64,000 bases of DNA from Pseudodesulfovibrio sp. 5S69. Lineage in GTDB: Bacteria > Desulfobacterota > Desulfovibrionia > Desulfovibrionales > Desulfovibrionaceae. Position 1 is the first letter of the stretch; each line of letters opens with the position of its first letter. This document shows positions 1 through 64,000 of this stretch, one piece after another. The notes beneath the pieces were generated by a model. That model was given only the letters and a program-made list of their open reading frames with translations. It had not been told where the DNA came from and searched no databases. A program made the translations under genes and the position numbers. The stretch covers positions 1,923,501 through 1,987,500 of the forward strand of contig NZ_CP146609.1 of assembly GCF_037094465.1 (NCBI RefSeq), given 5' to 3'.

Positions 1-1266
<1,266 letters not shown>

Positions 1267-1311
1267 TGCGGCCGAAATTAATAACTCGGCAGCGCTTGAT
1301 ATAACTGATTG

Positions 1312-1347
1312 AAAAAGTTGGAGAGGCCACGCCTCTCCAACTTTTTT
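1312..1347 (+). terminator. Intrinsic terminator of the rpoBC operon
   Basis: A stem GTTGGAGAGGC / GCCTCTCCAAC (1317-1327 with 1331-1341) closes a CAC loop. It is preceded by five A residues that pair with the T tract that follows. It lies directly after the rpoC stop codon. Confidence 0.95.
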
Positions 1348-1392
1348 GCCGGGCGGGACCCAAAAGTACACACGCTCGCAGGGCGAAATGCC

Positions 1393-1422
1393 TTGACAAC
1401 GTTCGGGCGAATGAGGTACTTG
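1393..1422 (+). promoter_or_regulatory. Candidate sigma-70 promoter for rpsL-rpsG-fusA
   Basis: A perfect -35 box TTGACA (1393-1398) is followed after 18 bases by TACTTG (1417-1422), a weak -10. It lies between the rpoC terminator and rpsL, where a new promoter is needed. The rpsJ upstream region has a similar TTGACA...GTACT arrangement. The -10 assignment is uncertain. Confidence 0.4.
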
Positions 1423-1482
1423 CGGTCCTCTTTGCGCATGAATTGCGCACAGGTATCGTATTAACTAATGATTGGAGGATGA

Positions 1483-1854
1483 ATGCCCACCATTAACCAG
1501 CTCATCCGCAAGGGCCGCGAAGCGCAGCCCAAGCGGAAGAAAACCCCGGCCCTGATGGAATGCCCTCAGCGTCGAGGCGTTTGCACCAGAGTGTACACCA
1601 CGACCCCGAAGAAGCCGAACTCCGCGCTTCGCAAGGTCGCCCGTGTGCGCCTGACCAACGGCATGGAAGTCACCGCCTATATCGGTGGTGAAGGCCATAA
1701 CCTGCAGGAACACTCCGTGGTTCTGATCCGCGGCGGCCGTGTGAAGGACCTTCCCGGTGTCCGTTACCACATCGTTCGCGGTACCCTCGATACCTCCGGT
1801 GTCGACGATCGTCGCCGCGGCCGTTCCAAGTACGGCACCAAGCGCCCGAAATAA
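1483..1854 (+). CDS. rpsL: 30S ribosomal protein S12
   Basis: 123 residues, the usual S12 length. S12 sits at the decoding centre of the small subunit and contributes to accuracy. The core [19 protein letters not shown] and the segment [29 protein letters not shown] are almost identical to other bacterial S12 proteins. The lysines in PKKPNS and RVKDLPG, whose replacement commonly gives streptomycin resistance, are the ordinary sensitive residues. The ATG is preceded by GGAGG. It is the first gene of a str operon with rpsG and fusA. Confidence 0.98.
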
Positions 1855-1862
1855 GGTTATAG

Positions 1863-2423
<561 letters not shown>

Positions 2424-2438
2424 TCACGGAGAAGTACA

Positions 2439-4511
2439 GTGGCGAGAAAAGTACCCAGAGACAAACAGCGCAATATCGGTATCATGGCCCACATCGATGC
2501 GGGCAAGACTACCACTACCGAGCGAATCCTGTTCTACACCGGCGTGTCCCACAAGATCGGTGAGGTCCATGACGGCGAGGCCACCATGGACTGGATGGTT
2601 CAGGAGCAGGAGCGCGGCATCACCATCACGTCTGCCGCGACCACCTGCTTTTGGCGTGAGCACCGCATCAACATCATCGACACCCCGGGCCACGTGGACT
2701 TCACCATGGAAGTCGAGCGCGCCCTGCGCGTCCTGGACGGCGCCATCGCCGTCTTCGACTCCGTTGCGGGCGTCGAGCCGCAGTCCGAGACCGTGTGGCG
2801 TCAGGCCGACCGGTATAAAGTGCCCCGCATGGCCTTCGTCAACAAGATGGACCGCATCGGCGCGGACTTTTTCCGTTGCGTCCGCATGATGAAGACCCGC
2901 CTGGGCGCCAAGGCTGTTCCTCTGCAGTTGCCCATCGGGGCCGAGGACGACTTCGAAGGCGTCGTCGACCTGATCGAGGGCAAGGCATATATATATGATC
3001 ACAAGGATCACGGCGCCAGCTTCACCACCACCGAGGTCCCGGCCAACCTCCAGGACCAGTACGAAGAGATGCGCGCCGAGATGATCGAAGCCATCGCCGA
3101 GGAGGATGAAAGCCTCCTCGAGAAGTACATGGCCGACGAGGAGCTGACCCCCGAGGAGATCCGCGAGGGTGTGCGCAAGGCCACCACGAACCTGACCATC
3201 TGTCCGGTCCTGTGCGGCACCGCGTTCCGCAACAAGGGCGTGCAGCCGCTGCTCGACGCCGTCGTCGACTACCTGCCCAGCCCTCTGGACGTCGTGGTCA
3301 TGAAGGGCATGGACCCGAAGACCGAGGAGCCCATCGAGTGCCCCTGCGACGATGACGAGCCCCTGGCCGCGCTGGCCTTCAAGCTCATGACCGACCCGTT
3401 CGTCGGTCACCTGACCTTCCTGCGCCTCTACTCGGGCAAGATCGAGTCCGGCGCCACGTTCATGAACGCGGCCACCGGCAAGAAGGAGCGCATCGGTCGT
3501 CTGCTCAAGATGCACGCCAACAAGCGTGAGGAAATTAAAGAGGCATACGCCGGCGACATCGTTGCCGCCGTCGGCCTCAAGAACGTGGCCACCGGCGATA
3601 CCCTGTGCGACCTCAAGCGCGCTGTGGTTCTGGAGTCCCTGGACATCCCCGAGCCGGTTATCGAAGTGGCCATCGAACCCAAGACCAAGGCAGACCGCGA
3701 CACCCTGTCCGCCGCCCTCGTCAAGCTGGCCAAGGAGGACCCGTCCTTCCGCGTCAAGGGCGACGAGGAAACCGGACAGACCCTGATCGCCGGAATGGGT
3801 GAGTTGCACCTCGAGATCATTGTTGACCGCCTGTTGCGCGAGTTCAACGTGAACGCCAACGTGGGCGCGCCCCGCGTGGCCTATCGAGAGACCATCTCCG
3901 CGCCGAACAAGGTCGATGTCAAGCATGCCAAGCAGTCTGGTGGTCGTGGCCAGTACGGCCACGTCGTCATCGAGGTCGAGCCCAACCCCGAGAAGGGCTA
4001 CGAGTTCGTGGACGAGATCAAGGGCGGCGTGATTCCCAAGGAATACATCCCCGCCGTGGACAAGGGCATCCAGGATGCCATGAAGAACGGCATCATGGCC
4101 GGGTTCCCGGTCGTCGATGTGAAGGTCAAACTGGTCTTCGGCTCCTACCATGAAGTCGACTCCAGCGAGCAGGCCTTCTACATCGCCGGTTCCCTGGCCA
4201 TCAAGGAAGCCTGCAGAGGCGCCAAGCCGGTACTGCTCGAGCCGATCATGTCGGTGGAAGTGGTCACCCCCGAGGACTACCTCGGCGACGTCATGGGAGA
4301 CTTGAACGGCCGCCGCGGCCGGGTGGGCGAAATGGAAGCCCGCACGGGCGTGCAGGTCATCCGGTCCTTTGTGCCGCTGTCCGAGATGTTCGGTTACGCC
4401 ACGGATCTTCGTTCGAAGACCCAGGGCCGGGCGACCTTCACCATGCAGTTCGACCACTACGAGAAATTGCCGAACAACTTGGCCGAAGAATTGATGAAAG
4501 GAAACGACTAA
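2439..4511 (+). CDS. fusA: Elongation factor G
   Basis: 690 residues, full length for EF-G, the GTPase that drives translocation on the ribosome. The start is GTG 2439 behind CGGAGAA. The G1 motif AHIDAGKTT is near residue 20, RGITI forms the switch region, DTPGHVDF is G3 and NKMD is G4. Domains II to V follow, with the domain IV stretch [15 protein letters not shown]. tuf does not follow fusA here, unlike in the str operon of enterobacteria. Confidence 0.98.
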
Positions 4512-4538
4512 ACGTAGAGCCTAGGATTTTCCCTTTGC

Positions 4539-4567
4539 TTGACAGTGTGGCGGTGCGGGTGTACTCA
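4539..4567 (+). promoter_or_regulatory. Candidate promoter and structured leader of the S10 operon
   Basis: TTGACA (4539-4544) is followed after 17 bases by TACTCA, a poor -10. The 131-base gap between fusA and rpsJ also holds an imperfect inverted repeat around GTACTCA (CGGT-G-CGGGT against ACCCGACCG, 4551-4576) and a second GGCGCC...GGGCGC pair. This could be the leader used for S10 operon autoregulation. That function is inferred. Confidence 0.35.
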
Positions 4568-4642
4568 ACCCGACCGCTGCACAGTTCGGCGCCTTTTTCT
4601 TTTCGGGCGCGGTAAAGATAAATCCTTTGAGGAGAAAGCACT

Positions 4643-4963
4643 ATGGCTGCTTCGATGGCGAGCGATCGCATCAGAATCAAACTGAGAGCATACGATTACC
4701 GTATTCTGGACAAGGCTGTCACCGAGATCGTTGACACCGCCCGGAATACCGGTGCGGCTATTGCCGGCCCCGTGCCGCTGCCCACCGACATTCATCGTAC
4801 CACCGTCCAGAAATCCGTTCACGTGGACAAGAAGTCCCGCGAGCAGTTCGAGATGCGCATTCACAAGCGTCTTCTGGATATCCTTGAACCCACTCAGCAG
4901 ACCGTTGACGCCCTGGGCAAGCTTTCCTTGCCCGCCGGTGTGGACGTCGAGATCAAGCTCTAG
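4643..4963 (+). CDS. rpsJ: 30S ribosomal protein S10
   Basis: 106 residues from ATG 4643 behind GAGGAG. A second in-frame ATG at 4655 would give the more usual 102 residues, but it has a worse ribosome-binding site. S10 is a 30S head protein that also joins NusB in antitermination complexes. [15 protein letters not shown] at the N-terminus, GPVPLPT in the loop and a C-terminal [19 protein letters not shown] are typical. It is the first gene of the S10 operon; rplC follows after 10 bases. Confidence 0.97.
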
Positions 4964-4973
4964 GAGTATAGTT

Positions 4974-5606
4974 ATGGCTAAGACTCTCGGATTGCTTGGC
5001 AGAAAGCTGGGCATGACCCGCATTTTCAAGGACGATGGTACCATCTGCCCCGTGACCGTTATCGAGGCGGGACCCTGCCCGGTCATGCAGATCAAGACCA
5101 CGGACAAGGAAGGCTACAACGCCCTGCAGCTCGGCTACGACTCCGTGCCCGAGCGCAAGGTGAACAAGCCCCTTAAGGGCCACATGGCCAAGGCCGGCAA
5201 GGACCTGTACCGCCACCTCAAGGAATTCCCCCTCGAGGTAGTGGAAGGGTACGAACTGGGCCAGGAGATCACCGTCGATATCTTTGCGGCCGGTGAAAAG
5301 GTCAAGGTTACCGGTACCTCCAAGGGTAAGGGTTTCCAGGGCGTCATGAAGCGTCACAACTTCGCCGGCTCCCGCGCCTCCCATGGTGCCGAGAAAGTGC
5401 ATCGCGTCCCCGGTTCCGTCGGTAACGCGACTTTCCCCGGCCGTGTCTGGAAGGGCAAGAAGATGCCCGGCCAGATGGGTAACGCACGCGTAACCTTGAG
5501 CAACGTGGAAATCGTCGATGTCAGGCCCGAGGACAACGTCCTCCTGGTCAAGGGGCAGGTCCCCGGCCCCAACAACGGCCTCGTGATGATCCGCAAGAAC
5601 GGCTAA
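4974..5606 (+). CDS. rplC: 50S ribosomal protein L3
   Basis: Starts at ATG 4974 ([18 protein letters not shown]), giving 210 residues. An overlapping longer frame that begins inside rpsJ is not credible. L3 is one of the first proteins to bind 23S rRNA, and its central loop reaches toward the peptidyl-transferase centre. The loop signature [17 protein letters not shown] with ASHG following is present. It sits between rpsJ and rplD in canonical S10 operon order. Confidence 0.97.
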
Positions 5607-5618
5607 GAGGTATACGAC

Positions 5619-6239
5619 ATGGCAAAAATTCAAGTTGTAGATCAGAATAACAAGAAGGTTGGCGACTTCGAGCTGGCCCCCGAGGTTTTCGAGGTGGAGA
5701 TCATGCCCGAAATCCTCAACCAGGTCGTCCGCGCCCAGCGCGCCTCCCAGCGCCAGGGCACCCACGCCACCAAGACCCGTGGTCTGAAATCCGGCGGCGG
5801 CCGCAAGCCGTGGCGCCAGAAGGGCACCGGTCGTGCCCGGGCCGGTTCCACCCGTTCGCCCCTGTGGCGCGGTGGTGCCGTCCTCTTCGGACCCCAGCCC
5901 CGCGACTACGCCTTCAAGGTCAACAAGAAGGTGCGCAAATTGGCCCTCAAGATGGCTTTGTCCTCCCGCGTCTCCGAAGAGAAGATGACGGTGGTCAAGT
6001 CCATCGATCTCCCCGAGATCAAGACCAAGGCCTTTGCCGAAGTCGCCCAGAACCTCGGCCTGAACAAGACCCTGATTGTCGCCAAGAACGCCGACAAGAA
6101 CCTGGAGATGTCCGCAAGGAACATGCCCCACATCAAGGTCATCGAAGCCGACAAGCTGAATGTTTACGACGTGCTGCTGTACCCCGAGCTGGTCATGCTC
6201 GAGGCCGCCGCCCAAGACGTTCAAGAGAGGTTGAAGTAA
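5619..6239 (+). CDS. rplD: 50S ribosomal protein L4
   Basis: 206 residues. L4 binds 23S rRNA domain I and lines the exit tunnel; in enterobacteria it also represses its own operon. The extended-loop signature GGGRKPWRQKGTGRARAGS followed by PLWRGGAVLFGP is intact, so the tunnel loop that carries macrolide-resistance changes in other bacteria looks ordinary. The stop codon overlaps the rplW start codon by one base, suggesting translational coupling. Confidence 0.97.
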   Translation: MAKIQVVDQNNKKVGDFELAPEVFEVEIMPEILNQVVRAQRASQRQGTHATKTRGLKSGGGRKPWRQKGTGRARAGSTRSPLWRGGAVLFGPQPRDYAFKVNKKVRKLALKMALSSRVSEEKMTVVKSIDLPEIKTKAFAEVAQNLGLNKTLIVAKNADKNLEMSARNMPHIKVIEADKLNVYDVLLYPELVMLEAAAQDVQERLK

Positions 6240-6532
6240 TGGATTATTCGAAAGTCCTGCTCAAGCCTGTGGTCTCCGAGAAGGCCAACGAGGCCAAGGA
6301 GCAATCCAATCACGTCTCTTTTTACGTCCACCCCGATTCCAACAAGATCGAGGTGAAGAAGGCCGTTGAAGCAGCCTTCGACGTCAAAGTCGAGTCCGTG
6401 AATATCGTGGCCAAGAAAGCCGCGCCGCGCAAGCGCATGGGCCGTCTGACCGGTGGCCGCGTCCCCGGTTACAAGAAGGCCTACGTCAAGCTTGCCGCCG
6501 GCGATAAAATCGAAATCTTCGAAGGAGTGTAA
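6239..6532 (+). CDS. rplW: 50S ribosomal protein L23
   Basis: Start ATG 6239-6241 shares its A with the last base of the rplD stop codon (TAATG). The product is 97 residues, [15 protein letters not shown] onward, normal for L23. L23 sits at the tunnel exit and forms the docking site for trigger factor and SRP. The segment [20 protein letters not shown] is typical. A longer frame starting within rplD is an artefact of an open frame. Confidence 0.96.
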
Positions 6533-6534
6533 CC

Positions 6535-7365
6535 ATGGCAACCCGTAAGCTGAAGCCTACTTCTCCGGGCCGCCGGTTCCAGACCATCTCCGATTTCGCG
6601 GAGATCACCCGGACCACTCCCGAGAAGTCGCTGACCAAAGGTCTGACCAAAAAGGCCGGACGCAACAACAACGGTCGTGTCACCATGCGTCGCCGCGGCG
6701 GCGGCAACAAGTCCCTGTACCGCTTGATTGACTTCAAGCGGAACAAGCTTGGCGTGCCCGCCAAGGTGGCCGAGATCGAGTACGATCCGAACCGCAGCGC
6801 CCGCATCGCCCTGCTGCACTACGCGGACGGCGAGAAGCGCTACATCCTGGCCCCTGTCGGCCTGAATCAGGGCGACGTCATCACCGCCGGTGAAGGCGCC
6901 GACATCAAGCCCGGCAACGCCATGGCCTTGACCCAGATTCCGACCGGTACCGTCGTGCACAACATCGAGCTGTACCCCGGCAACGGCGGCCAGTTCTGCC
7001 GTGCCGCCGGCACCTATGCCCAGCTCATCGCTAAGGAAGGCAAGTACGCGCTTCTGCGCATGCCCTCCGGCGAGGTCCGCAAGGTCCTGGCCACCTGTTG
7101 CGCCACCATCGGCCAGGTTGGAAACATTCATCACGAGAACATCAAGATCGGTAAGGCCGGACGGAATCGTTGGCTTGGCCGTCGCCCGAAGGTCCGTGGT
7201 GTGGCAATGAACCCGATCGATCACCCGCTGGGTGGTGGTGAGGGACGCAGTTCCGGTGGTCGCCATCCGGTGTCCCCGTGGGGTACCCCGGCCAAGGGCT
7301 ACAAGACCCGGAACCGCAAGAAGGCTTCCTCGAAGCTCATCGTCAAACGCCGCGGCCAGAAGTAG
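6535..7365 (+). CDS. rplB: 50S ribosomal protein L2
   Basis: 276 residues, standard length. L2 is a primary 23S rRNA binder needed for subunit association and peptidyl transfer. The C-terminal signature [18 protein letters not shown] contains the conserved histidine linked to peptidyl transferase function. The start lies 2 bases after rplW behind GGAG. Confidence 0.98.
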
Positions 7366-7376
7366 GAGTATAACCA

Positions 7377-7646
7377 ATGCCTAGATCTCTTAAAAAGGGC
7401 CCGTTCCTGGACGGTCACCTGATCAAGAAAATCCAAGTGGCCGCCGAGAATCAGGACCGCCGCGTGATCAAGACCTGGTCCCGCCGTTCCACGATCGTCC
7501 CCGAGATGGTCGGTATGACCTTCGCCGTCCACAATGGCCGGAAGTTCATCCCCGTGTTCGTGACCGAAAACATGGTCGGACACAAGCTGGGTGAATTTTC
7601 CCCGACCCGCACCTACTTCGGCCACGTCGCCGACAAGAAGAAGTAG
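7377..7646 (+). CDS. rpsS: 30S ribosomal protein S19
   Basis: 89 residues. S19 sits in the 30S head and contacts 23S rRNA and tRNA. The opening [15 protein letters not shown] and the later block [21 protein letters not shown] then [14 protein letters not shown] are characteristic. The ATG at 7377 follows AGGAG. It lies in the S10 operon between rplB and rplV. Confidence 0.98.
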
Positions 7647-7658
7647 GGGGAGCGCACT

Positions 7659-7991
7659 ATGGAAGCCAAAGCAGTTGCCAAGTTCATCCGCGTGTCTCCG
7701 CGCAAGGCCCGCATCGTGGCCGAGAACATCAAGGGCAAGGGCGTCGAAGATGCCCTGAACATCCTCCGGTTCACCCCGAAGAAGCCCGCCGACATTCTCA
7801 GCAAGGTGCTGTACTCCGCCATTTCCAATGCGGAGCAGATGCCCGGCGTCGACGTTGACTCCCTGATCGTCGATTCGGTCGTGGTCAACGAGGGTCCCAC
7901 CTGGAAGCGTATCCAGCCGCGTGCCATGGGCCGCGCCTATCGCATCCGGAAGCGCACCAGTCACATCACCATCGTAGTCAAGGAACAGTAG
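7659..7991 (+). CDS. rplV: 50S ribosomal protein L22
   Basis: 110 residues. L22 spans the 50S body, and its beta-hairpin narrows the exit tunnel. Conserved parts seen are [20 protein letters not shown] at the N-terminus and the hairpin tip region [21 protein letters not shown]. The start lies 12 bases after rpsS behind GGGGGAG, and the stop is next to the rpsC start. Confidence 0.97.
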
Positions 7992-7992
7992 T

Positions 7993-8634
7993 ATGGGACA
8001 GAAAGTACATCCTTACGGTTTTCGTCTGGGGTATAACAAGAACTGGCTGTCCCGCTGGTACAGCAAGAAGGACTATCCTGCGTTCGTCTTCCAGGACGAC
8101 CAGGTCCGCAAGTTCGTCAAGAAAAAACTGTATCAGGCCGGCGTTTCCCGCATCGAGATCGAGCGGGCCGGCGGCAAGATTCGGCTGATCATCCACACCG
8201 CGCGTCCCGGTATCGTCATCGGCCGCAAGGGTGTTGAGATAGAAAAGTTGCGTGAGGAATTGCGCAGCAAGTTTCAAACCGAGTTCACCATTGAGGTCAA
8301 CGAGATCCGTAGACCGGAGGTTGAAGCTCAGCTCGTAGCTGAGAACATTGCCCAGCAGCTCGAACGTCGAATTGCCTTCCGCCGTGCCATGAAGCGTACG
8401 GTGGGCCTTGCCAGGAAATTCGGCGCCGAGGGTATCAAAGTCGCGTGCGCAGGCCGCCTTGCCGGCGCTGAAATCGCCCGCGGCGAATGGTACCGTGATG
8501 GGCGTGTGCCCCTGCACACTCTCCGTGCCGACATCGACTACGGTTTCGCCGAGGCTTCGACCACCTACGGCGTGATCGGCGTCAAGGTCTGGATCTTCAA
8601 GGGTGAGATTCTGGACAAAGAGGTACAACAGTAA
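7993..8634 (+). CDS. rpsC: 30S ribosomal protein S3
   Basis: 213 residues. S3 lies at the mRNA entry side of the 30S head and helps unwind m[21 protein letters not shown] at the start is diagnostic. A KH type II domain is visible around residues 50-75 ([13 protein letters not shown]). The stop codon overlaps the start of rplP by one base (TAATG). Confidence 0.97.
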
Positions 8635-9047
8635 TGCTTGCTCCAAAAAGAGTTAAATTCAGAAAATGGCAGAAAGGCCGACTCAGAGGCAAGGCCCAAC
8701 GGGGTAACATGGTGTCCTTCGGCGATATCGGGCTGAAGGCATTGGAGCACGGAAAGATCACCAACCAGCAGATCGAGTCCGCCCGTGTCGCCATCATGCG
8801 GCACATCAAGCGCGGCGGTAAGGTCTGGATCCGCATCTTCCCTGATCACCCCACCACCTCCAAGCCCGCGGAAGTCCGTCAGGGCAAGGGTAAAGGCGCT
8901 CCCGACGGTTGGGTCGCGCCGGTGAAACCGGGCCGCATCATGTACGAAGTGAAGGGCGTTGACATCGAACTTGCCAAGGAGGCCCTCAAGCGCGCTTCCT
9001 ACAAGCTGCCGATCAAGACGGCCATCGTTGTGAAGGAGGGTCTGTAA
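8634..9047 (+). CDS. rplP: 50S ribosomal protein L16
   Basis: 137 residues. L16 helps place the A-site tRNA and completes the central protuberance. Diagnostic segments are [34 protein letters not shown] and [18 protein letters not shown]. It overlaps the rpsC stop codon by one base and is followed 1 base later by rpmC, so translation is probably coupled. Confidence 0.97.
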
Positions 9048-9048
9048 G

Positions 9049-9240
9049 ATGACTTCCAAGGAACTTCGTGAACTGGATGACGCCAAACTGGCAGAGAAGC
9101 TGAACGAATCCCGGCACGAGCTGTTCACCATGCGCTTCAAGCATGCGACCGCTCAGCTGGAAAACACGCAGGCCCTCTCCGGCGTCAAGAAGACCATCGC
9201 CCGTATCCTGACTATTCAGCGGGAACGACAGGGAGCGTAA
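9049..9240 (+). CDS. rpmC: 50S ribosomal protein L29
   Basis: 63 residues forming the usual two-helix L29 fold. L29 sits near L23 at the tunnel exit. The sequence TSKELRELDDAKLAEKL opens the first helix and KKTIARILTIQRER closes the second; the central LFTMRFKHATAQLEN is typical. It lies between rplP and rpsQ in standard order. Confidence 0.95.
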   Translation: MTSKELRELDDAKLAEKLNESRHELFTMRFKHATAQLENTQALSGVKKTIARILTIQRERQGA

Positions 9241-9243
9241 GAA

Positions 9244-9510
9244 ATGGCTGAGTTCAAATACCAAGGCAACAAGCGCCTGCTCACCGGTTTGGTCATCTCC
9301 GACAAAGCCGACAAGACCATCGTCGTCCGCGTCGAGACCCTGGTGAAGCATCCGCTGCTGAAGAAGTACATCCGCCGCCGCAAAAAGTTCATGGCCCATG
9401 ATCCGGCCAACGACTGCGGTGTTGGCGATACGGTGCAGATTGTCGAATCGAGGCCTATGTCCAAGCGCAAGCGCTGGCACCTGGTGAAGATTCTCGAAAA
9501 GGCCGTCTAG
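9244..9510 (+). CDS. rpsQ: 30S ribosomal protein S17
   Basis: 88 residues, OB-fold. S17 binds 16S rRNA helices 7 and 11 early in assembly. Conserved stretches are LTGLVISDKADKTIVVRVE and the loop HPLLKKYIRRRKKFMAHD; VGDTVQIVESRPMSKRKRW follows. It starts 3 bases after rpmC. Confidence 0.97.
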   Translation: MAEFKYQGNKRLLTGLVISDKADKTIVVRVETLVKHPLLKKYIRRRKKFMAHDPANDCGVGDTVQIVESRPMSKRKRWHLVKILEKAV

Positions 9511-9528
9511 GGATTAGGAGGAAATCAT

Positions 9529-9897
9529 ATGATCCAGGTTGAATCCAATCTCGACGTGGCTGACAACTCCGGAGCCAAGAAGGTCGCCTGTATTAAGGTC
9601 CTCGGCGGTTCCAAGCGCCGTTACGCCAGCGTCGGAGATATTATCGTAGTGTCCGTTAAGGAGGCCATGCCCCATTCCAAGGTGAAGAAGGGCTCGGTCA
9701 TGAAGGCGGTTGTCGTCCGCACCAAGAAGGAACTCGGTCGTCCCGACGGTTCCTACATCAAGTTCGACAACAATTCCGCCGTGCTGCTCAACAACAACAT
9801 GGAGCCTGTCGGGACCCGTATCTTCGGTCCCGTGGCCCGTGAGTTGCGCGCCGCCGGTTTCATGAAGATCGTTTCCCTCGCTCCCGAGGTTCTGTAA
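9529..9897 (+). CDS. rplN: 50S ribosomal protein L14
   Basis: 122 residues, exactly the common L14 length. L14 forms part of an intersubunit bridge. It opens [18 protein letters not shown] and contains [25 protein letters not shown] strong ribosome-binding site, TAGGAGGAAA, precedes the ATG. It opens the spc part of the cluster, with no promoter that I could identify between rpsQ and rplN. Confidence 0.98.
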
Positions 9898-9907
9898 GGA
9901 AATGACG

Positions 9908-10228
9908 ATGAAGACTAAAATCCGTAAAGACGACAAGGTCATGGTCATCGCCGGGAAGGACAAGGGAAAGGTCGGCAAGGTCTTGAAGATCCTCAAGAAG
10001 CAGGACAAGGTCCTGGTCGAGAAGGTCAACATGGTCCAGCGCCATACCAAGGCCAACCCGTATGCCCAGCAGCCCGGCGGCATTATCGAGAAGGAAGCCC
10101 CTATCCATGTATCCAATGTGGCTATTGTGTGCGACGCCTGCACCAAGCCCACGCGGGTAGGGTACAAGAAGACTGAAGACGGCAAGAAGGTGCGCTTCTG
10201 CAAGAAGTGCAACGAGACCTTCAAATAG
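9908..10228 (+). CDS. rplX: 50S ribosomal protein L24, cysteine-containing type
   Basis: I place the start at ATG 9908 ([13 protein letters not shown], 106 residues) because AAGGA at 9896-9900 is well spaced from it and only one base from the alternative ATG at 9902. L24 begins assembly of the 50S. A KOW motif, [21 protein letters not shown], opens the protein. The C-terminal half has two CxxC pairs (CDAC and CKKC), as in L24 forms that may hold zinc. Confidence 0.95.
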
Positions 10229-10236
10229 GTATCAGT

Positions 10237-10776
10237 ATGACACGTCTCGAAAAAGTGTATAATGAAAAGGTCGTCCCCGAGCTCCAGAAGGAGTACGGTT
10301 ACACCTCGTCCATGGAGATCCCGAGAATGACGAAGATCTCCCTGAACATCGGCCTCGGTGCAGCCAGCCAGAACAGCAAGCTCATCGATGCCGCCGTCGA
10401 GGAACTGACCGCCATCGCCGGCCAGAAGGCCGTGGTAACCCTGGCCAAGAAGTCCATCGCCCAGTTCAAGCTGCGCGAGGGACAACCGGTCGGTTGCCGC
10501 GTCACCCTGCGCGACGATGCCATGTGGGACTTTTACGACAAGCTCGTGAGCTTCGCACTGCCTCGGGTCCGCGACTTCCGCGGCATCCCCGACCGCGGTT
10601 TCGACGGCCGCGGGAACTTCACCCTTGGCATCAAGGAACACACCATCTTCCCCGAGCTCGACATCGACCGGGTGGAGCTGGTGAAGGGCATGAACGTCAC
10701 CGTGGCGACCACGGCCAAGACGGACAAGGAAGGCAAGACCCTCCTCGATCTCCTTGGCATGCCCTTTAAAAAGTAG
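10237..10776 (+). CDS. rplE: 50S ribosomal protein L5
   Basis: Starts at ATG 10237 ([19 protein letters not shown]), giving 179 residues, the usual L5 length. A frame extended back into rplX is rejected. L5 binds 5S rRNA and contacts the P-site tRNA. Family blocks are [35 protein letters not shown] and [21 protein letters not shown]. It is followed 11 bases later by the S14 gene. Confidence 0.97.
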
Positions 10777-10787
10777 GAGGACGGAAA

Positions 10788-10973
10788 GTGGCCAAAACAA
10801 GCTTACGCGTCAAGGCGAGCCGCAAACCCAAGTTCAAGGTCCGCGCTTACAATCGGTGCCCGATTTGTGGCCGTCCTCGGGCTTTTCTGAGGCGGTACGG
10901 AATCTGCCGTATCTGCTTCCGCAACAAGGCTCTCGCCGGCGAACTGCCCGGCGTCCGCAAGGCGAGCTGGTAA
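10788..10973 (+). CDS. rpsZ: 30S ribosomal protein S14, zinc-binding type
   Basis: A GTG-started gene of 61 residues behind AGGAGG. The short form of S14 binds a zinc ion through two CxxC pairs, both visible in [22 protein letters not shown]14 sits in the 30S head and is needed late in assembly. The roughly 100-residue zinc-free type is not present here. It is followed by rpsH after 15 bases. Confidence 0.95.
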
Positions 10974-10988
10974 TTAAGGAGAAATGAA

Positions 10989-11372
10989 ATGGCTGTTGTT
11001 GATCCTGTAGCCGACATGTTGACCCGCATCCGGAATGCGTACGGCGCCTATCACACCGATGTCGCTGTCCCGACTTCGAAGATGAAGTCTTCCATCGCGG
11101 GTATCCTGAAGGAAGAAGGTTATATCGCCGACTACGCTGTCGAGGACAGGGACATCAGTATTACCCTCAAGTACGCCGACGGCAAACCGCTCATTACTGG
11201 CCTGAAGAAGGTCAGCAAGCCCGGTCGTCGCGTGTACGTTGGTGCTTCTGATATCCCCCGTGTCCAGAACGGCATCGGTATTTGTATCGTGTCCACCTCC
11301 AAAGGGCTGCTTGAAGGCGCCAAGGCCAAAGAGGCCAACGTCGGCGGCGAGCTGCTCTGCGAAATCTGGTAA
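10989..11372 (+). CDS. rpsH: 30S ribosomal protein S8
   Basis: 127 residues. S8 binds the centre of 16S rRNA and in enterobacteria represses the spc operon at the rplE message. The opening DPVADMLTRIRNAYGA and the C-terminal GIGICIVSTSKGLLEGAKAKEANVGGELLCEIW are typical. The start follows AAGGAGAAATGAA. Confidence 0.97.
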   Translation: MAVVDPVADMLTRIRNAYGAYHTDVAVPTSKMKSSIAGILKEEGYIADYAVEDRDISITLKYADGKPLITGLKKVSKPGRRVYVGASDIPRVQNGIGICIVSTSKGLLEGAKAKEANVGGELLCEIW

Positions 11373-11384
11373 AGAGGTTCCGTT

Positions 11385-11921
11385 ATGTCTCGTATAGGAA
11401 AGAATCCCATCGACATCCCCTCGGGTGTCGAGGTGTCTGTCGGAGCCTCCGAAATCCAGGTCAAGGGTCCCAAGGGGACCTTGGCTACCCCGGTCGATCC
11501 GGCCGTGGCGTATAAGATAGAGGATGGCAAGGTGTATGTCTCCCGCGTGGATGATTCCCGCCAGGCGCGCGGCCAGCACGGTCTTCGTAGGACCCTGCTC
11601 GCCAACTGCGTGGATGGCGTGACCAAGGGCTTTTCCAAGACCCTGGAAGTCATCGGCGTCGGATACAAGGTGTCCGTGCAGGGCAAGAAAGTCGTTCTGG
11701 CCGTCGGGTATTCCCACCCGGTCGAGTTCGACCTGCCCGCCGGTCTGGAGGCCAAGGTGGAAGGCGCCAAGCTGACCATCGAGGGCATCGACAAGCAGCT
11801 TGTCGGTGAAATTGCGGCCCGGATCCGTCGTGTGCGTCCGCCCGAACCCTACAAGGGCAAGGGCATCAAGTACCTCGACGAGATCATTCGCCGCAAGGCC
11901 GGTAAGTCCGGTTCCAAGTAG
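11385..11921 (+). CDS. rplF: 50S ribosomal protein L6
   Basis: 178 residues made of two related domains, as usual for L6, which lies near the factor-binding site. [17 protein letters not shown] opens the protein, [25 protein letters not shown] lies in the middle, and [18 protein letters not shown] is the conserved C-terminal rRNA-binding signature. It lies between rpsH and rplR. Confidence 0.97.
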
Positions 11922-11932
11922 GGGTAATAGTC

Positions 11933-12292
11933 ATGAGCAAAAGCAAGAATGCACAGCGGCTTCTTCGCAAGCCCCGCATCAGAAAGAAGATCTCCGGTAC
12001 CGAAGTCCGGCCCCGTCTGGTCGTCTATCGCTCCAACCAGCATCTCTATGCCCAGTTGGTCGACGACGTGAACGGCGTGACCCTGGCCTCCGCCAGCACT
12101 CAGGTGCTGAACAAGGACGGCGAGGCGCTGAAGGCCAACAAGGATTCTGCCGCCAAGGTGGGCATGGCCATTGCCGAGGCCGCCAAGGCCAAGCAGATCG
12201 AGGCCTGTGTCTTCGACCGGAACGGATATATCTATCACGGCAAGATCAAAGCCCTTGCCGACGGCGCCCGTGAAGGCGGGCTGAAATTCTAG
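11933..12292 (+). CDS. rplR: 50S ribosomal protein L18
   Basis: 119 residues. L18 binds 5S rRNA together with L5. A basic N-terminal tail, [18 protein letters not shown], leads into [21 protein letters not shown]. The C-terminus has the conserved [20 protein letters not shown]. It follows rplF by 11 bases and precedes rpsE by 16. Confidence 0.97.
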
Positions 12293-12308
12293 TCACCAGG
12301 AAAGTAAA

Positions 12309-12800
12309 ATGGAACAGAATGACAGTGGATTGATTGAAAAAATCGTCTACCTCAATCGCGTCGCCAAGGTTGTCAAGGGTGGCCGCCGTTTCAGCTTTAG
12401 CTGCCTGGTGGTCGTCGGTGACGGTGAAGGGGGAGTCGGTTACGGCCTGGGTAAGGCCAACGAAGTGCCCGAAGCCATTCGCAAAGCGAGTGAGCGCGCC
12501 AAGAAGAACATGATCAATGTTCCTCTGTTGGACGGCACCCTCCCGTATGAGGTCCTGGGACGTTACGGCGCGGGCCGCGTCATGCTCAAGCCCGCCAGCC
12601 GAGGCACCGGCATCATCGCCGGCGGTCCCGTTCGTGCGATCATGGAGGCCGTGGGCGTCAATGACATCCTGACCAAGGCCATCGGCACCAACAATCCGCA
12701 CAACGTGTTGCGTGCCACCATGGCCGGATTGGAGTCCCTGCGGAGCGCGGAAGAGGTCTCGGCCCTGCGCGGCGTGACGGTCTCCACTCCCAGAAAGTAG
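12309..12800 (+). CDS. rpsE: 30S ribosomal protein S5
   Basis: 163 residues. S5 contributes to decoding accuracy and mRNA entry. The double-stranded RNA-binding-like N-domain includes [21 protein letters not shown]. The motif [20 protein letters not shown] and the C-terminal [19 protein letters not shown] are characteristic. The next gene, rpmD, starts 12 bases later. Confidence 0.97.
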
Positions 12801-12812
12801 AAGGATATCGCC

Positions 12813-12986
12813 GTGATTAAAGTCAAGCAGATCAAAAGCAAGATTGCCTGCAAGCCCGACCAGGTCAAGACCCTGGAATCCCTGGGCCTGCGCAGGATCA
12901 ATCAGGTCAAAGAGCACGATGACAATCCCGTCATCCGCGGAATGATCTACAAGGTCAGACACCTGGTGGAGGTTACCGAATCATGA
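12813..12986 (+). CDS. rpmD: 50S ribosomal protein L30
   Basis: A short GTG-started gene of 57 residues that is easy to miss. It reads [20 protein letters not shown] and then [19 protein letters not shown], ending [13 protein letters not shown]. This is the normal size and pattern of L30, which binds 5S/23S rRNA. Upstream GAAGGA is a fair ribosome-binding site. The TGA stop overlaps the rplO start (ATGA), and the position between rpsE and rplO is exactly where rpmD belongs. Confidence 0.95.
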
Positions 12987-13429
12987 GACTTCATGAACTC
13001 TACGCCTTCCCGGAAGAATATAAGAACCGCAAGCGCATAGGGCGCGGCTCCGGCTCCGGATGGGGCAAGACCGCCGCCAAGGGCCACAAGGGTCAGAATG
13101 CCCGTGCCGGCGGCGGCGTCCGCCCCGGTTTCGAAGGCGGCCAGATGCCTCTGGCCCGCCGCCTGCCCAAGCGCGGGTTCAAGAATCCCTTCCGTGAAGA
13201 ATACGAAGCCGTCAACGTGGGCCGCCTGATCGCCCTGTTCGAAGGCAAGGATGAGATTACCGTTGCCGACATGTACGAGCGCGGCGTCGTCAAGAGCGGC
13301 GCTCCGGTCAAAGTGCTGGGCACCGGTGACGTCGACAAGGCCGTGACCATCGAAGCCCATCGCTTCAGCGCGTCCGCCGCCGACAAGATTGCCAAGGCCG
13401 GCGGTACCGCCAAGGCCATTGAGGCGTAA
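12983..13429 (+). CDS. rplO: 50S ribosomal protein L15
   Basis: 148 residues. L15 is a late-assembly 50S protein. The glycine-rich N-terminal arm GRGSGSGWGKTAAKGHKGQNAR followed by FEGGQMPLARRLPKRGFKN is diagnostic. The start codon overlaps the end of rpmD by four bases, so translation is probably coupled. secY follows after 32 bases. Confidence 0.97.
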   Translation: MRLHELYAFPEEYKNRKRIGRGSGSGWGKTAAKGHKGQNARAGGGVRPGFEGGQMPLARRLPKRGFKNPFREEYEAVNVGRLIALFEGKDEITVADMYERGVVKSGAPVKVLGTGDVDKAVTIEAHRFSASAADKIAKAGGTAKAIEA

Positions 13430-13461
13430 ACTCACTATTGATCCGGAAGGGTACTTAGACG

Positions 13462-14772
13462 ATGTCAGGAGTTGATAATATTGCCCGGTTGCCGGAGCTG
13501 CGTAAAAAGCTGCTCTGGACGTTCGCACTGCTCGCTGTCTACCGGTTGGGCATACACATCCCTATTCCCGGCGTCGATAGTGCCGCGCTTTCCGAGTTCT
13601 TCGCTCAGGCGCAGAACACCCTCTTCGGCGTGTTCGACATGTTCTCCGGCGGTGGACTCAAACGGATGTCCATCTTCGCCCTGGGTATCATGCCGTACAT
13701 CTCGGCCTCGATTATCCTTCAACTTCTGACCGTGGTCAGCCCCGAGCTGAAACGTCTCCAGAAGGATGAAGGCGAGGCCGGCCGGAAGAAGATAACCCAG
13801 TACACCCGGTACGGCACGGTGCTCATCACCGTGGTGCAGGGTTTCGCCATCGCCACCGGTCTGGAGTCCATGAGCTCGCCCACGGGCGCCCCCATGGTCC
13901 TCTATTCCGGTATCGGCTTCAAGCTGATGACGATCCTGACCCTGACCGCGGGCACCGTGTTCCTGATGTGGCTGGGCGAGCAGATGACCGAAAAGGGCAT
14001 CGGCAACGGCATCTCGCTGATCATCTACGCGGGTATCGTCGCCGGCCTTCCGGCCGCGCTGATCAATACCCTGCAGTTGATGACCGTGGGCGAGATCTCC
14101 TTGTTCATCCTGCTCATCCTGCTGGTCGTGATGGTGGCCACCTTGGCCTTCATCGTGTTCATGGAGCGCGGACAGCGTCGTATTCCCATTCACTATGCCA
14201 AACGTCAGCAAGGACGCCGCATGTTCGGCGGGCAGACCACGCATCTGCCGCTGAAGATCAACACCGCCGGTGTTATTCCGCCGATCTTCGCGTCCTCCAT
14301 CCTGATGTTCCCTGCAACGCTTGCCCAGTTCTCGAACAACAAGTACCTGCAGGACTTCTCGGCCTACTTCAGGCCCGATTCCATCCTGTACAATATCCTG
14401 TACATCGGAATCATCATCTTCTTCTGCTATTTCTACACGGCGATCATGTTCGATCCCAAGGGAATCGCGGAGAACATCCAGAAGCAGGGCGGGTTCATCC
14501 CGGGCATCCGCCCGGGCAACCGCACCCGCGAGTACATCGACAAGGTGCTTGCCCGCATCACCCTGTGGGGCGCCTTTTATGTCTCGGCGGTCTGCGTGCT
14601 GCCCATGCTCCTGATCAGCAAATTCGGCGTCCCGTTCTATTTCGGCGGCACCTCCCTGCTGATCGTGGTCGGCGTGGCCATGGACTTCATGGGCCAGATC
14701 GAGTCCTACATGATCTCCCGCCAGTACGAGGGATTGATGGGGAAAGGCAATAAACTCAAAGGAAGGCGTTAG
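13462..14772 (+). CDS. secY: Preprotein translocase channel subunit SecY
   Basis: 436 residues with ten predicted membrane segments. SecY forms the protein-conducting channel of the inner membrane with SecE and SecG. Conserved blocks are RLGIHIPIPGVD in the first helix region, GIMPYISASIILQLL in helix 2, GNGISLIIYAGIVAGLPAAL, and RTREYIDKVLARITLWGAF. It occupies its standard place at the end of the spc operon, with map next. Confidence 0.98.
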   Translation: MSGVDNIARLPELRKKLLWTFALLAVYRLGIHIPIPGVDSAALSEFFAQAQNTLFGVFDMFSGGGLKRMSIFALGIMPYISASIILQLLTVVSPELKRLQKDEGEAGRKKITQYTRYGTVLITVVQGFAIATGLESMSSPTGAPMVLYSGIGFKLMTILTLTAGTVFLMWLGEQMTEKGIGNGISLIIYAGIVAGLPAALINTLQLMTVGEISLFILLILLVVMVATLAFIVFMERGQRRIPIHYAKRQQGRRMFGGQTTHLPLKINTAGVIPPIFASSILMFPATLAQFSNNKYLQDFSAYFRPDSILYNILYIGIIIFFCYFYTAIMFDPKGIAENIQKQGGFIPGIRPGNRTREYIDKVLARITLWGAFYVSAVCVLPMLLISKFGVPFYFGGTSLLIVVGVAMDFMGQIESYMISRQYEGLMGKGNKLKGRR

Positions 14773-14774
14773 TC

Positions 14775-15545
14775 TTGAAAAAGTTTCGGGGCGTCTTCCT
14801 CAAGAATGATAAAGAGATTGGCCTCATGCGTGAGGCCAATCGCCTTGTTTCCAGAATTCTCGACGAACTCGGTGAAAACGTCAGACCCGGCGTTTCCACC
14901 ATGTACTTCGAGAACATCTGCCGCGCACGCTGCGACGAGTACGGTGTAAGGCCGAACTTCCTGGGATACCAGGGATTCCCCTTCGCCCTGTGCTGCTCGG
15001 TCAACGAGGAGATCGTGCACGGCTTTCCCTCCGAGGAGCGCATCCTCAAGGAGGGCGACATCGTCAGTTTTGACATGGGTGTCGAATACAAGGGATTCCA
15101 TGGAGACTCCGCCCGCACCTTCGGGGTGGGCAAAGTTTCCAATGAAGCGCAGAAACTCATGGATGTAACCCGCGAGTCTCTGTATATAGGGATCGAGCAG
15201 GCCCGGCCCGGAAACAATCTGTATGACATCTCCGCGGCAATCCAGTCATACGTGGAAGGGTTCGGCCTGGGTATCGTCCGTCGTTTTGTAGGTCATGGGA
15301 TCGGCAGTCACCTTCATGAGAAGCCCGAGATCCCCAACTTCGTGCCCAGGGGGCTGTCCGGCGTTCCTCTCAAAGCCGGAATGGTCCTTGCCATTGAGCC
15401 GATGGTCACACTGGGAACGCACGAAGTCGAGGTTCTGGACGACAACTGGACTGCGGTAACCAAGGACGGTTCACTGGCTGCTCACTTCGAGCACTCCGTG
15501 GCCGTGACCTCCGACGGACCGAGAATATTGAGCCTGTCCGACTAG
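14775..15545 (+). CDS. map: Methionine aminopeptidase type I
   Basis: 256 residues from TTG 14775, which is near AGGAAGG and 2 bases after secY; an internal ATG at 14826 would truncate the conserved N-terminus. The enzyme removes the initiator methionine in the cytosol. The metal ligands are visible: the first Asp in SFDMGVEYKGFHGDSARTF with the second Asp following, His in GHGIGSHLHEKPEI, Glu in AIEPMVT and the last Glu in AHFEHSVAVT. No zinc-finger extension is present. The usual neighbour infA is absent. Confidence 0.96.
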   Translation: MKKFRGVFLKNDKEIGLMREANRLVSRILDELGENVRPGVSTMYFENICRARCDEYGVRPNFLGYQGFPFALCCSVNEEIVHGFPSEERILKEGDIVSFDMGVEYKGFHGDSARTFGVGKVSNEAQKLMDVTRESLYIGIEQARPGNNLYDISAAIQSYVEGFGLGIVRRFVGHGIGSHLHEKPEIPNFVPRGLSGVPLKAGMVLAIEPMVTLGTHEVEVLDDNWTAVTKDGSLAAHFEHSVAVTSDGPRILSLSD

Positions 15546-15571
15546 CTCCTTCGGGGGCCTGTAATTCGGGC

Positions 15572-15600
15572 TTGCTCTTTGTTCGAAAAGGCTGTATAAA
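15572..15600 (+). promoter_or_regulatory. Candidate promoter of the alpha operon
   Basis: TTGCTC (15572-15577), a 17-base spacer, then TATAAA (15595-15600), a near-consensus -10. It lies between map and rpmJ, so the rpmJ-rpsM-rpsK-rpsD-rpoA-rplQ genes may have their own transcript. Transcription would start about 16 bases before the strong hairpin at 15623. Confidence 0.5.
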
Positions 15601-15622
15601 ACGCAGCTTCGTTAAAAAGGCC

Positions 15623-15640
15623 ACCCCCCGCGAGGGGGGT
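15623..15640 (+). promoter_or_regulatory. Perfect GC hairpin with GCGA tetraloop in the alpha operon leader
   Basis: ACCCCCC (15623-15629) pairs with GGGGGGT (15634-15640) around a GCGA loop of the stable GNRA class. No T tract follows directly, so it is not an obvious terminator. Its place between promoter and rpmJ suggests a leader control element or a weak terminator of the spc transcript. Confidence 0.55.
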
Positions 15641-15676
15641 ATGGGCATTATTGTTATTTAGACATTGGAGATGGTC

Positions 15677-15790
15677 ATGAAAGTCAGACCTTCTGTGAAG
15701 AAAATGTGTTCCAAGTGCAAAGTAATTCGGCGCAACGGTGTGCTGCGGGTGATCTGCGAAAATCCCCGGCACAAGCAGCGTCAAGGATAG
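15677..15790 (+). CDS. rpmJ: 50S ribosomal protein L36
   Basis: A 37-residue gene: [19 protein letters not shown], then [18 protein letters not shown]. The zinc ligands C11, C14, C27 and H32 are all present, so this is the zinc-binding form of L36. GGAGATGGTC precedes the ATG at 15677; an ATG two codons upstream (15671) is in frame but sits on the ribosome-binding site. L36 is a small late-assembly 50S protein. It stands before rpsM, the usual place. Confidence 0.95.
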
Positions 15791-15802
15791 AGGGTAAAAA
15801 CT

Positions 15803-16174
15803 ATGGCACGTATTGCTGGCGTTGATCTGCCGAGGAACAAGCGCGTCGATATCGCGTTGACGTACATCTACGGCATCGGCCGTACCATGGCCCTGCAGAT
15901 TCTCGACACCACCGGTATCGACTGGAAGACCAGCAGTGACGACCTCACTGCCGAAGACGTCAACCAGATCCGCGTCGAGATCGAGAACAACTACAAGGTT
16001 GAGGGCGATCTCCGCCGTGAGATCACCACCAACATCAAACGCTTGATGGACATCGGCTGCTACCGCGGTCTGCGCCATCGCCGCGGTCTGCCCGTTCGCG
16101 GTCAGAAGTCCAAGACCAACGCCCGCACCCGCAAGGGGCCGCGCCGTTCCGTCATGGGCCGCAAGAAGAAATAG
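15803..16174 (+). CDS. rpsM: 30S ribosomal protein S13
   Basis: 123 residues. S13 lies in the 30S head and makes bridges to the 50S and contacts the P-site tRNA. It opens [21 protein letters not shown] and contains the helix-two-turn-helix segment [16 protein letters not shown], then [13 protein letters not shown]. It is the second gene of the alpha operon. Confidence 0.97.
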
Positions 16175-16217
16175 CTCGACAAGAGACTATCGCCGGCGCG
16201 CCCGTGCGTGCGCTTGC

Positions 16218-16229
16218 GTCTTATAAGAC
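16218..16229. repeat. 12-base perfect palindrome between rpsM and rpsK
   Basis: GTCTTATAAGAC reads the same on both strands. It lies in the 79-base gap between rpsM and rpsK, preceded by a GC-rich stretch (CGGCGCGCCCGTGCGTGCGC). It could be a short leader hairpin or a protein site; no function is shown. Confidence 0.4.
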
Positions 16230-16253
16230 TTTTATTCAACGGAGATTAAGGCA

Positions 16254-16640
16254 ATGGCTAAACCCCGTCGCTCTGGGAAGAAAAAAGAGAAGAAGAATAT
16301 TCCCGTCGGTATTGCCCACGTCAAGGCCACGTTCAACAATACGATCGTGACCTTCACCGACGTCAAGGGCAATGTCGTCAGCTGGGCTTCCGCCGGTGCT
16401 CATTTTAAGGGTTCCCGCAAGTCCACTCCTTTCGCGGCCCAGATGGCTGCCGAAGCCGCCGCCAAGCGCGCCCAGGATTCCGGCATGCGCACTGTGGGCA
16501 TTTACGTCAAGGGCCCCGGCTCCGGCCGTGAGGCCGCCATGCGCGCCATCAACAACGTCGGCTTCAAGGTGACCTTCATTCGGGACATCACCCCGATTCC
16601 CCACAATGGTTGCCGTCCGCCCAAACGCCGCAGGGTCTAA
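16254..16640 (+). CDS. rpsK: 30S ribosomal protein S11
   Basis: 128 residues. S11 forms the 30S platform beside the Shine-Dalgarno helix. It contains [24 protein letters not shown] and the end [10 protein letters not shown], both diagnostic. The start codon follows GGAG. It is separated from rpsM by 79 bases that include a palindrome, the largest gap in the alpha operon. Confidence 0.97.
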
Positions 16641-16655
16641 TTAAGGAGAAGAATC

Positions 16656-17282
16656 GTGGCAAGATATACTCAAGCTAAATGCAAGCTGTGCCGCCGCGAG
16701 GGAGAGAAACTCTTCCTCAAGGGTGATCGCTGCTACACCGACAAGTGCGCCTACGAGAAGCGGCCCTATCCTCCGGGACACGCCGGCCGCATGCGCCACA
16801 AGATGTCCGACTACGCCATCCAGCTTCGCGAGAAGCAGAAGGTCCGCCGCATGTACGGCGTCCTGGAAGGCCAGTTCCGTATGTACTACAAGCGTGCCGA
16901 GGGCATGAAGGGCGTGGCCGGCCACAACCTGCTGTTCCTGTTGGAGCGTCGTCTCGACAACGTGATCTATCGTCTCGGCTTCGCCAACTCCCGCGACCAG
17001 GCTCGCCAGTTGGTCCGTCACGGCATCTTCAAGCTCAACGGCCGCCGCGTGAGCATCCCGTCCATGCAGGTCAAGGCCGAGGATGTCATCGAGGTCCGTG
17101 AGGAAGCCCGCAAGATCCCCGTGATCAACGAGGCCCAGGAAGTCATTGCCCGCCGCGGCTGCCCCGAGTGGCTGGAATCCGACGGCGCCAACTTCAAGGG
17201 CACGGTTAAGGCCATGCCGAGCCGGGAAGACATCCAGTTCCCGATCAACGAGCAGCTGATTGTCGAATTGTACTCCAAGTAA
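16656..17282 (+). CDS. rpsD: 30S ribosomal protein S4, zinc-type
   Basis: A GTG-started gene of 208 residues behind AAGGAG. S4 binds 16S rRNA first in assembly of the 30S body and in many bacteria represses the alpha operon. The N-terminus has four cysteines (C9, C12, C26, C31) arranged as in zinc-binding S4. The S4 RNA-binding domain runs from about residue 98 (RRLDNVIYRLGFANSRDQARQ). It is next to rpoA, the standard order. Confidence 0.97.
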   Translation: MARYTQAKCKLCRREGEKLFLKGDRCYTDKCAYEKRPYPPGHAGRMRHKMSDYAIQLREKQKVRRMYGVLEGQFRMYYKRAEGMKGVAGHNLLFLLERRLDNVIYRLGFANSRDQARQLVRHGIFKLNGRRVSIPSMQVKAEDVIEVREEARKIPVINEAQEVIARRGCPEWLESDGANFKGTVKAMPSREDIQFPINEQLIVELYSK

Positions 17283-17294
17283 ATAGGGGACTAC

Positions 17295-18324
<1,030 letters not shown>

Positions 18325-18335
<11 letters not shown>

Positions 18336-18849
18336 AAAGTCCGGCCGCAAACTGAATCGGTCCAATACGCACCGTGCCGCCATGTTCAAGAACATGGCCC
18401 GCGCCCTCCTGACCTACGAGCAGATCCGCACCACCGAAGCCAAGGCCAAGGAACTTCGTCGCATTGCCGACAAGCTCATCACCCTGGCCGTGCGCAACGA
18501 CCTGCATTCCCGCCGTCAGGCGTACAAGGTCCTCGGTAGCCACCAGATGGTTCAGCGTCTCTTCGACGAGATCGGTCCCCGCTTTGCGGAAGCCGGCGGG
18601 GGCTACACCCGCATCGTCAAGATGGCCCAGCCCCGCAAGGGCGACTGCGCTCCCATGGTCATCATCGAGTTGACCAAGAAGGCCGGTGAAACGGCCGCCG
18701 CAGCCCCGGCCAAGGAAGAGCCCAAGAAGGCTTCCAAGCCCGCCGAGAAGAAAGAAGAGCCCAAGAAGGCCCCTGAAAAGGCCGAGGAAAAGCCTGAGGA
18801 AACGGCCGAGGAAACTCCCGAAGCCGCCGAAAAGGCCGACGAAGAATAA
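18325..18849 (+). CDS. rplQ: 50S ribosomal protein L17 with a long charged tail
   Basis: 174 residues, about 50 more than typical bacterial L17. Residues 1-116 are ordinary L17 ([17 protein letters not shown], then [25 protein letters not shown]). From about 120 on, the chain is a low-complexity tail of A, K, E and P with repeated EEPKKA/EKAEE units. L17 contacts several domains of 23S rRNA near the tunnel exit. The gene overlaps rpoA by 11 bases, and a strong terminator follows. Confidence 0.96.
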
Positions 18850-18857
18850 ATAATCAA

Positions 18858-18885
18858 GGGCAGGCCGAAGGCCTGCCCTTTTTTT
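18858..18885 (+). terminator. Intrinsic terminator of the ribosomal cluster
   Basis: A perfect 9-base stem GGGCAGGCC / GGCCTGCCC with loop GAA is followed by seven T residues. It starts 9 bases after the rplQ stop codon and ends the alpha operon. Confidence 0.97.
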
Positions 18886-18926
18886 GTTCTAAGCTATAGA
18901 TTTCATCAATTTTGAGGATAGGTTGT

Positions 18927-19811
18927 ATGGACATCAGAAAGCTTGAAGCGTTTTGCAAGGTTTATGAATTGCAAAGTTTTTCCAGAGCCGGAGAGGCCAT
19001 GTTCCTGTCCCAGCCGACCATCAGTTCGCACGTGGCCAATCTCGAGGATGAACTGGGCGTCAAGTTGTTCGACCGTCTCGGGCGAAAGATCATGCCCACC
19101 CAGGCCGGAGACGTGCTCTATGAGAGCATGGTGACCATCTTCCGGAATCTGGACCGGGCCAAGGCTGCCATCGAGGTCCTGCGCGACCGGGTTGTCGGCG
19201 AGTTGCAGGTGGGGTGCAGCACCATCCCGTCCCACAGCATCCTGCCGGAACTGCTCAAATCCTTTTCCGCCAAGTACCCCGAGGTCTCGTTTATCGTTCA
19301 CACCGGCGATTCGTCCGAGGTCATAAAGAGGGTTGCCTCCGGCGATTGGCCCGTGGGCATCGTGGGCAAGCGGCCCGAGGAAGAGGAGTTGACGGCCAAG
19401 CTCCTGGCCCGCGACGAGACCATCTTGGTGGCCTCGCCCAACGCGCCTTGGCTGCCCGTTGTGGACGAGCCGACCATGGACGAGCTTGTGCAACTGCCGT
19501 GGATCATGCGGATTCAGGGATCGGCCACGCGGATGGTTTTGGAGAACGCCCTGAACAAGGCGGGCTGCTCCCTGCAGAACCTGAACATCCGCTGCAAGGT
19601 GGAAGGGACCTGCGAGAGCCTGGCTCACGCCGTGCACGGGGTGGGCATGTGCTTCACCTCCAAGCTGGCCGCTCAGTCACTGCTGGACAGCGGCGAGGTC
19701 GTGCGCATCAAGGCCCCGGCCCTGGAAGGGCGCCGGGAGTTCTACCTCATCCACCACAGCGGCCGGTACATGTTCCCGGCGCTCAAGGCCTTCGTGGAGT
19801 TCCACGGGTAG
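18927..19811 (+). CDS. LysR-family transcriptional regulator
   Basis: I start it at ATG 18927 (MDIRKLEAFCKVYELQSFS) because GAGGA sits seven bases upstream; a TTG at 18912 is possible but lies on that site. The product has 294 residues. The winged helix-turn-helix is at about 1-60 (AGEAMFLSQPTISSHVANLEDELG). The rest is a periplasmic-binding-protein-like effector domain (about 90-290). It resembles the CysB-like regulators that in related bacteria are linked with selenium metabolism, but no such gene is adjacent, so the target is unknown. It converges with mqnA, four bases apart. Confidence 0.9.
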   Translation: MDIRKLEAFCKVYELQSFSRAGEAMFLSQPTISSHVANLEDELGVKLFDRLGRKIMPTQAGDVLYESMVTIFRNLDRAKAAIEVLRDRVVGELQVGCSTIPSHSILPELLKSFSAKYPEVSFIVHTGDSSEVIKRVASGDWPVGIVGKRPEEEELTAKLLARDETILVASPNAPWLPVVDEPTMDELVQLPWIMRIQGSATRMVLENALNKAGCSLQNLNIRCKVEGTCESLAHAVHGVGMCFTSKLAAQSLLDSGEVVRIKAPALEGRREFYLIHHSGRYMFPALKAFVEFHG

Positions 19812-19815
19812 GGCG

Positions 19816-20640
19816 TCAGGGCAGGAAGACCAGCTCCGGAGCCCTGTCGATGATCCCGGTCTCCACCAGGCTTTCATAGAAGGCCCGCATCCCCTCCTGC
19901 TCCTCGGGGCCGAGGTCGTAGACCAGGCCGTCGAAGTAGGAGCACATCTCCTCGTCGTTGAGGCAGCTTTCCTCGGCCGCCATGACGCAGACGTCGCCGA
20001 TGTTCTCCTCTCCCCAGCGTTTGCCCGCGAGCAGCAGCCTTGAGGCCTGCTCCACCTTTTCTCGATCCCGTTCCCAGCTTTCGCGCCGGACGATCCAGAC
20101 GCCAAAGATGAAGGGCAGGCCGGTCAGTTCGCGCCAGGCCTCGCCCAGGTCGATGCGGTACGGGTAGTCCGGGTGGTAGCGCAGGTTCAGGGCCTCGTCA
20201 CCGATGCACAGGATGGCCTGGGGGCGCTCCCCGGTCCCGAGGACGTCGGTGGCGCTGCCCGTGGTGAACACCGTCTTGATGTTCCACAGCTTGGCCTGAA
20301 GCACGCGGAGTAGGGCCGCCGAGGTGTGGGTCTGGGCGCTGACCAGGATGGTCCTGCCGTCCAGTTCTTCCACGGGGCGGCGGCTGAGGAGCAGTACGCT
20401 CTGCACAGGCCCCCGACTGCCGATGCCGATGTTCGGGATGAGGAAGTATTTGTCGGCATGCCGGGCGTACTCCACACTGGAGCAGGCGGACACGTCGAGC
20501 TTGCCCGCATCCATGAGCTGGTTGAGTTCGGCGGGTGGGCCCGAGGTGACCTCGCAGTCCATGGGCAGGATGCCGGTTTCCAGTGGGTGGTATATGGGCA
20601 GGACGTTGAGATAGCCGATTTTTCCTAGGCGGACGGGCAT
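19816..20640 (-). CDS. mqnA: Chorismate dehydratase of the futalosine pathway
   Basis: 274 residues from ATG 20640 (MPVRLGKIGYLNVLPIYHPLE); a longer open frame upstream belongs to mqnC. MqnA converts chorismate to 3-enolpyruvylbenzoate, the entry to menaquinone by the futalosine route. The fold is that of a periplasmic-binding-like protein; the opening GYLNVLPIYHPLE, the mid-part ISVLVSAQTHTS-type strand and FIFGVWIVRRE fit the family. The start overlaps the mqnC stop by one base, so the two are coupled. Confidence 0.93.
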   Translation of the reverse strand: MPVRLGKIGYLNVLPIYHPLETGILPMDCEVTSGPPAELNQLMDAGKLDVSACSSVEYARHADKYFLIPNIGIGSRGPVQSVLLLSRRPVEELDGRTILVSAQTHTSAALLRVLQAKLWNIKTVFTTGSATDVLGTGERPQAILCIGDEALNLRYHPDYPYRIDLGEAWRELTGLPFIFGVWIVRRESWERDREKVEQASRLLLAGKRWGEENIGDVCVMAAEESCLNDEEMCSYFDGLVYDLGPEEQEGMRAFYESLVETGIIDRAPELVFLP

Positions 20641-21707
20641 TATTTTGCCTCCATCAGGGTATAGTCCATGGTCCGTTGGCAGGGCGTGAACCCGGCCCCT
20701 TCGACCAGACGGCGGATTTCCTCGCGGGACAGGCGGAAGGCCACGCCCGCGGCCTTGACCACGTTCTCCTCGATCATGGTCGAGCCGAAGTCGTTGCCGC
20801 CGAAATAGAGGGCCAACTGGGCGATCTTGGGGCCCATGGTCACCCAGGAGACCTGGACGTTGTCCACGTTGTCCAGGACGATGCGCGATACGGCCAGGGT
20901 GCGCAGGTATTCCACGCTGGTCAGCTTGCGGCAGTTCGGCAGGGCCGTGTGGTCGGGCTGGAAGGTCCAGGGGATGAAGGCGGTGAACCCGCCGGTGCGG
21001 TCCTGGACCTCGCGTACGCGGAAGAGATGCTCCAGCCGCTGGGCCGGGGTTTCGAGGTGTCCGAACATCATGGTCGCGGTGGTGCGGAGCCCCTGCCTGT
21101 GGGCCTCTTCCATGACGCCCAGCCATTGGTCGGACGGGCACTTGTTCGGGGCCACCCGCGAGCGGACCTCGTCCACCAGAATCTCGGCGCCGCCGCCGGG
21201 GATGGAGTCCAGCCCGGCCGCGCGCAGCCGCCGGATGACCTCGGCAATGGAGATGCCCTCCTTCTCGCTCCAGAAGACCACTTCGGGCGGGGAAAAGGCG
21301 TGGATGTGCACCGGATGGTTTTGTTTGATCCAACGGAGCATGTCCTCGTACCAGGTCAGCGGCAGGTCCGGATGGTGCCCGCCCTGCATGAGGATCTGGG
21401 TGCCGCCCAGCGCCTTGGTCTCGTCGATCTTGCGCCCGATCTCCTCGAAGGAGAGTACGTAGGCGTCCTTGTCGCCGGGCTCGCAGAAGAACGCGCAGAA
21501 CTTGCAGCAGCAGACGCAGACGTTGGAATAGTTGATATTCCGGTCCACCACATAGGTGACCACCGGCTCGGGATGCCTACGCAGCCGCACCCGGTGGGCC
21601 AGCCAGCCGAGGTCGTAAAAATCCGCCTCGGCATACAGTCGCTCGGCCTCGCCGAACCTGATGCGCTCCCCGGCCAACACCTTGTCGAAAATATATTCAA
21701 GCATCAT
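20640..21707 (-). CDS. mqnC: Cyclic dehypoxanthinyl futalosine synthase (radical SAM)
   Basis: 355 residues. MqnC is a radical SAM enzyme that cyclises dehypoxanthinylfutalosine. The CxxxCxxC iron-sulfur cluster ligands are C64, C68 and C71 in VCVCCCKFC. DRNINYSNVC before them and GGTQILMQGGHHPDL, SIPGGGAEI and FGHLETPAQRLEHL after them are typical of this family rather than of MqnE. Two adjacent ATGs (21707, 21704) could serve as start. It is separated from mqnE by a 145-base spacer with a dispersed hairpin element. Confidence 0.93.
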   Translation of the reverse strand: MMLEYIFDKVLAGERIRFGEAERLYAEADFYDLGWLAHRVRLRRHPEPVVTYVVDRNINYSNVCVCCCKFCAFFCEPGDKDAYVLSFEEIGRKIDETKALGGTQILMQGGHHPDLPLTWYEDMLRWIKQNHPVHIHAFSPPEVVFWSEKEGISIAEVIRRLRAAGLDSIPGGGAEILVDEVRSRVAPNKCPSDQWLGVMEEAHRQGLRTTATMMFGHLETPAQRLEHLFRVREVQDRTGGFTAFIPWTFQPDHTALPNCRKLTSVEYLRTLAVSRIVLDNVDNVQVSWVTMGPKIAQLALYFGGNDFGSTMIEENVVKAAGVAFRLSREEIRRLVEGAGFTPCQRTMDYTLMEAK

Positions 21708-21734
21708 AACTATCTCTCTTGCTCAATAATCTCG

Positions 21735-21850
21735 CTACCCACCCCGCGAAGCGGCCCCAGAGGCTCAGGAAGGATGGGATGGGAGTCCGGAAGGGAAGGG
21801 AAAGCCCTTTTCAAGGGTTTCCCTTCCCTTCCCCCGGCCGCCGGAGGCAT
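21735..21850 (-). repeat. Dispersed hairpin element, copy 1
   Basis: Read on the minus strand it begins with GCCTCCGGCGGCC. It then has a long stem (21789-21803 with 21818-21832, extended by CCCTT/AAGGG with one bulge), the GGACTCCCATCC block, and the mini hairpin CCGCTTCGCGG. It follows the mqnE stop codon directly. Related copies lie near 26.0-26.2 kb and 46.8-47.0 kb. Confidence 0.8.
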
Positions 21851-21852
21851 TC

Positions 21853-22947
21853 CTACACCTCGTTGAAAAAGCCGTCGCGCTCCACCGGTGTGCAGCCGCA
21901 CCCCCGGATCATGTCTTCGAGTTCGGACCGGGACAGCCCCTGTTGGGAGTCGGCCCCGGCCTCGTGGCCGATCTTCTCCTCGACGACCGTGCCGTCGAAG
22001 TCGTCGGCCCCGAACTTGAGCGCGGCCTGGGCCTGCTTGACCCCGAGCATGACCCAGTAGGCCTTGATGTGCGGGATGTTGTCGAGCAGCAGGCGGCAGA
22101 CCGCGATGGTCTTGAGTTCCTCCAGCCCGGTCAGGGGATTGTCGATGGCCAGCCGGCTGTTCTCGGTCAGGAAGGGCAGGGGGATGAAGCAGGTGTACCC
22201 GTGGCTGCGGTCCTGGGACTCGCGCAGCCGGACGAGGTGGTCCACGCGCTCCTCGATGGTCTCGATATGGCCGAAGAGCATGGTACCGTTGGTCTTGAGC
22301 CCGAGCCCATGGGCCTGTTCGTGGATGGCCAGCCACTCGTCGGCCGTGGCCTTGCGCGGGCAGAGCTGCTCGCGGACCTTGGGGGCGAAGATCTCGGCCC
22401 CTCCGCCGGGCAGCATGCCCAGCCCGGCCGACTTGAGCCGGGTCAGGACCTCGCGGGTGGAAATGTTTTCGAGATGGGCGAAGTGGGCGATCTCCACGGC
22501 GGTGAAGCATTTCAGGACCGCGTCCGGGTAGCGCTCGTGCACGGCGGACAGGATGTCCTCGAAATAGGCCAGGCCGAGCCTGGGATGGCAGCCGCCAACG
22601 ATGTGAACCTCGCGCGGCGGCAGCGGCGCGGCCTCGAGCTTGGCCAGGACGTCCTCGCGGGTGAGCACGAAGCCGCCGCTTTGGCCTTCCTCGCGCTGGT
22701 AGGCGCAGAACACACAGCCGTTGACGCAGACGTTGGTGTAGTTGACGTGGCGGTTGACCACGTAGAACGCCTTGTCGCCGTGCATGCGGGTGCGCATGCG
22801 GTGAGCCAGTGCGCCCACCGCCAGCGGCTCGGGGCACTGGAAGAGGCGCACGCCGTCCTCGAAGGAGAGGCGCTCGTTCGCCTCGACCTTGTCGCGGATG
22901 TCGGCCAGGTCCATGTTGTCGAAATAGTCGCTCTTGAAGAGGTTCAT
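21853..22947 (-). CDS. mqnE: Aminofutalosine synthase (radical SAM)
   Basis: 364 residues. MqnE joins 3-enolpyruvylbenzoate to SAM to form aminofutalosine. The cluster ligands are C74, C78 and C81 (CVNGCVFC), preceded by NRHVNYTN. VHIVGGCHPRLGLAYFEDIL, LPGGGAEIF and NGTMLFGHIETIEERV distinguish it from MqnC. The gene starts 4 bases after the end of the TetR gene, so both are in one transcript. No mqnB-like futalosine hydrolase is in the window. Confidence 0.93.
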   Translation of the reverse strand: MNLFKSDYFDNMDLADIRDKVEANERLSFEDGVRLFQCPEPLAVGALAHRMRTRMHGDKAFYVVNRHVNYTNVCVNGCVFCAYQREEGQSGGFVLTREDVLAKLEAAPLPPREVHIVGGCHPRLGLAYFEDILSAVHERYPDAVLKCFTAVEIAHFAHLENISTREVLTRLKSAGLGMLPGGGAEIFAPKVREQLCPRKATADEWLAIHEQAHGLGLKTNGTMLFGHIETIEERVDHLVRLRESQDRSHGYTCFIPLPFLTENSRLAIDNPLTGLEELKTIAVCRLLLDNIPHIKAYWVMLGVKQAQAALKFGADDFDGTVVEEKIGHEAGADSQQGLSRSELEDMIRGCGCTPVERDGFFNEV

Positions 22948-22951
22948 GCGG

Positions 22952-23590
22952 TTACTCCTGTGTAGGGATGTCGGCCAGGCCGTGGCGCAGGAAGGCGGCC
23001 AGGGCGCGAGCCTGTTCCGGCAGGGAGGCGGCGGGCGCGAGCCCGTTGTCCAGCGAGGGTACGGCGTAGCCCTGGAGGAAGCGGTCCATGACCGCGTGCA
23101 GGGTGAATACGGCCATCTCCACGTCCAGGGCGGCGGGCAACTGCCCGTCCCGGACGCCGCCCTCGATGAGCTGCCGGAGATACTTGGCGTGCGCGCCCCG
23201 GATCTCGCCGAGAAAGCGCTCGCGCAGGGGAAAATTTTCGTTGAAGAGCATCTTCAGATAGATGCGGTAGAGGTTCGGGTGGGCGTCCACGAACCGGGTC
23301 CCGGCCAGGAAACTCTGTTCGATGCGCTCGAAGAACCCGAGGCCGGGCGTGTCGCGGATGGCCTTGAGCGGCTTCTTGAAATCGCTCACCGCGCGGCTGA
23401 AGATATGCTCGAACAGCCCCTGCTTGTTGCCGAAATACTTGAACAGCGAGCCCTTGGCGATGCCCAGCCGTTCCACGATCCGGTTGATCGACGCCTGGTG
23501 GTAGCCGTGCTCGGCGAACTCCGTGGTGGCCTCGTCCAGGACGCGCTGTCGCTTCTCGTCGGGCAGGTTCTCAAAGGTGTTTTTCGTCAA
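22952..23590 (-). CDS. TetR-family regulator at the head of the menaquinone genes
   Basis: 212 residues from TTG 23590, supported by GGGAG eight bases upstream. The helix-turn-helix is at about residues 30-55 (ASINRIVERLGIAKGSLFKYF), followed by NKQGLFEHIF. The remaining helices form the usual ligand-binding and dimer domain with no recognisable specificity. It is co-oriented with mqnE-mqnC-mqnA and divergent from mqnD. The 8-base inverted repeat at 23634-23653 is its likely operator. The ligand is unknown. Confidence 0.9.
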   Translation of the reverse strand: MTKNTFENLPDEKRQRVLDEATTEFAEHGYHQASINRIVERLGIAKGSLFKYFGNKQGLFEHIFSRAVSDFKKPLKAIRDTPGLGFFERIEQSFLAGTRFVDAHPNLYRIYLKMLFNENFPLRERFLGEIRGAHAKYLRQLIEGGVRDGQLPAALDVEMAVFTLHAVMDRFLQGYAVPSLDNGLAPAASLPEQARALAAFLRHGLADIPTQE

Positions 23591-23633
23591 TCGTGCAACT
23601 CCCGCGCTTGCGCTTTTCGGTCCGATCCGTTAG

Positions 23634-23653
23634 TGGTGACCAGGTGGTCACCA
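23634..23653. promoter_or_regulatory. Palindromic operator between tetR-mqnECA and mqnD
   Basis: TGGTGACC (23634-23641), spacer AGGT, GGTCACCA (23646-23653): a perfect 8-base inverted repeat. It sits 44 bases upstream of the TetR start and 66 bases upstream of mqnD. Size and symmetry fit a TetR-dimer site. Control of both directions is inferred. Confidence 0.65.
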
Positions 23654-23718
23654 TGAGTACAAGGACGCACGAGTCGTGTCAAGCTGGTGATGAAAACGTG
23701 TTAAAACAAAAGGTTGTC

Positions 23719-24546
23719 ATGAAGAAAAAAATGACTCTCGGCTTTTCGCCCTGTCCCAACGACACCTTCATCTTCCATGCCCTGGCCACGGGGCTGATTC
23801 CCTGGGCGGGCGGGCTCGACGTAACCCTGGCCGACGTGGAGGAGCTCAACGGCCTGGCCGCCGCAGGCGCGTTGGACGTGGTCAAGGTGTCCACGGCGGC
23901 GGCCGCCGGGATACTGGACGAATACGTTCTGCTGCGCGCGGGCGGGGCCATGGGCTACGGGGCCGGGCCGGTGCTGGTGGCCGAAGAGGGCCGGACGCTG
24001 GGATCCCTGGACGGCGGCACGGTGGCCATTCCGGGGGAGCGGACCACGGCCAACCTGATTTTCGGCCTGTGCTGCCGCGAGGCCGGGATATCGGTCGCGC
24101 GCCTGTCCATGATTTTCGACGAGGTCATGCCCGCCGTGGAGGCGGGGCGCGCGGACGCGGGCGTGGTCATCCACGAAGGGAGGTTCACCTTTGCCGAGCG
24201 TGGTCTGGTGCGTGTCCTCGATCTGGGCGCGTGGTGGGAGGCGCATACCGGCCTACCCATCCCGCTCGGGGCCATCGCCATCAGGCGGTCGCTGGGCGAG
24301 GACGTAGCCCGGCGCATGAACGAGGCCATCCGCCAGAGCCTGTTGTTCGCGCGCAACGAGCCCGAGGCCGGACGCGACTATATCCGCGGGCACGCCCAAG
24401 AACTGAGCGAAACAGTGGTCCGGACCCACATAGAGACCTTTGTCACGGACTACAGCCTGGACGCGGGCGAGGCCGGGGTGCAGGCGGTCTCGCGCCTGCT
24501 GGCCGAGGCCGGCTGTATCAGGAAGGACGTCTTCATCACGCTCTAG
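23719..24546 (+). CDS. mqnD: 1,4-dihydroxy-6-naphthoate synthase
   Basis: 275 residues from ATG 23719 (MKKKMTLGFSPCPNDTFIFHAL). An upstream open frame from 23593 would cross the operator and is rejected. MqnD converts cyclic dehypoxanthinylfutalosine to 1,4-dihydroxy-6-naphthoate, the last dedicated step found here. SPCPNDTFIFHA and VVIHEGRFTFAERGL, with GLPIPLGAIAIRR, are family signatures. It is transcribed away from tetR-mqnECA. The stop overlaps the end of the convergent EamA gene by four bases. Confidence 0.93.
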   Translation: MKKKMTLGFSPCPNDTFIFHALATGLIPWAGGLDVTLADVEELNGLAAAGALDVVKVSTAAAAGILDEYVLLRAGGAMGYGAGPVLVAEEGRTLGSLDGGTVAIPGERTTANLIFGLCCREAGISVARLSMIFDEVMPAVEAGRADAGVVIHEGRFTFAERGLVRVLDLGAWWEAHTGLPIPLGAIAIRRSLGEDVARRMNEAIRQSLLFARNEPEAGRDYIRGHAQELSETVVRTHIETFVTDYSLDAGEAGVQAVSRLLAEAGCIRKDVFITL

Positions 24547-25448
24547 GCGGCGGGGGCGGTCCTTTTCCTCCGGGTGTCCTGGCTGACGTACACGCCGACG
24601 ATGACCAGGGCCGAGGCCGCGTACTGCATGGGATTGAGCCGCTCACCCAGCAGGATCAACCCCATGACCAGGGTGAGGACCGGGATGAGATTGATGAAGG
24701 ACGAGGCCTGGCCCGCCGGGACCTTGGACATGCCGTAGTTGTACATGCCGTAAGCCCCGATGGTCACGAACACGCCTAGGTACAGCACGGAGATCACGCC
24801 CACGGGATCAAAGGACGCGGGCAGATGGGTGGACGGCAGGAAGAGCAGGGGGAAGTAGAACAGGGAGCCGGTGAAGGCCTGGATCATGGTCAGGAACCAC
24901 GGGCTGTAGCGGGGGCTCAGCTTCTTGAAGGCGATCATGTACCCACAGGCGCAGACCATGGCCATGAATTCGAGGAAGTTGCCAAGCACCGGGTTGGACG
25001 CCGTCTCCGTGGCTTCGGCCACGCTTGAGAGGACCACCGCACCGACAATGGCCAGGCCGAACCCGGTCACCGTGCGCCGGGTCAGGGGTTCGTTCAGGGT
25101 CAGGCGCGCGGCCACGGCCACCATGAGCGGCAGCAGGGCGCAGATCATCCCGGCCTGGGAGGCGTCGGTGTAGGTCAGGGCCAGGGCCTCGAAGATGAAG
25201 TAGAAGCCCGGTTCGCAGATGCCCATGAAGGCGAGCAGCTTCCAGTCACCGGGCCGGTAATCGATTTTCTTCAGGCTCTTGAAGACCAGCAGAAAGCAGA
25301 TCGAGGCCACGAACATGCGGCCGAAGATGACCACCATGGGATCGAACCGCTGAAAGGCGATCTTGAGCACGATGAACGAGCTGGCCCAAAGCAGGACAGC
25401 CGCCCCGAGCGCCAGGAGCGCCCTTGTTTTCCTCTCAGCGATGACCAT
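24543..25448 (-). CDS. EamA-family drug/metabolite transporter
   Basis: 301 residues from ATG 25448; an upstream GTG at 25493 would add a leader that overlaps a palindromic site. Ten hydrophobic segments are arranged as two five-helix EamA repeats: LLALGAAVLLWASSFIVLK opens the first and SVLYLGVFVTIGAYGMYNY lies in the second. Members export amino acids, nucleosides or other small metabolites; the substrate here cannot be told. It is convergent with mqnD and not obviously linked with it. Confidence 0.88.
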   Translation of the reverse strand: MVIAERKTRALLALGAAVLLWASSFIVLKIAFQRFDPMVVIFGRMFVASICFLLVFKSLKKIDYRPGDWKLLAFMGICEPGFYFIFEALALTYTDASQAGMICALLPLMVAVAARLTLNEPLTRRTVTGFGLAIVGAVVLSSVAEATETASNPVLGNFLEFMAMVCACGYMIAFKKLSPRYSPWFLTMIQAFTGSLFYFPLLFLPSTHLPASFDPVGVISVLYLGVFVTIGAYGMYNYGMSKVPAGQASSFINLIPVLTLVMGLILLGERLNPMQYAASALVIVGVYVSQDTRRKRTAPAA

Positions 25449-25466
25449 GTGCAAACTCCCGTGGAT

Positions 25467-25500
25467 GTGAACAAATCGTCTACCATTGTTCACCTGTGAA
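25467..25500. promoter_or_regulatory. GTGAAC half-site cluster upstream of the EamA gene
   Basis: GTGAACAA (25467-25474) and TTGTTCAC (25486-25493) form a perfect 8-base inverted repeat with an 11-base spacer. The second arm overlaps TTCAC-CT-GTGAA (25489-25500), giving a third half-site. Position just upstream of the EamA start suggests an operator. The binding protein is not known. Confidence 0.4.
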
Positions 25501-25560
25501 GGGAATGGAATTCGCCATCACTTATTCGGATGGAGTGCATTGGCGCTCAAGGCCCCTGAA

Positions 25561-25598
25561 CGTGAAAAGGGCCCCACTTGCGCAGGACCCTTTTCACG
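25561..25598 (-). terminator. Inverted repeat after the zinc-ribbon gene, possible terminator
   Basis: CGTGAAAAGGG (25561-25571) and CCCTTTTCACG (25588-25598) pair perfectly over 11 bases with a 16-base loop. It lies 20 bases beyond the stop of the minus-strand gene at 25618. There is no clear T tract, so termination is uncertain. Confidence 0.45.
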
Positions 25599-25617
25599 GT
25601 GTTCTATGAAATCTCCC

Positions 25618-25887
25618 CTAGTGGGGGCAGACGGCGAGGACATTGACCGGCTTGAAGCCGTTGTCGGGATTTTCGGCGTAACGGCAGCCCAGGTGGGAGT
25701 CGTCGCGCTTGTGCAGGATGTCCGTTTCGGAGCCGAGGTAGTGCGGGCAACTGTTGTTGTTGCATATGAGGATGATTCCCCAGCCGGTCTCGGGCGGCGC
25801 CAGCCATGCGTCCAGTCTTTTGCCGCAATGCGGACAGTCTCTGTCGGGCAGTTCCGTGACGATGCCGGCGTATTCGTGGATAACCAT
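25618..25887 (-). CDS. Small cysteine-rich protein, zinc-ribbon-like, unknown function
   Basis: 89 residues behind a good AAGGAG site. I do not recognise a named family. Cysteine pairs resembling a zinc ribbon are seen: CPHC at about residues 18-21, then CNNNSC about 24 residues later, with LGCRY and the terminal VCPH as further possible ligands. No signal peptide or membrane segment is present. It stands alone between the EamA gene and darP. A plus-strand frame of 153 codons overlaps it but lacks such features. Confidence 0.75.
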   Translation of the reverse strand: MVIHEYAGIVTELPDRDCPHCGKRLDAWLAPPETGWGIILICNNNSCPHYLGSETDILHKRDDSHLGCRYAENPDNGFKPVNVLAVCPH

Positions 25888-25951
25888 CTATATCATCTCC
25901 TTGGGTACGGCGCTTCGGCCGTCATTGATTCGATAAAGACAAGATAATCCC

Positions 25952-25988
25952 CCAACCCCGTCCGTCAAGGCCGGGGTTGGTTTTTTTT
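25952..25988 (+). terminator. Plus-strand intrinsic terminator without an upstream plus-strand gene
   Basis: CCAACCCCG (25952-25960) pairs with CGGGGTTGG (25972-25980), and eight T residues follow. The nearest credible plus-strand gene, mqnD, ends 1.4 kb upstream. It may end an antisense transcript or a small RNA. Confidence 0.75.
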
Positions 25989-25993
25989 GTCTC

Positions 25994-26095
25994 CGACGGC
26001 CAGGGAAGGGGAGAGGGGACCTTTTGAGAAAAGGTCCCCTCTCTCCTTCCCTGACCTCCGACCCTCTCTCCCTCCCAAACTTTTTGTAGGCGCAT
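25994..26095 (+). repeat. Dispersed hairpin element, copy 2a
   Basis: A 25-base stem (26001-26025 with 26029-26053, one G-U pair) closes a GAG loop. It is followed by a CTCCGACCCTCTCTCCCTCC-type block and CCCAAACTTTTTG. The order matches the minus-strand reading of copy 1, so this copy is in the opposite orientation. The CCGCTTCGCGG end is not recognisable. Confidence 0.75.
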
Positions 26096-26188
26096 GCGCG
26101 CGTGCGCTGGGTTGAGGGGAGAACGCTTTCTTCGCAGAGGAATTTGGGAGCTAGGTAACTTGATGGAGAAAAGTCAAAAAAAGAACTG

Positions 26189-26255
26189 CCACCCCGCGAA
26201 GCGGCACCAAAAAGTTTAGGAAGGAAAGGGGGATGGGGGTCCGGGGGAAGGGGGC
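26189..26255 (-). repeat. Dispersed hairpin element, copy 2b, truncated
   Basis: Contains CCCCGCGAAGCGG, AAAAAGTTTAGGAAGG and GGGATGGGGGTCCGGGGGAAG, the same blocks as copy 1, but stops before the long stem, right at the darP stop codon. Confidence 0.7.
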
Positions 26256-26783
26256 CTACTCTCCGCCCTCCAGATCGCGGAGGAGGCGGAAGAGGGCGCG
26301 GGTATCTTTGGGAGGCTTGCCGTTGGCTTTTTCGCGGCGCGCGCCGAGGGTCAGTTGGCGCAGGCGCTGGCCTTCGCCGGGATGGGCGTCGAACAGCTCT
26401 TGCAGCAGGTCGTCGTCGCCGTCGACCAGCCGGTCGCGGAGGTCTTCGACGTGCCGGAAGGCCTTGGTCCTGACCGCGTGGCCGAGTTGGGCGGACTCGA
26501 CCAGTTCGCGGGCGTGGGTGGTGTCGAAGGTCCGCATGAGCTTGCCCACGTACTGCATGTGGCGTCGTCTGGCCTCGTGCTTGGTTATGGTCTTGATGAG
26601 CAGCAGGGCCTCTTCCACATCGGGGGGCAGGTCCGCTTCCTTGACCACCTTGTCGCCGAGCGCGGCCAGGTCGGCCCCGAGCTGTTGCAGGGCGGTCATG
26701 TCGCGCTTGAGCTGGGAGCGGCTCGGGCGGTCGTCGATCTCGTCGAATTCGGACGGGTGATAGGTCGGTTTCTTTTTTGCCAT
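26256..26783 (-). CDS. darP: Ribosome biogenesis factor DarP (YjgA/DUF615 family)
   Basis: 175 residues, all helical, the usual size. DarP associates with late 50S precursors and promotes their maturation in the cytosol. SRSQLKRDMTALQQLGADLAAL near residue 20, then TITKHEARRRHMQYVGKLMR, is the family signature. The start overlaps the end of the lipoprotein gene by one base, so it is the last gene of the Mla-type operon although functionally unrelated. The gene is followed directly by a truncated hairpin element. Confidence 0.92.
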   Translation of the reverse strand: MAKKKPTYHPSEFDEIDDRPSRSQLKRDMTALQQLGADLAALGDKVVKEADLPPDVEEALLLIKTITKHEARRRHMQYVGKLMRTFDTTHARELVESAQLGHAVRTKAFRHVEDLRDRLVDGDDDLLQELFDAHPGEGQRLRQLTLGARREKANGKPPKDTRALFRLLRDLEGGE

Positions 26784-27400
26784 CAGTCTTTGAGCGGCGC
26801 GGCGGCCAGGTCGGTTTCAAGGGAGGCGTAGATGCGTTCCACGCCTTGGGTCATGGCCTTGATCAGGGTTTCGGGGGCGGCGTCGGCCGCGGGTACGCGT
26901 TCGGCATAGGAGCCGGAGAAGAGGATGACGTTGTCCGCGGTGGATTCGTCCACCACGAAGAACTGCATCTCGACCACGGCGGCGGGTCGGTCGCCGGAGT
27001 AATCGCCGTACAGGGCGTTGACCGTGCCTTCCAGGGTCAGGGTCGGCACGACCATGCTGCCCGGTTCGATGACGTGCCCGAACCGGCCGGATTCACGCAG
27101 CCAGCGGCGCAGTTCCGTGGTCAGCATGCCGGACGGGGTGACGAAGAACATGTTGTAGAAATCGGAATCGATGCGCTCTCCGGCTTCCCGGTAGACCAGT
27201 TCGCGGGAGTTGTAGAGGTCCGAGACGGACAGCCGCCGGACCATGAGGATGATGTCCCTGGGCGCGGCGGCCTTTTGCGCGGTACGCACCGGGGAAATCT
27301 GGTAGTAGCGTTTTTCCAGGGGCTTGGCGCCCAGCTTGACGCAGGCCGAAGCGGCCAGGGCCGTGACCAGGAGGGCGAAGAGAAGGTGGTATCGTTTCAT
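26783..27400 (-). CDS. ABC-type transport auxiliary lipoprotein (PqiC-like)
   Basis: 205 residues from ATG 27400; a GTG at 27409 is possible. A signal peptide ends in the lipobox LAASAC with the lipid-anchored Cys near residue 20. The remainder fits the auxiliary lipoprotein domain found beside MCE genes (YYQISPVRT at the start, then a SGMLTTELRRWLRESGRF-like block). The protein probably sits at the outer membrane as a partner of the MCE protein upstream in the same operon. Confidence 0.85.
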   Translation of the reverse strand: MKRYHLLFALLVTALAASACVKLGAKPLEKRYYQISPVRTAQKAAAPRDIILMVRRLSVSDLYNSRELVYREAGERIDSDFYNMFFVTPSGMLTTELRRWLRESGRFGHVIEPGSMVVPTLTLEGTVNALYGDYSGDRPAAVVEMQFFVVDESTADNVILFSGSYAERVPAADAAPETLIKAMTQGVERIYASLETDLAAAPLKD

Positions 27401-27412
27401 GGCGTGCACCGC

Positions 27413-28564
27413 TTACTTGCCGTTGGGGTTGGGTTTGTTCGGCGGGGTGCCGAAGATCACGCCGGACGGGTACCGCTTGGCCTCGTCCGTGAGTTCCTTG
27501 ACGTTCTGCATGACCTGCCTGGTGTCCTCGATGATGGACCGGACATTGGCCTCCTGAGAGGCGGCCACGCCGTTGAGGCGGTTGACCAGGGTGTGGACCT
27601 TGGTGACGGCGTTGGCCAGGTCGGCCGAGGCCTTGGAGATGTTTTCCAGGGTGGGGGCGATCTCGGCCATGGCCTTGTCCATGCGCGGGTCGGTCAGGGT
27701 CTTGCTCAGGACCTGGGAGGCCTGCTTGAAGCTGGCGATGGCCGCCCTGGTCTCGGCCGCGGCGGCGATGATGTTGTCGGCGGATTTCGCGGTGATGCGG
27801 TCGACGTTGGCCAGGATGGAGGCCGTCTGCGGGATGATGGTCTCGGCCGCCGGGTCGGCGAGCAGCTTGTCGGTGCGGGCCAGGATGCCCTTGGTGGACT
27901 GGAGGATGTCGAGCACGCGGTTGCCCGCCTCTTTGCCGCCCTCGGTCTTCATGAAGTGGTCGATGGTGCCGACGATGGACTTGACGTCCTTGATGATGGA
28001 TTCCAGGTCTTCCTGCTTCAGGCTGCTCAGGGTCTTGCTGATGGTCGTCACGGCCTCCTCGACCCGGCTCAGGGTGGAGGGCACGGACGGGATGTACGCG
28101 TTCTCCGGGGTCCAGTCGATGGGCAGGGGCGGGTTGCTCTTGGGGTCCTGGTAGACCGTGTTCAGGAAGAGCTGGCCGGTCAAGCCCAGGGAGGTGGGCC
28201 GGATGCGCATGCCGCGTTCGGCGTCGCGGGCCACGTAGGTGACGAAGTCCTTGGCGGTCAGGTTTTCGAACAGGTCCGGGTTGATCTCGCAGCGGACGTA
28301 GACGTAGCGGGCCTCGTCCGCGTTGGCCTGGGGATATATGTTGGACACGAAGTTGATCTCGGCCACGCGGCCCACCTGGACGCCGCGCAGCTTCACCGGT
28401 GAGCCCACGGACAGGCCGTTGACCGACTCGTCGAAATAGGTCTCCAGGGGGTAGGTGGTCTGGAAGAAGCGTCCGGCCCCGAGGATGATGACCACGGCCA
28501 GGAGCATGCCCGTGCCGAGGATGATGTACAGGCCCAGCTTGAAGTAGTCTTTTTTGCGTACCAT
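27413..28564 (-). CDS. mlaD: MCE-domain lipid-transport protein (MlaD-like)
   Basis: 383 residues. One N-terminal membrane segment (about 9-30) is followed by an MCE domain (about 38-115) with SVNGLSVGSPVKLRGVQVGRVAEI, the family core. From about 150 to the end it is predicted helical and partly coiled coil (EAVTTISKTLSSLKQEDLESI), much longer than E. coli MlaD, suggesting a periplasmic tube or bridge. It is transcribed with the ATPase and permease genes. Substrate is inferred to be phospholipid. Confidence 0.9.
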   Translation of the reverse strand: MVRKKDYFKLGLYIILGTGMLLAVVIILGAGRFFQTTYPLETYFDESVNGLSVGSPVKLRGVQVGRVAEINFVSNIYPQANADEARYVYVRCEINPDLFENLTAKDFVTYVARDAERGMRIRPTSLGLTGQLFLNTVYQDPKSNPPLPIDWTPENAYIPSVPSTLSRVEEAVTTISKTLSSLKQEDLESIIKDVKSIVGTIDHFMKTEGGKEAGNRVLDILQSTKGILARTDKLLADPAAETIIPQTASILANVDRITAKSADNIIAAAAETRAAIASFKQASQVLSKTLTDPRMDKAMAEIAPTLENISKASADLANAVTKVHTLVNRLNGVAASQEANVRSIIEDTRQVMQNVKELTDEAKRYPSGVIFGTPPNKPNPNGK

Positions 28565-28567
28565 TGC

Positions 28568-29371
28568 CTATCCTTGGGCTGCCGGTTGCCCGTCCGTTTC
28601 AAGGCCGGGGGCGTGGATGTCGGGTTGCCGGAGAAAGAATCGCCTGACGGACGGGTTGTCCGAGGTGTCCCGCAGCACGCGCGGGTCGCCTTCGGCCACG
28701 ATGGATTTGACTTCCTTGTCGAGCATGATAACCCGATCCGCAATTTTGTAAATGCTTTCCAATTCATGGGTGACGATGACGAAGGTGATGCCCAGGTTCT
28801 TGGAGAGGTCCAGGATCAATTCGTCCAGGACCGCGCTGGAGATGGGGTCCAGCCCGGCGCCCGGCTCGTCCAGGAAGAGGATGCCGGGGTCCAGCGCCAT
28901 GGCCCGGGCAATGGCCGCCCGCTTCTTCATGCCGCCGGACAGGGCCGCGGGCATCTTGCAGGCCGCGCTTTCCATGTCCACCATGGCCAGCTTGGATTTG
29001 GCGATCAGCTCGATGGCCTCCGCAGGCAGGTCGGTGAACTCCTCGAGCGGGAGCATGACGTTCTGGAGCACGGACATGGACCCGAAGAGCGCGCCCATCT
29101 GGTACATGACCCCGAACCTGCGGATGATCGTCTGGCGCGCGGCCCCCGAGGCGGCGGTCAGTTCGTCGTCGCCGTAGAAGACCTGGCCGGCCATGGGCTC
29201 GATCAGACCGATCATGTTCTTGAGCAGGGTGGACTTGCCGCAGCCTGAGCCGCCGAGGATGACGAAGACCTCGCCCCGGCGGATGTCGAAGGTCACGTCG
29301 TTCACGATGACGACGTCGCCGTAGCCGCAGGTCAGGTTGCGCACGCTGATGACCGGGGTGGTGTCCGCCAT
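28568..29371 (-). CDS. mlaF: ABC transporter ATPase of the Mla system
   Basis: 267 residues. Walker A is GGSGCGKST at about 40-48, the signature LSGGMKKRAAIARAMA is in the middle, Walker B is ILFLDEPGAGLDP and the H-loop is VIVTHELESI. The GAGLDP variant is typical of MlaF-like ATPases. It powers lipid movement through the MCE protein and the MlaE permease encoded next to it. The genes are spaced 3 and 9 bases apart. Confidence 0.92.
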   Translation of the reverse strand: MADTTPVISVRNLTCGYGDVVIVNDVTFDIRRGEVFVILGGSGCGKSTLLKNMIGLIEPMAGQVFYGDDELTAASGAARQTIIRRFGVMYQMGALFGSMSVLQNVMLPLEEFTDLPAEAIELIAKSKLAMVDMESAACKMPAALSGGMKKRAAIARAMALDPGILFLDEPGAGLDPISSAVLDELILDLSKNLGITFVIVTHELESIYKIADRVIMLDKEVKSIVAEGDPRVLRDTSDNPSVRRFFLRQPDIHAPGLETDGQPAAQG

Positions 29372-29380
29372 GACGTCCGC

Positions 29381-30523
29381 CTATAATCCCAAATAATAGT
29401 ACGCCACGGCGAAGATGCCGTCGGCGAAGGCGATGAGGATAATGCCCGAAACCACGGCGCTGGTGGTGGAAAGCCCCACCGCGCTGGCCCCGGACCGGGT
29501 CTGCATGCCGCGCAGGCAGCCCACGCCCGCCACCAGGAAGCTGAAGACCAGCCCCTTGGCCATGCCGCCCCAGAAGTCGGTCGCGCCGACGTTGGCGAAG
29601 ACGCGCGAGGTGAAGGTCACCAGGGGGTAGCCCATGGAGAGCATGACCAGGGCGCCGCCCACCAGGCTGGCCATGTTGAAGAACATGGTCATCAGCGGGA
29701 CCATGCACATGGTCGCCAGCAGCTTGGGGACGACCAGGAAGCGCATGGGCGACAGCCCCATGGTGGTCAGGGCGTCCAGCTCCTCGTTGATCTTCATGGT
29801 CCCGATCTCGGCGGCGAAGGCCGAGCCGGACCGGGCGGCCAGGAGGATGGAGGTGACCAGCGGGCCCATCTCGCGGAACATGACCAGGCCGAGCATGTTG
29901 GGCACGAAGATCTCGCCGCCGAACCGCTGCAGGCTGATGGCCGACTGGAAGGACATGATCAGGCCCATGAGAAAGCCGATGAGCACGATGATGAACATGG
30001 ATTCCACGCCCACGTTGATGCAGGCCAGGACGACGTCCTTCCAGCGCACCCGGCGCGGATGGATGGCGACCTGGGCGAGCAGCACGGTGGATTCGCCCAC
30101 GAAGGCGACCATCTCGCGGATATTCCGCCAGACCTCGCCGCCCGCAGCGCCCACGGACTCGGCCAGGCCGCGCCGTTCCCGTTCGCCGGCGAGCCAGCCG
30201 GGCCGGACGTTGTCCCAGGTCAGGGCGACCAGCCGGCTGTCCTCCTCGCGAAGGTTGGCGAGGTCCATGGCGGCACTGTGCTCGGCGCTCAGCGCCTTGA
30301 GCTTGAGCAGCAGGGCCACGCCCGCGCCGTCCATGTAGGTCACCCCCCCGCAGTCGGCGGTCAGCCGGGCGAAGGGGGACGAGGACGCACCCTTGACGGC
30401 GTCGTCCCATACCGAGGCGGTGCCCGCCGCGTCCAGGCGGCCGGACAGGGCCATGACCAGGCCGTCGCCCCGGTTCGAAATGGAGACCCGCGCGTCGGTC
30501 AGGCTGCGGTTGTTCTTGGTCAT
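29381..30523 (-). CDS. mlaE: MlaE-type permease fused to an N-terminal STAS domain
   Basis: 380 residues. Residues about 10-105 form a STAS domain (VMALSGRLDAAGTASVW, then YMDGAGVALLLKL), and residues about 150-380 are the MlaE permease with five or six membrane segments (MGLIMSFQSAISLQRFGGEIF, REMGPLVTSILLAARSGSAFAAE). In E. coli the STAS protein MlaB is separate; here it is fused. It is the first gene of the operon, with a candidate promoter just upstream. Confidence 0.92.
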   Translation of the reverse strand: MTKNNRSLTDARVSISNRGDGLVMALSGRLDAAGTASVWDDAVKGASSSPFARLTADCGGVTYMDGAGVALLLKLKALSAEHSAAMDLANLREEDSRLVALTWDNVRPGWLAGERERRGLAESVGAAGGEVWRNIREMVAFVGESTVLLAQVAIHPRRVRWKDVVLACINVGVESMFIIVLIGFLMGLIMSFQSAISLQRFGGEIFVPNMLGLVMFREMGPLVTSILLAARSGSAFAAEIGTMKINEELDALTTMGLSPMRFLVVPKLLATMCMVPLMTMFFNMASLVGGALVMLSMGYPLVTFTSRVFANVGATDFWGGMAKGLVFSFLVAGVGCLRGMQTRSGASAVGLSTTSAVVSGIILIAFADGIFAVAYYYLGL

Positions 30524-30552
30524 GTGCTGTCGTCCCTTGTCGGAAATGGGGC

Positions 30553-30580
30553 CTTATGCCCGAACATATCGAATTGTCAG
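30553..30580 (-). promoter_or_regulatory. Candidate promoter of the Mla operon
   Basis: On the minus strand, CTGACA (30580-30575), a 16-base spacer, then CATAAG (30558-30553). The predicted start of transcription lies about 23 bases before the mlaE start codon. Confidence 0.4.
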
Positions 30581-30648
30581 AATATCCGAGGCGGCGGGAA
30601 AAGAAAAGTCGTATGTGCGGGAGGAGAGTCCGCGGTCGGGCAAGGCAC

Positions 30649-30677
30649 TTGACACAGGGTGAAAAGAATATTATTCC
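30649..30677 (+). promoter_or_regulatory. Candidate promoter of the Lrp-like gene
   Basis: TTGACA (30649-30654), a 17-base spacer, then TATTCC (30672-30677). It is so close to the chosen ATG (30686) that the message would have almost no leader. It lies back to back with the Mla promoter. Confidence 0.35.
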
Positions 30678-30685
30678 CTTATTTC

Positions 30686-31159
30686 ATGAATAACAGAAAA
30701 ATTGACAAACTGGATTTGGAAATCCTGAACATCCTTCAGGAAGACGGAAAGGTTTCCAATGCCGAAATAGCCCGGAAGGTCGGCAAGGCTCCTTCGGCCG
30801 TGCTCGAACGCGTGCGCAAGCTGAAGAAGAGCAGTATCATCAAGGGCTATGAATGTATTGTCAACCACAAAGCCCTGGGCCGGGGACTGACGGCCTTCAC
30901 TTCCATCCGCGTGGAAGAGGGCGTGGGCGCCACCGAGGTCGGCCAGAAGCTGGCGGAATTCCCGGAGGTTCTGGAAGTTCATTATACCGCAGGGCGGGAT
31001 TCGTACCTGGTCAAGGTCCGGGTGGAAGACACCGAGGCCTTGCAAGCGACGCTGGCGAAGTTCGGCACCATCGGGCCGGTCAGGGACACCAATTCGACCA
31101 TTGTCCTGACCACGGTCAAGGAGTCACGGGTCATACCGCTACCCCACGAAAAAGACTAG
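30686..31159 (+). CDS. Lrp/AsnC-family transcriptional regulator
   Basis: 157 residues from ATG 30686 (MNNRKIDKLDLEILNILQEDG), the usual Lrp opening. A GTG at 30659 would add nine residues but lies inside the candidate promoter. The helix-turn-helix (about 20-50, NAEIARKVGKAPSAVLERVRKLKKS) is followed by a RAM ligand-binding domain (about 75-150). It lies 17 bases before putA on the same strand, and Lrp-type proteins control putA in other proteobacteria, so proline-responsive control of putA is a reasonable inference. Confidence 0.9.
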   Translation: MNNRKIDKLDLEILNILQEDGKVSNAEIARKVGKAPSAVLERVRKLKKSSIIKGYECIVNHKALGRGLTAFTSIRVEEGVGATEVGQKLAEFPEVLEVHYTAGRDSYLVKVRVEDTEALQATLAKFGTIGPVRDTNSTIVLTTVKESRVIPLPHEKD

Positions 31160-31176
31160 AACACAAGGAGTCAACA

Positions 31177-34100
31177 ATGTCCGCTACACCGACCTCCCTG
31201 GACCCGAGCATCATCACTCGGGGCAGGGAGTTTTTTACGTCCATTTCCGGCGAATCTCCTTCGGTTTTCAACAAAGGCTGGTGGACCGGAAAAGTCATGG
31301 ACTGGGCCATGAAAAACGAAGATTTCAAGGTCCAAATGTTCAGATTCGTTGATGTTCTTCCGTACCTCAGTACGTCGGAGTCGCTTTCCCGCCATATCGA
31401 AGAATATTTCGCGGGCGAGGATTCCAACATTCCGGACGTGCTCAAGTGGGGGGCGACCAAGACCAAGTTCGGCGGCGGCCTGGTGGCCAAGGTCCTGAAC
31501 AAGACCATCCGCTCCAACATCGAGTCCATGGCCCGCCAGTTCATCATCGGCCAGGAGGCCAAGGAGGCGGTCAAGGGCATCAAGAAGCTGCGCAAGGACG
31601 GCTTCGCCTTCGTCCTCGACCTGCTCGGCGAGGCCACCGTGTCCGAAGAGGAGTCCGCCGCCTACCGCGACGGCTACCTGGAGGTCCTGGACGCCATCCA
31701 TAAGGAATTGGACAAGTGGAAGCCGCTGGGCGGCGGCGAGGGCGAGCTGGACTGGGGCAACGCCCCCAAGGTCAACGTGGCGGTCAAGCCCTCGGCCTTC
31801 TACTCCCAGTCCAAGCCCGTGGACATGGAGGGTACCGTGGACGGCATGGTCCACAGCATCGAGCCGGTCTACAGGAAGGTCATGGAGATGGGTGGCTTCA
31901 TGTGCATCGACATGGAGCAGCTCAAGTACAAGGAGGCCACGGTGGAGCTGTACAAGCGGCTGCGCCTCAAGTACCCGGACTATCCGCACCTGGGCATCGT
32001 CTTCCAGGCCTACCTCAAGACCGTGGACGAGGACGTCCGCCAGCTCATCGATTGGGCCCGTGAAGTGAATCTCCCCATCTCCATCCGGCTGGTCAAGGGC
32101 GCCTACTGGGACTACGAAACCGTGCTGGCCAAGCAGAACGACTGGCCCGTGCCGGTCTGGACCCACAAGCCGGAGTCCGACATGGCCCACGAGCGCGTGG
32201 CCCGCTACATCCTCGAAAACCACGATATATGCCATTTCGCCTGCGCCTCGCACAACATCCGGACCATCTCGGCGGTCATGGAGAACGCGGCCGAGCTGAA
32301 GGTGCCCGAGGACCGCTACGAGTTCCAGGTCCTCTACGGCATGGCCGAGCCCGTGCGCAAGGGCCTCAAGAACGTGGCCAAGCGCGTGCGTCTCTACTGC
32401 CCCTACGGCGATCTGTTGCCCGGCATGGCCTATCTGGTCCGCCGCCTGCTCGAAAACACGGCCAACGAGTCCTTCCTCAAGCAGACCTTCGCCGACGAGG
32501 CGGACATGGACCGGCTCCTGGAGAACCCGGAGGAGACCCTGCGCCGCCAGTTGGAGGGCAAGTGCAAGACCGAGTCCGAGGAACAGGACGTACTGCCCCG
32601 GTTCAGGAACTTCCCGCCCTCGGACTTCACCATCCCGGCCGAGCGCGAGGCCTTCCCGGCATCCATCGCCAGGCTGCGCGCCGACATGGGCAAGCAGGTC
32701 CCGCTGTACATCAACGGCCGGGACGTGACCACGGACGACACCCTGGACTCCTACAACCCGGCCAACCCGGACGAGATCATCGGCTCCGTGTGCCAGGCGG
32801 GCGTGGCCGAGGTGGACAGCGCCGTGGAGGCCGCCCGCACGGCCTACTTCTCCTGGCGCGACGTGGCCCCGGAGGAGCGCGCGCAGGTCCTGCTCAGGGC
32901 CGCCGCACACCTCAAGGCCAACGTCCACGACATGGCCGCTCTCCAGGTCCTCGAAGTGGGCAAGCAGTGGGATCAGGCCCAGGCCGACGTGGGCGAGGCC
33001 ATCGACTTCCTCGAATACTACGCCCGCGAGATGATCCGCCTGGGCAAGCCGCGCCGCATGGGCCGGGCCCCCGGCGAGATGAGCCATCTCTTCTACCAGG
33101 GCAAGGGCGTGGCCGCGGTCATCGCCCCCTGGAACTTCCCCATGGCCATCTCCGTGGGCATGGTCTCCGCGGCCATCGTCTGCGGCAACCCCGTGGTCTA
33201 CAAGCCCGCCGGGTCCTCTTCCTGCGTGGGCCGGGCCCTGGTGGACATGTGGAAGGCCGCCGGACTGCCCGACGGCGTGTTCAACTACTGCCCCGGACGC
33301 GGTTCGGTCATGGGCGACCACCTGGTGGACCACCCGGACGTGGCCGTCATCGCCTTCACCGGCTCCATGGAAGTGGGCCTGCGCATCCAGCAGCGCGCGG
33401 CCGTGGCCCAGCCCGGCCAGGAGCAGTGCAAGCGGGTCATCGCCGAGATGGGCGGCAAGAACGCGACCATCATCGACGACGACGCCGACCTGGACGAGGC
33501 CGTGCTCGGCGTGCTCTATTCCGCCTTCGGGTTCCAGGGCCAGAAGTGCTCGGCCTGCTCGCGGGTCATCGTCCTGGACGCCATCTACGACCGCTTTGTC
33601 GGCCGCCTGACCCAGGCCGCCAAGTCCATCAAGCTCGGCCCGTCCGAGAACCCGGCCAACTACATGGGGCCGGTGGTGGACAAGGCCGCCCAGGAGAACG
33701 TCCTGCGTTACGTCAAGATCGCCGAGGAGGAGGGCAGGGTGCTGGTCAAGCGCAACGTGTCCGACGACCTCAAGGCCACCGGCGGCTGCTACGTGCCCCT
33801 GACCATCGTGGAGAACATCACCAAGGAACACCGCATCGCCCAGGAGGAGGTCTTCGGCCCCGTGCTCGCGGTCATGCGTGCCCAGGACATGGACGAGGCC
33901 CTGGACATCGCCAATTCCACCCGGTTCGCCCTGACCGGCGCCATCTACTCCCGCAGCCCGCACAACCTGGAGCGGGCCTACAGGGAGTTCCGCGTGGGCA
34001 ACCTGTACCTGAACAAGTACTCCACCGGCGCGCTGGTCGAACGCCACGCCTTCGGCGGATTCAAGATGTCCGGTGTGGGCTCCAAGTCCGGCGGCCCGGA

Positions 34101-34197
34101 CTACCTGCTCCAGTTCATGGACCCGCGCATCGTCTGCGAAAACACCATGCGTCGAGGCTTCGCCCCCATCGAGGAGGGCGACGACTGGTTGAGCTAG
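31177..34197 (+). CDS. putA: Bifunctional proline dehydrogenase / glutamate semialdehyde dehydrogenase
   Basis: 1006 residues from ATG 31177 behind AAGGAG. PutA oxidises proline to glutamate at the membrane periphery. The proline dehydrogenase barrel spans about 90-470 (RLVKGAYWDYE carries substrate/FAD residues) and the aldehyde dehydrogenase about 510-990. Its likely catalytic residues are E757 in IAEMGGKNA and C791 in GQKCSACSR. There is no N-terminal ribbon-helix-helix repressor domain, so it is not the trifunctional type. A terminator follows. Confidence 0.95.
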   Translation: MSATPTSLDPSIITRGREFFTSISGESPSVFNKGWWTGKVMDWAMKNEDFKVQMFRFVDVLPYLSTSESLSRHIEEYFAGEDSNIPDVLKWGATKTKFGGGLVAKVLNKTIRSNIESMARQFIIGQEAKEAVKGIKKLRKDGFAFVLDLLGEATVSEEESAAYRDGYLEVLDAIHKELDKWKPLGGGEGELDWGNAPKVNVAVKPSAFYSQSKPVDMEGTVDGMVHSIEPVYRKVMEMGGFMCIDMEQLKYKEATVELYKRLRLKYPDYPHLGIVFQAYLKTVDEDVRQLIDWAREVNLPISIRLVKGAYWDYETVLAKQNDWPVPVWTHKPESDMAHERVARYILENHDICHFACASHNIRTISAVMENAAELKVPEDRYEFQVLYGMAEPVRKGLKNVAKRVRLYCPYGDLLPGMAYLVRRLLENTANESFLKQTFADEADMDRLLENPEETLRRQLEGKCKTESEEQDVLPRFRNFPPSDFTIPAEREAFPASIARLRADMGKQVPLYINGRDVTTDDTLDSYNPANPDEIIGSVCQAGVAEVDSAVEAARTAYFSWRDVAPEERAQVLLRAAAHLKANVHDMAALQVLEVGKQWDQAQADVGEAIDFLEYYAREMIRLGKPRRMGRAPGEMSHLFYQGKGVAAVIAPWNFPMAISVGMVSAAIVCGNPVVYKPAGSSSCVGRALVDMWKAAGLPDGVFNYCPGRGSVMGDHLVDHPDVAVIAFTGSMEVGLRIQQRAAVAQPGQEQCKRVIAEMGGKNATIIDDDADLDEAVLGVLYSAFGFQGQKCSACSRVIVLDAIYDRFVGRLTQAAKSIKLGPSENPANYMGPVVDKAAQENVLRYVKIAEEEGRVLVKRNVSDDLKATGGCYVPLTIVENITKEHRIAQEEVFGPVLAVMRAQDMDEALDIANSTRFALTGAIYSRSPHNLERAYREFRVGNLYLNKYSTGALVERHAFGGFKMSGVGSKSGGPDYLLQFMDPRIVCENTMRRGFAPIEEGDDWLS

Positions 34198-34218
34198 GCT
34201 GGCATTGCCGAACAATAA

Positions 34219-34257
34219 GAAGTCCCGCCGGGTGCGCCTGGCGGGACTTTTTTTACC
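34219..34257 (+). terminator. Intrinsic terminator of putA
   Basis: AAGTCCCGCC (about 34221-34230) pairs with GGCGGGACTT around a 10-base loop, followed by a run of T residues. It begins about 20 bases past the putA stop codon. Confidence 0.93.
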
Positions 34258-34461
34258 CACATCCCCACATCCCTCCTGAATTTTTATGCCTGCTTCGGGT
34301 GAAGGGCCGAAAGGGATGGGGCTTTTTCGCGTCGCATGGAGGGAAAACGGGCGGCGGAAGCGTAAAACAGGAGGAGGCAGGACAACTTTTTTTTATTTTT
34401 TATTGGGTCGTCGAATTCGTGCTTTCGACTTTTTCAATCATTTTGCGAGCCTCGATTGTGA

Positions 34462-34481
34462 AACTGAGTGCATACTCAGTT
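34462..34481. promoter_or_regulatory. TetR operator 1
   Basis: AACTGAGT (34462-34469), GCAT, ACTCAGTT (34474-34481): a perfect 8-base inverted repeat. It lies just upstream of the -35 box. Confidence 0.65.
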
Positions 34482-34493
34482 TTCCCGATTTTT

Positions 34494-34523
34494 TTGACAT
34501 AGTAGGATGTTACTCAGTATGAG
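34494..34523 (+). promoter_or_regulatory. Promoter of the TetR-SulP-phosphorelay operon
   Basis: TTGACA (34494-34499), an 18-base spacer and TATGAG (34518-34523). A half-site ACTCAGT lies across 34512-34518. The promoter is flanked on both sides by the same palindromic site. Confidence 0.55.
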
Positions 34524-34529
34524 GGAAAA

Positions 34530-34549
34530 AACTGAGTGAACACTCGGTT
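34530..34549. promoter_or_regulatory. TetR operator 2
   Basis: AACTGAGT (34530-34537), GAAC, ACTCGGTT (34542-34549): the same palindrome as operator 1 with one changed base. It covers the predicted transcription start, fitting repression by the TetR protein encoded next. Confidence 0.65.
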
Positions 34550-34573
34550 CGCTTGGGAAAAAAGGATCAAGGC

Positions 34574-35155
34574 ATGAAGAAGAAGGAATCCATCCTCAAG
34601 GTCGCCACGTTCATGTTCGCGCACAAGGGGTTTGCGGACACGTCCGGGCAGGAACTTGCCCGCCTCACCGGGGTGGCCGAGGGGACGATATTCTACCACT
34701 TCAAGACCAAAGAGGGTCTGTTGCTGGCGATCCTGGAGAAAACCAGGGACGAGATAGTCGACCAGTTCGAGCGGTTCTTCGAGAACAGGCCGTTCAAGTC
34801 CGGTCTCGAGATGACGGAGGAGGTCATCTCATTCTATCTCTATCTGGCAGGCCTGATGGAGGACAAGTTCCTTTTGCTGCACCGCCACTTTCTCTACCAG
34901 TTCTCCGAGTCCAATCCGGAGTTCAGGGGGAACCTCGAGGATATCTACAATTGCCTCGTGGACATCTTCGAGAAGGCCATCGTGGCGGGCCTGGAGGACG
35001 GTTCCATCAGCCAGGAGATCCTTCCCAGGAAATCGGCGCTCATTCTGTTCACGATGGCTGATGGTCTGGTTCGGTTCAAAAACTACAACCTGTACGATGC
35101 GGGCGCGCTGTTCAACGAGTTGATGCGGGCGTGTCGCCGGATGCTGCAGGCGTAA
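34574..35155 (+). CDS. TetR-family regulator of the SulP operon
   Basis: 193 residues from ATG 34574 (MKKKESILKVATFMFAHKG), with AAGGA well placed; an earlier TTG start at 34553 is less likely. The helix-turn-helix (about 25-48) reads SGQELARLTGVAEGTIFYHFKTKEGLL. The rest is helical without recognisable ligand specificity. Two matching palindromes flank the promoter, so it probably represses its own operon. SulP starts 18 bases after its stop codon. Confidence 0.9.
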   Translation: MKKKESILKVATFMFAHKGFADTSGQELARLTGVAEGTIFYHFKTKEGLLLAILEKTRDEIVDQFERFFENRPFKSGLEMTEEVISFYLYLAGLMEDKFLLLHRHFLYQFSESNPEFRGNLEDIYNCLVDIFEKAIVAGLEDGSISQEILPRKSALILFTMADGLVRFKNYNLYDAGALFNELMRACRRMLQA

Positions 35156-35172
35156 TGCAAGGAAGAGGCTGC

Positions 35173-37299
35173 ATGCTTTCACGAATATTTCCCTTTATCG
35201 GTTGGTTCAAGGGGTACAACATGGCGGCGCTGCGTGCCGACGCCATTGCGGGGCTGACCGTTGCCCTCGTGCTCATTCCACAGTCCATGGCCTATGCGCA
35301 GTTGGCGGGCATGCCCGCCTACTACGGCCTGTATGCGTCGTTCCTGCCGCCCCTGGTGGCCGCCCTGTTCGGTTCCAGCCGCCAGTTGGCCACCGGCCCC
35401 GTGGCCGTGGTCTCGCTGATGACCGCCGCCTCGCTTGAGCCGCTGGCCACGGCGGGCAGCGAGGGCTACATCGCCTACGCCATCCTGCTGGCACTGATGG
35501 TCGGCATGTTCCAGTTCCTGCTCGGCGTGCTCAAGCTCGGCCTGGTGGTCAATTTTCTGTCCCACCCCGTGGTCAACGGCTTTACCAACGCCGCGGCCAT
35601 CATCATCGCCTCGTCCCAGTTTTCCAAGATGTTCGGCGTGTATGTCGACGGCGCCAAGCATCACTACGAGACCATCATGCGTGTGGTCGAGTCGGCCATC
35701 CACTATACCCACTGGCCCACCCTGGGCATGGGCGTGCTGGCCTTCGGCATCATGGTCGGCCTCAAGCGGATCAACCCCAAGATCCCCAACGTGCTGGTGG
35801 CCGTCGTCGTGACCACGGCCCTGTCCTGGGGGCTGGGCTTCAACCACGACACCCAGGCCCCGGCGGAGGCCATTCGCGTTCCGGCCGTACATGAGGCCAT
35901 CGCCGGTTTCAACGCCACCGTGGACGCCATGGACGCATTGGCCCTGGAGCGTACCGCCCTGGCCAAGGGTCTGGAGGAGGCCAAGGCGGGCGGCGATCCC
36001 CTGGCCGTCCTGGACATCCAGCACGGCCAGAACGTCATCGGCGTCAAGATGGCCGCCCTCAAGGAAAAGGCCCACGTGCTGCGCACCGAACTCCGCGAGA
36101 CCCTGCTTTCCGGCGTGGAACAGCCCGGCGGCGGCCTGCTCTTTTTCGAGCGGGGTGCGGTCCCGGAGGGCATGACCGCCGACGGCCGCACCTGGCGCAT
36201 CAAGGTCGGCAACACCAAGCTCGACGCCGCCTCCCTGAAGATGATGGGCGGCGGGGCCGTGGTCGGCACCGTGCCCTCGGGCATCCCGTCCATCACCATG
36301 CCGTCCCTGGACCTCAAGGTCATGCTGCACCTCATCCCGTTCGCGGCGATCATCTCCCTGCTCGGCTTCATGGAGGCCATCTCCATCGCCAAGGCCATGG
36401 CCGCCAAGACCGGCCAGCGGCTGGACCCCAACCAGGAGCTCATCGGCCAGGGGTTGGCCAACATGCTCGGCGCCTGCGGCAAGAGCTACCCGGCCTCGGG
36501 CTCGTTCTCGCGCTCGGCGGTCAACCTGCAGGCGGGCGCGGTCAGCGGCATGTCCAGCGTGTTCACCTCGCTCATGGTCGTCATCGCGCTGCTCTTCTTC
36601 ACCCCGCTGCTCTACCACCTGCCCCAGGCCGTGCTGGCCGCGGTCATCATGATGGCCGTCATCGGGCTGATCAACGCCTCGGGCTTCATCCACGCCTGGA
36701 AGGCCCAGTGGTATGACGGGGCCATCTCCATCCTGTCCTTCGTCTGCACCCTGGCGTTCGCGCCGCACCTGGACAAGGGCATCATGGTCGGCGTGGTCCT
36801 GTCGCTGCTCGTGTTCCTGTACAAGTCCATGCGCCCGCGCGTGGCCAACCTGTCCCGCACCGAGGACGAGTCCCTGCGCGACGCCACCGCCTTCGGCCTG
36901 CGTGAGTGCAAGCACATCTCTCTGGTCCGCTTCGACGGCCCGCTCTTCTTCGCCAACGCCAGCTTCCTGGAGGACCAGATCACCGAGCGGCTGATGGGCA
37001 ACGACAAGCTCCGGCACATCATCATCGTGGCCAACGGCATCAACGACATGGACGCCTCGGGCGAGGAGGCCCTGTCACTCATCGTCGACCGGGTCCGCTC
37101 CCGCGGCCTGGACATCTCCCTGTGCGGCGTGAACGAGGCGGTCATGGCCGTGCTCGAACGCACCCACCTGCTGGAGAAGGTCGGCAAGGACCACGTCTAC
37201 GCGACCATGGAGAACGCCATCTGCGCCACGCACGCGAGTGCCCACCGCAATGGCGAGGAAGAGAGCTGTCCCCTCACCACCGTTTGCCGCCTGGCCTAA
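35173..37299 (+). CDS. SulP-family anion transporter with inserted soluble domain
   Basis: 708 residues from ATG 35173 (MLSRIFPFIGWFKGYN). The membrane part has the SulP signature (ALVLIPQSMAYAQLAGMPAYYGLYAS and QLATGPVAV). A hydrophilic insertion of about 135 residues (about 226-362), partly coiled coil, interrupts the membrane domain before VPSGIPSITMPSLDLK. A cytosolic STAS domain (about 570-690) ends the protein, with DMDASG where many STAS domains have D-S/T-x-G. It probably moves sulfate or another anion. It is in an operon with signalling genes. Confidence 0.92.
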   Translation: MLSRIFPFIGWFKGYNMAALRADAIAGLTVALVLIPQSMAYAQLAGMPAYYGLYASFLPPLVAALFGSSRQLATGPVAVVSLMTAASLEPLATAGSEGYIAYAILLALMVGMFQFLLGVLKLGLVVNFLSHPVVNGFTNAAAIIIASSQFSKMFGVYVDGAKHHYETIMRVVESAIHYTHWPTLGMGVLAFGIMVGLKRINPKIPNVLVAVVVTTALSWGLGFNHDTQAPAEAIRVPAVHEAIAGFNATVDAMDALALERTALAKGLEEAKAGGDPLAVLDIQHGQNVIGVKMAALKEKAHVLRTELRETLLSGVEQPGGGLLFFERGAVPEGMTADGRTWRIKVGNTKLDAASLKMMGGGAVVGTVPSGIPSITMPSLDLKVMLHLIPFAAIISLLGFMEAISIAKAMAAKTGQRLDPNQELIGQGLANMLGACGKSYPASGSFSRSAVNLQAGAVSGMSSVFTSLMVVIALLFFTPLLYHLPQAVLAAVIMMAVIGLINASGFIHAWKAQWYDGAISILSFVCTLAFAPHLDKGIMVGVVLSLLVFLYKSMRPRVANLSRTEDESLRDATAFGLRECKHISLVRFDGPLFFANASFLEDQITERLMGNDKLRHIIIVANGINDMDASGEEALSLIVDRVRSRGLDISLCGVNEAVMAVLERTHLLEKVGKDHVYATMENAICATHASAHRNGEEESCPLTTVCRLA

Positions 37300-37319
37300 G
37301 GCGCGAAAAGGGAGTCAAT

Positions 37320-38537
37320 ATGTCTGTCATCACCGTTTTCAACGGACTGTTTTGCGAAGCCGGCGTGGTGGTCAAGCGCGTGCTCGACGCCACGGACTGT
37401 AGACTGGTAACCGACCAGGAGATCGTGGCCGACGCCTCGCACCTGTCGGGCATGGCCGAGGACCGCATTGCCCGCGCCTTCCAGGCCAAGGCCTCGGTCT
37501 TCAACAGCTTCAGCCACGAGAAGGAGCAGGCCATCGCCTGGATGCGCCTGGCCGTGGCCGAGCGGCTGGTCAAGGACGACAACCTGGTCATCCCCGGTTT
37601 CGCCTCCCAGTTGCCCGATCCGTCCGTCGGCCACGTCCTCAAGGTCTGCCTCATCTCCGACCGCAAGGCGCGCGTGGCCGTGGCCGAGCGTGAGGAGGGC
37701 TTCGCCGAGAAGCACGCCATGAAGCTCATCCGCAAGGACGACGAGGACCGCGCCGCCTGGGTCAAGGCTCTGCGCGACGAGGACGACCCGTGGTCCGGCA
37801 CCCTCTACGACCTGGTCCTGCCCGTTGCCTCCACCGGCGTGGAGCGCTCGGCGGACCTCATCGTCGAGCAGCTCGGCAACACCGCGGTCGCGGTCACGGA
37901 CAAGACCCGCGCCCAGGTGCAGGACTTCCTCCTGGCCGCCAGGGTGGAGACCGTGCTCGCCAAGGAGGGCCACAGCGTCCAGGTCTCGGCCCGCAAGGGC
38001 ACGGTCATCCTGACCATCAACAAGCACGTCCTCCTGCTGGACAAGCTGGAGCGCGAGCTGAAGTCCATCGTCTCCGGGGTGGAGGGCGTCATGGCCGTGG
38101 AGGCTCAGGTGGGCAAGGGGTTCCACCAGACCGACATCTACCGCAAGATGGACTTCGCCGTGCCCTCCAAGGTCCTGCTGGTGGACGACGAACGCGAATT
38201 CGTCCAGACCCTGTCCGAAAGGCTGATGATGCGTGACATGGGCTCTGCCGTGGTTTATGATGGGGAGTCCGCCCTGAACCTGGTCAGGGACGACGAGCCC
38301 GAGGTCATGATCCTCGACCTGAAGATGCCCGGCATCGACGGCATCGAGGTCCTGCGCCGCGTCAAGAACGAGCACCCGAACATCGAGGTCATCATCCTGA
38401 CCGGCCACGGTTCGGAGGCGGACCGCGAGGTGTGCATGGAACTCGGCGCGTTCGCCTACCTGCACAAGCCCGTGGACATCGACGTCCTGAGCGAGACGCT
38501 CAAGGCCGCCAACGAAAAGATCAGGGCCGAAAAGTAA
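37320..38537 (+). CDS. Cytidylate-kinase-like / BON-like / receiver fusion protein
   Basis: 405 residues. Residues 1-190 resemble the cytidylate-kinase-like family (TDQEIVADASHLSGMAEDRI; then SDRKARVAVAEREEGF and LYDLVLPVASTGVERSADLIVEQL), but the P-loop position reads FNGLFCEAG, without GxGxGK, so catalysis is doubtful. About 195-275 looks like a BON-type fold (VQVSARKGTVILTI). About 283-398 is a receiver domain with D289/D290, phospho-acceptor D333, T361 and K383. There is no output domain. I infer a signal integrator for the kinase encoded next. The kinase-like assignment is by pattern only. Confidence 0.8.
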   Translation: MSVITVFNGLFCEAGVVVKRVLDATDCRLVTDQEIVADASHLSGMAEDRIARAFQAKASVFNSFSHEKEQAIAWMRLAVAERLVKDDNLVIPGFASQLPDPSVGHVLKVCLISDRKARVAVAEREEGFAEKHAMKLIRKDDEDRAAWVKALRDEDDPWSGTLYDLVLPVASTGVERSADLIVEQLGNTAVAVTDKTRAQVQDFLLAARVETVLAKEGHSVQVSARKGTVILTINKHVLLLDKLERELKSIVSGVEGVMAVEAQVGKGFHQTDIYRKMDFAVPSKVLLVDDEREFVQTLSERLMMRDMGSAVVYDGESALNLVRDDEPEVMILDLKMPGIDGIEVLRRVKNEHPNIEVIILTGHGSEADREVCMELGAFAYLHKPVDIDVLSETLKAANEKIRAEK

Positions 38538-38558
38538 CTCCGGGAGCCGGGTGGCGTC

Positions 38559-40307
38559 ATGGCATCATTGCTCGAGAAGATACGACCGCAATTCTGGGAT
38601 ACGGACAGCGACGCGGGGGCAGGCAAGAGCCTGTTCAACTACCGCCGCATCTGGCGTTTCGCCATTATCCTGCTGGTGCTGGTGGCGCTCATCCCCCTGA
38701 TGGTCATGGCCTTCATCGACTACAACGTCACCCGGCATTCCCTCGAATCCGAGAACCTCCTGCGCACGGCCAGGACGACCTCCAACACGAGGCGTTCGGT
38801 GGCCTACTTCCTGGATGAGCGGACCAAGGCCCTGGAGTTCCTGGTCCACGACCAGGGCATCGCGGCCCTGCGCAACAACGGGAACCTGGCCAAGGTGCTG
38901 GCCTCCCTGCAACAGAGCTTCGGCGGGTTCGTGGACATCGGCGTGATCGACGACCGGGGGCGGCAGATCGCCTACATCGGCCCGTACGACCTGCTCGGCC
39001 GCGACTACAGCGGCCAGGAGGGGTTCGCCACGACCATGGCCCACGGCACCTACATCAGCCGGGTCTTCCTCGGCTTCCGCGACGAGCCGCACCTGGTGGT
39101 CTCGCGCAAGGTGCGCGACAGCCGGAGCGGTGAAGACTACATCCTCCGGGCCACCCTGGACACGGACCAGTTCAACTCCATCCTGACCCAACTCGACCTG
39201 CCCGGCGGCGGCGACGCCTTCGTGGTCGACCGCGACGGCGTCATCCAGACCCCGTCCAAGGAGCACGGCTCCCTGCTGACCCGGGTGGATCTGGCCATCC
39301 CAGGCTATTCCGACACGACCCGCGTGGAACAGGTCCGGGGCCGGGACGGCGTGGAGTACACCGTGGGCTACGCCTACATCCACGACACCCCGTTCATCGT
39401 GCTCGTGGTCAAGCGCACCCGCGAGCTGATGATGCCGCTGCAGACCATCCGCATGGAGCTGCTCTGGATCCTGATCACCAGCATCGTCGTCATCCTGCTG
39501 GTCATCGTGGGCGTGGCCACCTACCTGGTCAACAAGGTCTACATCGCGGACCAGACCAGGGCGCGGACCCTGCATCGCATGGAGCACACCAACCGCATGG
39601 CCTCCATCGGGCGGCTGGCGGCGGGCGTGGCCCACGAGATCAACAATCCCCTGGCGATCATCAACGAGAAGGCCGGGCTGATCCGCGACCTGTTCGTCTA
39701 CAAGCAGGAGTACGCCAACGACGAGCGGCTGCTGGGGAACATCGACTCCATCATCAATTCGGTCACCCGCTGCGGCAAGATCACCAAGCGGCTCCTCAGT
39801 TTCGCCCGGCACATAGACGTGGAGATGGACGAGATCGAATTCAAGGACCTGGCCAACGAGGTCATCGACTTCCTGCGCAAGGAGGCCGAGTACCGGTCCA
39901 TCACCATCGACATGGACATCCCGGAGAAGCTCCCCCCGTTCATCTCGGACCGGGGTAAGCTGCAGCAGATATTCCTCAACCTGGTGAACAACGCCTTCCA
40001 GGCCATGAACGACGGGGGGCACCTGTCCATCACGGCTCGGGAGACGGCCTGCGACCAGTTGGTCTTCACTGTGGAGGACGACGGCTGCGGCATTCCGGAA
40101 GCGGACATCAAGCGCATCTTCGACCCGTTCTTCTCCACCAAGAAAAAGACCGGCGGCACCGGTCTGGGCCTGTCCATCACCTACGGACTGGTCCAGGAAT
40201 TGGGCGGATCCATGGCCGTGGAGAGCGAGGTGGGCACGGGAACGACCTTCACCATAATCATGCCCCTCAAGGGGACCAAGCCCGAAGACAAGACGGACAA
40301 GGCATAA
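38559..40307 (+). CDS. Membrane sensor histidine kinase, Cache-like sensor
   Basis: 582 residues. Two membrane segments (about 33-54 and 303-325) enclose an extracytoplasmic sensor of about 245 residues that looks like a double Cache domain (DIGVIDDRGRQIAYIGPY, AFVVDRDGVIQTPS). The HisKA helix has H359 in GVAHEINNPLAII. The ATP-binding domain is complete: NLVNNAFQAM, DDGCGIP, FDPFFSTKK and GTGLGLS. It lies 21 bases after the fusion protein gene and 1 base before the receiver gene, so these are likely partners. Confidence 0.95.
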   Translation: MASLLEKIRPQFWDTDSDAGAGKSLFNYRRIWRFAIILLVLVALIPLMVMAFIDYNVTRHSLESENLLRTARTTSNTRRSVAYFLDERTKALEFLVHDQGIAALRNNGNLAKVLASLQQSFGGFVDIGVIDDRGRQIAYIGPYDLLGRDYSGQEGFATTMAHGTYISRVFLGFRDEPHLVVSRKVRDSRSGEDYILRATLDTDQFNSILTQLDLPGGGDAFVVDRDGVIQTPSKEHGSLLTRVDLAIPGYSDTTRVEQVRGRDGVEYTVGYAYIHDTPFIVLVVKRTRELMMPLQTIRMELLWILITSIVVILLVIVGVATYLVNKVYIADQTRARTLHRMEHTNRMASIGRLAAGVAHEINNPLAIINEKAGLIRDLFVYKQEYANDERLLGNIDSIINSVTRCGKITKRLLSFARHIDVEMDEIEFKDLANEVIDFLRKEAEYRSITIDMDIPEKLPPFISDRGKLQQIFLNLVNNAFQAMNDGGHLSITARETACDQLVFTVEDDGCGIPEADIKRIFDPFFSTKKKTGGTGLGLSITYGLVQELGGSMAVESEVGTGTTFTIIMPLKGTKPEDKTDKA

Positions 40308-40308
40308 T

Positions 40309-40659
40309 ATGAAAGTACTGTTGGTAGACGATGAAGTGGAACTGGTTTCCGCCATGGCCGAGCGCCTCGGATTCCGGGACGTGGACGCGGACTGGACGGA
40401 CAATGGCGAATCGGCCCTGGCCATGGCCGACAAGACCGCGTACGACGTGGCCGTCCTGGACATGAAGATGCCCAGGTTGAGCGGCCTGGAACTCATGGAG
40501 CGGCTGGCGGAAAAGCATCCGGACATGAAGTTCATCTTCCTGTCCGGCCACGGCTCGGAAGCGGATTTCAAGGCGGGCTGCGCTGCGGGCTGCAACTACC
40601 TGATCAAGCCCATACAGCTTGAGGACCTCGTCGCCCTGATCCGCAAGGTGGCGGCGTAA
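40309..40659 (+). CDS. Single-domain response regulator
   Basis: 116 residues, receiver only. Acidic pocket D7/D8, phospho-acceptor D51 in VLDMKMP, the conserved S/T position S79 in FLSGHGSEAD, and K100 are present. No DNA-binding or enzymatic output follows, so it is either a phosphate shuttle or acts by binding a partner. It starts one base after the histidine kinase gene ends. It is close in sequence to the receiver of the fusion protein (HGSEAD, DxKMP). Confidence 0.94.
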   Translation: MKVLLVDDEVELVSAMAERLGFRDVDADWTDNGESALAMADKTAYDVAVLDMKMPRLSGLELMERLAEKHPDMKFIFLSGHGSEADFKAGCAAGCNYLIKPIQLEDLVALIRKVAA

Positions 40660-40675
40660 CAACAAAGGAGATGCC

Positions 40676-41326
40676 ATGAGCCGGACCCAGTGCGAGACCC
40701 GCGAGGGGCTGCGATTCTTCGGGCGCATCAGCGCATCCGTTTCCCACGAGATCAAGAACGTGTTCGCCGTGATCAACGAGGCGGCCGGTCTGATCGAGGA
40801 CTTCACGCTCATGGCCGAGCGGGGAGTGCCCCTTCAGCCCGATCGGCTCAAGAGCGCGGCCAATTCCATCCAGGGCCAGATCCGGCGCGGCGACGCCATC
40901 GTCAAGAACATGAATGCGTTCGCGCATTCCACCGACGAGGACGTCCGCGAGGTGGATCTGGTCGAGGCCCTCAGGCTTGCGGCGGACCTGACCGCCCGTT
41001 TTGCCGACATGCGGCAGATCAGGCTGACCGTGGGCGAGTGCGAGCCCGTGTCCATGGTCGCGTGCCCCTTTGATCTGACGCGGCTGCTGCACTCCTCAAT
41101 AGCGGCGGCCTTCGATTCCATGCAACCGGGCGACACGCTGGCCGTTAGCGTATCCCCGGATGGCGGCGGCGCATCGTTCTCCCTTTCCGTGCCCGGAAAG
41201 GATGCCCCGCTGAAGAATGACGAACCGTTCGCCGAACTGGCCCGGGCCATGAACGCCCGCGTCGAGGTGGACGAAAAGACCGGGACCAGCCAGTTGCTGC
41301 TTGCGGACAAGGGCGCTCCCGCGTAA
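40676..41326 (+). CDS. Histidine kinase fragment lacking the ATP-binding motifs
   Basis: 216 residues, cytosolic. Residues 10-70 form a HisKA-type helical hairpin with H24 in SASVSHEIKNVFAVINEAAGL. The C-terminal half (about 90-215) has the size of an ATP-binding domain, but the N box is replaced by LLHSSIAAAFDSM, and no DxGxG or GxGxG box is seen. It may act as a phosphotransfer or dimer partner instead of a kinase. The gene lies between two receiver genes in the operon. Confidence 0.85.
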   Translation: MSRTQCETREGLRFFGRISASVSHEIKNVFAVINEAAGLIEDFTLMAERGVPLQPDRLKSAANSIQGQIRRGDAIVKNMNAFAHSTDEDVREVDLVEALRLAADLTARFADMRQIRLTVGECEPVSMVACPFDLTRLLHSSIAAAFDSMQPGDTLAVSVSPDGGGASFSLSVPGKDAPLKNDEPFAELARAMNARVEVDEKTGTSQLLLADKGAPA

Positions 41327-41358
41327 GACAACATTCATACCAGATCGGAGAAGAGAAA

Positions 41359-41787
41359 ATGGCAGAAAAAGTACTGCTTATCGATGATGAAGTGGAATTC
41401 CTCGAGGCCCTGTCCGAACGGATGGAGATCCGGGGCATGGATGTGACCACGGCCGAGAACGCCAATGCGGCGGTCAGCGCGATCAATTCGGGCGATTTCG
41501 ACGCCATCGTGCTGGACCTGCAGATGCCGGACATGAACGGCATCGACATGCTCAAGATCATCCGGAAGACCAACCCGGACATGCAGGTCATCCTGCTCAC
41601 CGGCCAGGCCACCCTGGAAGCGGGCATTCAGGCCATGAAGCTCGGCGCCATGGACTTCATGGAGAAGCCCGCGGACATCGACGCGCTGACCGACAAGATC
41701 AAGAAGGCCCAGGCCAAGAAGATGGTCATCGTGGAAAAGAAGACCGAAAAGAAGGTCAACGACATCCTCAAATCAAAGGGGTGGTAA
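41359..41787 (+). CDS. Response regulator with short helical extension
   Basis: 142 residues. The receiver domain covers 1-120 with D9/D10, phospho-acceptor D53 in VLDLQMPDMNG, T81 in LLTGQATLEAG and K103 in EKPADI. A lysine-rich tail of about 20 residues follows (VEKKTEKKVNDILKSKGW), with no known output domain. It is the last gene of the operon; a strong terminator lies 24 bases downstream. Confidence 0.94.
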   Translation: MAEKVLLIDDEVEFLEALSERMEIRGMDVTTAENANAAVSAINSGDFDAIVLDLQMPDMNGIDMLKIIRKTNPDMQVILLTGQATLEAGIQAMKLGAMDFMEKPADIDALTDKIKKAQAKKMVIVEKKTEKKVNDILKSKGW

Positions 41788-41810
41788 CCCCTTTTCGCCC
41801 TTGACGAAAA

Positions 41811-41843
41811 AAGGCTGCCGGGATCGTTCCGGCAGCCTTTTTG
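41811..41843. terminator. Bidirectional terminator after the phosphorelay operon
   Basis: AAGGCTGCCGG (41811-41821) pairs with CCGGCAGCCTT (41829-41839) across a seven-base loop; A residues precede it and T residues follow. The convergent GNAT gene ends 20 bases beyond, so both transcripts could end here. Confidence 0.92.
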
Positions 41844-41862
41844 TTTCTTGTTTTCGGCTCGC

Positions 41863-42360
41863 TCAGTCCTGCAGGTGCAGGGTCATGGCGTGCCAGGCGG
41901 CGCCACCGTGGGTGGACGAGGACAGGCCGTCGTCAGTGAAGCCGAAGCGGGCGTAGAAGGGCAGGACCGGCTCCTTGCACAACAGCTTGATGGCGGATTT
42001 GCCCATGTCCCCGGCGTGCTCGATGAAGTTGGTCAGCAGCTTTCCGGCAATGCCGCGTTTCTGGTAGTCCGGGTGCACGGACAGGGAGAAGATGACCAGG
42101 TTGCGGCCCTCCGGGTCGTGCCCGATGAGCTGCTTGAATTCCTCGTCCGTGATGTCGTCCTTGTCGGTTGCGCCCGAGTTCACCTGGGCGACCACCTTCC
42201 CGTCCAATTCGGCCACCAGGAATCCCTCGGGGTAGAGCTCGATGCGGTTGCGCAGGCTGCTCGCCCAGGCCGCCTCGGCGGGCGGGAAACAGTTGACCTC
42301 GATGGTATGGCAGGCGGGCAGGTCGTCCATGTCCGCGTGGCGTATGGTCAGGGCTTTCAT
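41863..42360 (-). CDS. GNAT-family N-acetyltransferase
   Basis: 165 residues from ATG 42360 (MKALTIRHADMDDLPACHTIE); a TTG two codons upstream overlaps the stop of the ABC-F gene. The acetyl-CoA-binding motif A is LVIFSLSVHPDYQKRGIAGKLL, with HPDYQKRGIA giving the pyrophosphate loop. FYARFGF near the end is the usual motif B. FPPAEAAWA and ELYPEGFLVAELDGKVV suggest relatives of amine acetyltransferases, but the substrate is unknown. It follows the ABC-F gene by 2 bases. Confidence 0.88.
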   Translation of the reverse strand: MKALTIRHADMDDLPACHTIEVNCFPPAEAAWASSLRNRIELYPEGFLVAELDGKVVAQVNSGATDKDDITDEEFKQLIGHDPEGRNLVIFSLSVHPDYQKRGIAGKLLTNFIEHAGDMGKSAIKLLCKEPVLPFYARFGFTDDGLSSSTHGGAAWHAMTLHLQD

Positions 42361-42362
42361 GA

Positions 42363-44297
42363 TCAATCCAGCTCCACGCCCTCAAGGGCGGTTTCGAGTT
42401 CTTCCCAGGTCTCATAGGCGATTTCAAGATCGGACTCAAGGGTTTCCAGCCGCTTTTGATCGTCCGCCATTATCTCGCCGGAATTCTTGTAATAATCAGC
42501 AGAAGCCATGCGTTCCTGCAAGGCCCCGAGTTCGCTTTCCAGCCCCTCGATGCGGGCGGGCATCTTCCTGAGCTCCTCGCGCTTTTTTTCGAGTTCGAAT
42601 TTTTCCTTGTAGCTCAGCTTCTTCCTGGCCGGGGCCGCCCTGTCCGGCTCGGGTTCGGGCTTGGGCTTGCACGCCTTGGCCGGGGCCGGGGCGGCAGAGG
42701 GCCGCTGCCGGAGCCAGTCGTCGTAGCCGCCCACGTACTCGGCCACCCGGCCGTTGCCCTCGAAGGCGATGGACGAGGTGACCACGTTGTTCAGGAAGTC
42801 GCGGTCGTGGCTGACCAGCAGCAGGGTGCCGGGGTAGTCCATGAGCAGTTCTTCCAGGAGATCCAGGGTCTCGGCGTCCAGGTCGTTGGTCGGTTCGTCC
42901 ATGACCAGGACGTTGGACGGGCGGGTGAACAGCTTGGCCAGAAGCAGCCGGTTGCGCTCCCCGCCGGACAGCACGCTGACCGGGACCTTGGCCCTGTCCG
43001 GGGTGAACAGGAAGTCCTTGAGGTGGGACATGACGTGCCGGCGGTGGCCGTTGATGTCCACGAAGTCGTTGCCCTCGGCCACGTTGTGGCGGGCCGAGCG
43101 GGTCTCATCGAGTTGGAGACGCAACTGGTCGAAATAGTTGATTTGCAGGTTGACCCCGTGGCGTACGCTCCCGGCCTGCGGCTCGATCTCGCCGAGCAGA
43201 ATCTTGAGCAGGGTTGTCTTGCCTGCGCCGTTGGGCCCGATGAGCCCGACCTTGTCCCCGCGCATGATGGTCGTCGAGAAGTCTGCAATGAGCGGCCTGT
43301 CGCCATACCCGAAGCAGAGGTCCTTGGCCTCGATGACCAGCTTGCCCGTGCGCTCCGCCTCCTGGATGACCATCTTGACCGAGCCCACGCGTTCCCGCCG
43401 GGCGTTGCGCTCCTCGCGCATCTTCCGCAAGTCCCGCACGCGGCCCATGTTCCGGGTGCGCCGGGCCTTGATGCCCTGCCTGATCCAGGTCTCCTCCTCG
43501 GCCAGCTTGCGGTCGAAGTTGTGGTTCTGCTTGGCCTCGGCGGACAGGGCCTCGTCCTTGCGTTCGAGATAGGTCTCGTAGCCGCACTCCCAACTGGTCA
43601 GCCGCCCCCGGTCCAGCTCCACGATGCGCGTGGCCAGACGGCGCAGGAAGGCGCGGTCGTGGGTGACGAAGAGCAGGGCCGCGCTCTGGCGCAGGAGAAA
43701 GTCTTCGAGCCAGGAAATGGAGTCGATGTCCAGGTGGTTGGTGGGTTCGTCCAGGATAAGCAGGTCCGGGCCGGAGACCAGGGCGCGGGCCAGGAGCACG
43801 CGGCGCTTGGTCCCGCCGGAAAGGGAGGCAAACAGGTCGTCGCCGTCGAGTTTGAGGTGCGACAGCACGGTCTCGATGGTCTGGTGGTGCGGCCAGCCTC
43901 CGGCATCCTCCAGGGCATGCTGGGCGTGCTCCAGCCGGTTCACCAGGTCCTGCCCCGGCTCCGGGGATTCCGCCAGGGCGCGGGCGGCGTCGTGGTAGGC
44001 GGCCAGGTGCTCGCCGACCTCGCCCAGCCCCTTGGCCGTGATGTCGTAGACCGTGCCCTCCAGGGCCTGGGGGACCTCCTGGGGGAGCATGGCCACGCGG
44101 CAGCCGCGCTGGTAGTCCACGGCCCCGGTGTCCGGCGGGGTCACGCCCTCGATGATGGACAGCAGGGTGGACTTGCCTTCGCCGTTGCGGCCGAGCAGGC
44201 AGACGCGCTCGCCCGGCTCGATCTGCATGGACACCTTGTCCAGCAGCACCGTGCCGGTGAAATTGATGGATATGTCTCGTAAACTGACCAGGGCCAT
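42363..44297 (-). CDS. uup: ABC-F ATPase, Uup-like
   Basis: 644 residues from ATG 44297 (MALVSLRDISINFTG); a TTG at 44309 lies on the T side of the rpe terminator. Two ABC cassettes are present: GRNGEGKST, LSGGTKRR and LLILDEPTNHLD in the first, GPNGAGKTT, LSGGERNR and VLVMDEPTNDLD in the second. The ABC-F linker separates them, and a C-terminal coiled coil (about 570-640, LSYKEKFELEKKREEL) matches Uup. No membrane segment. Uup-type proteins act on ribosomes or branched DNA. Confidence 0.93.
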   Translation of the reverse strand: MALVSLRDISINFTGTVLLDKVSMQIEPGERVCLLGRNGEGKSTLLSIIEGVTPPDTGAVDYQRGCRVAMLPQEVPQALEGTVYDITAKGLGEVGEHLAAYHDAARALAESPEPGQDLVNRLEHAQHALEDAGGWPHHQTIETVLSHLKLDGDDLFASLSGGTKRRVLLARALVSGPDLLILDEPTNHLDIDSISWLEDFLLRQSAALLFVTHDRAFLRRLATRIVELDRGRLTSWECGYETYLERKDEALSAEAKQNHNFDRKLAEEETWIRQGIKARRTRNMGRVRDLRKMREERNARRERVGSVKMVIQEAERTGKLVIEAKDLCFGYGDRPLIADFSTTIMRGDKVGLIGPNGAGKTTLLKILLGEIEPQAGSVRHGVNLQINYFDQLRLQLDETRSARHNVAEGNDFVDINGHRRHVMSHLKDFLFTPDRAKVPVSVLSGGERNRLLLAKLFTRPSNVLVMDEPTNDLDAETLDLLEELLMDYPGTLLLVSHDRDFLNNVVTSSIAFEGNGRVAEYVGGYDDWLRQRPSAAPAPAKACKPKPEPEPDRAAPARKKLSYKEKFELEKKREELRKMPARIEGLESELGALQERMASADYYKNSGEIMADDQKRLETLESDLEIAYETWEELETALEGVELD

Positions 44298-44307
44298 GGC
44301 GTTGCTC

Positions 44308-44333
44308 AAAGAAAAGGGGCTGCGGACAGCCCC
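44308..44333 (-). terminator. Intrinsic terminator of rpe
   Basis: On the minus strand GGGGCTG-TCCG-CAGCCCC (44333-44316) is followed by TTTTCTTT. It lies between the rpe stop codon and the ABC-F start. Confidence 0.9.
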
Positions 44334-44351
44334 GTTGATGCGTGTTTGCGT

Positions 44352-45002
44352 TTACCTGCAGGCGTCCTGAAACGCCTTGTACCGTTCGCCGTAGGGCGGA
44401 TACTTGAAGAATGCCGAACCGGACACGAGCACATCCACGCCCGCTCCGGTCAGTTCGCGCGCGTTGTCCAGGGTCACGCCGCCGTCGATCTGGATCAGCG
44501 TGTCGGCCCCGGCCGCCTCGATCATGGACTTGAGATCGCGGACCTTGTCCAGGCAGAAGGGGATGAACTTCTGGCCGCCGAAACCCGGATTCACGGACAT
44601 GACCAGGACCATGTACAACTGCGGCAGGAGATAGCGGATGGCCTCGGGCGGGGTGTGCGGGTTCAGCGCCACGGCGGGCTTGGCTCCGGTTTCGGCGATC
44701 TGGGCGCAGACCCGCTCCAGGTGCGTGCACGCCTCGGCGTGGACGCAGATCAGATCGGCTCCGGCGTCGGCGAAGGCTTCGATGTACCGGCCCGGATCGT
44801 CGATCATCAGGTGGCAGTCGAAGAAAAGCTTGGACTTGGCGCGCATGGCCTTGATGATCGGCGGCCCGAAGGTGATATTGGGCACGAACATGCCGTCCAT
44901 GACGTCCAGGTGGACCCAGTCGAGGCCCGCGGCTTCCAGGGCCTTCAGCTCGGCTTCCATGTTGGCGAAGTCCGAGGAAAGCATGGAGGGGGAAAGAATC
45001 AT
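44352..45002 (-). CDS. rpe: Ribulose-phosphate 3-epimerase
   Basis: 216 residues from ATG 45002 (MILSPSMLSSDFANMEAEL); 35 further upstream codons are open but unconserved. The enzyme interconverts ribulose 5-phosphate and xylulose 5-phosphate in the cytosol. Catalytic and metal residues are visible in WVHLDVMDGMFVPNITFGP, FFDCHLMIDDP, and IQIDGGVT; the phosphate site is GSAFFK. VMSVNPGFGGQKFIP is diagnostic. It has its own terminator and is divergent from the binding-protein gene. Confidence 0.95.
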   Translation of the reverse strand: MILSPSMLSSDFANMEAELKALEAAGLDWVHLDVMDGMFVPNITFGPPIIKAMRAKSKLFFDCHLMIDDPGRYIEAFADAGADLICVHAEACTHLERVCAQIAETGAKPAVALNPHTPPEAIRYLLPQLYMVLVMSVNPGFGGQKFIPFCLDKVRDLKSMIEAAGADTLIQIDGGVTLDNARELTGAGVDVLVSGSAFFKYPPYGERYKAFQDACR

Positions 45003-45130
45003 TCGCGTCGCTCCGCTTGATGTTTTTGCTGGCACAGGTGTACCCGCTCGCGGGGGGGACCGCAAGCCTTTCGAGCCTCGCGGCCGTGGAGCGCCGAAGA
45101 TTATCATTTTGTGAGCGCATGAAGCGCGGT

Positions 45131-45964
45131 ATGGATACCCCCATGGGTTTTCACAAGGTCAAATATGTCCTCCTGCCCCTACTTTTTTGGAGTTTTTTGG
45201 GGTTGGTGACGGCCGGGTCGGTCCGGGCCGACAATATCCGGTTTTATGTGGACGCGCTGCCCCCTTACGCCGTGCTGCACGAAGACGGACCGCCCACCGG
45301 GTTCGCCGTGGCCTTGATGGAGCAGTTGATGCGCGCATCCGGCGAACACTTCGAGGCGTCGGACGTTTCGGTCATGACCTGGGCGCGCGCCGTGCACCAC
45401 GTTGAAGTCGTTCCCCAAGCCGCCTTGCTCGTCCTGACCAAGCTGCCCGAGCGGGCCGACCGCTACAAGTGGGTGGGGCCGCTGGATCTGTTGCCCGTCG
45501 GGGTCATCGCCCGCAAGGACTCCGGGATCGTCGTCGATCGGCTGGAGGACCTGCTCAAGTACCGCGTGGGCATGGTCCGCAACACGGCTCCCTACCGCGT
45601 CCTCGTCCGCGACCTGCCCGAGATCGGGCCCAACCTGGTCATGCTCAGCGGTATCCCCGCCCTGCTCAGGATGCTCCGCGAAAAACGGGTGGACGTGATC
45701 ATCCAGGCGGACATGGCGGCGAAAGAGCTGATGGACGGGGAAGGGATGAATGCGGACGACTATTCCACCATTTTCCATTTCGCCCCGTTGGCCGTCTATT
45801 TCGGGTTCAACAAGAGCACGGACGACGGCTTGATCCATCGGCTCCAGTCGGTCCTGGATCGGTTCAAGGAGCCGGATTCGTCGGGGATCAATCCGTACAG
45901 CCGGATGCGGGAAGCGTATTTCGGCAGGCCCGCGCCCGGCGTCGAAGAGAAGAAAGCTGAGTGA
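45131..45964 (+). CDS. Solitary periplasmic binding protein, family 3 type
   Basis: 277 residues from ATG 45131; ATGs at 45119 and 45143 are equally possible and no start has a good ribosome-binding site. A signal peptide (KVKYVLLPLLFWSFLGLVTAG) ends near VRA-DN. The mature part resembles family 3 solute-binding proteins (FYVDALPPYAVLHEDGPPTGFAVALMEQL, WARAVHHVE). No permease or ATPase gene is near, so it may serve as a sensor or use components encoded elsewhere. The ligand is unknown. Confidence 0.85.
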   Translation: MDTPMGFHKVKYVLLPLLFWSFLGLVTAGSVRADNIRFYVDALPPYAVLHEDGPPTGFAVALMEQLMRASGEHFEASDVSVMTWARAVHHVEVVPQAALLVLTKLPERADRYKWVGPLDLLPVGVIARKDSGIVVDRLEDLLKYRVGMVRNTAPYRVLVRDLPEIGPNLVMLSGIPALLRMLREKRVDVIIQADMAAKELMDGEGMNADDYSTIFHFAPLAVYFGFNKSTDDGLIHRLQSVLDRFKEPDSSGINPYSRMREAYFGRPAPGVEEKKAE

Positions 45965-45977
45965 GGCCGGAGCCCGG

Positions 45978-46304
45978 TCAGGGCTGGTCCTGGACCAGCC
46001 GTTCAGCGGTGAAGCCGAGCAGCCCGCCGAGGACCAGGGCGATGCCGAGAACCTGGAGCACACCCAAGGCACTGCCCGGATGGAGCAGGATGCCCAGGGG
46101 CAGGGAGGTCAGCACCGCGATGAGCATGCCCGTGGCCCAACTCTCCAGCGGCATGCGCGCGTAGGCGATGACGATGCTCAGACCCAGCCAGTAGAGCAGG
46201 GTGGCCACCACGGGCTGCCAGTCGGTCGACAGGAAGGCCATGGGAATGGCGTTCAGGATGCCGGCGGCCAGCCCGAGCAACAGGATCTTGAACAACTTGG
46301 GCAT
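45978..46304 (-). CDS. Small membrane protein, unknown function, at the end of the heme gene set
   Basis: 108 residues with four hydrophobic segments (KILLLGLAAGILNAIPMAF; VVATLLYWLGLSIVIAYA; WATGMLIAVLTSLPLGILL; VLGIALVLGGLLGF). No recognised family motif. It starts 15 bases after ahbA on the same strand behind GGGGGAT, so it is probably co-transcribed with hemB-ahbD-ahbA. A role linked to heme or its transport can be proposed only from position. Confidence 0.75.
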   Translation of the reverse strand: MPKLFKILLLGLAAGILNAIPMAFLSTDWQPVVATLLYWLGLSIVIAYARMPLESWATGMLIAVLTSLPLGILLHPGSALGVLQVLGIALVLGGLLGFTAERLVQDQP

Positions 46305-46319
46305 GATTTTTCCATCCCC

Positions 46320-46769
46320 CTATTTGTCCATCTTGAAGTCGACCTTGATCTTGAACAGCTTGTCCGCCGGAAGGTTGAGCACCTTGATGCCCGTGGCTTC
46401 GGTGATGGAAGCGAGAATTTCTTCCACCGCGTCCATGTCCGGGGCGATGAGCGCGAACCAGACGTTGAACTCGTTCTCGCGCAGGTAGTTGTGGGTCACC
46501 CCGTCGTGCTTGTTCACCTCGGCCACGAATGCGTCGAGCTTGTCCTCGGGAACACTGGCCGCGCACAGGGTGGACTGCCAGCCCAGCGTGTTGGAGTTGA
46601 AATTCGCGCCCATGCGCCGGATCAGGCCGGACGCCTTCATGGCCCGCACCCGCTCAAGCACCTCGGCCTCGGTCAAACCCACCTGCCTGCCGACCTCCTC
46701 GTAAGGACGCGAAGCGAGCGGGAAATGGGACTGGATGATGTCGAGTATCTGCTTGTCGTAATTGTCCAT
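46320..46769 (-). CDS. ahbA: Siroheme decarboxylase subunit, AhbA type (Lrp-like)
   Basis: 149 residues. The N-terminal half looks like an AsnC/Lrp helix-turn-helix (EEVGRQVGLTEAEVLERVRAMKASGLIRR), and the C-terminal half is a RAM-like fold. Members of this pair (AhbA/AhbB) decarboxylate siroheme to 12,18-didecarboxysiroheme rather than bind DNA. VNKHDGVTHNYLRENEFNVWFALI and NLPADKLFKIKVDF match what I know of the A subunit better than the B subunit. The context (ahbD, hemB, ahbC) supports the enzyme role. The partner subunit is not in the window. Confidence 0.85.
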   Translation of the reverse strand: MDNYDKQILDIIQSHFPLASRPYEEVGRQVGLTEAEVLERVRAMKASGLIRRMGANFNSNTLGWQSTLCAASVPEDKLDAFVAEVNKHDGVTHNYLRENEFNVWFALIAPDMDAVEEILASITEATGIKVLNLPADKLFKIKVDFKMDK

Positions 46770-47045
46770 GGGGGGATGCCTCCGGCGGCCAGAGGGAAAA
46801 CTTTTGAAAAAGTTTTCCCTCTGGACTCCCTTTCAAAACTTTTTATCGCGCCTTCGGCGGGTGCGTCCGGTCGCGGTCGATTCTCTTTCAAAAAACGGTT
46901 TCAGGTCAAGCGGTCAGACCTGACGTCCCATCCCGCCCTCCGCGAAGCGGCACAAAAAGTTTAGGAAAAGGGAAGGATGGGGTCCGGGGAAGGGAGGGAA
47001 GAACCCTTTTCAAAGGGGTTTCCTCCCTTCCCCGGCCACTGGAGG
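46770..47045. other. Intergenic region with two oppositely oriented hairpin elements
   Basis: This 276-base spacer separates ahbD (stop side) from ahbA (start side). It contains copies 3a and 3b of the dispersed hairpin element, with their AAACTTTTT ends facing each other, and no credible gene. Confidence 0.7.
46778..46862 (+). repeat. Dispersed hairpin element, copy 3a
   Basis: GCCTCCGGCGGCC, then a perfect 17-base stem (46789-46805 with 46808-46824, loop GA), then GGACTCCC, AAAACTTTTT and CGCGCCTTCGGCG. Plus orientation. Confidence 0.8.
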
Positions 47046-47047
47046 CT
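46928..47047 (-). repeat. Dispersed hairpin element, copy 3b
   Basis: Contains CCGCGAAGCGG, AAAAAGTTTAGG, GGATGGGGTCCGG and a stem CCGGGGAAGGGAGG / CCTCCCTTCCCCGG (46984-46997 with 47022-47035) with further partial pairing inside, then GGCCACTGGAGGC next to the ahbD stop codon. Minus orientation. Confidence 0.8.
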
Positions 47048-48245
47048 ATGCCTTCGGCTTTTTCTTCGGGGTGTAGGAGCACAAAGGCTCTTCCTTGAGA
47101 TAGTGTCCGTTCATAGTCTGGGCTCGGGCGCGGCAGCCGCCGCAGACCTTTTCGTATTCGCAGTGGCCGCATTTGCCGTCGTAGGCTTCGGGGTTTCGCA
47201 GGTTGAGGAACTGCTGGGAGTTCTTCCAGATCTCCGGGAAGGGGATGTCGCGGACGTTGCCGCAGTCCAGTTCCAGGTAGCCGCACGGCTGTACCTGGCC
47301 CCGGTGCGAGATGAAGCAGAACCCGATACCGCCGAGGCAGCCGCGCGAAACCGCGTCCAGTCCGAAGTTCTCGAAGTTGACCGGTACGCCCTCTTCCTTG
47401 GCACGCTGGCGCAGGATGCGGTGGTAGTGGGGCGCACAGGTGGCCTTGAGCTGCATGCTGGTGGTCTTGCGGAAATCGTAGAACCAGTTGAGCACGTCTT
47501 CGTATTCCTCGGCGGTGATGACTTCGGCCCCGAGCTCCACGGCCCGGCCCGTGGGCACGAGCAGGAAGATGTGCCAGGCGGACGCGCCGATCTTTTCGCA
47601 GAGATTGAAGATGTCCTTGAAGAGGTGGAGGTTGTTCTTGGTCACCGTGGTGTTGATCTGGAACTCGATACCCACGTCCTTCAAGTACTGGATGCCGCGC
47701 ATGGAAGCGTCGAAGGCCCCGACCTCGCCGCGGAACTCGTCGTGCTGGGCGGCCTCGGGCGCGTCGATGGAGATGGAGCAACGTTCGATGCCCGCGTCCT
47801 TCATCTTTTGGGCGGTCTCCGGGGTGATCAGCGTGCCGTTGGGGGCCATGACGCAGCGCATGCCCTTGCCCTTGGCGTAGGCTATCAGCTCGTAGACGTC
47901 GTGGCGCATCATGGGCTCGCCGCCGGTGAAGATGATGATCGGGGAGCCCACGTCCGGGAAGGTGTCGATGAGCGCCTTGGCCTCTTCGGTGGACAGCTCG
48001 CCCTCGTAGGGTTCGGGGTGTGCCTCGGCCCGGCAGTGCTTGCAGGCCAGGTTGCAGGACCGGGTCACTTCCCAGGCGATGAGCCGGCAGATGGGGGTGA
48101 CGCCGTCGTCGAGAAACTTTTTGGGCGCGTGTTCCGCGCCGGGGTGCATCTTGCCGTGGGGATGCCCGCCGGGGTGCCCGCCGGGATGACCTTCGGGCGG
48201 ACAGCCGGTCATGGAGCCGGGATGGCCTTTGGGGTGTTCGCTCAT
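47046..48245 (-). CDS. ahbD: Heme synthase AhbD (radical SAM) with His-rich N-terminal tail
   Basis: 399 residues. AhbD oxidatively decarboxylates two propionates of Fe-coproporphyrin III to give heme b. The SAM cluster ligands are C64, C68 and C71 (CNLACKHC). Further cysteines (CLGGIGFC region, CGHCEYEKVCGGC) fit a SPASM-type auxiliary cluster. Residues 1-40 are unusual: eight histidines (H4, 8, 20, 24, 28, 30, 34, 39) in GGHPGGHPHG-like repeats plus C15. The gene begins 1 base after hemB ends. Confidence 0.9.
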   Translation of the reverse strand: MSEHPKGHPGSMTGCPPEGHPGGHPGGHPHGKMHPGAEHAPKKFLDDGVTPICRLIAWEVTRSCNLACKHCRAEAHPEPYEGELSTEEAKALIDTFPDVGSPIIIFTGGEPMMRHDVYELIAYAKGKGMRCVMAPNGTLITPETAQKMKDAGIERCSISIDAPEAAQHDEFRGEVGAFDASMRGIQYLKDVGIEFQINTTVTKNNLHLFKDIFNLCEKIGASAWHIFLLVPTGRAVELGAEVITAEEYEDVLNWFYDFRKTTSMQLKATCAPHYHRILRQRAKEEGVPVNFENFGLDAVSRGCLGGIGFCFISHRGQVQPCGYLELDCGNVRDIPFPEIWKNSQQFLNLRNPEAYDGKCGHCEYEKVCGGCRARAQTMNGHYLKEEPLCSYTPKKKPKA

Positions 48246-48246
48246 G

Positions 48247-49227
48247 TTATTTCAATACCTTGAGTACGTCTTCGGTGAAGTAGGACAGGATCAGGTCCGC
48301 GCCCGCGCGCTTGAAACCGACCAGGGATTCCATGACGATGGATTGTTCGTCGACCCAGCCGTTCAGGGCCGCGGCCTTGATCATGGCGTATTCCCCGCTG
48401 ACCTGGTAGACGGCCACCGGGGTGTCGAAATTGTCGCGGACCAGCCGGACGATGTCCAGGTAGGGCTGGCCGGGCTTGACCATGAGCATGTCCGCGCCTT
48501 CCTCCAGGTCGGCGGCAGCCTCGCGCATGGCCTCGCGCACGTTGGGCGGGTCCATCTGGTAGGTCTTGCGGTCGCCGAACTTGGGCGCGCCCTCGGCGGC
48601 CTCGCGGAACGGGCCGTAGAAGGAGGAGGCGTACTTGACCGCGTAGGACATGATCGGGACGTTGATGAAGCCTTCCTCGTCCAGGGCGGCGCGGATGGCG
48701 GCCACGCGGCCGTCCATCATGTCGGACGGGGCGATGATGTCGGCCCCGGCCCTGGCCTGTGACACGGCGGTCCGGGCCAGCAGGTTCAAGGTGGGATCGT
48801 TCTGGACGTATTGGTTTTTGACCACGCCGCAGTGGCCGTGGGAGGTGTACTCGCACAGGCAGGTGTCGGCCAGGATGATCAGTTCGGGCCAGTGCGCCTT
48901 GAGCATGCGCGTGGCCTTTTGGATGATGCCGTTGTCGTCGTAGGCCCCGGAGCCGAGTTCGTCCTTGGTCTTGGGGATGCCGAAGAGCATCAGAGCCTTG
49001 AGCCCGTTGTTCACGGCCTCGGCCACCTTGATCTCCAACTGCTTGAGGGAGAGCTGGAACTGGCCGGGCATGGACGGGATTTCCTTCTTGAAATTTTCGT
49101 CGTCGGTGTCGATCACGAAATAGAGCATGACCAGGTCGTTGGCCGTAACCTGGTTCTCGCGCACCAGTTCGCGCATGGCCGGGGAGGTCCGCAGCCTGCG
49201 TCCGCGATAGAAATCCGTGGGTATCAT
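48247..49227 (-). CDS. hemB: Porphobilinogen synthase
   Basis: 326 residues from ATG 49227 ([20 protein letters not shown]); an open frame 19 codons longer is unconserved. The enzyme condenses two 5-aminolevulinates to porphobilinogen. The zinc ligands are C123, C125 and C133 ([13 protein letters not shown]), and the Schiff-base lysines are K198 ([15 protein letters not shown]) and K251 ([12 protein letters not shown]). It supplies the precursor for siroheme, heme and cobalamin. A terminator and a candidate promoter separate it from ahbC. Confidence 0.97.
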
Positions 49228-49263
49228 ATTTCCGCTCCAGGAAAGAGATTCAGTTTGACTACT

Positions 49264-49291
49264 TCTATACCTGTCCGCGCCCATCCCGCAA
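49264..49291 (-). promoter_or_regulatory. Candidate promoter of hemB-ahbD-ahbA
   Basis: On the minus strand TTGCGG (49291-49286), a 16-base spacer, then TATAGA (49269-49264), about 37 bases before the hemB start. It lies after the ahbC terminator. Confidence 0.4.
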
Positions 49292-49337
49292 GTCGGTGCG
49301 GCGCGTTGCGCACGAACGGGAATCGTGGAAGGTCTGG

Positions 49338-49377
49338 AAAAAGGCCGGGGGAACCCGCTGTTCGGATTCCCCCGGCC
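49338..49377 (-). terminator. Intrinsic terminator of ahbC
   Basis: On the minus strand GGCCGGGGGAA (49377-49367) pairs with TTCCCCCGGCC (49353-49343), and TTTTT follows. It begins 14 bases after the ahbC stop codon. Confidence 0.9.
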
Positions 49378-49390
49378 TGGAATGGTCTGT

Positions 49391-50584
49391 TTACAGCTTC
49401 TCGCCGGTGATCTCTTCGTCGGTGAGGTAGCAGGCGGGGTCCTGGGCCCAGAAGTCGCCGTAGTAGGCCTCGGCGCGGGCGCGGAAGTTGCCGCCGCAGA
49501 TGTTCAGGAACCGGCAGCCGGCGCAACGGCCGCCCACGTGCGGGCGCTTGTCCTTGAGCTTGTGGAGCAGTTCGATGTTCTCGTCGATCCAGATCTCGGA
49601 GAAGGGGCGCTCCAGGACGTTGCCGAAGGTGTGGTGGCGCATGAACTGGTCGGCGTGGACCTTGCCGTCCCAGGAGATGCAGCCGATGCCGCGGCCGGAG
49701 GAGTTGCCCTCGTTCCACTTGAGCAGTTCGAGCACTTCCTTGGCGCGTTCGGGGTCTTCCTTGAGCAGTCGGTAGTAGACCAGGGGGCCGTCGGCGTGGT
49801 TGTCCACGGTCAGGACCTCCTTGGGGAGGCCCTTGTCGAACAGGGCGCGGGTGCGGTCCATGATCAGGTTGACCACGTCGCGGGTCTCCTGGTGGTTCAG
49901 GTCCTCGTTGATCAGTTCGGAACCCCGGCCGGAGTAGACCAGGTGGTAGAAACAGATGCGCGGGATATCCATCTGCTCGATGAGGTCGAACAGGTGGGGG
50001 ATCTCCACGGCGTTGCGCTTGTTGATGGTGAAGCGCAGGCCGACCTTGAGACCCTCGGCCTTGCAGTTCTCGACGCCCTGGAGGGCCTTCTTGTAGGCGC
50101 CTTTGACGCCCCGGAACTTGTCGTGGACCTCCTCGTTGCCGTCGATGGAGATGCCCACGTAGGACAGGCCGACTTCCTTGAGTTCGCGGGCCTTGGACTT
50201 GGTGATCAGCGTGCCGTTGGTGGAGATGACCGCGCGCATCCCCTGGGCGGTGGCGTACTTGGCCAGGTCCACCAGGTCCTCGCGGACCAGGGGCTCGCCG
50301 CCGGAGAAGAGCAGGACCGGGGCACCGAACTGGGCCAGGTCGTCGATCATCTCCTTAGCCTTTTCGGTGGAGATGGGGTCCTTGTGCCCGCTCGGGTCAA
50401 TGGCCTGGGCGTAACAGTGCACGCATTTGAGGTTGCACCGCTGGGTCATGTTCCAGACCACCACCGGCTTCTTATCTTTGGAAAATTGGAGCAGATGGGA
50501 CGGCAGCTGCCCGGATTCGCGGTTGTAACGCAAGGCGTCGGAAGCTTCCACGGCGCCGCAATACAATTTGGAAATGCCTATCAT
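49391..50584 (-). CDS. ahbC: 12,18-didecarboxysiroheme deacetylase AhbC (radical SAM)
   Basis: 397 residues from ATG 50584 ([21 protein letters not shown]), the typical AhbC opening. It removes the acetate side chains of 12,18-didecarboxysiroheme to give Fe-coproporphyrin III. The SAM cluster ligands are C50, C54 and C57 (CNLKCVHC), and a C-terminal SPASM-like set ([28 protein letters not shown]) is present. It is the first of the heme genes on this strand. Two direct repeats lie in its upstream region. Confidence 0.92.
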
Positions 50585-50592
50585 TAATATAC

Positions 50593-50621
50593 CTCTCAGG
50601 TGAAATGAAGGTCTCTCAGGT
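50593..50621 (-). repeat. Tandem 9-base direct repeats upstream of ahbC
   Basis: CTCTCAGGT occurs at 50593-50601 and 50613-50621, exactly 20 bases apart (two helical turns). The distal copy overlaps the -10 of the candidate promoter TTTACA (50645-50640) N17 TACCTG (50622-50617). The proximal copy is in the leader. Confidence 0.5.
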
Positions 50622-50650
50622 AGCACACAAAATGCGCGGTGTAAAAGACG

Positions 50651-50674
50651 AAAAAAGAGGCCAGGAATGGCCTC
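50651..50674 (-). terminator. Intrinsic terminator of the OmpA-like gene
   Basis: On the minus strand GAGGCCA-TTCC-TGGCCTC (50674-50657) is followed by six T residues. It lies about 50 bases past the stop codon of the OmpA-like lipoprotein gene. Confidence 0.92.
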
Positions 50675-50725
50675 CGTCGCGTCCCCGAATGCGAAGATAA
50701 GAATTATTCTCGAAAAGTCAAGGCG

Positions 50726-51895
50726 TCATTGCGTGGCCTGATCCGCCAGCCGGATTTCAACCCGGCGGTTTCGCTGCTGATCCGCCGGAGTGGTCCCGTT
50801 TGTCAGGGGGCGTGATTTTCCGAAGCCCACCGCCTCGATGAGGTCCGGATCGATGTGCCACTTGTCCACCAGGTACGCCTTGACCGCGTCGGCCCGCTTC
50901 TTGGACAGGGCGAGGTTGTAGAAGGCATTGCCCGAGGCGTCGGTGTGGCCGCCGACCACGATGGAGCGGCCCTTGAACTCGGGCGAGTTCAGGGTCTCGC
51001 CCAGGGCGTCGAGCACGGCGTGGGACTCGGGCTTGATGGTCGCCTTGTCGAAGTCGAACTGGATGTTCAGGTCCACGCCCGAGATGTTGGGCCGGGGCGT
51101 TTCGTCCCCGGCGGCTCCGTCCTGAGCGCCGCCCTGTGCAGGCGCCCCGGAGGACACGCCCGGCGCCGGGGAGGTCTCGGGCGGGAGGTCCGAGCCCTGT
51201 ACGCCCACGGCGGGGCCGGCCGCGAGCCCGGTCTTCACCGCCTCGGGGGTGGAGGCGTAGGGGTAGCGCACATTCGGGTCGGGCAGCCAGGCCTTGAGCG
51301 GGACGGCCATGTCCTTGGCGATGGCCCGGATCATCTGGTTGAACGGGCTGTGCGACATGCGCGTCTCGTGGACCACGACCACGTAGTCGTCCGGGTCGCG
51401 CTGTTCGATGCGCGAGGACTGGAGCATGGTCCACAGCAGGGTGCCGCTGCCCGCGGCGTAGACGTCCACCTGGATGGTCACGGCCGAGTCGTCCAGGGTG
51501 GTGCCGTCATAAAAGTAGGGCACCTTGCCGAGGACCAGCAGGTCAGCGCCGCGTCTTCTGGCCGATTCCAGGGCCGAGGAATACCCCTGATACCCGTAGC
51601 CGGGGGCCAGCTCCATGGTCGAGAACAGCCGCTCTTCGGTCCAGACGTTGAAGAAAATCTGCGTGAACGAGGCGGACAGGGCCGTGTGGTCAGAGTTTTC
51701 CTGCTGGATGATGAAGGGGTGGAAGTAGGCGGTCAGGGGCGTGTACTGCTTGCCCTTGGGGTGGACCGAGACCTGGAGCGCCGATTTCCTGACGGGGGCG
51801 TCCGTGTAGACCTTGGTCTGGTCGGTCAGGGAGAAGCTCACGTGGGAACACGCGGCCATGGTCAGCAACAGGCTGAAAAGTAGAGCTTTTTTCAT
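50726..51895 (-). CDS. OmpA-like outer-membrane lipoprotein
   Basis: 389 residues from ATG 51895 (MKKALLFSLLLTMAAC). A lipobox, LLTMAAC, puts the acylated cysteine at about residue 16. About 45-230 is a domain of unknown function (GYGYQGYSSALESARRRGADLLVLGKV). A low-complexity linker (about 230-270, rich in A, P, G) leads to an OmpA peptidoglycan-binding domain (about 275-385): NIQFDFDKATIKPESHAVLD, VVGGHTDASGNAFYNLALSKKRADAV, and a C-terminal NRRVEIRL. It probably tethers the outer membrane to peptidoglycan. Confidence 0.9.
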   Translation of the reverse strand: MKKALLFSLLLTMAACSHVSFSLTDQTKVYTDAPVRKSALQVSVHPKGKQYTPLTAYFHPFIIQQENSDHTALSASFTQIFFNVWTEERLFSTMELAPGYGYQGYSSALESARRRGADLLVLGKVPYFYDGTTLDDSAVTIQVDVYAAGSGTLLWTMLQSSRIEQRDPDDYVVVVHETRMSHSPFNQMIRAIAKDMAVPLKAWLPDPNVRYPYASTPEAVKTGLAAGPAVGVQGSDLPPETSPAPGVSSGAPAQGGAQDGAAGDETPRPNISGVDLNIQFDFDKATIKPESHAVLDALGETLNSPEFKGRSIVVGGHTDASGNAFYNLALSKKRADAVKAYLVDKWHIDPDLIEAVGFGKSRPLTNGTTPADQQRNRRVEIRLADQATQ

Positions 51896-51998
51896 GTCGT
51901 TCACCGGCTGAGGGTTGAAGCCGCCCGGAACCTTCCGCCGGGTTTGCGACGGGGCCGGAATCCTAGGCGGAATCAAAGCAATATGTATGCCGGTAAAT

Positions 51999-52334
51999 CT
52001 ACTGGAGGGTCTGGGTGGGCGAGGGCGCGGACTCGATGGATTCCAGGAGCTGCTCGCGCGACTCCTGGAGCCCCTGTCTGAGGAGCAGCTTCTTGCCGGT
52101 GGAGAGCTTCCGGAACTCGGGCCGGTCGGCCAGCTCCGAAAGCCGCTCCATCTCGACGATCACGCTGCGGATGAGCTTGTGGATGTCCCGCTCCCTCGGG
52201 TTGAGCTGGGAGGCGAGCAGGGCCAGGTCGCGGATCTCCATGGCCATCCGCTTGAAGGCGCGCGGATCGGTCTGGCGCGCCAGCTTGCGGTGGGCCTTGA
52301 AGGTCTCGATCTTGTGCTTGAACCATCCGAACAT
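51999..52334 (-). CDS. Small helical protein of unknown function
   Basis: 111 residues, charged and almost entirely helical, with no signal peptide or membrane segment. It contains KIETFKAHRKLARQTDPRAFK and a later coiled-coil-like ELADRPEFRKLSTGKKLLLRQGLQESREQLLESIE. I recognise no family. It lies 9 bases downstream of the zinc-ribbon/Yip1 gene on the same strand and probably shares its transcript. Confidence 0.75.
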   Translation of the reverse strand: MFGWFKHKIETFKAHRKLARQTDPRAFKRMAMEIRDLALLASQLNPRERDIHKLIRSVIVEMERLSELADRPEFRKLSTGKKLLLRQGLQESREQLLESIESAPSPTQTLQ

Positions 52335-52343
52335 GAGCCCTCC

Positions 52344-53564
52344 TTACACGGTCGGCACCTGGCTCCGCATCATGAGCATGGCCAGGATCATGCCCAGCAG
52401 CAGGGGGAGCAGGAGTACGGGGATGACCTTGGTGTAGCTCGTCTTGTGGATGTATTTCAGGCCGATGGCGGTCAGGATCAGGCCCCATATGGCGTACAGG
52501 AACATCCAGGCCGCCATGAATTCCACGGTGAACATGGGGATGATCCCGGTCATCATGGGCGCGTAGGCGTAGGCCACGGCCCGGAACGACCCCTCGAACC
52601 CTTTGCCGCCCGCCTTGAGCACGCTGAGAATGGCGTGGTAGAACCCGGCGATGACGAACAGGGTCAGGGCCACGAAGGCCGGGGTGAGCAGCAGCTCGAA
52701 CAGGCCGTTGGTGGCGTCGTAGGGCACGGCCTGAAATCCCTGGGCCGTGACGTTTACGCCGGGGGTCAGCCCGGCCACGCCCCAGGCGTACTGGACCACG
52801 GTCTGGATCAGCGAGATCAGGATGGCGAAGGTCAGGGGCTTGGACAGCCCGTTGCCCACGGGCATGACCGAGAAGAACAGGCGCGGCGAGAGCAGGACCA
52901 GCTTCAGGGTCAGGAACAGGCCGTGGAAGAAGCCGTAGCGGTCCAGTTGCTCAAAGGGCGGCGGCACCTGCATGGGGGCCTCCTGGTCCTCCTCGTCGTC
53001 CGCGAAATCGGTCTGCATGGGGTCGGGGAAATCCTCGTTGAATTCTCCGGTCCAGCCGGGCACGGGCTCCTGGTCCCGCGGGGGGGCCTGCCGCTCGTCC
53101 CCGGCGGCGCCGTATCGCTCGCCGTACGGCTCGTCATCGGGCTCGTCCCGCACCGTACGCGGCTTGTCGGGCGGGGTCATGGTGTGCAGCCGCTGCCACA
53201 GTCCGTCGCCGTTGTCCTCGTCCTCGGGCAGGCCGGGGAAGGCCTTGTCCTCGGTGTCTTCCCCTTTTTCGGGACGGGACGGGCCGGGAGTGCGCAGTCC
53301 GCTTCCAATTACGGGTGGGGCTTTGTGCTTGATCCGGGGCTCGGCGGTCCTGCGCGCCGCCGGTTCGGGGTCGGGCTCGGGCCGGGCGGCCGGTTCCGGG
53401 GACTCGGGCGATTCGGGCTCCTCGATGAGGAATTCCTCCTCGGGCAGGTCGCGGAACTTGAACTTGGTCTGGCATTTGGGGCAGGTCGCCACCTGGGAGC
53501 GGGCGGGTATCTTGCTCTCGTCCACCTCGCGGGTGAATCTGCATTCGGGGCATATTATCTGCAT
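52344..53564 (-). CDS. Zinc-ribbon (MJ0042-type) and Yip1-domain membrane protein
   Basis: 406 residues. An N-terminal zinc ribbon with C5, C8, C28 and C31 (CPEC...CPKC) resembles the MJ0042 type. A long, acidic and proline-rich, probably disordered, linker covers about 45-200. The C-terminal part (about 210-405) has five hydrophobic segments and a Yip1-like pattern (LVLLSPRLFFSVMPVGNGLSKPLTFAI). Such proteins are widespread in Desulfovibrio relatives without a known role. Confidence 0.85.
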   Translation of the reverse strand: MQIICPECRFTREVDESKIPARSQVATCPKCQTKFKFRDLPEEEFLIEEPESPESPEPAARPEPDPEPAARRTAEPRIKHKAPPVIGSGLRTPGPSRPEKGEDTEDKAFPGLPEDEDNGDGLWQRLHTMTPPDKPRTVRDEPDDEPYGERYGAAGDERQAPPRDQEPVPGWTGEFNEDFPDPMQTDFADDEEDQEAPMQVPPPFEQLDRYGFFHGLFLTLKLVLLSPRLFFSVMPVGNGLSKPLTFAILISLIQTVVQYAWGVAGLTPGVNVTAQGFQAVPYDATNGLFELLLTPAFVALTLFVIAGFYHAILSVLKAGGKGFEGSFRAVAYAYAPMMTGIIPMFTVEFMAAWMFLYAIWGLILTAIGLKYIHKTSYTKVIPVLLLPLLLGMILAMLMMRSQVPTV

Positions 53565-53654
53565 TGTCTTTCCTCGAAGGACATGAATATCATCGATGAT
53601 CGGTCGTATACATTTTGTAGGTCAGAATCAAGCCGTCTGCAATGGGCTGCACCG

Positions 53655-54878
53655 TCAGGCCGGGTTTTCCTCCAGCAGGAGCATGGACAGGGAGCCCACC
53701 AGAAAGGTCGCCTCGGAGAGCAGGGCGCGCGGAATGGTCGGGTAGTCATCGCTGAGCACGTGGCTGATGCCGCCGCCCGAGGCCGTGTCGAACCGCTTGA
53801 GCTTGGCGGCCAGGGCCTCCGGGGACTTGGTCAACCTGCTGTAGTGCAGGATGGGCGCGTCCAGGACCAGGGCCGTGCGTCCCTTAACCCCGGTCAGCCG
53901 TTCGTGCACGGGCCGGGTGAAGCGCACGCCCTCCTCGTTGCGGAAGAGCCGCAGTTGGAGGTCGGGCCACAAGCCGTAGCCCGCCTTGCACCGGCTTTCG
54001 TCCGGGTACAGGGTCATGCGCGGGAACCAGCAGGCCGTAAGGCGCTTGACCAGCAGACAGGCCGGGAGCAGCCCCCAGACGTCCTCGCTGAACCGCTCGT
54101 CGCCGTCCAGGCACAGGACCCAGTCCCCGGCGCACTCGTCCAGCACGCGGTTGCGCTGGGACGCGAAGTCGACCAGGGGACGGGCCAGGTGGCGGACGGG
54201 CGCGGCACAGGCAAAGTCGCGGCCGGGCGTCTCTTCGGCATCCCACAGGACCACCACCTCACGGACCCAGTCCGGGAACTGGGCGAAGAACTCGTCGAGT
54301 CCGGGTTCGTCCGGGGCCAGGATCACGCCCACGGACAGGTCCGGGGCCTGGACGCCCACGTGGCTCAGGTAGGAGCTGTTCAGGGCCAGGTGGGGCTTGG
54401 CGTTCACGAACAGCCGTTGGAGGTTGCGGTATTGGGCGCGCGTGTCCTCGGGCAGAGCCGGGTTCAGGGCCAGGACCGCGTTGTCCGGGGCGATCCCGCT
54501 CATGGCCAGAAGGTAGAGCTGGGCCCAAGGCGAGGTGTCGGCCAGGACCAGGCACCGCGAATCAGGGGCGTTCCAGGCCGGGTGGGCGGCCAGGAAGGCG
54601 CGCGCCGTGGCCGGGTCGGCCTCGCAGACCACCAGCCGGGCGGTCTCGGGCAGCCCGGCAGCCAGGGCCAGGGCGTGCTCGCCGTTCCCCAGGCCGAACA
54701 GGACCAGGGTTTCGCCCTTGCTCTTGCCCAGGATGCGCAGGGAGCGCTCGGCAAAGGCGGCCAGATCGGTCGGATCGGCCGCGTCCGGGTGCATGGGGGC
54801 GTGGTCGGCGGCCTGGTCGGCGCGGAAGCCGAATTCCAGGACGGCGGCGGTATATTGTTCTATCAATGTCGTGTTCAT
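53655..54878 (-). CDS. Glycosyltransferase family 2-like protein with Rossmann-like N-domain
   Basis: 407 residues from ATG 54878, which overlaps the stop of the upstream glycosyltransferase (ATGA). Residues 1-165 contain a nucleotide-binding-like strand-loop GLGNGEH (62-68) followed by VVCEADPATARAF, which recalls the N-domain of flagellin-modifying Maf proteins. From about 178 on there is a family 2 glycosyltransferase-like domain with the likely metal motif D258-G-D260. No membrane segment. Proximity to flagellar genes suggests glycosylation of flagellin or another surface structure; this is inferred. Confidence 0.82.
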   Translation of the reverse strand: MNTTLIEQYTAAVLEFGFRADQAADHAPMHPDAADPTDLAAFAERSLRILGKSKGETLVLFGLGNGEHALALAAGLPETARLVVCEADPATARAFLAAHPAWNAPDSRCLVLADTSPWAQLYLLAMSGIAPDNAVLALNPALPEDTRAQYRNLQRLFVNAKPHLALNSSYLSHVGVQAPDLSVGVILAPDEPGLDEFFAQFPDWVREVVVLWDAEETPGRDFACAAPVRHLARPLVDFASQRNRVLDECAGDWVLCLDGDERFSEDVWGLLPACLLVKRLTACWFPRMTLYPDESRCKAGYGLWPDLQLRLFRNEEGVRFTRPVHERLTGVKGRTALVLDAPILHYSRLTKSPEALAAKLKRFDTASGGGISHVLSDDYPTIPRALLSEATFLVGSLSMLLLEENPA

Positions 54879-55948
54879 TGCGCGATTCCTTTGCGTCGGA
54901 GCAGTTCCAGGTACACGGCTTCGAGTTTGCGGGCGATGGTCTGCATGCGGAACAGGCGCACGGCCTTGTCCCGTCCGGCCAACCCCATGCGCCGCGCTTC
55001 GGCGGGATGGGAAAACAGGTACTTGAGGGCCATTGCATACCCTTCCGCGCCGTCGGCCACAAGTCCGGTGACGCCGTGTTCCACCAATTCGAGCTGGGCG
55101 TTGTCGCGCGCCCCTTCGCACGGGTGGGTGACCACGGGCAGGCCGCAGGCCATGGCCTCGGCGATAACCAGCCCGAAGGATTCGCCCGTGTCGTTGGCGT
55201 GGGCCAGGACCGAGACCCCGTTCAGGAAGGCGGCGATCTCCGCGTCGGTCTCCACCGGATCGCGGAACAGGACGTTCTTCTCCAGGCCGTTTGCGCGGAC
55301 GAAGTCCACGGCCTCGGGGATGGCCCCGATGACGTGGTAGCGGAAGTCCGGTACGTCGCGCACAAGCCCGGGCAGGAAGTCCAGGGCCAGGCGCGACCAC
55401 TTGCCCGGATCGGGCCGGGAGATGCGCCCGGCCACGGGCCGGGAGAAGTCCCGCTCCGTCGTGGCCGCTTCCGCGAAGAGGTCCGTGTCCACCGGGTTGT
55501 AGAGATATGAGTACCGGGCCGGGTCGGGCGTGATGCCCGTGCTCCCGGCGAAGCGATCCAGGCAGAAGCGGGAGACGAACAGGGTGTGGTCGATGACCGC
55601 GGCCTGGGGGCTGGGATCGAAGCGGCCGAAGACGTTGGTCTCCACCACCACGGGCACGCGGGCGCGCTTGATGGGCACGAGCAGCTCGGGCTCGGGCCAG
55701 CCGGCGCGGTGCACGTGCACGACGTGCGGCCTGAAGCGGTCGAGCACGGCCAGCAGGTCGCCCCCGATGAAGGTGTCCACGCCCGCCGCCCGTATCTGCG
55801 CGGCGCGCACGCCGTCGGCCCGGCTGTATACCGCCGGGGCGAACCGGACCGGGTCGAGGTTGGTCACGAAGAGCTGCATGACCTTCTCCGTGCCGCCCAG
55901 ACCCAGAGACTTGATCACGTGGAGAACGCGAACGGGGGATTCAACCAT
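54875..55948 (-). CDS. Glycosyltransferase family 4 (GT-B)
   Basis: 357 residues from ATG 55948 (MVESPVRVLHVIKSLGLGGTE). GT4 features are GGTEKVMQLF at the N-terminal acceptor side and the C-terminal nucleotide-sugar site ESFGLVIAEAMACGLPVVTH (E-x7-E pattern). The acceptor and donor cannot be told. It overlaps the next glycosyltransferase gene by four bases, and the run-on frame of fliS overlaps its start by eight bases. Confidence 0.9.
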   Translation of the reverse strand: MVESPVRVLHVIKSLGLGGTEKVMQLFVTNLDPVRFAPAVYSRADGVRAAQIRAAGVDTFIGGDLLAVLDRFRPHVVHVHRAGWPEPELLVPIKRARVPVVVETNVFGRFDPSPQAAVIDHTLFVSRFCLDRFAGSTGITPDPARYSYLYNPVDTDLFAEAATTERDFSRPVAGRISRPDPGKWSRLALDFLPGLVRDVPDFRYHVIGAIPEAVDFVRANGLEKNVLFRDPVETDAEIAAFLNGVSVLAHANDTGESFGLVIAEAMACGLPVVTHPCEGARDNAQLELVEHGVTGLVADGAEGYAMALKYLFSHPAEARRMGLAGRDKAVRLFRMQTIARKLEAVYLELLRRKGIAQ

Positions 55949-56693
55949 GGCGGAAAGGTGACACATGCCGCATGTGTTGTAAATGTCCGTCTATCGTCCT
56001 GGAAAAACCGGACCTTGCCCGCAAAACGAAACCGGCCCCTTGCGGGGCCGGCGATTCATCGGTTGGCGTTGTTGTAGGCGTTGGCCGCGCGGAATTTGGC
56101 AGCCGCGGCCGCGCTCCGGATCGGGGTGGGCGCGGCCGGCGCGGCGGACCCGGCCGCCGGTTCGGCCGAGGCTCGGGCGCGGGCTGGGCCTTCCGGGGCG
56201 GCTCGGTCCGCTGCGGGGCCGGGGCGGCCTGCACGGGCATGACCGGAGGCGCCTGGGGGACCGGGGGCGCGGAAGCCGGTTTGACCCCGCCGGTGGACGC
56301 CGTGTCGCCGGGGGCGGCCTTGCCGTCGTGGATGGGCACGATCTGGGCGTAGGCCGAGCGCAGTCCGTCCAGGATCTTGATGACGTCGTCGACCATCCTG
56401 TTGTCCAGGCGGATGTTGGCCTTGACCAACTGGGTGGTGCAGAACATGTACAGCTGGCCGAGCTTGGGGGTGATCTCCCCGCCCTTTTCCTTGTTCAAGC
56501 TTTCGGACAGCTCATGAATGATCGCCATGGCCTTGGATATGTAAATGCCCTTCTTGGCATAGTCCCTGTTGTCGATTTCACGCTTTGCCCGTTTGAGGAA
56601 TTTGATCGCCGCCTCATAGAGCATGAGGAGGAGTTCCCCTTGGGTGGTGGTTTCGATCTGGGTCGCCAGGTATGCCTTCGCTGGGTTGGCCAT
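55941..56693 (-). CDS. fliS: Flagellar chaperone FliS with frameshifted C-terminal tail
   Basis: FliS is the cytosolic chaperone that binds flagellin before export. The first 130 residues from ATG 56693 (MANPAKAYLATQIETTTQGELLLMLYEAAIKFLKRAKREI) are a normal FliS core. A proline- and alanine-rich tail follows. Around 56,155-56,165 the coding pattern switches frame: the other frame reads on to RSAAAAAKFRAANAYNNANR and a stop at 56056-56058, followed directly by a terminator, while the present frame runs through that terminator to 55941 with an unlikely composition. I infer a lost base or a sequencing error. The core should still work. Confidence 0.85.
   Translation of the reverse strand: MANPAKAYLATQIETTTQGELLLMLYEAAIKFLKRAKREIDNRDYAKKGIYISKAMAIIHELSESLNKEKGGEITPKLGQLYMFCTTQLVKANIRLDNRMVDDVIKILDGLRSAYAQIVPIHDGKAAPGDTASTGGVKPASAPPVPQAPPVMPVQAAPAPQRTEPPRKAQPAPEPRPNRRPGPPRRPRPPRSGARPRLPNSARPTPTTTPTDESPAPQGAGFVLRARSGFSRTIDGHLQHMRHVSPFRHG
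56020..56051 (-). terminator. Intrinsic terminator of fliD-fliS
   Basis: On the minus strand CCGGCCCC-GCAA-GGGGCCGG (56051-56032) is followed by TTTCGTTTT. It lies 4 bases after the out-of-frame stop at 56056, supporting that stop as the original end of fliS. Confidence 0.92.
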
Positions 56694-56706
56694 CAAATAC
56701 TCCTTG

Positions 56707-58449
56707 CTATTCAAGCTGTGCCAATGCGGCTTCAAGTTGCCCCTGCCGGAGCTGATACTGCCCCAGCAACGTGTCGAGACGGGAATACTTCAAGCGCAGG
56801 TTGCGTTCCAGTTTATCGATCCGGGTTTCTTCAAATTTGATCTTGTCATCGATGGAGTCCATGATGTCGCCGTAGTTGTGCTGCAGGACCGCCAGCGGAC
56901 CGCCTTCATAGGTAAATTTGTTGTACGGCTTGGTCAGCGCGGTCAGCTCGTCGATCATCTCGGTGGCCTTGCCCGCCTTGACCGCCACCTTGCCGTTGTA
57001 GGTTCCGGCCCCGGTGTTGTTCAGCCGCAGGGCCATACCGCTTGCGTCGCCGGACAAGGCGGTGATTTCCCATCCCGACACCGCGGCGTCCTCGCCGTTG
57101 ATGGTCGCGCTGATGATCTGCGTGCCGTCGCTGACCACCTCGATGTCGTACTCGCCTGGTTTGGTGGTGCCTTCGACTAGGGAGTTGAAGGTGAAGTCCG
57201 TGGTTCGGCTGGTTCCGGTTGGCTCCAGGCTGAATAGTTCGGCCACGGCCGTAGGGTCATCCTGAAGGGCTTCGTCGAGCTTCTCGTAGTCGATGGTCAG
57301 CAGCCCGTAGGTGGCTGACCCCTGTTCGGCATCGGTCATGATGCCGAGTTGGGACAGGGCGCAGTACTTGTCTCCGGAGCGGGTTTCAGGGTCCCAGGGG
57401 GTGAAGCCCACGCCGATGTTGGCCGTGATGTTCTTCAGGTTCTGGGAGATGATGTCTATGCCGTAGTTGCCGGTCAGGATGGAGCCTTTTTTATCTTCCG
57501 GGTCGGTGAGCGAATTGCCGCCGGTGCTGACGGCACCCTTGGTCTGATCCACCTTGGTCAGCGCGATGATCTGGGCCCGGATGGTATTGACCGCCTCCAC
57601 AAAGGCGGTAACTTTGTCCGCGATGTCGGAGGTGTCGGTGGTCACGGTCAGGCTGACAACCGAGCCCGGGGCGGCGGCCTTGAGGTCCAGGGTGATGCCG
57701 GAAATGATGTCGTCCACGGAGTTGGAGCCGCGCTCGATCCAGGCCGAGTTGGAGGTCGGGAATCCGTCCACGCGGATCTGGCTGTTCTGGGCGTTTTGGG
57801 TCTCGGTGAAGTCGCCCGCGCCGAATGCCAGCGAGCCCGCGTTGGAGATGACCAGTTGGTTGTCAGCGCCCAGCCCCTTGCCCGCCAGTTGCAGGTGATA
57901 GGAAGTGCCGTCGAAGATGGTCGTGGCCTGGATGAGTCCCCGCGAATCGGGGTGGTTGTTGATCAGTTCGACGAATCCTTCCAGGGTGGTGCCCGCCGAG
58001 ATGTCGTTGATGGTGATGGATTCGCCGCCGTAGGAGAAGGTAAACGAGGTGTCGGACGAGGCGATGACCGAGTCCATGGAGCTGGCGCCGGAGTTGGTGA
58101 TCAGGATGTCGTTGGTGGCCAACTGGTTGATGAGTACGGTGTGGGAGGACTCCAGGGCGTCGGCATCGGCAGTGGCCACGAGCAGGTTGGTATTGGAGCT
58201 GGAAACGCCCTTGGTCATGAAGTCGTTCAGGGTGTCCATGCCTTCCAGGGAGGTCTTCAGACTGAGCAACTTGGTATTGAGATCCATGAACTGCGCATTC
58301 TTTTCTTCCCAGGAGGTCTTCCAGTTCTTCAGGCGTGTGACACGGCTCCGCTCAACCTCGACAAGCCCATCAATGAGCGTGTTGAAGTCCGTCCCGTTGC
58401 CCAGGCCGGTAAAGTTGATTGAACCCGATGTGTACGTGCTGTCTGCCAT
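56707..58449 (-). CDS. fliD: Flagellar filament cap protein FliD
   Basis: 580 residues, within the usual range. FliD is exported and forms the cap under which flagellin polymerises. The N-terminal domain (INFTGLGNGTDFNTLIDGLVEVERSR) and C-terminal domain (about 480-575, TALTKPYNKFTYEGGPLAVLQ then a coiled coil KFEETRIDKLERNLRLKYSRLDTLLGQYQ) are recognised. fliS follows 14 bases later. A sigma-54-type promoter lies upstream. Confidence 0.95.
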   Translation of the reverse strand: MADSTYTSGSINFTGLGNGTDFNTLIDGLVEVERSRVTRLKNWKTSWEEKNAQFMDLNTKLLSLKTSLEGMDTLNDFMTKGVSSSNTNLLVATADADALESSHTVLINQLATNDILITNSGASSMDSVIASSDTSFTFSYGGESITINDISAGTTLEGFVELINNHPDSRGLIQATTIFDGTSYHLQLAGKGLGADNQLVISNAGSLAFGAGDFTETQNAQNSQIRVDGFPTSNSAWIERGSNSVDDIISGITLDLKAAAPGSVVSLTVTTDTSDIADKVTAFVEAVNTIRAQIIALTKVDQTKGAVSTGGNSLTDPEDKKGSILTGNYGIDIISQNLKNITANIGVGFTPWDPETRSGDKYCALSQLGIMTDAEQGSATYGLLTIDYEKLDEALQDDPTAVAELFSLEPTGTSRTTDFTFNSLVEGTTKPGEYDIEVVSDGTQIISATINGEDAAVSGWEITALSGDASGMALRLNNTGAGTYNGKVAVKAGKATEMIDELTALTKPYNKFTYEGGPLAVLQHNYGDIMDSIDDKIKFEETRIDKLERNLRLKYSRLDTLLGQYQLRQGQLEAALAQLE

Positions 58450-58477
58450 GGCTGCATCCTTAATCGGAAGATTTTTC

Positions 58478-58500
58478 CCATTTCATTAGGTATGAAATGG
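58478..58500. promoter_or_regulatory. Inverted repeat at the fliD transcription start
   Basis: CCATTTCAT (58478-58486), TAGGT, ATGAAATGG (58492-58500): perfect 9-base arms. It overlaps the start site predicted from the sigma-54 promoter and could be an operator or a hairpin in the leader. Confidence 0.45.
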
Positions 58501-58502
58501 TC

Positions 58503-58518
58503 TGCAATCCTGATGCCA
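58503..58518 (-). promoter_or_regulatory. Sigma-54 promoter of fliD-fliS
   Basis: On the minus strand TGGCATCAGGATTGCA (58518-58503) matches TGGCAC-N5-TTGCA, with ten bases between the GG and GC doublets, as RpoN requires. Transcription would start near 58492, about 43 bases before the fliD start. An activator is implied but not encoded in the window. Confidence 0.65.
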
Positions 58519-58540
58519 CGGTATGAGGCGAAAATTACTC

Positions 58541-58579
58541 TATAAAAACAATGGGCCGGACTCCCAAGGAGCCCGGCCC
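58541..58579 (-). terminator. Intrinsic terminator of the flagellin gene
   Basis: On the minus strand GGGCCGG-G-CTCC / GGAG-T-CCGGCCC (58579-58553) is followed by ATTGTTTTTATAG. It lies about 30 bases after the flagellin stop codon. Confidence 0.9.
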
Positions 58580-58610
58580 GAAAGTCGCCTTGAAGCGATG
58601 GGATTACCGA

Positions 58611-59498
58611 CTAGCCGAGCAGGGACAGGGCCATTCTCGGCATGCTGTTGGCCTGGGCCAGCATGGAGACCGCCGACTGGGTCAGAATCTGGTTGCGCAC
58701 GAAGTCGGTCATCTCGGTGGCGACGTCGACGTCGGAGATGCGGGATTCGGCGGCCTGGGTGTTCTCGGCCTGGATGCCCAGGACGGTAACGGTGTTTTCC
58801 AGGCGGTTCTGCAACGCACCCAGGTTGGCGCGGATCTTGTCCTTGGAGATGATGGCCTTGTTCAGGACATCCAGGGACTTCTGGGCCAATTCCTGGGTTG
58901 AGATGGAGCGGCCGGCCGAGCCGGTGGCGCCGAGGCCGACACCCAGAGCCGACGCTGTGGCCGTGTTGATCTGGATGTAGTAGTAGTCTTCCGAGCAGTC
59001 GTTGCCGGTACCGAAGTGGACCTTCAGCTTGCCGGTGGCCTTGAGCCCGGACCCGTCGTGGGTCGCGGAGGACAGGTTGCCGTTGAGCAGGTAGATGCCG
59101 TTGAAGTCGGTCGAGTTGGCGATACGGGTGATTTCCGAAGCCATGGCCTGGTACTCGGAGTCGATGATCAGGCGCTGGTCGGAGTTGTAGGTACCCGTGG
59201 AGGCCTGCATGGCCAGTTCCTTCATGCGGATCAGCTTTTCATCGATAACGCCGAGCGCACCGTCAGCCGTCTGGATGAGGGAGATGCCGTCGTTGGCGTT
59301 GCGGATGCCCTGCTGCAGGGAACTGACGTCGGAACGCATGAGCTCGCGAACGGCCAGACCGGCGGCGTCGTCAGAAGCCCGAGTGATGCGCAGACCCGAA
59401 GACAGGCGACGGGTGGACGTTTCCAGGTTGCCGTAGGAGACACCCAGGTTGCGCGCAGCGTTCATCGCCATCAAGTTGTGGTTGATAACCAGAGACAT
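58611..59498 (-). CDS. fliC: Flagellin
   Basis: 295 residues from ATG 59498 (MSLVINHNLMAMNAARNLG), preceded by AAGGAGGAAATT. Flagellin is exported and polymerises into the filament. The conserved N-terminal D0/D1 part ([54 protein letters not shown]) and C-terminal part (ALQNRLENTVTVLGIQAENTQAAESRISDVDVATEM, then NQILTQSAVSMLAQAN) are complete. The central variable part is short. A sigma-28-type promoter precedes it; nearby glycosyltransferases may modify it. Confidence 0.97.
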   Translation of the reverse strand: MSLVINHNLMAMNAARNLGVSYGNLETSTRRLSSGLRITRASDDAAGLAVRELMRSDVSSLQQGIRNANDGISLIQTADGALGVIDEKLIRMKELAMQASTGTYNSDQRLIIDSEYQAMASEITRIANSTDFNGIYLLNGNLSSATHDGSGLKATGKLKVHFGTGNDCSEDYYYIQINTATASALGVGLGATGSAGRSISTQELAQKSLDVLNKAIISKDKIRANLGALQNRLENTVTVLGIQAENTQAAESRISDVDVATEMTDFVRNQILTQSAVSMLAQANSMPRMALSLLG

Positions 59499-59789
59499 AA
59501 TTTCCTCCTTGAAATTGTTTTGGCTTCCATGCCTAGGTACTACCCCGGAGGTCACATTCCGCCGGGAAAACCTTCTTTTGTTGCCCACTTCATCGACCTT
59601 GGCGAAGAAAACTTTAGGTTGCGTGAACGATTTTTTACGTCTCTGAATGCAAGAAAATGATTCGGCCGTCCGGACGGCGCGCACCAGCGGCCGAATCGTC
59701 CGCCGGGCAGCGGCGAGGCTGTGCGGCGATGACGGCCGAATATTTCGGAATCAATGGGGAAACCGTCGGTACGGGGCGGGCCTCGGCGA
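59499..59789 (-). other. Flagellin upstream region
   Basis: This 291-base gap carries the flagellin leader (about 85 bases), a sigma-28-type promoter and, beyond it, GC-rich sequence without a recognisable gene. I see no terminator for the CgeB-like gene apart from its own 3' end. Confidence 0.6.
59590..59616 (-). promoter_or_regulatory. Sigma-28 promoter of the flagellin gene
   Basis: On the minus strand TAAA (59616-59613), exactly 15 bases, then GTCGATGA (59597-59590), matching TAAA-N15-GCCGATAA at 10 of 12 positions. It is the expected FliA-type promoter for a late flagellar gene. Confidence 0.7.
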
Positions 59790-62376
<2,587 letters not shown>

Positions 62377-62443
62377 GGCGACTCCTGTGTGGTTAAAGGG
62401 CTATTGGCAAACGATACGGTATTTGTGATGTCAGGGCAACATC

Positions 62444-63430
62444 CTATCGGGAATGTTGCGGAAGTGACGGAAAAAGTTCGTCGGCCATGTGGCGCATGTC
62501 TCCGGTGCCCGCGCCCCGCCTGCCCGAGTCCAGCGATGGCCCGGCCTCCGGCAGGACGCCTCCGGCCCCGTCGAAGACCGTGGGTTCCAGGCGACGACAT
62601 AACGCTTCGGCCCGGTCCGCGGCCCGGTCCATGAGCTCGGCCAGGCTTTCCTCCCGGGCCTCGTCGGACACCGGGTCGTGATAACGGATGGCGCCGGTGA
62701 TGCGGTCGGCCTGATCGAGCCACTGGGGCGCATAGAACAGGGCGGTAATCTCCCGTGCCGTGTCCGGGAGCCAGGCGGAGGCGGCGTGCAGGGCCGTGGC
62801 CAGCCTCCGCGCCGGGAACAGGGCCTGGAACCGGGCGAAGAGTTTGAGGGCCGAGGCCAGGGCCGGACCGGCCTTGTCCGGCCTTATGCCCGCCAGGTCC
62901 GCCATGCCCTCCAGGGGGAGGGCGTCGAACAGGGCCGGGCCCAGAGAGCCGAGCTGGTTGCGGATGCGGTACAGCGGGCGGTCGATCATCTCCGGGCAGG
63001 CGGTCATGTCCATGAGCGACTCCAGGGCGCGGTGGCGCTGGCGGGCCAGCGATTTTTCGCGGCGGGAGGCGGCGTAGTAGTCGCCGGTCAGGTACCAGAC
63101 CATGGGGTGCATGACCGTGTCCGCCCACAGGTGGGAGGCCATGCCTACCAGCAGGGCGGCGGCCAGGTCCGGGTCGGGGGCCAGGGCCGCGTGCCGGGCC
63201 TGGAGCCGGAGCAGGGCATAGGTATCCTCGCCGCGCGCGCCGTGGATGCGGTGGGCCATGCGGGCCATGGGCAGGGCGCGGGGCGTGGCCCCGTAGAACA
63301 GGGCGTCGTGGAGCACGGCTCCGAGGAGCACGGCTTGGGGCCGGGTCGCGAGCCCTGGCGCGAATCGGGTGTCGGCGAGCCGGGCGGCGGTCTTTTCGGC
63401 GGTCTTGAAGTGGATCAGTTCTTTGGGCAT
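62444..63430 (-). CDS. Zinc-dependent phospholipase C-like protein
   Basis: 328 residues, helical, no signal peptide. Clusters of His and Asp that could bind metal are seen: H40/D41 in GAVLHDALFYG, H61 in MAHRIHG, and HLWADTVMHPMVWY about residues 100-113. This pattern resembles the zinc-dependent phospholipase C family, where many members have no known substrate. The C-terminal 100 residues are poorly conserved-looking. It is divergent from the shikimate-kinase-like gene. Catalysis is not demonstrated. Confidence 0.75.
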   Translation of the reverse strand: MPKELIHFKTAEKTAARLADTRFAPGLATRPQAVLLGAVLHDALFYGATPRALPMARMAHRIHGARGEDTYALLRLQARHAALAPDPDLAAALLVGMASHLWADTVMHPMVWYLTGDYYAASRREKSLARQRHRALESLMDMTACPEMIDRPLYRIRNQLGSLGPALFDALPLEGMADLAGIRPDKAGPALASALKLFARFQALFPARRLATALHAASAWLPDTAREITALFYAPQWLDQADRITGAIRYHDPVSDEAREESLAELMDRAADRAEALCRRLEPTVFDGAGGVLPEAGPSLDSGRRGAGTGDMRHMADELFPSLPQHSR

Positions 63431-63515
63431 GGCGGTCGGTTTTGGGTTTGCCTTTTGGCTATCCTACTTGATACCGTCCGCGTGGCAACACAAACTTGAA
63501 CCCGTCGAGGAGACG

Positions 63516-64000
63516 ATGGCCAAATATCTCATCAATGAAGAGTACGACGTGCAGGAGGCCGGGGCGGCAAAGACCTTCGGCAAGGGCGAGCGGCGCAGGG
63601 ACTATGCCGACCCCTGGCGCGAGACCGGCAACGTGGTCCTGATCGGGCTGCCCGGATCGGGCCGGGCGGAACTGGCCCGGCTGCTGGCCGACCGCATGGG
63701 CAAGCCGGTGCTCATACCGTCCGAGGCGCAGGCCGCGGCCGAGGCGTTGCAGGGGCTGGGCGCGATCATCGTGCTCGACGACCGGCTGGTGGACGACCCC
63801 GGCGTGCAGCCGCTCATCCACGGCGCGGGCAAGGTCTTCTACCTCATGGCCGACACCCGCCTGCTTTCGGATCGGGTGGCCGGGCGCGGAGGGGTTGAGG
63901 GGGAAGAGGCCGCCGAGGACCTGTGGCGGCAACTCTCGGCCCGCCTGGCCGAGGTGGAGCCGGTCTTCTACGGGGTGCTCCATTTCATATTACAAGGAGC
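63516..64000 (+). CDS. Shikimate-kinase-like P-loop protein, N-terminal part
   Basis: The frame is open from ATG 63516, behind GAGGAGA, to the window edge (161 codons seen). A P-loop GLPGSGRAELA lies at about 45-55, in the place of the GxxGxGKS/T motif of shikimate kinase, but the critical lysine is replaced by arginine (GSGRAE). The later part, KVFYLMADTRLLSDRVAG and VEPVFYGVLHFIL, also follows the shikimate kinase fold. The DxD-type substrate residues are not obvious. It may be a non-catalytic relative. About 35 extra N-terminal residues precede the fold. Confidence 0.75.
   Translation, partial: MAKYLINEEYDVQEAGAAKTFGKGERRRDYADPWRETGNVVLIGLPGSGRAELARLLADRMGKPVLIPSEAQAAAEALQGLGAIIVLDDRLVDDPGVQPLIHGAGKVFYLMADTRLLSDRVAGRGGVEGEEAAEDLWRQLSARLAEVEPVFYGVLHFILQG

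Follow-up and report, generated by a model that had tools for sequence, protein, structure and literature searches.

The seven-gene operon analysed here is best explained as an anion-uptake operon of sulfate-reducing bacteria, probably for sulfate, that is under the control of its own TetR repressor and in which the activity of the carrier would be set by a split four-step phosphorelay, with a fusion protein (C) acting on the carrier; we give this reading a probability of roughly 0.6. The DNA was a stretch of 64,000 nucleotides from Pseudodesulfovibrio sp. 5S69 (NZ_CP146609.1, 1,923,501-1,987,500), referred to below as the window, and all positions are window positions. ORF analysis placed the seven genes, A-B-C-D-E-F-G, in the same direction at 34574-41787, separated in order by gaps of 17, 20, 21, 1, 16 and 32 bases. 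ATG codons were taken as the gene starts, the first possible starts given by the ORF tool for the TetR, SulP and fusion genes lying further upstream.

34574-35155, plus strand: A, TetR-family local repressor, 193 aa (PF00440, 4.3e-13)
35173-37299, plus strand: B, SulP-family anion carrier, STAS domain at the C terminus, 708 aa (PF00916, 3e-100; PF01740, 1.6e-16)
37320-38537, plus strand: C, degenerate cytidylate-kinase fold with BON-like part and receiver, 405 aa, proposed effector (Pfam, alignment, model, carrier linkage)
38559-40307, plus strand: D, sensor histidine kinase with dCache domain, 582 aa; hydropathy gives two TM helices (Pfam)
40309-40659, plus strand: E, stand-alone receiver domain, 116 aa, putative first receiver (Pfam)
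40676-41326, plus strand: F, putative ChpT/Spo0B-like histidine phosphotransferase, helical hairpin with degenerate ATPase fold, 216 aa (alignment, motifs, model)
41359-41787, plus strand: G, single-domain receiver, 142 aa (Pfam)
41808-41842, plus strand: terminator-like hairpin, 16-pair stem (terminator scan)

The gene arrangement given in the first-pass annotation, seven co-directional genes with gaps of 1-32 bases and a single terminator at the end, is confirmed, with ORFs, frames, gaps and hairpin all in agreement. In gene order, the Pfam domains were TetR_N; Sulfate_transp and STAS; Cytidylate_kin2 and Response_reg; dCache_1, HisKA and HATPase_c; Response_reg; HisKA; and Response_reg. The identities earlier assigned to the TetR, SulP, Cache kinase and receiver genes stood, and the BON part of the fusion was weak by profile. 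As an interpretation, that annotation is partly supported overall.

The same order of all seven genes was found at 46 of the 71 order-level loci of the gene-C family (8 more miss or repeat one gene and 4 are cut by contig ends) and at 10 of 20 phylum-level loci from outside the order. B adjoins C at 57/71 and 19/20 of these loci, respectively. G was unrecognised in 7 order-level SulP loci and, among the phylum-level loci with F, D was unrecognised in one and E in three. Genes in the relatives' loci were called by operon codon bias, which missed SulP in some loci, and a plain ORF search was added. Conserved adjacency, which had been proposed as a check, was thus found, and carrier and signalling genes behave as one conserved unit. 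Mere co-location of unrelated functions would fit the occurrence of several carrier/relay combinations, and of SulP genes without a relay (close SulP orthologues in 14 of the 18 such genomes looked at), but it is strongly disfavoured, to the point of being extremely improbable, by the conservation of order, strand and operator well beyond the genus.

The operator consists of two palindromes upstream of A.

34463-34480, no strand: predicted TetR operator palindrome 1, ACTGAGT-GCAT-ACTCAGT (pattern search)
34494-34523, plus strand: promoter-like TTGACA-18-TATGAG between both operators (by eye)
34531-34548, no strand: predicted TetR operator palindrome 2, ACTGAGTG-AA-CACTCGGT (pattern search)

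A has the TetR_N domain and a palindromic predicted operator upstream of its own gene, as is typical of a local TetR repressor. Its best NCBIfam match was FadR (53.6 bits, cut-off 200), and it also matched PDB entry 3whb, a fatty acid metabolism regulator, at 2.6e-11. In the 4.16 Mb genome the operator pattern occurred at two sites only, both upstream of A, with 1 match for the reversed-pattern control, and for matches to this pattern these counts lend no support to a TetR regulon of many sites in the host; the number expected in the window from shuffles was 0.02. Among relatives the operator lies upstream of the TetR gene in 48/57 cases by the strict pattern and in 56/57 with one base relaxed, and it was found upstream of B, C and D in 0/56, 0/67 and 0/73, respectively; at the phylum-level loci it was present at 12 of 14 TetR genes. 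The strict core pattern gave 87 matches, positions unsorted, across 2.36 Mb of relatives' loci. The 'one promoter' claimed earlier was not recovered by the promoter scan, which listed none upstream of the TetR gene, and the candidate given above was recognised only by eye. We infer from the sequence that the TetR protein binds both palindromes flanking this candidate promoter, through which it would set expression of the whole operon.

In the Spo0 relay phosphate passes along KinA-Spo0F-Spo0B-Spo0A, and a counterpart is CckA-ChpT-CtrA/CpdR; Spo0A and CtrA are terminal receivers with a DNA-binding output. The operon has the same set of parts, namely a kinase, a single-domain receiver, a probable hairpin phosphotransferase with what looks like a degenerate ATPase fold and a putative terminal receiver, but it is compact, includes a carrier and lacks a terminal receiver with a DNA-binding domain. 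D has the H box and ATP boxes expected of the autokinase, and its relatives keep G1 in 73/73, G2 in 70/73 and the N box in 67/73. E is a stand-alone receiver with the full active site expected of the intermediate, residues D7, D8, D51 and K100 being kept in 59/59 relatives, and the corresponding D, D, D and K of G were present in 49/49.

Protein F had been described as a kinase fragment. Its only Pfam match was HisKA, at 21.5 bits and so under the cut-off of 26.9, and no HATPase_c domain was found among 38 members of its family. H24 and N28 were invariant in all 38, and the ATP boxes were almost wholly absent from its relatives (G1 0/70, G2 1/70, N box 0/70; a DxGxG match in 1/19 phylum-level F proteins). 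Apart from that single G2-like and that single DxGxG case, F thus has what defines a hairpin phosphotransferase, a phospho-His and no ATP motifs, and on these grounds a truncated, dying kinase was rejected. A model of F, built on an alignment of 9 rows, gave query-normalised TM values of 0.53-0.54 with the ChpT entries 4fpp, 4fmt and 4qpj against 0.40-0.51 with the other entries among the best 50 listed, a small margin over kinases. Ranked by E-value, Foldseek placed HK853 complexes above ChpT, and the 50 VIA-align matches listed were all histidine kinases and kinase-related sensors, with ChpT absent from them. A tail signature of the H box is common to D (68/73) and F (60/70), as expected if both dock the same receiver; the control for this was weak, as 50 of 73 distinct H-box segments had the tail, with the D genes pooled among these 50, and 23 did not. 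Going by its sequence, F fits a ChpT/Spo0B-like histidine phosphotransferase better than a kinase, and the genes would then form a split relay of kinase, receiver, phosphotransferase and terminal receivers.

In the proposed mechanism, D would sense a periplasmic small molecule with its dCache domain and phosphate would pass from D to E, then to F and finally to the receiver of C, to G or to both. The domain anatomy of this path is observed, its direction is deduced; the gene order D-E-F-G matches the order proposed for the relay. For G, a role as second terminal receiver or as phosphate sink is possible. As had been claimed earlier, Pfam found no DNA-binding domain in the receiver proteins C, E and G of the window, and the relatives of E and G are only 114-128 aa (59 proteins) and 142-143 aa (49 proteins) long, counting those that passed the score thresholds, with starts chosen closest to that of the window protein. 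Thus, the relay would be Spo0-like in working, although its output sets it apart from that group, and its end point seems to be a carrier-linked protein rather than DNA.

A cluster of sulP, TetR and two-component genes has been outlined in PMC11887813 (2025), so that 'undescribed', as the first-pass annotation had put it, is too strong. In the sulfate reducers described there (Desulfobacteraceae and Dv. salexigens are named), the cluster comprises SulP, a Cache histidine kinase, receivers and a TetR gene preceded by a palindrome. All of these are found here, and the operon is very probably the same cluster, the two being likened by description only. In the model given there, derived for six Desulfobacteraceae from their gene content and from proteomics, the kinase senses external sulfate, activated receivers of WalR type bind the promoters of sulfate carriers and TetR provides a second level. 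TetR and operator agree with our findings, and a receiver could act via a DNA-binding partner (such as TetR or some sigma-54 activator from another locus), but the receivers in the window are without DNA-binding domains, E and G are small and C carries a kinase fold, and we regard transcriptional control by the receivers as rather improbable. The anatomy offers a directly testable alternative to it, in which the last member of a split relay would be an effector linked to the carrier. The main text of PMC11887813, supplementary figures aside, mentions neither 'phosphotransferase' nor 'kinase-like'; compared with it, relay anatomy, effector family and breadth would be new, and parts of these may already appear in its figures S21-S24. 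Our literature search found the cluster described in this paper only: the main text of PMC5840216 contains none of 'response regulator', 'histidine kinase', 'TetR', 'regulator' or 'neighbo', and the parts of PMC11214288 and PMC5109826 that were covered hold nothing further on it.

The proposed effector, C, is the sole receiver protein of the operon with attached domains.

37395-37820, plus strand: Cytidylate_kin2 part of C (Pfam match from profile position 24)
37899-38111, plus strand: BON-like part of C, residues 194-264 (model secondary structure; weak Pfam matches)
38172-38501, plus strand: receiver domain of C (PF00072, 8.7e-28)

The receiver keeps its Asp/Asp/Asp/Lys signature in 68/68 relatives. 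A fold search with the whole model ranked Spo0F first, and among the matches listed only the receiver was matched, so that the kinase fold and BON part are read from secondary structure and Pfam. When the N-terminal part was searched against the PDB, the matches were marginal only (3fdi, E 0.13; 5gke, 0.61). Residues 194-264 were modelled as helix-strand-strand-helix-strand, and the BON profile matched 5 of the family's 28 members with E <= 10 (lowest E 0.023) and found no match in the window protein. PF13189 (Cytidylate_kin2) matched the window protein at 56.2 bits (cut-off 28) over profile positions 24-172 of 176, which leaves the P-loop segment unmatched. In favour of a catalytic C, a nucleotide kinase that its own receiver would switch to make or remove a nucleotide signal, rather than a partner-binding pseudokinase, are the PF13189 match in 28/28 aligned members at E <= 10 and the invariant D141 and D164. 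That reading is nevertheless very unlikely, given the unmatched P-loop segment, the lack of any invariant column in residues 2-31 of the 28 aligned members and the loss of the G-rich loop seen in the short relatives L165 and L166; the kinase-fold part is a probable pseudokinase. C adjoins a SulP, SLC13-type or NhaB carrier gene in 89 of 97 assessable cases, and it is therefore probably a carrier-linked effector; gene neighbourhood as such fits carrier control and shared physiology alike. We propose that C acts post-translationally on the adjoining carrier, or on a small-molecule state common to such carriers. This suggests a function class for the Cytidylate_kin2-BON-receiver family, which so far has only a kinase-like label.

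Dissimilatory sulfate reduction, which begins with the import of sulfate, matters for carbon and sulfur cycling in marine sediment. B combines the Sulfate_transp membrane domain with STAS, as SulP/SLC26 carriers do, passes TIGR00815 (428 bits, cut-off 380) and aligns with solved SLC26 structures in the PDB; judged by its family and host, its substrate is probably sulfate.

35839-36252, plus strand: insert of B following helix TM7, residues 223-360 approximately, probably periplasmic (PDB-alignment gap, hydropathy)
36910-37218, plus strand: STAS domain of B (Pfam)

It had been suggested that phosphorylation controls B through its STAS domain or this inserted loop. The insert, which falls between PDB-aligned blocks 3-201 and 362-684, is probably periplasmic, assuming that B has the SLC26 topology, in which it would follow TM7 and face the periplasm; it is also present in orthologues without a relay, as judged from full-length matches. 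The loop would thus be beyond the reach of cytoplasmic receivers, and both its presumed location and its presence in relay-free SulP proteins led us to reject it as a receiver docking site and leave control through it unsupported. STAS as the sole target was also rejected as unlikely, since the gene-C family adjoins SLC13-type and NhaB carriers as well and no STAS domain was found in those scanned.

Alternatively, the carrier might be a co-sensor, with D reading its occupancy in the membrane or periplasm, so that the carrier controls the relay and not the reverse. This could account for the strong B-C-D linkage and for an insert and a dCache domain that both probably face the periplasm, on presumed topology. 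It has a precedent in the DctA/DcuS/DauA carrier-sensor complex of E. coli, where, as PMC5703999 describes it, DctA sets DcuS, DauA modulates, and the two-component system regulates DctA production; there too a SulP-family protein is tied to a membrane histidine kinase, but a split relay is not part of that description. We consider a co-sensor unlikely, as the insert is not confined to SulP proteins with a relay and homologous D kinases stand beside TauE carriers without SulP.

The latter belong to TauE/SafE (TSUP) clusters of other Desulfovibrionaceae (13 loci: L068, L069, L071, L072, L074-L081 and L117), which run TauE, small protein, PAS sigma-54 activator, D-like kinase, receiver, F-like protein, receiver and receiver-kinase. 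Their dCache kinase and receivers are homologous to those of the operon and keep the same order, an F-like protein being recognised in 9/13; they differ in the TauE carrier, in having the PAS sigma-54 activator as regulator (12/13, not found in L077), in a stand-alone terminal receiver and in the extra receiver-kinase. One relay core is thus combined with different carriers. A tentative extension, possible at best, is that of a transferable, non-transcriptional phosphorelay across the phylum, in which the terminal receiver of a serial His-Asp relay would drive the pseudo-nucleotide-kinase/BON effector, and this would gate anion and cation carriers from several unrelated families (SulP, SLC13/DASS, NhaB and possibly TauE). 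In sulfate reducers, flux would so be coupled to the sulfate sensed outside and the nucleotide state inside the cell. In favour of the main reading, a kinase-fold protein without a receiver is encoded convergently at L081 and L117, next to a related relay whose receiver stands alone; in C here the two parts are fused.

The first-pass annotation had described seven co-directional genes with short gaps, and the positions and gaps were verified in the window sequence. The genes and flanking elements are as follows.

34463-34480: palindrome 1, flanking a promoter-like element
34531-34548: palindrome 2, flanking the same element
34574-35155 (+): A, TetR regulator
35173-37299 (+): B, SulP carrier with C-terminal STAS domain
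37320-38537 (+): C, kinase-like/BON-like/receiver fusion
38559-40307 (+): D, dCache histidine kinase
40309-40659 (+): E, receiver
40676-41326 (+): F, H-box protein
41359-41787 (+): G, receiver
41808-41842: strong terminator-like hairpin, 3' of G

Pfam searches identified, in order, TetR, SulP with STAS, Cytidylate_kin2 with a receiver, a dCache histidine kinase, a receiver, a HisKA-only protein and a receiver. The upstream gene (30853-34197), whose product, we assume, resembles a PutA-type proline/aldehyde dehydrogenase, is closed by a GC-rich hairpin with a T-run behind it (34219-34255, by eye); the operon thus looks bounded at both ends.

Between the two palindromes lies a promoter-like TTGACA-18-TATGAG (by eye). 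In the host genome, a single contig of 4.16 Mb, the palindrome pattern occurs only at these two sites; a reversed control pattern gave one match, and shuffles of the window predicted 0.02 matches. Of 57 relatives, 48 have the operator core ahead of TetR (56 with one base relaxed); the core was also found at 12 of 14 TetR genes in loci from elsewhere in the phylum, and was absent upstream of B (0/56), C (0/67) and D (0/73). As the pattern is confined to two local sites, is kept upstream of TetR and is missing upstream of B, C and D, A most probably acts as a dedicated regulator of this locus and would be predicted to bind the palindromes. Its nearest named relatives are FadR-like, well under the curated cut-off, and include PDB 3whb.

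C gave matches in all 199 family genomes searched, mostly to the receiver only, with full-length coverage in 51; the eight named loci with close relatives of the entire protein come from metagenome bins that bear the label Pseudodesulfovibrio, Desulfovibrio or Desulfovibrionaceae. When relatives of A to G were recognised in the fetched surroundings by fixed score thresholds, the adjacency of the seven genes proved to be conserved: 46 of 71 loci at order level, counted without duplicates of four contigs, carried A-B-C-D-E-F-G on one strand, including one, L167, in which SulP is split over two frames. G was unrecognised in seven loci (six of genus g25, and L060) and duplicated in one (L061), contig ends cut four (L035, L112, L153 and L154), nine had a solitary C, three had a version of the cluster with a TauE carrier (L155, L157 and L162), and in L161 C was fragmented and fell below every threshold. 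At phylum level, where 20 of the 31 best-scoring genomes were fetched, the complete order was present in 10 of 20 loci and SulP adjoined C in 19, the twentieth (L213) ending at a contig end. Two of these loci (L212 and L215) combine a sigma-54 activator and a D-like kinase with a receiver, SulP, C, F and further receivers, and seem to link the TauE version with the SulP version.

The description of the operon as new has to be withdrawn, as a sulP/two-component/TetR cluster was already outlined in 2025 (PMC11887813): an abundant, constitutively formed SulP is encoded with two-component genes and TetR in Desulfobacteraceae and Dv. salexigens, and that TetR has a 16-bp palindromic operator. The model proposed there has the Cache kinase sensing sulfate and receivers, called WalR type, interacting with the promoter; the terms phosphotransferase and kinase-like do not appear in its main text. 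In the main text of an older survey of the sulfate carriers that sulfate reducers possess (PMC5840216), response regulator, histidine kinase and TetR have zero occurrences. TSUP operons and other carriers are mentioned in passages of PMC4641369, PMC3333781 and PMC10102598, and the present operon is not mentioned in those passages.

F had been labelled a kinase fragment, but its phospho-acceptor is kept while the ATP boxes are almost wholly gone, and it is better read as a phosphotransferase-like protein than as a kinase remnant. His24, the phospho-acceptor, and Asn28 are invariant in an alignment of 38 F proteins, 32 of which match HisKA, and HATPase_c is absent from the Pfam families matched by these 38. 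The G1, G2 and N boxes were detected in 0, 1 and 0 of 70 F proteins, and in 73, 70 and 67 of 73 D proteins; among phylum-level F proteins the H box was present in 19 of 19 and a DxGxG match in 1 of 19. In the predicted structure of F (pLDDT 82, pTM 0.71, from an alignment of nine sequences), an alpha/beta domain comes after a helical hairpin. By query-normalised TM-score, entries for ChpT (4fpp, 4fmt and 4qpj) came top among the 50 matches listed, at 0.53-0.54 against 0.40-0.51 for the others; by E-value HK853 complexes ranked first, ahead of ChpT, and the matches listed by VIA-align were kinases and kinase-related sensors. ChpT, a phosphotransferase whose ATP-binding fold is atypical, is incapable of autophosphorylation (PMC3433190). 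D and F also have in common a segment after the H box, where one signature fits 68 of 73 D and 60 of 70 F proteins. Such sharing would be expected of two proteins that dock one receiver; the control for the tail was weak, with presence in 50 and absence in 23 of 73 distinct segments from the fetched loci, unsorted by gene.

A natural interpretation is that phosphate would pass from D to E, then to F and on to the terminal receivers, a direction of flow that we infer. Such a chain would resemble KinA-Spo0F-Spo0B-Spo0A, architecture M1 in a survey (PMC8199921). In the combined explanation, TetR controls the operon and the relay ends on C as an effector acting on the carrier, with sulfate as the putative substrate; we give this a probability of about 0.6, and hold the relay itself more firmly than the effector step.

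C combines a cytidylate-kinase-like domain with a BON-like segment (alpha-beta-beta-alpha-beta) and a receiver. Its P-loop is not conserved, since the Pfam match of the window protein begins at profile position 24 and residues 2-31 contain no invariant column among 28 aligned members. Neighbours were tallied for the 99 C-family genes in the fetched loci (those scoring at least 200 bits and the broken copy of L161); leaving out L112 and L213, owing to contig ends, a carrier gene adjoins C in 89 of 97 cases. Carriers were identified by Pfam on example proteins and by phmmer for the remainder. The neighbour was SulP B in 57 loci at order level and 19 at phylum level, an SLC13-type carrier (CitMHS plus TrkA_C) in six (L155, L156, L158-L161), NhaB in four (L063, L064, L111 and L113) and a short SulP in three (L065, L066 and L164). 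In four of the eight exceptions (L155, L156, L157 and L162) a PPDK_N protein adjoins C, with TauE two genes away; two (L081 and L117) are receiver-less forms of C next to a TauE relay, and two (L067 and the second C of L164) have no adjoining carrier. The kinase-fold protein of L081 and L117 is convergent to a relay with a stand-alone receiver, kinase fold and receiver being fused in the window; in the L117 genome the match to C crosses one TGA, and that copy may be a truncated form.

The carrier had been proposed as the target through its STAS domain or an inserted loop. Control through STAS alone does not fit, because the SLC13-type, TauE and NhaB examples scanned have no STAS domain. Two blocks of SulP align with a solved SLC26 relative, and the insert (about residues 223-360) separates them, following the helix that corresponds to TM7 in SLC26 numbering; it presumably faces the periplasm. 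For this reason, and because SulP proteins that lack a relay retain it too, the insert is poorly suited to docking receivers in the cytoplasm; it could instead meet the dCache domain of D.

Relay and carrier are separable modules, combined more than once, since the relay core occurs without SulP and SulP B without C. Thirteen loci in other Desulfovibrionaceae (L068, L069, L071, L072, L074-L081 and L117) encode TauE, a small protein, a D-like kinase, receivers and a receiver-kinase, with a PAS sigma-54 activator in 12 and F recognised in nine (E <= 1e-10); their receivers are up to ~57-64% identical to that of C. In L070, L073 and L083, relay-like genes precede genes for a further TauE, a small protein and a PPDK_N protein. 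Orthologues of SulP B (58-66% identity) without C occur in genera g21, g29 and g46 and in two g25 genomes, and the surroundings were examined in 14 of these 18 genomes. A TauE-like gene lies nearby in g29 and g46 (phmmer), and in three g21 loci (L168-L170) the long SulP adjoins a second, short-form SulP; the other loci of the 14 genomes had no carrier marker nearby.

Four clusters from a further two families within the order (L155, L156, L157 and L162) run TetR, TauE, a protein of 243-260 aa (no Pfam match in the one scanned), a PPDK_N/PEP-utiliser of about 875 aa and then the same relay. In genus g25 the C-family protein beside the NhaB Na+/H+ antiporter (L063, L064, L111 and L113) lacks SulP and the D-G genes as neighbours. 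The four best other D relatives in the host (L148-L151, at ~3.62-3.64, 2.15 and 1.46 Mb) lie in clusters of several receivers together with a PPDK_N/PEP-utiliser protein, a TauE or an SLC13-type carrier. The host also has a C paralogue of 513 aa, with the kinase fold and a weaker receiver match, directly followed by a second, short-form SulP of 553 aa (L065:7650-11041; genome ~2543649-2547040). Short relatives of C (L165:8267-9100 and L166:8593-9423; ~277 aa) have the kinase fold but lack the receiver, and their G-rich loop is closer to the canonical form; further weak relatives of ~270-330 aa are numerous across the phylum.
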